In this document: in pieces, positions 1-34,264 of the stretch
Layout: the number at the start of each line of letters is the position of its first letter
Position numbering within the stretch: the stretch's first letter is position 1
NCBI GenBank assembly: GCA_035759705.1
Contig: DASTUJ010000108.1
Location: forward strand, 1-34,264
Direction of reading: 5' to 3'
DNA from: Actinomycetota bacterium
Lineage (GTDB): Bacteria; Actinomycetota; CADDZG01; JAHWKV01
DNA: 34,264 bases
Made by a program: the position numbers and the translations under genes
Notes under the pieces: model-generated
Seen by the model: only the letters and a program-made list of their open reading frames with translations
Database searches by the model: none
Told to the model about the DNA's origin: nothing

Positions 1-1
1 C

Positions 2-322
2 GACGCGGCCCTGCTGTTCGCCCCGTCGGGAGACCTCATCCCCGTGGTCATGTCGGCTCTCGACCGGGGCGGCACCCTGGCGGTCGCCGGCGTCCACGTC
101 ACCCGGCCGGGACAGCTCGACTACCAGCGGGACCTGTTCTACGAGAAGACGCTGACCACGGTCACCGCCAACACCCGGCGGGACGGCGAGGAGTTCCTGG
201 AGCTGGCGGGAAGGATCGGACTATCCATCTCGACACAGGCGTACGCGCTGGGGGATGCAGACTTTGCGTTGCGGGATCTGGCGGAGGGGCGGGTCCGGGG
301 TGCTGCGGTTTTGCGGGCCTAA
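2..322 (+). CDS. Zinc-type alcohol dehydrogenase, C-terminal fragment
   Basis: The reading frame is open from base 2, so the gene begins outside the window and only the last 106 codons are visible. The fragment starts with DAALLFAPSG, continues through ALDRGGTLAVAGVH and ends in an AGRIGL...LRDLAEGRVRGAAVL pattern. This is the C-terminal end of the Rossmann NAD(P)-binding domain and the return into the catalytic domain of medium-chain, zinc-dependent alcohol dehydrogenases. The Zn ligands and the GxGxxG loop lie upstream and cannot be checked, so the substrate is unknown. The TAA stop at 320-322 interlocks with the TAG stop of convergent sepF (319-321). The family call is fairly sure; an identified substrate or gene name is not possible. 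Confidence 0.8.
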   Translation, partial: DAALLFAPSGDLIPVVMSALDRGGTLAVAGVHVTRPGQLDYQRDLFYEKTLTTVTANTRRDGEEFLELAGRIGLSISTQAYALGDADFALRDLAEGRVRGAAVLRA

Positions 323-909
323 AAGCCCAGGCCGGTGTCCTCGACCAGGCGCCGCTTGTCCTCGGAGGAGACCTCCATCTCGGCCGGGGTGATCAGGTAG
401 ATCCGGCGGGAAAGCTTCTGTAGGTTGCCGTCCAGGCCGTAGACCAGGCCGCTGGCAAAAGCGACGATCCGGCGGGCAAGCTCGCTCTCGGCCTCCTCCA
501 GGTTGACGATCACCGGCAGGCCACGACGCATGCGGTCGCCGATCTGCTGTGCGTCGCCGTAGGACTCGGGCCTCACGATGTGGACCTGCCCCACGCCGCG
601 CGGGGGCGGGGGTGCAAGCTGATGGACCGACGCCAACTGTTCGGACCGGCGGGGCTCACGTTCGACCGGCTCCCCGCGGCCCTCGTAGTCGTACACCCGG
701 GTGTCCTCGTAGGCGCGGGGGTCCTCTTCGTAGTTGCGGGCCGCCGCCTCGTAGCGCTCGTCGAACGCCCGAGCCTGCGGCTCGTAGCGTTCCTCGATCT
801 GGGGACGAGCGGGCCTCCGCTGCTCAGGATCGCCGTAGGAAGCTATCTCTCCCTGCAGATCGTCCTCGACAAAGCCGAGGTAGATGAGCGCATTCTTCAG
901 AAAACTCAC
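319..909 (-). CDS. sepF: Cell division protein SepF
   Basis: SepF bridges FtsZ filaments to the membrane and to each other at the division septum, and is the main FtsZ membrane anchor in Actinobacteria that lack FtsA. The 196-residue protein has the expected three parts: a short N-terminal amphipathic segment (MSFLKNALIYLGF), a long charged, Glu/Arg/Tyr-rich linker (about residues 20-100), and the conserved SepF core from about residue 108 (HIVRPESYGDAQQIGDRM, then VIVNLE, then the RIVAFASGLVYGLDGNLQK helix and a terminal ITPAEMEVS strand). The start is GTG at 909; no good Shine-Dalgarno sequence precedes it. Unusually it is not next to ftsZ or wag31 here: upstream is a MaoC-type hydratase and downstream a convergent alcohol dehydrogenase. 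Confidence 0.93.
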   Translation of the reverse strand: MSFLKNALIYLGFVEDDLQGEIASYGDPEQRRPARPQIEERYEPQARAFDERYEAAARNYEEDPRAYEDTRVYDYEGRGEPVEREPRRSEQLASVHQLAPPPPRGVGQVHIVRPESYGDAQQIGDRMRRGLPVIVNLEEAESELARRIVAFASGLVYGLDGNLQKLSRRIYLITPAEMEVSSEDKRRLVEDTGLGF

Positions 910-923
910 GCTAAAAAGCCCAT
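906..923 (-). other. Possible 5-codon upstream ORF coupled to sepF
   Basis: On the minus strand an ATG at 923 opens a five-codon frame (M-G-F-L-A) whose TGA stop (908-906) overlaps the sepF GTG start in the sequence GTGA. sepF itself has no recognisable ribosome-binding site, so translation by re-initiation is possible. This is inference from layout only; chance is a real alternative. Confidence 0.25.
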
Positions 924-944
924 TTCTTTTGGTTGGACGGACTC

Positions 945-950
945 ACTATA
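945..950 (-). promoter_or_regulatory. Candidate -10 element for sepF
   Basis: The hexamer TATAGT (minus strand) matches the sigma-70 consensus at five of six positions and would give a 5' leader of about 30 nt before the sepF GTG. No good -35 element is visible 16-18 nt upstream. Confidence 0.35.
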
Positions 951-984
951 ACCGTCGGGTAGCGAAAATCTAGTGTGAATCCTG

Positions 985-1812
985 TTAATCCGAGTGAAGG
1001 AGATTCAGGCGGCCGCCCTTGAGCACCGCCGACCCCCGCGAGTTGACGGTCTCGAAGCCGTAGCTGCCGGCCCCCTCCCCCGGCGTGCGCCACGCTCTCG
1101 TCACCAGGCTCTGGCCCGGGAAAACCGGCCGGGCGAACTCCACACTGATGCGCCCGACCCGGGTCGGGTCGCCATCCGCAAGGTTGTCGACCAGGGCCTT
1201 GGCCGCAAACGCCATCGTGCACATCCCGTGCAGGATCGGATTCGGAAAACCGGCGTCCTTGGCCGCCGCCGAGTCGAGGTGGATTGGGTTGTGGTCGCCG
1301 GAAGCCTCGGCGTACCGGGCCGCCTGGTCCTCGGCAACCTCCTCCGGCGCCTCGAACACCGGCTCGTGCGATTCGGCCGAGACCGCTTTCGCTTTGATCG
1401 TGCCGGTGCGCCGGATGAACATCACGCTGCGGGCCTCGGCCGCGACAACGCCGGCCTGATTCGTAAGCGAGGTGGCGACCGTGAAGGTGTGGCCGGTGTC
1501 GGCGAGGTCGACCTCCTCCAGGACCGTCGAGACCTGCAGTACGTCGCCCGCCCGGATCGGGGCGCGCAGCAGGTGCTCCTGCCGGGCATGGACGAGCATC
1601 GCCATGTCGACTCCCAGCTCCGGGTCGTACATGACCTGGTTCAGCTGGTCGATACCCACTACGCAGGCAAAAGCCGGCGGCGCCACCGGGTCGGCGGAAA
1701 GCACTGCGGGGTTGGAGTCGTTGGTCGCCCGGGCGTACTTCTGGATTGCTTCGGCGGTCACCGTGTAAGCGGCGGAGGGGTACTGCTTGCCTGCCAGCTC
1801 CGCATTCAGCAT
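985..1812 (-). CDS. MaoC-like (R)-specific enoyl-CoA hydratase, double hot-dog
   Basis: Predicted to hydrate trans-2-enoyl-CoA (or the dehydrating reverse) in fatty acid metabolism. The 275-residue protein has two hot-dog halves: an N-terminal MaoC/FAS1-like half (residues about 5-135, no catalytic pair) and a C-terminal MaoC dehydratase half (about 155-270). The hydratase-2 motif is intact at 169-199: EASGDHNPIHLD followed by GFPNPILHGM, with the catalytic Asp173 and His178. The size and architecture match mycobacterial and eukaryotic hydratase 2 proteins of about 280-290 residues. The ATG at 1812 follows a purine-rich GGAGGAAGG sequence. It is divergent from the LOG-like gene at 1865 and lies 75 nt upstream of sepF. 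The acyl-chain length it acts on cannot be read from sequence. Confidence 0.88.
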   Translation of the reverse strand: MLNAELAGKQYPSAAYTVTAEAIQKYARATNDSNPAVLSADPVAPPAFACVVGIDQLNQVMYDPELGVDMAMLVHARQEHLLRAPIRAGDVLQVSTVLEEVDLADTGHTFTVATSLTNQAGVVAAEARSVMFIRRTGTIKAKAVSAESHEPVFEAPEEVAEDQAARYAEASGDHNPIHLDSAAAKDAGFPNPILHGMCTMAFAAKALVDNLADGDPTRVGRISVEFARPVFPGQSLVTRAWRTPGEGAGSYGFETVNSRGSAVLKGGRLNLLHSD

Positions 1813-1851
1813 CCTTCCTCCCCCCTTCCGATTGCCCGACCGCCTCCGACC

Positions 1852-1857
1852 TAATAT
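1852..1857 (+). promoter_or_regulatory. -10 element of a probable leaderless promoter (LOG-like gene)
   Basis: TAATAT lies 7 nt before the GTG start at 1865 and there is no Shine-Dalgarno sequence in between. Transcription would begin on or next to the start codon. TTGCCC at 1832-1837 is a possible weak -35 element, but the spacing is poor. Confidence 0.5.
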
Positions 1858-1864
1858 ATGACCC

Positions 1865-2350
1865 GTGGACCCCAGGACCTACATCAGCGTAGTCGGCCCG
1901 TCCGATGCGCCGCCGGACGTTCTGCGCATCGCCGAGGAGGTGGGAGCTTGCGTGGCCCGCGCCGGGGCGATCCTGGTCACGGGCGGCGGGAGCGGCGCGA
2001 TGGAGGCCGCCTGCCGGGGCGCCAGGGCGGCGGGCGGCGTGACCCTCGGCCTGTTGCCGGGCTCTTCCCGCAGAGAGGGCAACACCTTTCTGGACGTCTC
2101 AGTCCCCACCGGGATGGGCGAGATGCGCAACGTCCTGGTGGTGCGATCGGCCGACGGCATCGTTGCGGTCGGCGGGGCTTTCGGCACCCTCTCGGAGATC
2201 GCCCTGGCTTTCAAGCTGGGCAAGCCGATTGTCGGCATAAGGACCTGGACCGCCTCGATCGCCGGCGAGACCGCGCCGATGCTCACCGCGGCGACCGCCG
2301 AGCAGGCCGTGGGTCTGTTGATGGCGGTTCTTCCCCTCCCCGACGATTAG
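1865..2350 (+). CDS. TIGR00725/LOG-like Rossmann protein
   Basis: A 161-residue protein of the SLOG superfamily (lysine-decarboxylase-like/LOG and TIGR00725 types). It opens with a beta-strand and loop (YISVVGPSDAP), then GAILVTGGGSGAMEAACRGA and a central DGIVAVGGAFGTLSEIALAF motif. The last corresponds to the PGGxGTxxE phosphate/nucleotide-binding signature of the LOG family, with VGGAFGTLSE in place of PGG. Canonical LOG proteins release cytokinin-like bases from nucleoside monophosphates; TIGR00725 proteins are shorter and have no established reaction, so I do not assign one. The start is GTG at 1865, directly downstream of a TAATAT hexamer, indicating a leaderless mRNA. It is divergent from the MaoC gene and is followed by sodA 110 nt later. 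Confidence 0.8.
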   Translation: MDPRTYISVVGPSDAPPDVLRIAEEVGACVARAGAILVTGGGSGAMEAACRGARAAGGVTLGLLPGSSRREGNTFLDVSVPTGMGEMRNVLVVRSADGIVAVGGAFGTLSEIALAFKLGKPIVGIRTWTASIAGETAPMLTAATAEQAVGLLMAVLPLPDD

Positions 2351-2368
2351 GCGTCTGGTTACCCAAAT

Positions 2369-2396
2369 ACCTAGTTGGGGTAGATTTAGCCTAGGT
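2369..2396. promoter_or_regulatory. Inverted repeat upstream of sodA, possible operator
   Basis: ACCTAG (2369-2374) and CTAGGT (2391-2396) form a perfect 6-bp inverted repeat with a 16-nt gap; CCTAG also recurs directly every 20 nt (2370 and 2390). The element lies 65-92 nt before the sodA start, where the promoter should be (weak candidates: TTACCC 2359-2364, TAGATT 2381-2386). An additional AGGTT follows at 2401-2405. This could be a binding site for a metal or redox regulator, but the regulator is not identifiable from sequence alone. Confidence 0.35.
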
Positions 2397-2460
2397 CTTT
2401 AGGTTTTTTGCGGCGGCGAGTATTCGATCCGAGCCCGCCCGATCAAAGGGAGCACACGCA

Positions 2461-3147
<687 letters not shown>

Positions 3148-3161
3148 CCTCCCGAATCTCC

Positions 3162-3192
3162 AAAGAGCCCCCGCTGTGTGCGGGGGCTCTTT
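3162..3192 (+). terminator. Rho-independent terminator after sodA
   Basis: A perfect 13-bp stem (AAAGAGCCCCCGC / GCGGGGGCTCTTT) closes a 5-nt TGTGT loop, 14 nt downstream of the sodA stop. The arms end in AAA/TTT, so the hairpin could act on both strands, although the T-tract is short. Confidence 0.85.
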
Positions 3193-3368
3193 GCATGGAC
3201 CTCCGTGCGGTTGAACGCCGGGTCAACTGGGTAAAGTTGTGCCAGCAAATAGGAGTCCTGGACAAGGCTTTTCGAGATTGAGCAGGACCTGACCAGCGCC
3301 CGTAACGTTGACCCCTTATGGTTAAAGCAGTCGTTTCAGCGCGCCGCCCCTTTCAGGAGGTTTTGGAC

Positions 3369-3545
3369 ATGGATATCGACCAGGAGTTCTTCAGCATCGT
3401 CGAACAACTCGGACCTTTGGGAGAGCTCAAGCTTCGTTCTCTAGAGACCCCCGCCAACCCCGGACAGGCCTGCGGATGCGGCCCCATGGACGATCAGTCC
3501 GGGGGATGCTGCAGCGGCCCGGAGGACGAAGCACCCGCTCTGTAA
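3369..3545 (+). CDS. Small Cys-rich protein of unknown function (58 aa)
   Basis: I do not recognise this family. The frame extends upstream to 3318, but the ATG at 3369 is preceded by a perfect AGGAGG at 3355-3360 with 8-nt spacing and is the better start. The N-terminal half is a mixed amphipathic helix (EFFSIVEQLGPLGELKL), followed by a Pro/Gly linker. The C-terminal part holds four cysteines: C-x-C at 35/37 and adjacent Cys47-Cys48, framed by Gly and acidic residues (ACGCGPMDD, GGCCSGPEDE). Possible roles are metal or metallocluster binding, or a leader-core precursor peptide, but no modifying enzyme lies nearby. It sits alone between sodA and convergent ligA, 221 nt after the sodA stop. 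The strong ribosome-binding site is the main reason to believe it is translated. Confidence 0.65.
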   Translation: MDIDQEFFSIVEQLGPLGELKLRSLETPANPGQACGCGPMDDQSGGCCSGPEDEAPAL

Positions 3546-3590
3546 AGCGCCCAGCCACCAAACATTTGCGGCAGACCGGATATGACTCGG

Positions 3591-6684
<3,094 letters not shown>

Positions 6685-6688
<4 letters not shown>

Positions 6689-7851
6689 GCGCCGCTCTTT
6701 GCGAACTTGGGTGCGATGGAACGCAGGCGGGCGACCACCTGGCTCAGGGTTTCTACCACCGCTTCGACGTCCAGGTCTACGCTCCCCCGCCCGAGCGACA
6801 GGCGCAGGGAGCCGTGCGCCATCTCCGGTGCGATGCCCATCGCCATGAGGACGTGGGACGGCTCCAACGAGCCCGAGGCGCACGCCGACCCACTCGAGGC
6901 CGCAACGCCCTTGGAGTCCAGCATCAACAGGAGCGACTCGCCCTCGACACCCTGAATACAGACGCTCAGGGTCCCGGGCACCCGGGGCGCCCCGGCGGCG
7001 TTGACCGTGACCCGAGGAATCGCTTCGACGATCCGGGCCTGCAGGCGGTCCCGGATCTCCCCGAGCCGGTCGCCCTGCTCGGAGACCTCGGCGGCCGAGA
7101 TCTCCGCGGCCACGCCAAACCCGACGATTCCGGCGACGTTGGGGGTTCCGCTGCGCAGCTCCCGCTCCTGGCCGCCGCCGTGTAGCTGGGGAGCGATGGC
7201 GGTCTTGCGCCGCAGGTACAGCGCGCCCACGCCCTTCGGGCCGCCGAGCTTGTGTGCGGCAAACGCTGCCATGTCGACGCCCAGCGCCTCCACGTCGACC
7301 GGGATCTTGCCGAGCCCCTGGACCGCATCGGTGTGCACGAGTGCCCGGCTGTGCTCTTTGACCAGGTCGACGACCTCCCGCAGCGGCTGGATCGTGCCGA
7401 CCTCGTTATTGGCCAGCATCACGGAGACGATCGCCGTCTCGGGCGAAAGGGCGGCCTTCAGGGCGTTGAGGTTGACCAGGCCGTTGCCGTCGACCGGGAG
7501 GAAGGTAACGCGGTAGCCCTGCCGCTCCAGCCACTCGGCCGAGTGGAGCACCGCGTGGTGCTCTATCGAGGTGGTGATGATGTGCCTGCGGCGGGGGTCC
7601 GCCTTGGCAATCGCCCCCTTGAGGGCAAGGTTGTCGGCCTCGGTTCCTCCGGCCGTGAACACGATCTCCGACGGCTGGGCCCCGATCGCATCGGCCACCC
7701 TCTCGCGGGCCTCTTCGAGGCCCTTTTTGGCCTCGCGCCCGGCGCCGTAGACACTTGAGGGGTTGCCGAAGAACTGCTGCTGGTAGGGCAGCATCGCCTC
7801 GATGACCTCGTCCATCATCGGGGTGGTGGCGGCGTAATCCAGGTAGACCAT
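6685..7851 (-). CDS. iscS: Cysteine desulfurase, IscS/NifS class
   Basis: PLP enzyme that takes sulfur from cysteine as a protein persulfide. The 388-residue protein begins MVYLDYAATTP, has the PLP lysine Lys201 (FAAHKLGGPKG) and active-site Cys324 in the flexible loop SSGSACASGS, which is the class I (IscS/NifS) signature. The open frame extends 37 codons farther upstream, but the homologous start is ATG 7851 (a GTG at 7857 is possible). There is no Shine-Dalgarno sequence; TAGAAT lies 8 nt before the ATG, so the mRNA is probably leaderless. It is coupled to mnmA, which suggests a role in tRNA thiolation, distinct from the SufS system at 26350. No iscU is adjacent. Confidence 0.94.
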
Positions 7852-7859
7852 GGCCACCC

Positions 7860-7865
7860 ATTCTA
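7860..7865 (-). promoter_or_regulatory. -10 element of a probable leaderless promoter (iscS-mnmA-ligA)
   Basis: TAGAAT on the minus strand, five of six matches to TATAAT, ends 8 nt before the iscS ATG. No -35 element is convincing, as is usual for leaderless actinobacterial promoters. Confidence 0.5.
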
Positions 7866-8010
7866 GGGCGTACCTGTCGCCTGAGCCTGCCACCGTCGCA
7901 TACCCCCCAGGCGCATCCGCCAAACGGTTTACGCCCACGAGCGCAGGGTAGGAATCAGACAAGTGTGATTAGGGCAACTTAGCCCCAAGCGGAAGAAAGG
8001 AAGTAGCCCA

Positions 8011-8568
8011 ATGGCTGGAGACATGGATCAGGAAATTCGTGACAACGCCGGCGACCGTATGCAGGACAACATCGAGAACGTCGAGGGCACCAAGAAGTGG
8101 GGCGACCTCGAGAACAACCCCGACGGCGAAGGTGGCGGCGGCGCAGCCGATGTCCCCGGCACCGACAGCCCCGAGGCCCAGCAGGCCCGCGAGGAGTTTC
8201 CCCGCGCCTCCGAAGAAGAGGTAATCGAGACCGCAGAAGCCGCGAAGGCATCCTTCGGCGGTACCGGTGGACTCGGTGGCGGCGGAGTGGAAAGCGAAGC
8301 CGACCCCGCGATCGCAACCGGTGAGAAGCCGGGCATGGGCAGTGACACCGGTCAGGAAGCGTCCGGAGACATCCCCTCCAAAGCCGAGGTGGACAACGCA
8401 CCTGAGGTCGGAGATGGCGGCGAAGGCGAAGCCGAAGACAGCGGCGATGGCATGACGACTGGTCAGAAGTTCGCCAGCATCCTCGCCAGCGACGACAACA
8501 TGAAGTGGGAGTCGAAGATCGCCGAGACGATGTCCGGCGGCGACGACGAGAACACCAAGGACATCTAG
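8011..8568 (+). CDS. Acidic, Gly-rich low-complexity protein, unknown function
   Basis: I do not recognise a family. The 185-residue product is strongly acidic, contains no Cys, His or Tyr and only three Leu, and is rich in Gly, Ala, Asp and Glu; it should be largely disordered. It has poly-Gly runs (GEGGGGAA near residue 40, GGLGGGG near residue 87) and two better-ordered patches: the N-terminal EIRDNAGDRMQDNIENVEG and the C-terminal KFASILASDDNMKWESKIAE. There is no signal peptide or membrane segment. The ATG at 8011 follows AAAGGAAG at a proper distance, and the reading frame is clean in GC-rich DNA, supporting a real gene. It is divergent from iscS and convergent with the MBL-fold gene (5 nt between stops). 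A stress-protective hydrophilin-like role is only a guess. Confidence 0.75.
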   Translation: MAGDMDQEIRDNAGDRMQDNIENVEGTKKWGDLENNPDGEGGGGAADVPGTDSPEAQQAREEFPRASEEEVIETAEAAKASFGGTGGLGGGGVESEADPAIATGEKPGMGSDTGQEASGDIPSKAEVDNAPEVGDGGEGEAEDSGDGMTTGQKFASILASDDNMKWESKIAETMSGGDDENTKDI

Positions 8569-8573
8569 GCGAT

Positions 8574-9557
8574 CTAGAACCTAAAGAAGTACTCCACGCC
8601 GTCGTCCCGAATCTCGTTGCCCGCCCGGCCCTGTGCCACGAGCACATCCAAGTGGGCAACGGCTTCGGAGACGGCTAGGAAGCGGCAGTAGGACTGCGCC
8701 TCCGGATAGAGGGTGGCCGAGATCTCGAAGGCGGTCACGCCCCCGGTGGTCAGGCAGTTCCACACCTGGTCGAGCCGGCGAGCGTGGTGTCTGCGCATGT
8801 AGGCGATTGTTTCGGCCGGGTTCTCTATGACCGGCCCGTGGCCCGGGTAGACCGCCACCAGGTCCAGAGACTGAAGCAGGTCCAGCGTTTCCAGGTAGAG
8901 CTTGAGACTGTGGCGCCTGCGGCTCGGCGAGTCGCCCTCCGGCTCCAGGATCGGTTCGATCAGCGGGTTGGGATACGAGTGCGGCAGAAGAGTGTCGCCG
9001 CCGAAGAGGATTCTGCGGTCCGGCTCCAGGAATCCCATATGCCCGTCGGTGTGGCCCGGCAGCGGAAGCGCCACCAGGTTGAAGCCACGAAACTCGAACA
9101 CTTCGCCGCCCGACATCGGGCGGCATTTTAGTTGCGACACCCTGTGGACCCGGTTTACCCGCTTCTCGAGCTTTGAGATCTCCTTCAGGAGCAACTCCGG
9201 GAACCCGGCCTCCTGCAACCGGCGGCTCCACTCCCAGACCGGGCCGGTGTCGGCGATCCGCTCGATCTCCTTCTCGCCCATGTAGGCCTTCACGCGGCCT
9301 TCCCCGTTGCAGATCAGAGGCACGAGACCGTAGTGGTCGGGGTGACCGTGGGTGACAAGAATTTGTTCGAGGGAGTCTACGAACAGGCCCTTGGCGGCAA
9401 AGCCGAGCTTCAAGGCGTTCTCACCTGCGAGAGTGTTTACGCCTGCGTCGATAAGCGTCATCGGTTCCGACGCAACGATGTAGGCGTTGACTTGCCCAAC
9501 CCCATAAGGAGTAGGAATCGGCAGGGTCTCGACCGGAAGGGTGTCTTGCAACCGCAT
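8574..9557 (-). CDS. MBL-fold metallo-hydrolase (glyoxalase II-like)
   Basis: Metallo-beta-lactamase-fold hydrolase, 327 residues from ATG 9557. The metal-binding motif is THGHPDH with His70, His72, Asp74 and His75; later ligands appear in PLPGHTDGHMGF, FGGDTL and VYPGHGP. The C-terminal part (RRHHARRLDQVWNCL and following) is the winged-helix-like extension seen in LACTB2-type and other broad MBL hydrolases. The substrate (thioester, lactone or RNA) cannot be told. The frame also offers a GTG at 9584, but TATCCT lies 7 nt before the ATG at 9557 without any Shine-Dalgarno sequence, which supports a leaderless start there. It is divergent from the small membrane protein at 9633. Confidence 0.88.
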   Translation of the reverse strand: MRLQDTLPVETLPIPTPYGVGQVNAYIVASEPMTLIDAGVNTLAGENALKLGFAAKGLFVDSLEQILVTHGHPDHYGLVPLICNGEGRVKAYMGEKEIERIADTGPVWEWSRRLQEAGFPELLLKEISKLEKRVNRVHRVSQLKCRPMSGGEVFEFRGFNLVALPLPGHTDGHMGFLEPDRRILFGGDTLLPHSYPNPLIEPILEPEGDSPSRRRHSLKLYLETLDLLQSLDLVAVYPGHGPVIENPAETIAYMRRHHARRLDQVWNCLTTGGVTAFEISATLYPEAQSYCRFLAVSEAVAHLDVLVAQGRAGNEIRDDGVEYFFRF

Positions 9558-9564
9558 CGCCCCC

Positions 9565-9570
9565 AGGATA
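9565..9570 (-). promoter_or_regulatory. -10 element of a probable leaderless promoter (MBL hydrolase)
   Basis: TATCCT on the minus strand ends 7 nt before the ATG at 9557; no ribosome-binding site is visible. Confidence 0.45.
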
Positions 9571-9618
9571 GCCGGAACCGCCACCCTGCGTGGGAGCCCC
9601 TGACAGCGGACTATGCGT

Positions 9619-9624
9619 TACTCT
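9619..9624 (+). promoter_or_regulatory. -10 element of a probable near-leaderless promoter
   Basis: TACTCT ends 8 nt before the ATG at 9633, which has no Shine-Dalgarno sequence. Confidence 0.35.
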
Positions 9625-9632
9625 CGGCTTCC

Positions 9633-9929
9633 ATGCGTTCTACTCTTGCGTCCCGGTGCGCCCACCTGCTCGGGCTTGTCATTTTTGCCCTCGCCCTGAT
9701 GGTGCCGGCGGCCACCTCAGCGGCAACTCCGGCCCCGTCCCCCGAGCCGACGGTAACGCCTTCCGCGGAAGCCACCCGGACTACGCTTCCGCCCTTCGGG
9801 GGCGACACCGCGCCCCGCCCGGTGCGGACGCGTCAGGACAAGATCATCAGCACGATTGCGCCGATAGCGATGGTGGTGGTTCTGATAGCCGGCCTGTACA
9901 TCTACTGGCTGATCCGGAAGGGACTTTAG
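9633..9929 (+). CDS. Small membrane-anchored protein with signal peptide (98 aa)
   Basis: No known family recognised. The product has a typical signal peptide (positive start MRSTLASR, hydrophobic core HLLGLVIFALALMVP, small residues and likely cleavage near TSAA at about 30), then a Pro/Thr/Ser-rich extracellular segment (about 31-65) and one C-terminal transmembrane helix (about 72-94) ending in positive residues (RKGL). It would therefore be a type I membrane protein with a short exposed stalk. The reading frame extends upstream to 9333, but that part is antisense to the MBL gene. The TAG stop interlocks with the murA TAA stop (9926-9929). Position next to murA suggests, but does not show, an envelope role; related actinobacteria carry a DUF2550 membrane gene here, which this does not resemble. 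Confidence 0.7.
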   Translation: MRSTLASRCAHLLGLVIFALALMVPAATSAATPAPSPEPTVTPSAEATRTTLPPFGGDTAPRPVRTRQDKIISTIAPIAMVVVLIAGLYIYWLIRKGL

Positions 9930-11197
9930 ACGGGTAGAGCGGTGGGCTCCTCTACCAGTTCCACGTCGCCGCCCAGGCCCCGCAGCTTTCCGGCGAAGTC
10001 CTCGTAGCCCCGCTCGACGTAGTGGAAGTCGTGGACCTCGGTCTGTCCCTCGGCGCCGAGGGCCGCTACGACCAGCGCGGCTCCTGCTCGAAGATCCGAT
10101 CCCCTCACCGGCGCCCCCTGCAGGCGACGCACCCCCCGAACCACCGCATGGTGGCCCTCGGTGCGGATGTCGGCCCCCATGCGCACCAGCTCCTGGGCGT
10201 GGTTGAAGCGGTTCTCGAAGACGTTCTCGGTGATGATGCTCGTTCCCTCGGCCGATGACAGGAACGCCATCATCTGGGGCTGGAGGTCCGTCGGGAATCC
10301 CGGATACGGAAGGGTGGCAAAGTCGACCGCCTGCGGCCGGTGGTCGCCGCTGACCCGGATGCCGCCGTCGGTTGGAGCCCACTCGGCGCCGGCCAGCTCC
10401 AGCTTTTCCAGGAAAATCTCCATGGTCTCCGGCTGGGCGCCTACCAGCTCGGCGTCGCCCCCGGTCGCCAGCACCGCCAGAGCGAAGGTGCCCGCCTCGA
10501 TTGGGTCGGCAGACACCCGGTAGAAGGTCGAACTCATACGAGGCACGCCGGTGATCTCCACGGTAGAGGTCCCGGCTCCCCAAACCTGCGCCCCCATCGA
10601 GTTCAAAAAGCTCGCCAGATCAACGATGTCGGGCTCCCGAGCGGCGTTCTCGATCACCGTCACACCCTCGGCCAGGACCGCTGCGGTCATCAGGTTCTCG
10701 GTGGCCCCCCTGCTGGGGAACTCCAGGAGGACCCGCTTGCCGATCAGCTTCTCGACGATGCCCTCCAGGTAGCCGTGGTCGAAGGTGAACTTGACCCCGA
10801 GCTGGGTGAGCCCCGCCTCGTGCATGTCGATGGTGCGGCTTCCGATGTTGCAGCCGCCCGGCATGGCGACCCGGGCGTGGCCGGAGCGGGCCAAAAGCGG
10901 CCCCAGTACGTTGATCGATGCCCGCATGCGGCGGACCAGGTCGTAAGGGGCAACCGTGCTTATGTCACCGGAGGTGTCGATCCGCAGGGTGTTGCCGTCG
11001 AACGAGACGGTGGCGCCGAGGCGTTGAAGGACTTCGATCATCGTGAAGACGTCGCTGATCCGGGGGACGTTGTCCAGCACGGTCTCCCCGTGCCCGAGCA
11101 ACGAGGCGGCCATCAATTTCAATGCCGAATTCTTTGCCCCGGAGATCTGCACCCGGCCCGAAAGCCGGGTGCCTCCGTTGATCGTCAGGTAGTTCAC
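9926..11197 (-). CDS. murA: UDP-N-acetylglucosamine 1-carboxyvinyltransferase MurA
   Basis: First committed step of peptidoglycan synthesis: transfers enolpyruvate from PEP to UDP-GlcNAc. The 423-residue protein has the EPT double-barrel fold. Lys22-Asn23 lie in SGAKNSALKL, and the catalytic Cys116 is in the loop MPGGCNIGSR, so the enzyme is of the fosfomycin-sensitive Cys type rather than the Asp type. RASINVLGPLLAR at about 92-104 supplies the conserved arginine. The start is GTG at 11197, 19 nt after the atpC stop, without a strong ribosome-binding site. It is the last gene of the atp operon, the order known in Actinobacteria. Confidence 0.96.
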   Translation of the reverse strand: MNYLTINGGTRLSGRVQISGAKNSALKLMAASLLGHGETVLDNVPRISDVFTMIEVLQRLGATVSFDGNTLRIDTSGDISTVAPYDLVRRMRASINVLGPLLARSGHARVAMPGGCNIGSRTIDMHEAGLTQLGVKFTFDHGYLEGIVEKLIGKRVLLEFPSRGATENLMTAAVLAEGVTVIENAAREPDIVDLASFLNSMGAQVWGAGTSTVEITGVPRMSSTFYRVSADPIEAGTFALAVLATGGDAELVGAQPETMEIFLEKLELAGAEWAPTDGGIRVSGDHRPQAVDFATLPYPGFPTDLQPQMMAFLSSAEGTSIITENVFENRFNHAQELVRMGADIRTEGHHAVVRGVRRLQGAPVRGSDLRAGAALVVAALGAEGQTEVHDFHYVERGYEDFAGKLRGLGGDVELVEEPTALPV

Positions 11198-11216
11198 GAC
11201 GAAGATGTACCCGCTT

Positions 11217-11474
11217 TTACGACGGTTCTCCCGAATCGGGCTCGGCCAGGATGATGACCTTGTCGTCCTTGACCGTCAAGAACCCGCCCTCGATCTGGAA
11301 CTTGTGGTCGGCTCCGCCGGAGACGATCTTCACCTCGCACGCCGGAAGCTGCGCCAGGATCGGCGTGTGCCCCGGCATGATGCCGATCGACCCCTCCACG
11401 GTCATGGTGGAGATGAACTCCGCCTGACCGGTGTAGAGGTCGTCCTCGGCTGATACGAGCTGAACGTCGAGCAC
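11217..11474 (-). CDS. atpC: ATP synthase epsilon subunit, short form
   Basis: Part of the F1 central stalk. Only 85 residues long: the N-terminal beta-sandwich is complete (LVSAEDDLYTGQAEF, GSIGIMPGHTPILAQL, GGFLTVKDDKVIIL), but the C-terminal two-helix domain (about 40-50 residues in most bacteria) is missing. The stop is followed 19 nt later by murA and there is no frame-shifted remnant, so this is a natural short form, as known in green sulfur bacteria. The missing helices are the part that inhibits ATP hydrolysis in other bacteria. GTG start 3 nt after the atpD stop, with TAGGAAG as ribosome-binding site. Confidence 0.93.
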   Translation of the reverse strand: MLDVQLVSAEDDLYTGQAEFISTMTVEGSIGIMPGHTPILAQLPACEVKIVSGGADHKFQIEGGFLTVKDDKVIILAEPDSGEPS

Positions 11475-11477
11475 TTC

Positions 11478-12989
<1,512 letters not shown>

Positions 12990-13874
12990 CTACTTCTTGC
13001 CGCTGAGGGCCTCTGTTGCACCCACGATGTCTGCAATCTCATTGGTGATCTCAGCCTGCCGGGCCTTGTTTGCCCGCAGCTGGTAGCTCTTGATCAGCTC
13101 TTCCGCTTTGTCGGTGGCGCTCTTCATCGCCCGCATGCGAGATGCGTGCTCGGAGGTGGACGACTCCAGCAGCGCGCCGTAGATCTTCACCTCGACGTAC
13201 CTGGGCAGCAGGGCGTCCAGCAGCTGCTCCGGCTCCGGCTCGAACTCGAAGACGGCCGACGGGGTGTCCGAGGCCTTGTCGTCGGAGTCCTCGGCCTTCG
13301 GTACCGGCAGGATCTGCTTCACCGTGGCCCGCTGAACCGCCGCCGAGAGGAACTCGGTGTAGGCCATCATCACCATGTCGAGATTCCCGGAGACGTAGTC
13401 CTCGATGATGTCCTTGGCGATCACCTTGGCGTCGGCGTAGGTCGGCTTGTCGCTCATGCCCGAGAACCCGGCCTGCAGCGGGACCTGGCGGAACTTGAAG
13501 AAGTTCGCGCCCTTGCGGCCCACGGAGGTGACCATGGCCGTGCGGCCGGCCTGGCGGTGCCTCTCGGCCACCCGCTGGGCTTCCCGCAGCACGTTGGAGT
13601 TGTAGGCCCCGGCCAGTCCGCGGTCGCCGGTGAGGACGATCAGGCCGACGTTGGTGATGGGGTCCCGCTCCGCCAGCAGCGGTGAGGACTTCGCCTCGCT
13701 GGCCAGCATGGAGATCATCTCGCCGATGGCGCGGGCGAACGGGCGAGCCCGCTCGGTCCTGGCCTGAGCTTTGGCGATACGGCTGGCTGCGATCAGCTGC
13801 ATGGCGTTGGTGATCTTTTTGGTCGACTCGACCGTCTTGATCCGCCTGCGTATATCCCGTGCTTTTTCTGCCAT
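12990..13874 (-). CDS. atpG: ATP synthase gamma subunit
   Basis: Rotor shaft of F1, 294 residues. The N-terminal helix (ARDIRRRIKTVESTKKITNAM) and the C-terminal helix (MRAMKSATDKAEELI, then ANKARQAEITNEIADIVGA) form the conserved coiled coil. The middle Rossmann-like domain carries LTGDRGLAGAYN. An acidic insert around residues 195-220 (KAEDSDDKASD, then FEFEPEPEQLL) is typical of actinobacterial gamma subunits. ATG 13874, 21 nt after the atpA stop, with only a weak upstream GAGGG. Confidence 0.97.
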   Translation of the reverse strand: MAEKARDIRRRIKTVESTKKITNAMQLIAASRIAKAQARTERARPFARAIGEMISMLASEAKSSPLLAERDPITNVGLIVLTGDRGLAGAYNSNVLREAQRVAERHRQAGRTAMVTSVGRKGANFFKFRQVPLQAGFSGMSDKPTYADAKVIAKDIIEDYVSGNLDMVMMAYTEFLSAAVQRATVKQILPVPKAEDSDDKASDTPSAVFEFEPEPEQLLDALLPRYVEVKIYGALLESSTSEHASRMRAMKSATDKAEELIKSYQLRANKARQAEITNEIADIVGATEALSGKK

Positions 13875-13895
13875 TTGGTCTGTGTGCCCTCGTCC

Positions 13896-15596
13896 TTATG
13901 CTTCTTCGGACATCTCTTCGGTGTACTCGGGGTCGGCAGATGCAGCCGTGTCCCCGGTTACCTCAGCCTCTTCGACGGGTGCCGCTGCGGCTGCCGGGGG
14001 AGCCTCTTCAGCCTTCGGTGCGGCTGCGGGCTTGACGCCGGGAACCTTCGGCTCGGCAGCGGTGAAGTTCTCCTTGAACTCCTCGATCGCCTTGCGAAGC
14101 GCCTGCTCGATCTCTTCCGGGAAGTCGCCCTTGGTCCGGATGTGCTCGTAGATCTCCGGAGCGCGGGTGCCGACGTAGTCTCGAAGCCCGGTGTCGAACT
14201 CGATGAGCTCGGTCATCGGGACGTCGTCCAGGTACTTGTTGGATCCGGCGAAGATCGAGACGGCCTGCTCCTCGACTGGCATCGGGCTGAACTGGCCCTG
14301 CTTCAGCAGCTCGGTCAGGCGGGCGCCACGGTTCAGCTGTGCCTGCGAGGCTTTGTCGAGGTCCGATCCGAACCCGGCGAACGCCGCCAGCTCACGGTAC
14401 TGGGCCAGCTCGATCTTCAAAGGTCCGGCGATCTTCTTGATCGCTTTGATCTGGGCTGCGCCACCCACCCGGGAAACCGAGGTACCGACGTTGATGGCCG
14501 GCCGGAAGCCCTGGTAGAACAGGTTGGCCTCGAAGAAGATCTGGCCGTCGGTAATCGAGATGACGTTGGTGGGAATGTAGGCGGAGAGGTCTCCCTCTTT
14601 GGTCTCGATGATCGGCAGAGCGGTAAGCGATCCGCCGCCCAGCTCGTCGGAAAGACGAGCGGACCGCTCCAGCAGGCGGGAGTGAAGGTAGAAGACGTCG
14701 CCCGGGTACGCCTCACGGCCCGGAGGCCGGCGGAGCAGCAGGGAGATCTGGCGGTAGGCGTCGGCCTGCTTGGAAAGGTCGTCGTACACGATCAGGACGT
14801 CCTCGCCCTTGTACATCCAGTGCTGGCCGATGGCGCAGCCGGAGTACGGAGCCAGGTACTTGAAGGCGCCGGGGGCGGAAGCGGGGGCGTTGACCACGCA
14901 GGTGTACTCGAGGGCGCCGGCCTCCTTCAGGCCGTTCAGCACCTCGGCCACCGTGGAGTTCTTCTGGCCGATGGCAACGTAGATGCACTTGACCGCCTTG
15001 TCGGTTCCCCAGTACTGCTTCTGGTTGACGATGGTGTCGATGGCGACGGCCGTCTTGCCGGTCTGCCGGTCCCCGATCAGGAGCTCTCGCTGGCCCCTGC
15101 CTACGGGAATCATGGCGTCGATGGCCTTGATGCCGGTTTGAAGCGGCTGGGTCACCGGCTGGCGGTTGATGACCGAGGCCGCCTGCAGCTCCAGCTCACG
15201 GGTGCCTTCGAGCTTCGACTTGTCCAGCGGGCCCAGGCCGTCGATCGGGTTGCCCAGCGCGTCGACCGCACGACCCAGGTAGGCGTCGCCCACCGGAATC
15301 GAGAGCACGTTGTGGGTCTGGGTTACGGGCATGCCCTCTTCGATTGCGTTGGCGTCACCCAGGATGACGACACCAAGCTGCTCGGGCTCGAGGTTCAATG
15401 CGATGCCGATCAGGTCCCCAGGGAACTCCAGCATCTCGTTCGCCACGACGTTCGGAAGCCCGACGACGCGGGCGATACCGTCGCCGGCCTCGATGACTCG
15501 TCCGACTTCCTGTTGAGTGGTCGAGGGCTTGAAGTTTTGGAAGAGGTTGTTTAGCGCAGTCTTTACCTCATCCGGTCCTATGGTCAGATCGGGCAT
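13896..15596 (-). CDS. atpA: ATP synthase alpha subunit with long C-terminal tail
   Basis: Regulatory F1 subunit. The 566-residue protein has the P-loop GDRQTGKT at 175-182, and the N-terminal beta barrel with DGIARVVGL. After the normal C-terminal helices ([19 protein letters not shown]) comes a 56-residue tail (about 511-566) rich in Ala, Pro and Glu, with [17 protein letters not shown] in its middle. Mycobacterial alpha subunits also have a C-terminal extension, about 36 residues, known to suppress ATP hydrolysis; the tail here is longer and of different composition. ATG 15596 with an AGGAG ribosome-binding site; 30 nt after atpH. Confidence 0.98.
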
Positions 15597-15626
15597 CAGT
15601 TCTCCTCTTAAGTACGTTTGCTTGAG

Positions 15627-16166
15627 TTAGTCCACCCCGAGGTGCTGCTTGAGCTGAGCGAGCTTGCCGCGGACGGTGCCATCGATGACGATGTCGCCCA
15701 CCTTGGCCAGCACGCCGCCGATGACGCTCGGGTCCACGATCGACTTCACGTCGACGTTGCGCCCGGTTGCAGACTTGAGGGCCTCGGCGATCGCTTCCCT
15801 CTGTGCGGAGTCAAGGGGGATGGCCGAGCGGACCTCGGCCACCTCCTTGTTGGATTCCACGGCGGTGATCTTGGACAGCTCGTCCGCAATCTCCACCAGC
15901 TCACGGGCCTTGCCCTGACTGATCACAAAACGAATTGCGTTCAGCGTGTGGGGCGACGCCTGCTTGCCGAGCAGCTCCTCCAGCAGCGCCTCCTTCCCCG
16001 AGAAGGGGATGGCGATGTCGGTCAGCGCCCGGCGGAGCTCGTTGTGGGACTCCACCGCACGGGCTACCCGGAACAGCTCGTCCGAGACGCGGCTGACATC
16101 GCCTTCAACCTGCGCGATCTCGTAGAGAGCCCGGGCGTAGCCTTTTACTCCGGTTGTGTCGCTCAC
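15627..16166 (-). CDS. atpH: ATP synthase delta subunit
   Basis: Peripheral-stalk subunit binding the top of F1. 179 residues of ordinary bacterial length, with the N-terminal six-helix domain (GYARALYEIAQVEGD) and the C-terminal motif DPSVIGGVLAKVGDIVIDGTV. It is not the atpFH fusion of mycobacteria. Its GTG start overlaps the atpF TGA in the sequence GTGA, so translation is coupled. Confidence 0.95.
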   Translation of the reverse strand: MSDTTGVKGYARALYEIAQVEGDVSRVSDELFRVARAVESHNELRRALTDIAIPFSGKEALLEELLGKQASPHTLNAIRFVISQGKARELVEIADELSKITAVESNKEVAEVRSAIPLDSAQREAIAEALKSATGRNVDVKSIVDPSVIGGVLAKVGDIVIDGTVRGKLAQLKQHLGVD

Positions 16167-16717
16167 GCCTTGGCCGCCTCGCTCTTGCGAATGTCGGCGA
16201 TGAAGCCGTCCACCAGGTCACGGTGGGACTCGGGGTTCAGCTCACGCTGAACGATCTGTCCCGCAATCGTGGTCGACCACTCCGTGAGCTGACCTTCCAG
16301 CTCGTTCAGGATGCGCTCCCGCTCACCGGCAAGCTGCTTGCGAGCCTTGTCGACGATCAGGCGAGCGTCGCCTTCGGCCCGGGCGATCAGGTCCAGACGG
16401 ACCTTCTCCGCTGCGCCGCGGGCTTCCTCAACCATCTGCGAGGTCTCCTCACGAGCTGCAGCAACCCTGCTCTTGTACTCGGCGAGGATCTTCTCGGCCT
16501 CGGCCCTGGTTGCCTCCGCTGCCTTGATCTCGTCGGCGATCTTGCGCTCCCGGTCGGCAAGGCCTTCCTGCAGCTTCGGAAAGACCTTCTTGGACAAAAG
16601 GAAGAGCACGGTCAGAAAGGCAACTGCGGTCCAAACGACGAGTCCCCACTGAGGCTCGAAGGGGTTGAATCCCCCTTCGCCCTCAGCGGCTTCTGTAGCT
16701 AGTAGTACCCATTGCAT
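16163..16717 (-). CDS. atpF: ATP synthase subunit b
   Basis: Peripheral stalk, 184 residues from ATG 16717. One N-terminal transmembrane helix (about 26-46, WGLVVWTAVAFLTVLFLLS) is followed by a long charged coiled coil with many Glu/Lys/Arg/Ala heptads. The frame is open upstream into atpE, but AGGAGG with 7-nt spacing directly precedes ATG 16717, and the family start is MQWVLLA. The ribosome-binding site overlaps the atpE stop; the end of the gene overlaps atpH by 4 nt. Confidence 0.96.
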   Translation of the reverse strand: MQWVLLATEAAEGEGGFNPFEPQWGLVVWTAVAFLTVLFLLSKKVFPKLQEGLADRERKIADEIKAAEATRAEAEKILAEYKSRVAAAREETSQMVEEARGAAEKVRLDLIARAEGDARLIVDKARKQLAGERERILNELEGQLTEWSTTIAGQIVQRELNPESHRDLVDGFIADIRKSEAAKA

Positions 16718-16728
16718 TTGCAGGCCTC

Positions 16729-17001
16729 CTAGAAGATGCCCAGAAGAAGGAGCAGTGCGACGATCAGGCCGTAGAGAACCTGCGCCTCGGCCAGTGCGAA
16801 TCCGACGAACATCAGACCCTGCAGCGTGCTGCGTGCCTCCGGCTGCCGCCCGATGCCCTCGAGGCCCTTGGACCACAGAATGCCGATACCCGTGGCGCCT
16901 CCGCCTGCTGCCAGGCCGATGGCCAGACCGGCTCCGAGCTGCTGGAGCCCCTTGTCGGTCATGCCGGTCGCAGCTTCCTGCGCCAGATTTACAACGCTCA
17001 A
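16729..17001 (-). CDS. atpE: ATP synthase subunit c
   Basis: Ring-forming rotor subunit, 90 residues, two transmembrane helices with the polar loop GIGRQPE at 49-55. The ion-binding carboxylate is Glu72 in FALAEAQVLYGL; the following residue is Ala, not the Ser/Thr of Na+ pumps, so proton coupling is expected. The glycine-rich first helix is GLAAGGGATGIG followed by an unusual ILWSKG. TTG start with an AAAGGAG ribosome-binding site, 40 nt after atpB. Confidence 0.97.
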   Translation of the reverse strand: MSVVNLAQEAATGMTDKGLQQLGAGLAIGLAAGGGATGIGILWSKGLEGIGRQPEARSTLQGLMFVGFALAEAQVLYGLIVALLLLLGIF

Positions 17002-17041
17002 ATCTTTCTCCTTTCGATCTTTACCGGGCCGGTAGCGAGAA

Positions 17042-17854
17042 TTAGTGGCCCGGGTGAAGTGCGTCGTTGATGTAGATGGTGGTCAGGAAGGCGAAGATCA
17101 CGGCCTGGATGAAGGCCACGAACAGAGCAAACGCCGTGAAGATGATCATGAAGAGCAGCGAGATCGGCAGGATGCCGTAGATCACTGCACTGCCTGCCGC
17201 CAGGAAGATGAAGCCGGCGAAAACCAGCAGCATCAGGTGGTCGGCGAGCATGTTGGCGAAAAGTCGGACTGCCAGCGAAAGCGGGCGAGCCAGCTGCGAG
17301 ATGACCTCGATGGGAACCATCAGCGGGAGCATGGCCTTCGGGATGTCCGGCGGCACCAGCGTCTTGACCCAGAACTTGAGGGCTCCGTTCTTCGCCATGC
17401 CGATGACGACGGCCATGATGTAGATCATGAGCGCCAGGGTGGCGGTGACGAAGATGTTGGCCGTGGCGGTGAACCCGATGTACGGGATGAGACCGACCGC
17501 GTTCAGGAAGAAGATGAAGAAGAAGACCGTGCCGACGAACGGGAACCAGGTCTTACCGTCTTTGTTGTTCATCACCGAGTAGACGATGTTGACCTTCACG
17601 AAGTCGATCATGACCTCGATGATGTTCTGGATGCCGCTCGGGACCAGTTGGCGCTTCTTAGCAGCCATCGCGAAGACCAGGACGCACAGGAAGGCAGCCA
17701 GCCAGATGTTGACCACTGCGTTGGTGGGAGAAAGGTCGATGCCCCCGATTTCCCAGTGCGGAGCCCAGCCGTAGTGGTGCGGCGACAGGTGCCCTGTTAG
17801 CTCGGTAAACGGTGACTCTTCGACAGCTTCTGCCTGTGTTGCCAAGAACGCCAA
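17042..17854 (-). CDS. atpB: ATP synthase subunit a
   Basis: Membrane stator that conducts protons past the c-ring. 270 residues with five to six transmembrane helices. The essential stator arginine is Arg197 in PLSLAVRLFANMLADH, and the C-terminal helix ends in FLTTIYINDALHPGH. TTG start at 17854 with AGGAGG 8 nt upstream; this ribosome-binding site overlaps the stop codon of the preceding atpI-like gene. Confidence 0.97.
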   Translation of the reverse strand: MAFLATQAEAVEESPFTELTGHLSPHHYGWAPHWEIGGIDLSPTNAVVNIWLAAFLCVLVFAMAAKKRQLVPSGIQNIIEVMIDFVKVNIVYSVMNNKDGKTWFPFVGTVFFFIFFLNAVGLIPYIGFTATANIFVTATLALMIYIMAVVIGMAKNGALKFWVKTLVPPDIPKAMLPLMVPIEVISQLARPLSLAVRLFANMLADHLMLLVFAGFIFLAAGSAVIYGILPISLLFMIIFTAFALFVAFIQAVIFAFLTTIYINDALHPGH

Positions 17855-17866
17855 ACCAAGTTCCTC

Positions 17867-18352
17867 CTAACCGATGATTCCCCGCGCCCTCAATTGCTTG
17901 AGCGCCCGGGGTGCCTCTGTCACTACGAGAATCAACCAGCACGCTGCCAGCGCCAGCAGGTAGGCCCGCGTGGCGGACTCCCCAAGGGTCAGGAACAGCG
18001 CGATCCCGGTACCGACGATCGCTCCCAACCGCAGCGCTGCATATCTGGTGACGTGCGGGTCGAACGTACTTTCTTCAAACTTTCGGAACACGTGCGACCG
18101 GACGTACCCGATCACGTAGACCGCGGCCGCCAGGCAACCGGCAAAAGCTCCGACGGCAGCTTCGTTACCGTCGGCCCCCAGAGCAACGATGGCTGCGATG
18201 GCTCCCACCGTAAAAGCCTTGATCAAAACTCGTCTCGCGGTTGCCGATGCAGGCTCTTTGACCGGGGCTACGACTTCGGCGGCAGCGCTCTCGGGTTCGA
18301 CAGCTACGCCCTCAACCGATTCCTGCTCAGTCGTTGCCTTTGTCTGTTCCAT
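17867..18352 (-). CDS. AtpI-like membrane protein of the atp operon
   Basis: 161 residues: an N-terminal acidic/Ala-Pro-Val-rich cytosolic stretch (about 1-40), then four hydrophobic segments (about 44-60, 65-85, 107-125, 128-146) and a positively charged end. This fits the loosely conserved ATP synthase protein I group, which assists assembly of the c-ring in some bacteria; the primary sequence is too divergent for certainty. ATG 18352. It overlaps the upstream atpZ-like gene by 26 nt, and its stop lies 12 nt before atpB. Confidence 0.75.
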   Translation of the reverse strand: MEQTKATTEQESVEGVAVEPESAAAEVVAPVKEPASATARRVLIKAFTVGAIAAIVALGADGNEAAVGAFAGCLAAAVYVIGYVRSHVFRKFEESTFDPHVTRYAALRLGAIVGTGIALFLTLGESATRAYLLALAACWLILVVTEAPRALKQLRARGIIG

Positions 18353-18551
18353 ATGTCCTGTAGAGCCTCAAAACTCCTGCTGCGCCGCCCATCAGAGCGA
18401 AGACAAAAAGGAAGATCACTCGCGTGTTCAACCAGCTGTCGATCAACCAACCCAGAAAGGCGCCCACGGCGGTCGTGGCGACAAGTTCGAACGCCAGCCC
18501 CATCGCGTTGCCGTAATGCGACGTTAGAGGAGGCTTAGGTTCGTTGGGCAT
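18327..18551 (-). CDS. atpZ: AtpZ/AtpI-type small membrane protein
   Basis: 74 residues with two transmembrane helices: AFELVATTAVGAFLGWLID (about 20-38) and VIFLFVFALMGGAAGVLRLY (about 45-64), the hallmark of the AtpZ/AtpI family. AtpZ is linked with Mg2+ supply and F-type ATPase assembly in alkaliphilic Bacillus; the role here is inferred from position. First gene of the atp block, ATG 18551, without a strong ribosome-binding site. Confidence 0.8.
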   Translation of the reverse strand: MPNEPKPPLTSHYGNAMGLAFELVATTAVGAFLGWLIDSWLNTRVIFLFVFALMGGAAGVLRLYRTYGTDKGND

Positions 18552-18625
18552 CAGGTCTTGGCACCCAGGCGCGAAATGCCGCTCGCGAATCCGCGAACTT
18601 CAAGACCGGACCGTGAACTGTCCAC

Positions 18626-18655
18626 ATAGTAGTCGGGATTCGACTTTTCCGGCAA
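18626..18655 (-). promoter_or_regulatory. Candidate promoter of the atp operon
   Basis: In the 136-nt gap between wecA and atpZ, TTGCCG (18655-18650) and TACTAT (18631-18626) lie 18 nt apart on the minus strand, leaving a leader of about 70 nt. A small inverted repeat (TCGCG 18583-18587, CGCGA 18592-18596) lies in the leader. Read-through from wecA is also possible. Confidence 0.35.
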
Positions 18656-18687
18656 ACGCGGCCTCGCTGAAATGCCCGGCTTCAGTG

Positions 18688-19803
18688 TCAAAGTGACCGG
18701 CCGCTCAGCTTCGGAAGAGCGGTGTACAGGACCATCCCCAGGGCCGCCGCTGCAAACGGCAGCATGTAGACCGGCGCAAACGACAGCGCAAGGGTCATTC
18801 CAGCGATCACCGCGGTCCATGCGTACATGATCAGGACCGCCTGGCGGTGTCCATGGCCTATCTCCAGGAGCCGGTGGTGCAGGTGCTCCTTGTCCGGGTG
18901 GAACACCGGCAGGCCCTTCTTGGCCCGGCGGATTATCGCCAGAGCCGTGTCCAGCAGCGGGATCGCCAGGACGATCAACGGGATGGCCAGCGGCAGGTAG
19001 AACAGGAAGGCGGCCGAGATGTCCGACTGGTTCTGGGTGGCCGACCGGCCGACCCCCGCGACGGTCGAGGTCGCAAGAAGAAACCCCAGGACCATGCTCC
19101 CGGAGTCACCCATGAAGATCTTGGCCGGGTTGAAGTTGAACCGGAGAAATCCGATCGTCACACCGACAATCACTGCGGAGATGAGCGCCGCCGTCGGCTC
19201 GGGGCCGGCCAGCCCCTGAAGCCGGAGCTGGTAGGTGTAGACGAAGAACGTGGCGGCGGCGATGGCCGTGACCCCGGCCGCAAGGCCGTCCAGCCCGTCC
19301 ATGAGGTTGACCGCGTTCACGATCAGAACGATCCAGGCGATGGTGGCGAGGGCGGACACGTCGGCCGACATCGACAGCGCTCCGACCCCCCGGAAGGGAA
19401 CCCGGAAGTACTCGAGCCGGACACCGCTGAGGAAGACGAAGCCGGCCGCCATCAGCTGGCCGGCCAGCTTCATGGGGGCGCCGAGGCCCTTCAGGTCGTC
19501 GACCACGCCAAGAATGAAGATGATCGTGGTGCCGATGATGATGGCGAACAGCTCGGGCGCCGGCCACACGAACAGCGGCCGGAACGACCCGCTGAACGGC
19601 TGCTGGAACGACGCAAACGCCAGTGCGACTATGAAGCCGATGAACATGGCGATGCCGCCCAGGGTTGGGGTAGGCACCGCGTGGACCTTGCGGTCGTTCG
19701 GCACATCCACCGCGCCCACCCGCCGGCTGAACGTCAGAACTGCGGGGGTGGCGATGTAGGTGACCAGGGCCGCAACGCCCAGGACCATCAGGTAAAGGGT
19801 CAT
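18688..19803 (-). CDS. wecA: Undecaprenyl-phosphate GlcNAc-1-phosphate transferase (WecA/TagO type)
   Basis: Transfers a sugar-1-phosphate from a UDP-sugar to undecaprenyl (or decaprenyl) phosphate, starting cell-wall polysaccharide linkers. 371 residues, about ten to eleven transmembrane helices. MraY/WecA motifs are in order: DVPNDRKVHAVPTPTLGG, the metal-binding LGVVDDLKGLG, NAVNLMDGLDGLAAG, KIFMGDSGSMVLGF, and the sugar-binding HPDKEHLHHRLLEIGHGHRQ. The frame extends far upstream but that is antisense to glyA; ATG 19803 is the family start. TAGAAT 8 nt upstream indicates a leaderless mRNA. The position just before the atp genes is typical of Actinobacteria, where this enzyme primes the arabinogalactan or teichoic-acid linkage unit. 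Confidence 0.95.
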   Translation of the reverse strand: MTLYLMVLGVAALVTYIATPAVLTFSRRVGAVDVPNDRKVHAVPTPTLGGIAMFIGFIVALAFASFQQPFSGSFRPLFVWPAPELFAIIIGTTIIFILGVVDDLKGLGAPMKLAGQLMAAGFVFLSGVRLEYFRVPFRGVGALSMSADVSALATIAWIVLIVNAVNLMDGLDGLAAGVTAIAAATFFVYTYQLRLQGLAGPEPTAALISAVIVGVTIGFLRFNFNPAKIFMGDSGSMVLGFLLATSTVAGVGRSATQNQSDISAAFLFYLPLAIPLIVLAIPLLDTALAIIRRAKKGLPVFHPDKEHLHHRLLEIGHGHRQAVLIMYAWTAVIAGMTLALSFAPVYMLPFAAAALGMVLYTALPKLSGRSL

Positions 19804-19811
19804 CGGCCGAC

Positions 19812-19817
19812 ATTCTA
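19812..19817 (-). promoter_or_regulatory. -10 element of a probable leaderless promoter (wecA)
   Basis: TAGAAT on the minus strand, the same hexamer as before iscS, ends 8 nt before the wecA ATG; no Shine-Dalgarno sequence. Confidence 0.5.
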
Positions 19818-19849
19818 TTCCCGGCTTCAGCCGTCGCTCGCAAATGCAT

Positions 19850-19878
19850 TTGACCGCACCCACCTGCAGCCTTACCGT
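19850..19878 (+). promoter_or_regulatory. Promoter of glyA, probably near-leaderless
   Basis: TTGACC (19850-19855) and TACCGT (19873-19878) are exactly 17 nt apart. The -10 hexamer ends 9 nt before the glyA ATG, and no ribosome-binding site lies between. This is the only one of the leaderless-type promoters here with a convincing -35. Confidence 0.55.
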
Positions 19879-19887
19879 TCTTCCTAC

Positions 19888-21147
19888 ATGGACAAGTACT
19901 GGGCAGCCCTCGAGCAGACCGATCCGGACATCGCAGGGCTGATCACCGGTGAGGCCAAACGGGAAGCCCAGACCATCCGGCTGATCGCCTCCGAGAACTA
20001 CGTCTCCGAAGCGGTCCTCGCCGCCACCGGGTCCCTCCTCACCAACAAGTACTCCGAGGGCTACTCGGGAAAGCGCTACTACGAGGGCCAGCAGTTCATC
20101 GACCCTATCGAGGACCTGGCGGTCCAGCGGGCCAAGGACCTGTTCGGCGTCGAGCACGCCAACGTGCAGCCCTACTCCGGCTCGCCGTGCAACCTGGCGG
20201 TCTACCTGGCCTTCCTGGAGCCCGGCGACACGGTCATGGGCATGGCGCTGCCGTCGGGCGGGCACCTGACCCACGGGTGGAGCGTCTCCGCCACCGGCCG
20301 CTGGTTCCGGGCCGTGCAGTACGGAGTGCGCAAGGACAACCACCTCATCGACTACGACGAGATGCGGGACCTGGCCATCAAGGAGAAGCCCAAGCTGATC
20401 TGGGCCGGCGGCACCGCCATCCCCCGCCAGATCGACTTTGCGATCTTCGCCGAGGTCGCCAAGGAGGTCGGAGCGGTCTTCGCCGCCGACATCGCCCACA
20501 TCGCAGGCCTGGTGGCCGGCGGAGCCCACCCCTCACCGGTCCCCCACGCCGACGTGGTCACAACCACCACCCACAAGACCCTCCGCGGCCCCCGGGGCGC
20601 CATGGCGATGTGCCGCACCGAGCACGCCAAGGCGATCAACTTCGCAGTCTTCCCCGGCCTGCAGGGCGGTCCCCACAACCACACGACGGCCGCCATCGCG
20701 GTCGCATTGAAGGAGGCGTCGCAGCCGGCCTTCAAGGAGTACGCCCACCAGATCGTCGCCAACGCCAAAGCGCTGGCCGCCGCCCTGACCGCCCGCGGCT
20801 TCGACCTGGTCTCCGGCGGCACCGACAATCATCTGATCCTCATCGACCTGACCAACAAGGGGGTGTTCGGCAAGCCGGCCGCCAAAGCGCTTGACCGGGC
20901 CGGCATCGAGCTCAACTACAACACGGTCCCCTTCGACCCCCGCAAGCCGTTCGACCCCTCCGGCATCCGCCTCGGCACCCCGTCGGTGACCACGCGGGGC
21001 ATGAAGGAGCCGGAGATGGAGCTGATCGCCGGCTGGATGGACCGGGTCGTCTCCTCCCCCGAGGACGACGACCTCTCGAAGAAGGTCTCGGGCGAGATCT
21101 CCGAGCTCTGCCGCAGCTTCCCGGCCCCGGGGACTCTCAGCTCCTAA
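19888..21147 (+). CDS. glyA: Serine hydroxymethyltransferase GlyA
   Basis: PLP enzyme interconverting serine and glycine with tetrahydrofolate, the main source of one-carbon units. 419 residues, standard length. Landmarks are RLIASENYVSEAV, TNKYSEGYSGKRYYEG, the YSGSPCNLAVY loop, and Lys230, the PLP-binding lysine, in TTTTHKTLRGPRG. The frame is open a long way upstream, but that region is antisense to wecA; ATG 19888 fits the family start and lies just after the promoter. Unlike in many relatives, glyA is transcribed against both flanking minus-strand blocks. Confidence 0.96.
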   Translation: MDKYWAALEQTDPDIAGLITGEAKREAQTIRLIASENYVSEAVLAATGSLLTNKYSEGYSGKRYYEGQQFIDPIEDLAVQRAKDLFGVEHANVQPYSGSPCNLAVYLAFLEPGDTVMGMALPSGGHLTHGWSVSATGRWFRAVQYGVRKDNHLIDYDEMRDLAIKEKPKLIWAGGTAIPRQIDFAIFAEVAKEVGAVFAADIAHIAGLVAGGAHPSPVPHADVVTTTTHKTLRGPRGAMAMCRTEHAKAINFAVFPGLQGGPHNHTTAAIAVALKEASQPAFKEYAHQIVANAKALAAALTARGFDLVSGGTDNHLILIDLTNKGVFGKPAAKALDRAGIELNYNTVPFDPRKPFDPSGIRLGTPSVTTRGMKEPEMELIAGWMDRVVSSPEDDDLSKKVSGEISELCRSFPAPGTLSS

Positions 21148-21156
21148 GCCGCCGGC

Positions 21157-21540
21157 TCACGGGTCCACGGTCAGCTCCGCCCACACCTGCGACGTGCCCG
21201 CATCCACCCCCCATTCCGTGCTCAAGCGGTCGAGGAGGAGCAGCCCCCACCCGCCTCCTTCTCCGGCCTTACGGCGCGGAATCTGCTGGGGATCGTAGAG
21301 GGGGCCCGGCTGGCTCACGCGAAGCTTGAGAGACCCATCCGAGCGGTAGATGTCCACTCCCATCTCGTCGTCCTCGGATGAGCACCCGTGGCGGATCACG
21401 TTGGTGACCATCTCGGTCAGCACCAGACAGGCCGCGGAGAAGTCGCTTCCCGACAGGGGAGCCGAGAGCTGGCGAAGCATGCCTCGAGCCAAAGCCGTAG
21501 ATTCCGATCTACAGAGAAGGCGTTGATGAAGATGTTCCAG
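21157..21540 (-). CDS. SpoIIAB/RsbW-like ATPase-fold protein (HATPase_c_2), probable CTG start
   Basis: Belongs to the anti-sigma-factor kinase fold (GHKL). The N-box is TEMVTNVIRHG (Glu43, Asn47) and the G2 box is GEGGGWGLLLLDRLSTEWGV. The G1 box, usually VxDxG, reads RVSQPGP, so the adenine-binding Asp is replaced by Gln and ATP binding is doubtful. The first ordinary start is TTG 21492 (111 residues), but the domain's first helix (RSESTALARGMLRQL) begins before it. The frame is open back to a stop at 21567, with only CTG 21540 as a start; it has a perfect GAGGAGG 5 nt upstream. I therefore prefer 127 residues. Likely role: partner-switching control of a sigma factor or a response regulator; no partner gene is nearby apart from the divergent HTH-like gene. 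Confidence 0.75.
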   Translation of the reverse strand: MEHLHQRLLCRSESTALARGMLRQLSAPLSGSDFSAACLVLTEMVTNVIRHGCSSEDDEMGVDIYRSDGSLKLRVSQPGPLYDPQQIPRRKAGEGGGWGLLLLDRLSTEWGVDAGTSQVWAELTVDP

Positions 21541-21545
21541 AAATG

Positions 21546-21567
21546 CCTCCTCGGGCCAAGCAGATTA
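21546..21567 (-). promoter_or_regulatory. -10 element and ribosome-binding site that set a CTG start
   Basis: On the minus strand TAATCT (21567-21562) would start transcription near 21555; GAGGAGG (21552-21546) follows, 5 nt before CTG 21540. Both signals fit CTG better than TTG 21492, which has no ribosome-binding site. Confidence 0.5.
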
Positions 21568-21584
21568 GTGCCGGGCTTGACCGC

Positions 21585-21590
21585 TATGAT
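21585..21590 (+). promoter_or_regulatory. Candidate -10 element for the 21648 gene
   Basis: TATGAT, five of six matches to consensus, would give a leader of about 50 nt. No good -35 is seen at 16-18 nt. Confidence 0.35.
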
Positions 21591-21647
21591 TAGTCCCCCG
21601 AAAGCAGGGGTTGCACACATGGCGAGAGGCCTTGGGGGGAATGCGAC

Positions 21648-21938
21648 TTGTCAAACGTAGATGAAGACAAAAAGGTGGATGAAGCGCGGACCCTTCTGGA
21701 GAGCGTAGTTCTGCTGGAGACTGTGGCGGTTGAACGGGAAGCGAAGGCCGAAGGCATTGTCGAGTCCCTCACCGACGAGGGCATGGACGCTTCCGAGGTG
21801 GCCGAAAGGCTTGATATTCCCGATGCAGCCGTCCAGACAATGCTCGACCGCGAGCAGCCGAATCCTCCACACGAACGTATGGGCGTCTCGGAAGAGACCG
21901 TCGAGAGGCTCGACCCGTTCAAGGTCAGAGAAGCCTGA
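21648..21938 (+). CDS. Small acidic protein with HTH-like segment (96 aa)
   Basis: No family recognised. The first 40 residues form a Glu/Lys-rich helix (LLESVVLLETVAVEREAKAE). Residues 37-66 (GIVESLTDEGMDASEVAERL, then DIPDAAVQTMLD) follow the pattern of a helix-turn-helix as in LuxR or sigma-region-4 domains: long helix, Gly-containing turn, VAERL helix, short turn, AAVQTML helix. The recognition helix is acidic and lacks Arg/Lys, so DNA binding is uncertain and a protein-protein role is equally likely. TTG 21648 follows GGGGGGA at 7 nt. It is divergent from the SpoIIAB-like gene, with 107 nt between the starts, so the two may work together. Confidence 0.7.
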   Translation: MSNVDEDKKVDEARTLLESVVLLETVAVEREAKAEGIVESLTDEGMDASEVAERLDIPDAAVQTMLDREQPNPPHERMGVSEETVERLDPFKVREA

Positions 21939-21956
21939 GTTTCACGAATTCCAGGG

Positions 21957-22424
21957 TTACGTAGCCTGCCCTGAGCCTTCGCACTCCTCCCGTTCGATCT
22001 GGTGAATCTGGTCGACCCTCGGCTGGTGGCGGCCCCCCTCGAACTCGGTGTTCAAGAACAGCTCGACTATCTCCTGTGCCATATAGGGAGTAACAATCCG
22101 GGCCCCCATCGCCAGGACGTTGGCGTCGTTGTGCAGGCGGCACATTTTTGCGGTCCACAACTCGTTGCACAGTGCCGCCCGGGCCCCGTGGACCTTGTTC
22201 GCCGCCAACTGCTCTCCCTGCCCGCTGCCGCCGAGGACTATGCCTCTCTCCGCCTCACCCTTGACCACCGCACGTGCGGCTGCCGCGCAGAAGGCCGGGT
22301 AGTCGACGGACTGCTCGGAGTCGGTGCCTAGATCCTGCACCTCGTGCCCCTTGGAGTTCAGGTACTCGACCAGGGCCGTCTTCAGGGGGAACCCGGCGTG
22401 ATCGGAAGCGATGGCTATTTTCAT
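21957..22424 (-). CDS. rpiB: Ribose-5-phosphate isomerase B
   Basis: Interconverts ribose 5-phosphate and ribulose 5-phosphate in the pentose phosphate pathway. 155 residues. Asp8-His9 (ASDHAGF) and His98-Asn99 (LHNDANVLAMGAR) bind the substrate. At the base position the sequence is GGSGQGEQLAANK: Glu71 takes the place of the Cys of E. coli RpiB, as in the Mycobacterium enzyme. ATG 22424 has TAGAGT exactly 6 nt upstream and no Shine-Dalgarno sequence, so it appears to be transcribed as a leaderless mRNA even though sua5 ends just 33 nt before it. Confidence 0.94.
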   Translation of the reverse strand: MKIAIASDHAGFPLKTALVEYLNSKGHEVQDLGTDSEQSVDYPAFCAAAARAVVKGEAERGIVLGGSGQGEQLAANKVHGARAALCNELWTAKMCRLHNDANVLAMGARIVTPYMAQEIVELFLNTEFEGGRHQPRVDQIHQIEREECEGSGQAT

Positions 22425-22430
22425 CGTCGC

Positions 22431-22436
22431 ACTCTA
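22431..22436 (-). promoter_or_regulatory. -10 element of a probable leaderless promoter (rpiB)
   Basis: TAGAGT on the minus strand ends 6 nt before the rpiB ATG, which places the expected transcription start on the A of the ATG. Confidence 0.5.
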
Positions 22437-22457
22437 TCCGATGCCGATACCGGCGCC

Positions 22458-23009
22458 CTAGCGCAGGATGCGGGGCTCCCCGAGCATCGAGATCACCTTG
22501 GAGGCCGGGGCGTTCAGCGTTCCGCCGTCGACGTATATCCCGGGCCCGGTCCCAAGGTCCAGGAGCACCTCCTGGAGCACGGCGGCGGTCGGGTTGCCGC
22601 TGGGGTTGGCGCTGGTCGCCACCAGCGGTCCGCAGTCCCGCAGCAGTTCGAGGGTGAACGGGTGGTTCGGGATTCGAAGGCCAACCGTGGTCCCGTCGCC
22701 GCCGATGTCGGGCACGTCGTCGGTGGACCTCACAACGATCGTCACCGGTCCCGGCCAGCTGCCCATGGCGAACTCCAGGGCGTCCTTGTCGAACTCGCCG
22801 AGGGTTCGGGCGGTCTTGATGTCGGGCACCAGTATCGGCAACGGCTTGGAGCGAGGGCGGCCCTTCAGCTTGAAGATCTTGTCGATGGCCTTCTGGCAAT
22901 CCAGCCGGGCTGCGACGCCGTAAACGGTGTCGGTGGGAATGACCACCACTCCCCCCTCCTCCAGGACCTTGGCGGTCTTGTAGAGGGCGGTTTTCGACTT
23001 GCTGGACAC
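22458..23009 (-). CDS. tsaC: Threonylcarbamoyl-AMP synthase (Sua5/YrdC/TsaC)
   Basis: Makes threonylcarbamoyl-AMP from threonine, bicarbonate and ATP, the first step of the t6A37 tRNA modification. From GTG 23009 the protein has 183 residues: EEGGVVVIPTDTVYGVAARL, the phosphate-binding KLKGRPRSKPLPILV, and the LVATSANPSGNPT motif. It is the short YrdC/TsaC type without the C-terminal Sua5 domain. The frame is open upstream inside prmC; GTG 23009, 8 nt after the prmC stop, is the most likely start, although no strong ribosome-binding site is seen. Confidence 0.93.
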   Translation of the reverse strand: MSSKSKTALYKTAKVLEEGGVVVIPTDTVYGVAARLDCQKAIDKIFKLKGRPRSKPLPILVPDIKTARTLGEFDKDALEFAMGSWPGPVTIVVRSTDDVPDIGGDGTTVGLRIPNHPFTLELLRDCGPLVATSANPSGNPTAAVLQEVLLDLGTGPGIYVDGGTLNAPASKVISMLGEPRILR

Positions 23010-23017
23010 GATGGTGG

Positions 23018-23874
23018 CTATGGCTTCCGCCCTTCCGCAAACCGGGGCCTGCCGGTCAGGTCGTCGGTGATCTGCACGCTCTCGTAACGCTTGCCGAACC
23101 AGATGCTGAGGTCGTTCCACTGCGACGAGCCGGCCGTCTCCATGACGAGGTGGCCCCCCGGCGCCAGCCAGTCGAACCCCTCGCGGATGATCCTGATGCA
23201 CGTCGCCATGCCGGCGTCCCCGGAAAGCAGGGCCACCTCAGGCTCGTGGTCCCGCACCTCGGGGGGGACGGCGTTCAGCACCTCCTGCGACAGGTACGGG
23301 GGGTTGGACACGATCAAATCGAACTTTCCCTTCTCGGATTTTGGGAGCGGCGAGAACAGGTCCCCGAAGTACAGCTCGACGTTGGTCAAGCCCGTCTGCT
23401 CCAGGTTGCGGTCCGCCCACCTATAGGCATCTTCGCTGATCTCGGTGGCCCACACCCGGCAATCGGGCAGCTCGGTGGCAAGTGAGAGGGCAATTGCGCC
23501 GGAGCCCGCCCCGATGTCCAGGACCTGCGGGCTTTCGACTCCTTGCAGCAGCTCCAGGCACCTCTCGACCAGCATCTCGGTCTCGGGCCTGGGTACGAGC
23601 ACACCGGGACCGACTTTGAGCGCCAGCTTGCGGAAGCTCTGCACGCCGGTGATGTACTGCAGCGGCCGGCCGGAGCAGCGGGCGGCGACCATCTTGTCGA
23701 GCTCGGCCGCCTGGGAGAGCGTCACCGGTTGGTCGATCCCGGCGTAAAGGTCGGCCCGGCGGGCTTCGAGGACGTGGCCGACCAGGATCTCGGCCTGGTT
23801 GCGAGCGTCCGTGATCCCCGAACGCTCCAGGTCGGAGGTGGCCAGGTCGAGCACGTTGCCTACCGTGTACCGCA

Positions 23875-23875
<1 letters not shown>
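23018..23875 (-). CDS. prmC: Release factor glutamine methyltransferase PrmC
   Basis: SAM-dependent enzyme that N5-methylates the Gln of the GGQ motif in class 1 release factors. 285 residues. The N-terminal helical domain ends near residue 75 (GRPLQYITGVQSF); the Rossmann domain has the SAM loop LDIGAGSGAIALSLA (about 119-133) and the catalytic NPPY at 191-194. GTG start overlaps the last base of the prfA TAG by one nucleotide, so the enzyme is made next to its substrate. Confidence 0.95.
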
Positions 23876-24951
<1,076 letters not shown>

Positions 24952-25006
24952 GAATGCTTCCTTCCCAATCAGGACGCGCCTGTATCAGCCAAATTTCTAT
25001 TGAAGC

Positions 25007-26008
25007 CTAAGCCGGCTCGACTCCCGGCAGACCCTTCTCCGGGTGCAGCAGCGGGGCCTCGACGGGTGCCTTGACCTCGTAGACCTTGACGGTCTCGGGC
25101 TCGGCGACGGCGATGCGGTTGATGACGCCCTCCATCGCGGCGATGGCGACCTCGATCTGATCGTGGGTCGGGGGGCGGGTGGTGATCTTCTGGAGCGCCA
25201 GGCCGGGGAGGCTCACGGTGCGGAAGATCACCGAGTGGTCGTTCTTTCCGGCCGCCCGGATCACCTCGTACGACAGGCCGGCGACCACCGGGATCATCAG
25301 GATGCGGGCGGCCAGCTTGAACGCCAGCGGTGCTTCGGCCAGAAGCAGGTCGGCGAGGAAGTGCCCGATGATCGCGACGAACATCACGATGAACAGGAAG
25401 TTGGTACCGCAGCGCACGTGGAGTGTGGAGTAGCGGTCGATGACCTCGGGGTCCATCGGGTCGTCGTTCTCGTAGGCGTAGATCGTCTTGTGCTCGGCCC
25501 CGTGGTACTGGAACACCCGTTTGATGTCGGGCACCAGTGAGATCAGCAGGATGTAGCCGAGGAAGAAGGTGATCCGGATGCCGCCCTCGAAGATGTTCTG
25601 GAGAAGGTCGCCCTCGACGCCGATCCGGTTACCGCCCCACTTGGAGATGAAGGCGGGGATCGTCACGAACAACGCCAGGATGATCACCATGCCGATTCCG
25701 AGGCTGGCGTTCATCGCCTTCTCGACTTTTGCGGTCTCCTCCGGGGTGTCGTCCTCCTCCTCGACGGCGTAGGAGCCGGAGATCTTGAGTGCCTTGAAGC
25801 CGAGGTTCAGCGACTCTACGAGCGTCCACACGCCCCTCAGAAGGGGCTTGCGGGTCCACTTGTGCTCCGCCCCGTAGCGGGGCAGAGGGAATGAGTGAAC
25901 CGCAATCTCCTTGTTGGGCTTGCGGACGGCCACGGCCCACGACTCCGGGCCGCGCATCATCACGCCCTCCATTACGGCCTGGCCGCCTATAGAGGGTTTA
26001 CTCGCCAT
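25007..26008 (-). CDS. DUF1385 membrane protein (YqhQ-like)
   Basis: 333 residues of a conserved, functionally unknown family. The N-terminus has the typical IGGQAVMEGVMMRGPE, the middle the signature FQYHGAEHKTIYAYE (His169, Glu172, His173), and RYSTLHVRCGTNFLF with Cys200. Four to five hydrophobic segments are visible (about 104-120, 146-160, 203-222, 228-246). The His/Glu/Cys pattern suggests a metal site in or at the membrane, but no activity is established. ATG 26008 follows AAGGAA. It lies between rpmE and prfA, a position that is conserved in Actinobacteria and Firmicutes. Confidence 0.93.
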   Translation of the reverse strand: MASKPSIGGQAVMEGVMMRGPESWAVAVRKPNKEIAVHSFPLPRYGAEHKWTRKPLLRGVWTLVESLNLGFKALKISGSYAVEEEDDTPEETAKVEKAMNASLGIGMVIILALFVTIPAFISKWGGNRIGVEGDLLQNIFEGGIRITFFLGYILLISLVPDIKRVFQYHGAEHKTIYAYENDDPMDPEVIDRYSTLHVRCGTNFLFIVMFVAIIGHFLADLLLAEAPLAFKLAARILMIPVVAGLSYEVIRAAGKNDHSVIFRTVSLPGLALQKITTRPPTHDQIEVAIAAMEGVINRIAVAEPETVKVYEVKAPVEAPLLHPEKGLPGVEPA

Positions 26009-26034
26009 GGGTGGTTCCTTGGCTCAAGCGGTTC

Positions 26035-26259
26035 CTACTCGGCGGGAGGAGCGGCGCTGGCGCGCTTGCCGTACTTGCGCTCGAATCGCTCGATCCGTCC
26101 ACCGGTGTCGACCATCTTCTGCTTGCCGGTGTAGAAGGGGTGGCACTGCGAGCAAAGCTCGGTGCGCATCTCCGTCACGGTCGACCGGGTTTCAAATGTG
26201 TTGCCACAGGAGCAGTGCACCGTGGCGATCTTGTAATCGGGGTGAATTCCCGTTTTCAC
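26035..26259 (-). CDS. rpmE: 50S ribosomal protein L31, zinc-binding type
   Basis: 74 residues from GTG 26259 (AAGGAG ribosome-binding site). Begins [10 protein letters not shown] and has the zinc ligands Cys16, Cys18, Cys36 and Cys39 ([22 protein letters not shown]), so it is the C+ form, not the zinc-free paralogue. The C-terminus ([10 protein letters not shown]) is slightly longer than usual. First gene of the rpmE-DUF1385-prfA-prmC-tsaC group; divergent from sufS. Confidence 0.96.
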
Positions 26260-26336
26260 GTCAGTCTCCTTCAAATTCTTATTGAGTCGAGAGTAACACT
26301 CGCCGTCCAGCGGCCCTTTAGTTTTGCCGACGGGGG

Positions 26337-26342
26337 TAGGAT
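26337..26342 (+). promoter_or_regulatory. -10 element of a probable leaderless promoter (sufS-sufU)
   Basis: TAGGAT ends 7 nt before the sufS ATG at 26350 and no Shine-Dalgarno sequence lies between them. Confidence 0.45.
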
Positions 26343-26349
26343 TTAGAGC

Positions 26350-27567
26350 ATGGACGCCGAAGCAATCCGCAAGGACTTCCCCGTACTTTTCCAGCAGGTC
26401 AACGGGTACCCCTTGGTCTACCTCGACAACGGCGCCACCTCCCACCGCCCCCTGGCGGTCATCGATGAGGTGAAACGCTTTGAGGAGGAGGATAATTCCA
26501 ACGTCCACCGTTCGGTCCACACCCTGGGCCAGCGGGCGACGGTCCTCTTCGAGGAAGCTCGCACCAAGCTGGCGACGCTTCTGAACGCACCAAGCAACGG
26601 CTTGATCTTCACCAAGTCCGCCACCGAGTCGCTGAACCTGGTCGCCTACGCCTGGGGCCGTCACCACCTGACCGCCGGCGACGAGGTCCTGATCACCGAG
26701 ATGGAGCACCACTCCAACATCGTCTCCTGGCAGCTGGCCTGTAAGGACACCGGGGCGATCATCCGGGCAATCCCAGTCGACGAGAACGGGATCCTCGACC
26801 AGGCAGCGTACGAGAAGCTGCTCTCCAACAAGACCAAGGTCGTGGCGGTCACCCACGTGTCGAACGTGCTCGGAACCATCAACCCCATCGCCGAGATGGC
26901 GGCCAAGGCCCACGAGGTCGGCGCGATCGTTGTCTGCGACGGGGCCCAGGCGGTCCCCCACATGGCGGTCGACGTTAAGGCGCTGGACTGCGACTTCTAC
27001 GCCGGCACCGGCCACAAGATGTGCGCCCCCACCGGCATCGGATTCCTCTGGGGCCGGCCTTCGATCCTAGAGAACATGGAGCCCTTCCACGGCGGTGGAG
27101 ACATGATCCTCGACGTGTGGATCGACCACTCCACCTACAACGACATCCCCTACAAGTTCGAGGCCGGCACCCCGCCGATCTCGCAGGCCGTGGGCCTGGG
27201 CGCTGCGATCGACTACCTGAACCACATCGGATGGGACGCCATTCGGGAGCACGAGGTGGAGATCACCCGTTACGCGCTCGACCGTCTGGCGGCGCTGCCC
27301 GACATCACCGTGTACGGCCCGAAGGACGCAGAGATAAAGGCGGGCCTGGTCTCCTTCAACATCGGAGACATCCACCCGCACGATGTCGGCACGATCCTGG
27401 ACGGCAAGGGGGTCGCCATCCGGGCCGGGCACCACTGTGCCAAGCCGCTCATGCGTAAACTGGGTGTAGGCGCGACGAATCGTGCTTCTTTTTACATTTA
27501 CAACACTCATAGCGATGTCGACGCCCTTGTTGACGCTCTGGAGAGTTGCCGGGAGATGTTCGGCTAA
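26350..27567 (+). CDS. sufS: Cysteine desulfurase SufS
   Basis: Class II PLP cysteine desulfurase that feeds Fe-S cluster assembly. 405 residues, starting [26 protein letters not shown] (landmarks only: [11 protein letters not shown]). The PLP lysine is Lys223 ([11 protein letters not shown]) and the active-site Cys363 is in the short loop [11 protein letters not shown], which marks SufS rather than IscS. The partner sufU follows 14 nt downstream; sufB, sufC and sufD are not in the window, so their site elsewhere is expected. Confidence 0.95.
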
Positions 27568-27581
27568 GGAGGGCTTTTCCG

Positions 27582-28025
27582 TTGAGCGACCTTGAAGACC
27601 TTTATAAGGAAGTAATCCTCGATCACTACCGGACACCGCGTAACCGGGCGAAGATCGAGAACGCCGACGTCCACCTGCACCGGGACAACCCGCTATGCGG
27701 AGACGAGATCGACCTGTACGTCGACATCGAGGACGGCCGGGTCACCAACGTCGGCTTCGAGGGCCGGGGCTGCTCCATCTCCCAGGCATCGGTCTCGATG
27801 ATGACCGAGAAGCTCAAGGGCCTGTCCATCGCCGAGGCGGAGGCGCTGGCCAACACCTTCAAGTCGATGATGCAGGGAGAAAATGCCGAGGACGAGGACG
27901 CCCTCGGCGATCTGCTCGCGCTTCAGGGGGTTCAGAAGTACCCCGTCCGCATCAAGTGCGCACTGCTGGGCTGGAACACCTTCCTGGAAGGCGTGAAGAT
28001 CCACAACGAGAAGCACGGAGCCTAA
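27582..28025 (+). CDS. sufU: Sulfur-transfer protein SufU
   Basis: Zinc-dependent acceptor of the SufS persulfide, IscU-like fold. 147 residues from TTG 27582, with AAGGAGG upstream. The zinc ligands Cys39, Asp41 (NPLCGDEIDLYV), Cys64 (GRGCSISQASVS) and Cys126 (VRIKCALLGW) match those of Bacillus SufU, and the insert between Cys64 and Cys126 is present. The open frame starts slightly earlier inside sufS. Convergent with the hydrolase gene, 3 nt between stops. Confidence 0.95.
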   Translation: MSDLEDLYKEVILDHYRTPRNRAKIENADVHLHRDNPLCGDEIDLYVDIEDGRVTNVGFEGRGCSISQASVSMMTEKLKGLSIAEAEALANTFKSMMQGENAEDEDALGDLLALQGVQKYPVRIKCALLGWNTFLEGVKIHNEKHGA

Positions 28026-28028
28026 CCG

Positions 28029-30230
28029 CTAGCAGGGTTTGCAGGCACCGGTCACAACCCGGCGGATCTCCTGGTGCAGAATTTCGTAAATAAGGTCGTT
28101 CTTCCAATACTCCACATGGGCAGCGAACAAGGTAGTGGCTTTCGGATCCTTGATGTTGCACACCTTCTTCGCCTCATCTCTCGGATTCAGGGGCTTGTCG
28201 TCGATCAAATCGACGTCGTACAGGTTCAACGAGCCGCTGATAATGTCCCAGGGCGAGTAGACGTTCATCCACCGTTCAGGCCGGCAGTCGTAGCTTTGGA
28301 TCAGCGGTTGACCCGCCGATGCCAGCGCCTCCCGAGGTCCTCGCTCCCGGCAGTCGTACTGGACTGCAAACAAGAACGCCGTTTTGTCCAAAGGCGACCC
28401 GAAAGTGAGGAGCAGGGGCGTACGTTGCGCCACGCCCAGACCGGATAGCTCGGCAAAATCCGAACCCTTCTCTGCGGCCTGGTCTGACCTGATCAGTTCG
28501 TTCAAAACGTCATAGGCGATGACCGATCCAAGAGAATGACCAACCACAAAGACCTTGTCGTAATAGGGTCGGCCATCTTCGTCCTGGAGCGAGTAGACAT
28601 TGCGGGCCGCCTTGGTCAGCTTTTTTTTGATCTCCTCCCGAAGCTCGTTGAACTCGTCAAGCTTGTAGGGCGAGATGTAGATAGCCACATCACCGACGTA
28701 CTGAATCAGCACGCGGCGGACTGCGGCGCTGGCCCCCACCAACAAGAACCAAAAGAAGGCGTCCGGCGTCGAGTTGACGAAGTCCTGCAAAAGGTTGCCT
28801 TCGCCGGGCAAAAACGCCTTGCGGAGCGACGCACCGGCGGCAATTTCCAGCAGGATTTTCACCGTGAGCCCCACCGCCGCCAGGGCCAGGACGATGAGCC
28901 CGGCCAACAGAACGGATGAGGTCGACCTCCCTTCGATGCGTTCCTGCACGGAAGTTGGCCCCGGCCGGCCCTTGAAGTCCCGCTTAACGAGGCCGACCAG
29001 CATGACGAGGCGCGAGCCGACCCAGAACACGGCCACGGCGGCAACCAGCAGCAGGACGATCCCCTGCATGATCTCGTCGAAATTGCGAATCAGATCGCGG
29101 TCCAGCCAGCGCCGGTTAACAAAACCCTCCGGAGTCAGCTTCACGTGCCCGTAGATCATCGTGAACATGGCCACACTTCCCAACGTCGCCACGAAATAGA
29201 AAACGACAAACAGCGCCACGCTCAAAGAGCCCGTCACTTTGCCGGGAAACTTCTTTGCGATGAAAAGGAAGGCCACGACCAGGAAGGCTGCGGCTAACAC
29301 GAAATTGAACGTAGTGGTCAGGTCGGTCTTGAGCGCGCTACTCAGCCAATCATCCGGCTTCCCCAAGAACGTTGAAGCCGCCGATACGAGCACGATCACG
29401 GTGTTCATTGCGATGAGGGCACCGAGTCCCACCACGGCCACCAAGAGGTACAGAACCATCCGGCCGAGCGGACTGAATCGCTGGTAGCTCCCGAACATCC
29501 ACCTGACGAAACTTTTGCGCCCGTTCTTTAGACCGTTCCTTGCAGCGCCGAACAGAAACGCCACCACCTGTCGCACGGAGATTCTGCCTTCGGTGAGCGG
29601 AGCCCAATAGCCCTCGTAAACGTGGCAATCCACTTTCTGGTTCCCGCTCAGCAGGGTGAATTCAACTCGACGCAGCCAATCCTCATCCTCGAACTCGACC
29701 GACCGAACCGACAGGTCACAGTCTTGGCTCCCGTCCTCCTCCCGCAACTTGCGGGTTAGGACATCCATCGTGGAGAAGGGGACCTGCTGGCCCATCCCAT
29801 GTGCCGCGAAAACCGCAATGCGACTCACCCGGGCTGCGTTGTCGTCCTTCTTTCGGACGGTGGGAACGTCGGGTGGCTGCAGCTCAGGGTTGCGTGATCG
29901 CCAGAAGAGGAGGCGGCGAAGCGGACACTCGACCGAGGGTGCCGGAACAGGCTCACACTCGCACTGTTCCTCTGGCTTCTGGAGAGCCGCAATCGCAGCC
30001 AGCACGTGATGCCTCCAACTGTGCTTGGTCTTCTCCATAGGTAGCCGAACGGGCTCCTCGCAGTTCCGGCATTGCGTCTCTGGCAGTTTTTTCATCGCCT
30101 GCCGATTCTTCGGCTCACCCATTGGATAAGCAATGCCGAAAGTACCCAGTTTCTCCCTTAAACGGCCCCATTTTGCCGTAGCCGTTCGATTCCAAATGGA
30201 ACTGTTGCCGGACATAATGGGTGCCGACAT
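28029..30230 (-). CDS. Polytopic membrane alpha/beta-hydrolase, uncharacterised
   Basis: A 733-residue protein whose hydrolase parts are split by membrane helices. Order: an N-terminal Cys-containing stretch (CRNC at 54-57, then CEC near 90 and Cys102), a strand with the oxyanion-type HGMGQQ (144-149), a conserved-looking VYEGYWAPLTEGRIS (204-218), about six transmembrane helices (258-285, 306-326, 334-360, 388-412, 438-466, 490-508), then GHSLG with nucleophile Ser566, Asp662 (SPWDIISG) and His705 (AAHVEYW) as a full catalytic triad. The active site is probably cytosolic, near the membrane, which suggests a lipid or lipid-linked substrate, but none can be named. The gene looks less GC-rich than its neighbours, with an 8-T run at 28621-28628, which may mean transfer. 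ATG 30230 is likely; starts at residues 6 or 37 are possible. Confidence 0.8.
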   Translation of the reverse strand: MSAPIMSGNSSIWNRTATAKWGRLREKLGTFGIAYPMGEPKNRQAMKKLPETQCRNCEEPVRLPMEKTKHSWRHHVLAAIAALQKPEEQCECEPVPAPSVECPLRRLLFWRSRNPELQPPDVPTVRKKDDNAARVSRIAVFAAHGMGQQVPFSTMDVLTRKLREEDGSQDCDLSVRSVEFEDEDWLRRVEFTLLSGNQKVDCHVYEGYWAPLTEGRISVRQVVAFLFGAARNGLKNGRKSFVRWMFGSYQRFSPLGRMVLYLLVAVVGLGALIAMNTVIVLVSAASTFLGKPDDWLSSALKTDLTTTFNFVLAAAFLVVAFLFIAKKFPGKVTGSLSVALFVVFYFVATLGSVAMFTMIYGHVKLTPEGFVNRRWLDRDLIRNFDEIMQGIVLLLVAAVAVFWVGSRLVMLVGLVKRDFKGRPGPTSVQERIEGRSTSSVLLAGLIVLALAAVGLTVKILLEIAAGASLRKAFLPGEGNLLQDFVNSTPDAFFWFLLVGASAAVRRVLIQYVGDVAIYISPYKLDEFNELREEIKKKLTKAARNVYSLQDEDGRPYYDKVFVVGHSLGSVIAYDVLNELIRSDQAAEKGSDFAELSGLGVAQRTPLLLTFGSPLDKTAFLFAVQYDCRERGPREALASAGQPLIQSYDCRPERWMNVYSPWDIISGSLNLYDVDLIDDKPLNPRDEAKKVCNIKDPKATTLFAAHVEYWKNDLIYEILHQEIRRVVTGACKPC

Positions 30231-30231
30231 C

Positions 30232-30250
30232 CTCGCCTGAATCCGGCGAG
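30232..30250. promoter_or_regulatory. Inverted repeat between divergent hydrolase and MMPL genes
   Basis: CTCGCC (30232-30237) and GGCGAG (30245-30250) form a perfect 6-bp inverted repeat with a 7-nt gap, in the 56-nt space between the two starts. The first arm lies just before the hydrolase ATG. An operator for both genes is possible. Confidence 0.35.
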
Positions 30251-30286
30251 CTCGAGTTGACGTTTTGGTAAGCCTGGAGGTCCAAG

Positions 30287-33001
30287 TTGCTGGAAGGTCT
30301 CGCCCGGTTCAGCTACCGGCACAAAGTGCTCATGCTGTTCATCTGGATCGTGGTCCTCGTGGGGATTGGAGGCCTCAACCAGGCCTTCGGCGCCAAGCTC
30401 AACAACAACTTCAACCTGCCGGGCACGGAGACCCAACGAGCATTCGACATTCTCGAGGAAAAGATGCCGGGCCGAAGCGGGGACACCGGCCAGATCGTTT
30501 TTCGGGCCGAGAACGGCATCGCCGCGGTACGTGAGCGCATGGAAGCCGGATTCGAAGCTGCCGAGGAGGCCTCGGGCGAGGATCTGGCCGCCCTGATCAG
30601 CCCCTACTCACAGGAGGGCGCCCGCCAGGTGGCGCCGGCAGGGCCGTCGGCAGGAAAGATCGCCTACGCCGAACTGCAGTTCAACAAGAACTTCGCCGAG
30701 CTGCCGCTCGAGCTGTCCGACGAGATCATCGAGGCGGTCGACGAAGCGGTCGACCCGGACAGCCAGTTAACCGTCGAGTACGGCGGCCCCCCGTTCCAGG
30801 AACTGGCGCCGCCGCTCGGCAAAAACGAGCTGTACGGCCTCGGCTTCGCCGTCCTCATCCTTCTCGTCTCGTTCGGTTCGCTGCTCGCCATGGGGCTGCC
30901 GATCCTCACCGCGCTGTTCGGAGTCGGCATCGGCGTGACCGGCCTGACCCTGCTGGCCAACGTGATGGACGTGGTGACCTTCGCCCCGCTGGTCGCCTCG
31001 ATGATCGGCCTGGGCGTGGGGATCGACTACGCCCTGTTCATCGTCACGCGCTACCGGAATGGGCTGAAGGAGGGTCTGAGCGTCGAAGACGCGGTGGTCA
31101 AAGCCATGACCACCGCCGGCCGGGCGGTTGTTTTCGCCGCCATCACTGTGATCATCAGCCTGCTGGGAATGTTCATCATGGAGCTGTCCTTCGTCTATGG
31201 TCTGGCGGTGGGCGCCGGCATAGCCGTACTGGTCACGATGCTCGCGTCGATCACCCTCCTGCCGGCACTTATGGCGATGGTGGGACGCCGGATCGACAGC
31301 CTCTCCATCCATTTCAAGCGCAAGGGTAAGCCGGCCAAGCCGAAGGAGTCGGCCTTCTGGTACCGGTGGAGCAGGGGCATCCAGAGACACCCGATCATCT
31401 CGGCGATCCTGTGCCTGGCGGTGCTCGGTGTTCTCGCCGCTCCCACCCTGTCGATCCGGCTGGGGAACCAGGACGCCGGCAACGGCCCCACCGAGCTGAC
31501 CACCCGCCGGGCCTACGATCTGCTGTCGGATGCCTTCGGCCCCGGCTCCAACGGCCCGCTCCTGGTGGCCGCCAGCTTCGACGACTCGCAGGCTGCGCTT
31601 CCCAGGCTGACCGCGCTCGCCACCCAGCTGGCCGCCGACCCGGGGGTCGCCAGCGTCAGCCCGGTCATCCCCAACGAAACGGCCAACCCCCAGGACGCCG
31701 ACGCTGCGATCATCCAGGTGATCGGCAAGTACGCCCCCCAGGACGAGAGGACCGACGAGCTCGTCCACCACCTGCGGGACGACATCATCTCCAAGGCGGA
31801 CGGGGACGGCCTGGAGATCCACGCCGGCGGGCCGGCTGCAATCGGCGTCGACCTGACCGACAAGCTCACCGAGCGGCTCCCCTACTTCTTCGGTGGGGTG
31901 ATCCTGCTGAGTTTCCTGCTGCTGATGATGGCCTTCCGGTCGATCCTCGTGCCCTTGAAGGCCGCCCTCATGAACCTGATCGCCATAGCGGCGGCGTTCG
32001 GGGTTCTGGTCGCAATCTTCCAATGGGGCTGGTGGCCGGCCGAGCTGATCGGAGTCGACCGCACGGGGCCCATCGCAGCCTTCACCCCGATGCTGCTCTT
32101 CGCGATCCTGTTCGGCCTGTCCATGGACTACGAGGTCTTCCTGCTCTCCCGGATCAAGGAGGAGCACGACAGCGGCAAGCCGAACGACCAGGCGGTGGCC
32201 GACGGGCTCGCCTCCACCGCCCGGGTCATCACGGCGGCTGCTGCGATCATGGTCACCGTGTTCTTCTCGTTCGTCCTGGGCGAGGACCCCAACGCCAAGC
32301 TGGTCGGCCTGGGCCTGGCGGCGGCGGTGCTGATCGACGCAACCCTCGTCCGCATGATCCTGGTGCCGGCGACCATGGAGCTGCTCGGCGAGGCCAACTG
32401 GTACCTGCCCCGGTGGCTGGACAAGATCCTGCCGAAATTCAGCATCGAAGGAGAGGAAGACGTTCCCGGACTGGCGACCCAGCAGATCGTCGACGAGGAG
32501 TCCGAGCTCGTTGCCGCCGCCCCCGAGCGGCAGTACCGCACCGTCGAGCCCCGTCCCGAGCAGCCGATGCCGAGGCACCACGCCTACCCGGCGCCGCCTC
32601 CACCGCCTGCGGCAGCGCCGGCTCGGGACGGCAGGCCGCTCCGCAAGGCACCGAGGTACGGTCCCACCGCCCTGGACCGGGTGCTGCGGGACCTGCCGTT
32701 CAAGGCCGGGGTGGGCGACGTGAGGTCGAACCTGGAGGAGGTGGCGCGGGCCACCTACAACCACTTCCGGTCCGGCGAGATCGGCCCCTCGGTCGACGTC
32801 TCCCGGGTCAGCGGGTACCTGGCGCTGGAGCAGCGCCTGGGGCGGATCGGCAGCATCACCAACCCCGAGCACGCCGCCCAGCTGCTAATCGGCGCGGTCG
32901 CCGCCAAAGCGTTGACCGCCAACGGCGACCAGTCCGGCGGCGACGACTACGCCCGGGCGGCGGTGAAGATCGTGCTGGAAGGCATCGGCAAGCGGGACTG
33001 A
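30287..33001 (+). CDS. MMPL/RND exporter with TetR_C-like cytosolic tail
   Basis: 904 residues. The RND part (1-715) has two repeats, each with a first helix, an extracytoplasmic loop and a five-helix bundle. The proton-relay Asp-Tyr pairs are Asp247-Tyr248 (GLGVGIDYALF) and Asp614-Tyr615 (GLSMDYEVFLL). MMPL proteins export lipids or hydrophobic compounds using the proton gradient. After a Pro/Ala-rich linker (about 745-790) comes a helical domain (about 793-904) that resembles the C-terminal ligand-binding and dimerisation half of TetR regulators: RSNLEEVARATYNHF, YLALEQRLGRIGSITNPEHA, AQLLIGAVAAKAL, DDYARAAVKIVLEGI. There is no helix-turn-helix. The start is TTG 30287 with GGAGG 6 nt upstream. 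The substrate is unknown. The transporter assignment is sure; the tail assignment is my own pattern reading. Confidence 0.92.
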   Translation: MLEGLARFSYRHKVLMLFIWIVVLVGIGGLNQAFGAKLNNNFNLPGTETQRAFDILEEKMPGRSGDTGQIVFRAENGIAAVRERMEAGFEAAEEASGEDLAALISPYSQEGARQVAPAGPSAGKIAYAELQFNKNFAELPLELSDEIIEAVDEAVDPDSQLTVEYGGPPFQELAPPLGKNELYGLGFAVLILLVSFGSLLAMGLPILTALFGVGIGVTGLTLLANVMDVVTFAPLVASMIGLGVGIDYALFIVTRYRNGLKEGLSVEDAVVKAMTTAGRAVVFAAITVIISLLGMFIMELSFVYGLAVGAGIAVLVTMLASITLLPALMAMVGRRIDSLSIHFKRKGKPAKPKESAFWYRWSRGIQRHPIISAILCLAVLGVLAAPTLSIRLGNQDAGNGPTELTTRRAYDLLSDAFGPGSNGPLLVAASFDDSQAALPRLTALATQLAADPGVASVSPVIPNETANPQDADAAIIQVIGKYAPQDERTDELVHHLRDDIISKADGDGLEIHAGGPAAIGVDLTDKLTERLPYFFGGVILLSFLLLMMAFRSILVPLKAALMNLIAIAAAFGVLVAIFQWGWWPAELIGVDRTGPIAAFTPMLLFAILFGLSMDYEVFLLSRIKEEHDSGKPNDQAVADGLASTARVITAAAAIMVTVFFSFVLGEDPNAKLVGLGLAAAVLIDATLVRMILVPATMELLGEANWYLPRWLDKILPKFSIEGEEDVPGLATQQIVDEESELVAAAPERQYRTVEPRPEQPMPRHHAYPAPPPPPAAAPARDGRPLRKAPRYGPTALDRVLRDLPFKAGVGDVRSNLEEVARATYNHFRSGEIGPSVDVSRVSGYLALEQRLGRIGSITNPEHAAQLLIGAVAAKALTANGDQSGGDDYARAAVKIVLEGIGKRD

Positions 33002-33015
33002 CCAAAGGAGGAGGC

Positions 33016-33531
33016 GTGGGCAAATCCAGACCGAACCGGGTGACTGCGGACCTCACGCAGTACCCGGACCTGGTTGTGATCTACCTGGGGATGCGGGTCA
33101 ACTCCCCGCGCGGCTTTCCCACCCTGATGAAGTTTGCGCCGCCGATCATGAAGAAGGCGTTGACCCCCACCCCGGATGGGCTTTTGCTGCACGAAAACAT
33201 CACCTGGTCCCTGCTTCCTCCGCACGCCGGGTTCCGGCAGTACTGGACGGATTTCGACTCGCTCGAGAGGTGGGCCCGCTCGGGGACGCACAAGCAGTGG
33301 TGGCAGAACTTCCTCGCCGACCGCAAGGGAACCGGGTTCTGGCACGAGACCTACGCCAGGGGCCGGGAGATCGAGTCGATGTACATCGACATGCCCGGAT
33401 TTGGGCTGGGCAAGTTCGCGCCCAGGGTGGAGGCCCGGGGTCCGATGTTCTCCGCCCGGCAGCGGGTCGGTGTAACCGGAGAGTCCGAGCTGGACTCGGC
33501 AACAATCGAGACGGAGATCTACGGGGACTAG
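33016..33531 (+). CDS. DUF4188 family protein (monooxygenase/aldoxime dehydratase-like)
   Basis: 171 residues. The pattern NRVTADLTQYPDLVVIYLGM, a middle LLPPHAGFRQYWTDFDSLERW, and ARSGTHKQWWQNF, TGFWHETYARGREIESMYID (landmarks) fits DUF4188, a dimeric alpha/beta-barrel (ferredoxin-like) family annotated as monooxygenase-like or related to phenylacetaldoxime dehydratase; no reaction is proven. His119-like and the HET motif histidine could be catalytic or bind haem. GTG 33016 has AAAGGAGGAGG just upstream and lies 14 nt after the MMPL stop, so the two are one operon. Its TAG stop interlocks with that of the convergent gene (33528-33531). Confidence 0.85.
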   Translation: MGKSRPNRVTADLTQYPDLVVIYLGMRVNSPRGFPTLMKFAPPIMKKALTPTPDGLLLHENITWSLLPPHAGFRQYWTDFDSLERWARSGTHKQWWQNFLADRKGTGFWHETYARGREIESMYIDMPGFGLGKFAPRVEARGPMFSARQRVGVTGESELDSATIETEIYGD

Positions 33532-34264
33532 ACCTGGGTCCTCAGCAGGAGCTCTCTCGGCTCCGGCTCCAGATAGGTCTGCTGGTTGAAGAACGGATTC
33601 TGCTGTACTCGCACGTAGTGCCGCATGAGGGTCAGCGGGACGCTGAGCGGTACGTTCCCCTGGCGGTAGTCCTGCAGCGAGCGGGCCAGCTCCTTCGCAA
33701 CCGCCGGCTCTACGTCCTTTTTGACCCCCTCAAAAATCGTCTTTAGAACGCCGAAGTGGCCGGCAGGCGTCGCCGGGGTCTTCAACGCATCCATCATCGC
33801 GGCCAGGTACCGGGCCCCCAGCTCCTCGTAGGAAAGGTCCTTGGCCTCTTTCAAGGTCTCGGCAACCTCCTCGTGCAAGCCGGGACGGTGGGCGTCCAGC
33901 TGGAGCTTGGTCTGGGCGTGCGACATCACCAGCTGCCCGACGCTGCGCTGGCTGAGGAAGAACTTCTGCTGCCGGTCGTAGGCGAATACCCGCTCCACGA
34001 AGTTCTGGCGGGCCGCGGCGTCCTCGAGCTCGGTCTCCTCGACCGTCGGCAGGGCCGGGAACTTCTCGGCCAGTGCCTTAGCGAACAGCCCGGGCTGGTC
34101 CTCGGATCCCTCAACCGGCACCTGCTTGCCGCAGCTGGGTGACCCGCTCTTCAGGATGTATCCCCTCAGCTGGACCTCGGCCAGGTCCTCGACCTTCTTG
34201 ATGGAGAACCGGTTCATGGACTCGGTGTGATCGGCGCCCGAGACGGTCCCGACCATCTTCGTGC
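33528..34264 (-). CDS. DUF523/DUF1722 protein, N-terminus outside window
   Basis: The frame is open to the window edge, so the 5' end is missing. The first visible residues (KMVGTVSGADHTESMNRF, then GYILKSGSPSCGKQ and FPALPTVEETELED) are the second half of a DUF523 domain. The Cys in SGSPSCG corresponds to one of three cysteines that hold a [4Fe-4S] cluster in DUF523 enzymes such as the thiouracil desulfidase TudS. It is followed by a helical DUF1722 domain (FVERVFAYDRQQKFFLSQRS, then HAQTKLQLDAH, and a C-terminal VPLTLMRHYV). The DUF523-DUF1722 fusion is common in bacteria (YbgA-like tail), with no firm function. An ATG at 34256 is not the true start because the domain is incomplete. Confidence 0.88.
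   Translation of the reverse strand, partial: TKMVGTVSGADHTESMNRFSIKKVEDLAEVQLRGYILKSGSPSCGKQVPVEGSEDQPGLFAKALAEKFPALPTVEETELEDAAARQNFVERVFAYDRQQKFFLSQRSVGQLVMSHAQTKLQLDAHRPGLHEEVAETLKEAKDLSYEELGARYLAAMMDALKTPATPAGHFGVLKTIFEGVKKDVEPAVAKELARSLQDYRQGNVPLSVPLTLMRHYVRVQQNPFFNQQTYLEPEPRELLLRTQV

Follow-up and report, generated by a model that had tools for sequence, protein, structure and literature searches.

The window (the whole analysed stretch of DNA, 34,264 nucleotides) contains an exporter gene with a TTG start that encodes a protein of 904 aa; the orthologues from two other genomes of the genus (L040 and L042) have a start codon at the equivalent place. The protein belongs to the MMPL family, as Pfam PF03176 matches it above the gathering cut-off in 2 stretches, i.e., two repeats (E 1.8e-88, 297 bits). 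The following parts can be distinguished:

30287..33001, forward strand: MMPL/RND exporter gene with a tail derived from a TetR C-terminal domain (CTD), 904 aa
30287..32443, forward strand: MMPL core with RND fold, residues 1-719 (homologue comparison)
32444..32665, forward strand: low-complexity Pro/Ala/Glu linker after the last RND helix, residues 720-793
32666..32998, forward strand: tail domain derived from a TetR CTD, residues 794-904 (profiles and AlphaFold)
32669..32704, forward strand: helix equivalent to the end of TetR alpha4, residues 795-806 (AlphaFold and alignment)
32720..32770, forward strand: shortened helix equivalent to TetR alpha5, residues 812-828 (AlphaFold and alignment)
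32798..32836, forward strand: helix equivalent to TetR alpha7, residues 838-850 (signature D..xGYLxLEQRxGRI)
32864..32917, forward strand: helix equivalent to TetR alpha8, a dimerisation helix, residues 860-877 (AlphaFold and alignment)
32939..32980, forward strand: helix equivalent to TetR alpha9, a dimerisation helix, residues 885-898 (AlphaFold and alignment)

Proline makes up 22% of the linker (residues ~720-793). Within the tail, a conserved LPFKAGxG loop directly follows the alpha4-end helix, while EEVARATYNHF, LEQRLGRIGSITNPEHAAQLLIGAV and DDYARAAVKIVLEGI map to alpha5, alpha7-alpha8 and alpha9, respectively. The window further encodes, on the reverse strand at 28029-30230, a protein of 733 aa in which several segments are hydrophobic and which has a GHSLG hydrolase motif. 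Its gene separates a SufU-like gene from the MMPL gene; in genomes G004 (L040) and G005 (L042), the orthologous loci have these two genes directly side by side.

Outside the genus, the closest MMPL homologues (734-743 aa, 48-50% identical over the core) have no tail and end 11-28 residues past the core. Other MMPL C-terminal extensions were considered as the same domain and rejected, as none of those examined outside the genus was matched in the profile search. Among them, two different kinds were observed: (i) an extension similar to a carboxypeptidase-regulatory-like beta domain (VHGYVRTADGEPVDGAAVTLL...) in L148:1138-3597 and L149:763-3900, which is odd because this end should be cytosolic; and (ii) a short (~80 aa), helical-looking extension in L145-L147, for which the profile search showed no relation to the TetR tail. 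The survey of MMPL proteins for the tail that the earlier note had suggested recovered orthologues within the genus, and the MMPL homologues examined outside it were negative.

Neither alone nor as an alignment does the tail have a significant match in Pfam, NCBIfam or, by sequence, the PDB. The comparison with Pfam TetR_C models, proposed earlier as a check, gave no match for any of the 15 exporter tails listed below and, in the absence of a curated family, routine annotation would miss the domain. Its homology is visible solely through genus-wide profiles. Outside the genus, a profile built from the 15 exporter tails alone (A2), run against ~397 Actinomycetota genomes, matched solely TetR-type ORFs that carry the standard HTH (best E 8e-22); in ten of these, Pfam recognised TetR_N in all ten and TetR_C_7 (AefR-like), at varying strength, in nine. 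HHalign aligned the tails with TetR CTDs at 99.5% (E 2.9e-22, 120 columns) and, reciprocally, the tails were retrieved by a TetR-CTD profile with E between 4.5e-19 and 3.5e-9. In this reverse search, which used TetRs only and covered every ORF of the genus loci, the matches were the 15 tails and two in-genus TetRs (themselves members of the profile), and nothing further. Tails and TetR relatives share the end of alpha4, alpha5, alpha7, alpha8 and alpha9, together with the motifs NLxEVA and YLxxEQxxGR. By Pfam, TetR_N (the N-terminal HTH) is absent from the tailed exporter proteins, and the other translated TetR_N proteins of the window's own genome (G000) do not match the tail profile.

AlphaFold, given nine sequences, predicts five helices for the tail of the window protein (pLDDT 83, pTM 0.76), and the fold modelled for an MFS-2 tail agrees with it. 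Fold prediction and structure search, also proposed earlier, pointed to the TetR family alone, to which all 50 of the Foldseek matches listed belong (probability up to 1.00, TM about 0.6); their E-values are weak (0.1 or worse) and, in consequence, the fold comparison backs the sequence result but does not carry it. Residues ~794-904 are almost certainly a separate domain, homologous to the TetR CTD and fused through a flexible linker to the C-terminus of the exporter. Reciprocal profiles, HHalign and AlphaFold hence uphold the earlier note, which had recognised TetR C-terminal helices in residues about 793-904.

The capture, which had been described for this MMPL exporter, is present there but is not peculiar to the MMPL gene. 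Actually, one genus of uncultivated Actinomycetota has 15 tailed proteins of five exporter types in the four genomes analysed, and the carriers come from MMPL/RND, MFS and ABC, three exporter families that are unrelated to one another. Besides the window gene, these are listed below together with the closest TetR relatives:

L007:3670-5226: DrrA-like ABC ATPase with tail, G000 (profile search of the window's own genome)
L008:2724-4727: MFS-1 exporter with tail, G000 (same search)
L009:4148-6592: MFS-2 exporter with tail, G000 (same search)
L040, L042: MMPL with tail, other genomes of the genus
L036, L044: ABC with tail, other genomes of the genus
L035, L039: MFS-1 with tail, other genomes of the genus
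L037, L041, L043: MFS-2 with tail, other genomes of the genus
L038, L045: MFS-3 with tail, a further exporter type
L009:6475-7206; L041:6695-7321; L093-L100: TetR downstream of MFS-2, closest TetR relatives

In the search of G000, a weak match was also obtained to the C-terminal half of a true TetR (TetR_N 1e-14), which is encoded directly after MFS-2. Each of the other three genomes also carries tailed exporters, and within the genus the HTH-less form of the domain occurs on exporters only. No tailed exporter was found in ~390 other Actinomycetota genomes sampled, in a phylum survey (~400 genomes) that scored at most ten candidates per genome, so that rare independent captures may exist elsewhere. 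When ~85,000 species genomes were scanned for the pattern, eight loci appeared, all of them in three of these genus members. An 852-aa frame of G150 (L097/L123) was rejected as a further fusion, since MFS is matched in frames other than this one and the contig contains a run of N. As for neighbouring genes, those of the MFS-1-tail proteins are followed by a different TetR (L008:2119-2727, L035:5307-5918, L039:6165-6773), whose alpha8-alpha9 region in L008 matches the tail profile weakly (E 0.075); and, in each of the two genomes with MFS-3, the tailed MFS-3 gene (L038, L045) has a convergent Ser/Thr kinase-like gene as its neighbour.

The earlier note had further proposed that the exporter captured the sensing half of a TetR regulator. 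A TetR CTD was indeed captured, but it is not intact: the end of alpha5 and alpha6 are lost, while alpha8 and alpha9 are kept. Compared with the TetR relatives, ~24 residues are missing from all tails at that place (HHalign, alignment), which leaves five helices without alpha6 in place of the complete alpha4-alpha9 set. At the former alpha6 site, the loop is longer in the tails of MFS-2 and MFS-3; in the MFS-2 model alpha6 is not rebuilt, and the loop is predicted to be disordered (pLDDT <50). The hydrophobicity pattern of the TetR relatives is kept in alpha8 (r 0.79) and alpha9 (r 0.95), the latter being the least conserved tail helix (entropy 1.81). P25, G64, L68 and R71 (tail numbering; add 779 for protein numbering) are invariant in the tails and variable in TetRs, and position 26, polar in TetRs, is hydrophobic in the tails; these tail-only features imply a putative new constraint shared by all of them. 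In TetRs, alpha5-alpha7 form the ligand cavity, alpha8/alpha9 form the dimer interface, and alpha4/alpha6 contact the HTH domain (PMC13176608). The loss of alpha6 thus follows in part from that of the HTH, and it leaves the pocket open as well.

The tail is clearly constrained by purifying selection, while the linker evolves fast. Between orthologues, dN/dS is 0.14-0.24 for the tail (0.30 in the single MFS-3 pair), 0.08-0.26 for the core and about 0.3-0.57 for the linker in most pairs, values which are rough because synonymous sites are near saturation. For the MMPL orthologues in particular, it is 0.14-0.21 in the tail and about 0.4-0.6 in the linker.

With regard to origin, the tails form one group in the tree (support 100/100), with each exporter type as a subgroup; since the tail tree is unrooted, a single capture is its simplest reading, not proof. 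At eight outgroup loci (L119-L125 and L127), which belong to other families than that of the genus, a tailless MFS-2 orthologue (56-69% identity) is directly followed by the homologous TetR. In G000 and G004, the homologous TetR still lies directly after the tailed MFS-2; in G003 and G005, it is gone from that place and the MFS-2 tail remains. The likely donor is therefore the TetR gene directly downstream of MFS-2, and we infer that MFS-2 was the first recipient. The 3' part of that TetR gene would have been copied onto MFS-2, and the tail would then have spread to four more exporters by duplication or recombination. One capture from the MFS-2 operon followed by spread is the simplest history, although the route of spread is proposed rather than read from the tree, in which the MFS-2 tails are not basal. 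At the start of the MFS-2/TetR operon (L009, L041, L043, L119-L121, L124 and L125) lies a palindrome, TGAGTGAGCGCTCACTCA, which is perfect or nearly so and is likely a TetR operator; in L009 its distance upstream of position 4148 is about 74 bp. It is kept in G005 as TGAGTGAGCACTCACTCA though the TetR gene is gone. A common operator of the neighbouring TetR for all tailed exporters was rejected, as the palindrome occurs in G000 at MFS-2 only and not at MMPL, ABC or MFS-1.

Overall, the best explanation is a captured TetR CTD, donated by the MFS-2 operon, that serves as a tethered association module (probability roughly 0.55). Taken on its own, it is about an even bet that the tail is an association or docking module rather than a classical drug sensor with an enclosed pocket; association is favoured because damage affects the enclosed pocket but not the dimer helices. 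MMPL, 14-TM MFS and ABC ATPase proteins have a known topology that would place the tail in the cytosol. There, its alpha8/alpha9 face would pair tails, as homodimers or as heterodimers between different exporters, or, alternatively, would dock a common partner; such association would assemble, stabilise or localise the pumps. The cytosolic C-terminus of MmpL3, which supports oligomerisation and polar localisation (PMC6656915), may be taken as a functional precedent, not as a homologue.

A substrate sensor, in which the tail would bind the exported compound in the cytosol, like its TetR ancestor, and gate or feed the pump, with a specificity that differs between exporters, is possible but doubtful. 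The closest TetR relatives adjoin MFS exporters, like drug-responsive regulators, the HTH-less domain is confined to exporters in the genus, tails are conserved within an exporter type and differ between types, and the long linker would permit capture and hand-over. Besides, even a truncated TetR CTD could offer ligands an open groove to bind in. Nevertheless, no tail retains the alpha5-end/alpha6 part of the cavity, whose place is disordered in the MFS-2 model, and the strongest invariants are common to all exporter types, which is odd for sensors of different drugs.

An improbable alternative is that the tail acts as a tether or decoy, heterodimerising with the related TetR, holding it at the membrane and thereby linking the abundance or activity of the pump to transcription. 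The homologous TetR beside the MFS-2-tail gene (G000, G004) and the perfect palindrome upstream of the MFS-2 operon agree with this, but G003 and G005 (the latter 97% complete) have tailed exporters without that TetR, and in G000 the palindrome is confined to the MFS-2 locus, being absent from the MMPL, ABC and MFS-1 genes. It is very improbable that the tail is an evolutionary passenger, that is, an accidentally fused TetR fragment carried without function: its truncation and the long variable linker would suit this reading, which is largely contradicted by purifying selection (dN/dS 0.14-0.30, synonymous sites being partly saturated), the new invariant residues and the presence on five exporter types in four species. 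Finally, an assembly artefact or a chance helical similarity, conceivable in that the relatives are metagenome-assembled genomes, has a negligible probability given the same fusions with conserved gene order in four assemblies, the reciprocal profile E-values and the negative scores of the other MMPL C-termini examined.

Returning to the tethered association module, a bolder and rather unlikely extension is that the tails on MMPL, ABC and MFS exporters would heterodimerise in the cytosol into one regulated multi-pump assembly, or that one cytosolic signal would gate all of them post-translationally. If true, the ligand/dimerisation domain of a repressor would have become a mobile "exporter tag" uniting pumps with different energy sources.

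To our knowledge, TetR CTDs occur only within DNA-binding regulators, except for a few co-opted folds such as COQ9, and we know of no TetR fold in MmpL3-type cytosolic C-terminal domains. COQ9 does not bind DNA and binds lipid. Four comparisons can be drawn: (i) human COQ9 (PDB 6dew) likewise has a TetR-like fold outside a transcription factor, but it is mitochondrial, is not fused to a transporter and matches the tail weakly in Foldseek; (ii) TetR regulators with a TetR_C_7 (AefR-like) CTD, notably the TetR downstream of MFS-2, have a homologous CTD, whereas the tail lacks the HTH and alpha5-end/alpha6, has invariants of its own (P25/G64/L68/R71) and is part of a pump; (iii) in AcrR/AcrAB and TtgR/TtgABC, the classical TetR-regulated exporter operons, a TetR CTD is also functionally coupled to an exporter, in the arrangement seen at the outgroup MFS-2, but regulator and pump are separate there, while here part of the regulator lies inside the pump; and (iv) MmpL3-type domains are, likewise, cytosolic C-terminal appendages of an MMPL protein (PMC6656915), but the tail described here is a helical bundle derived from TetR, and non-MMPL pumps carry it as well. 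In the open-access full-text literature searched, no fusion of a TetR CTD to a transporter was described, in agreement with the earlier note, which had known of no such case.

The exporter with a TetR-CTD tail is a real and new architecture, and the tail resembles a module that exporters could reuse for regulation or assembly. Part of a regulator has moved into a pump and is now found on pumps of three unrelated superfamilies. The system is compact and testable: its domains are soluble and ~110 residues long, and orthologues that naturally lack the tail can serve as controls, as can the related TetR. In general terms, the finding suggests that multidrug-type exporters can share a common module for post-translational control or assembly.
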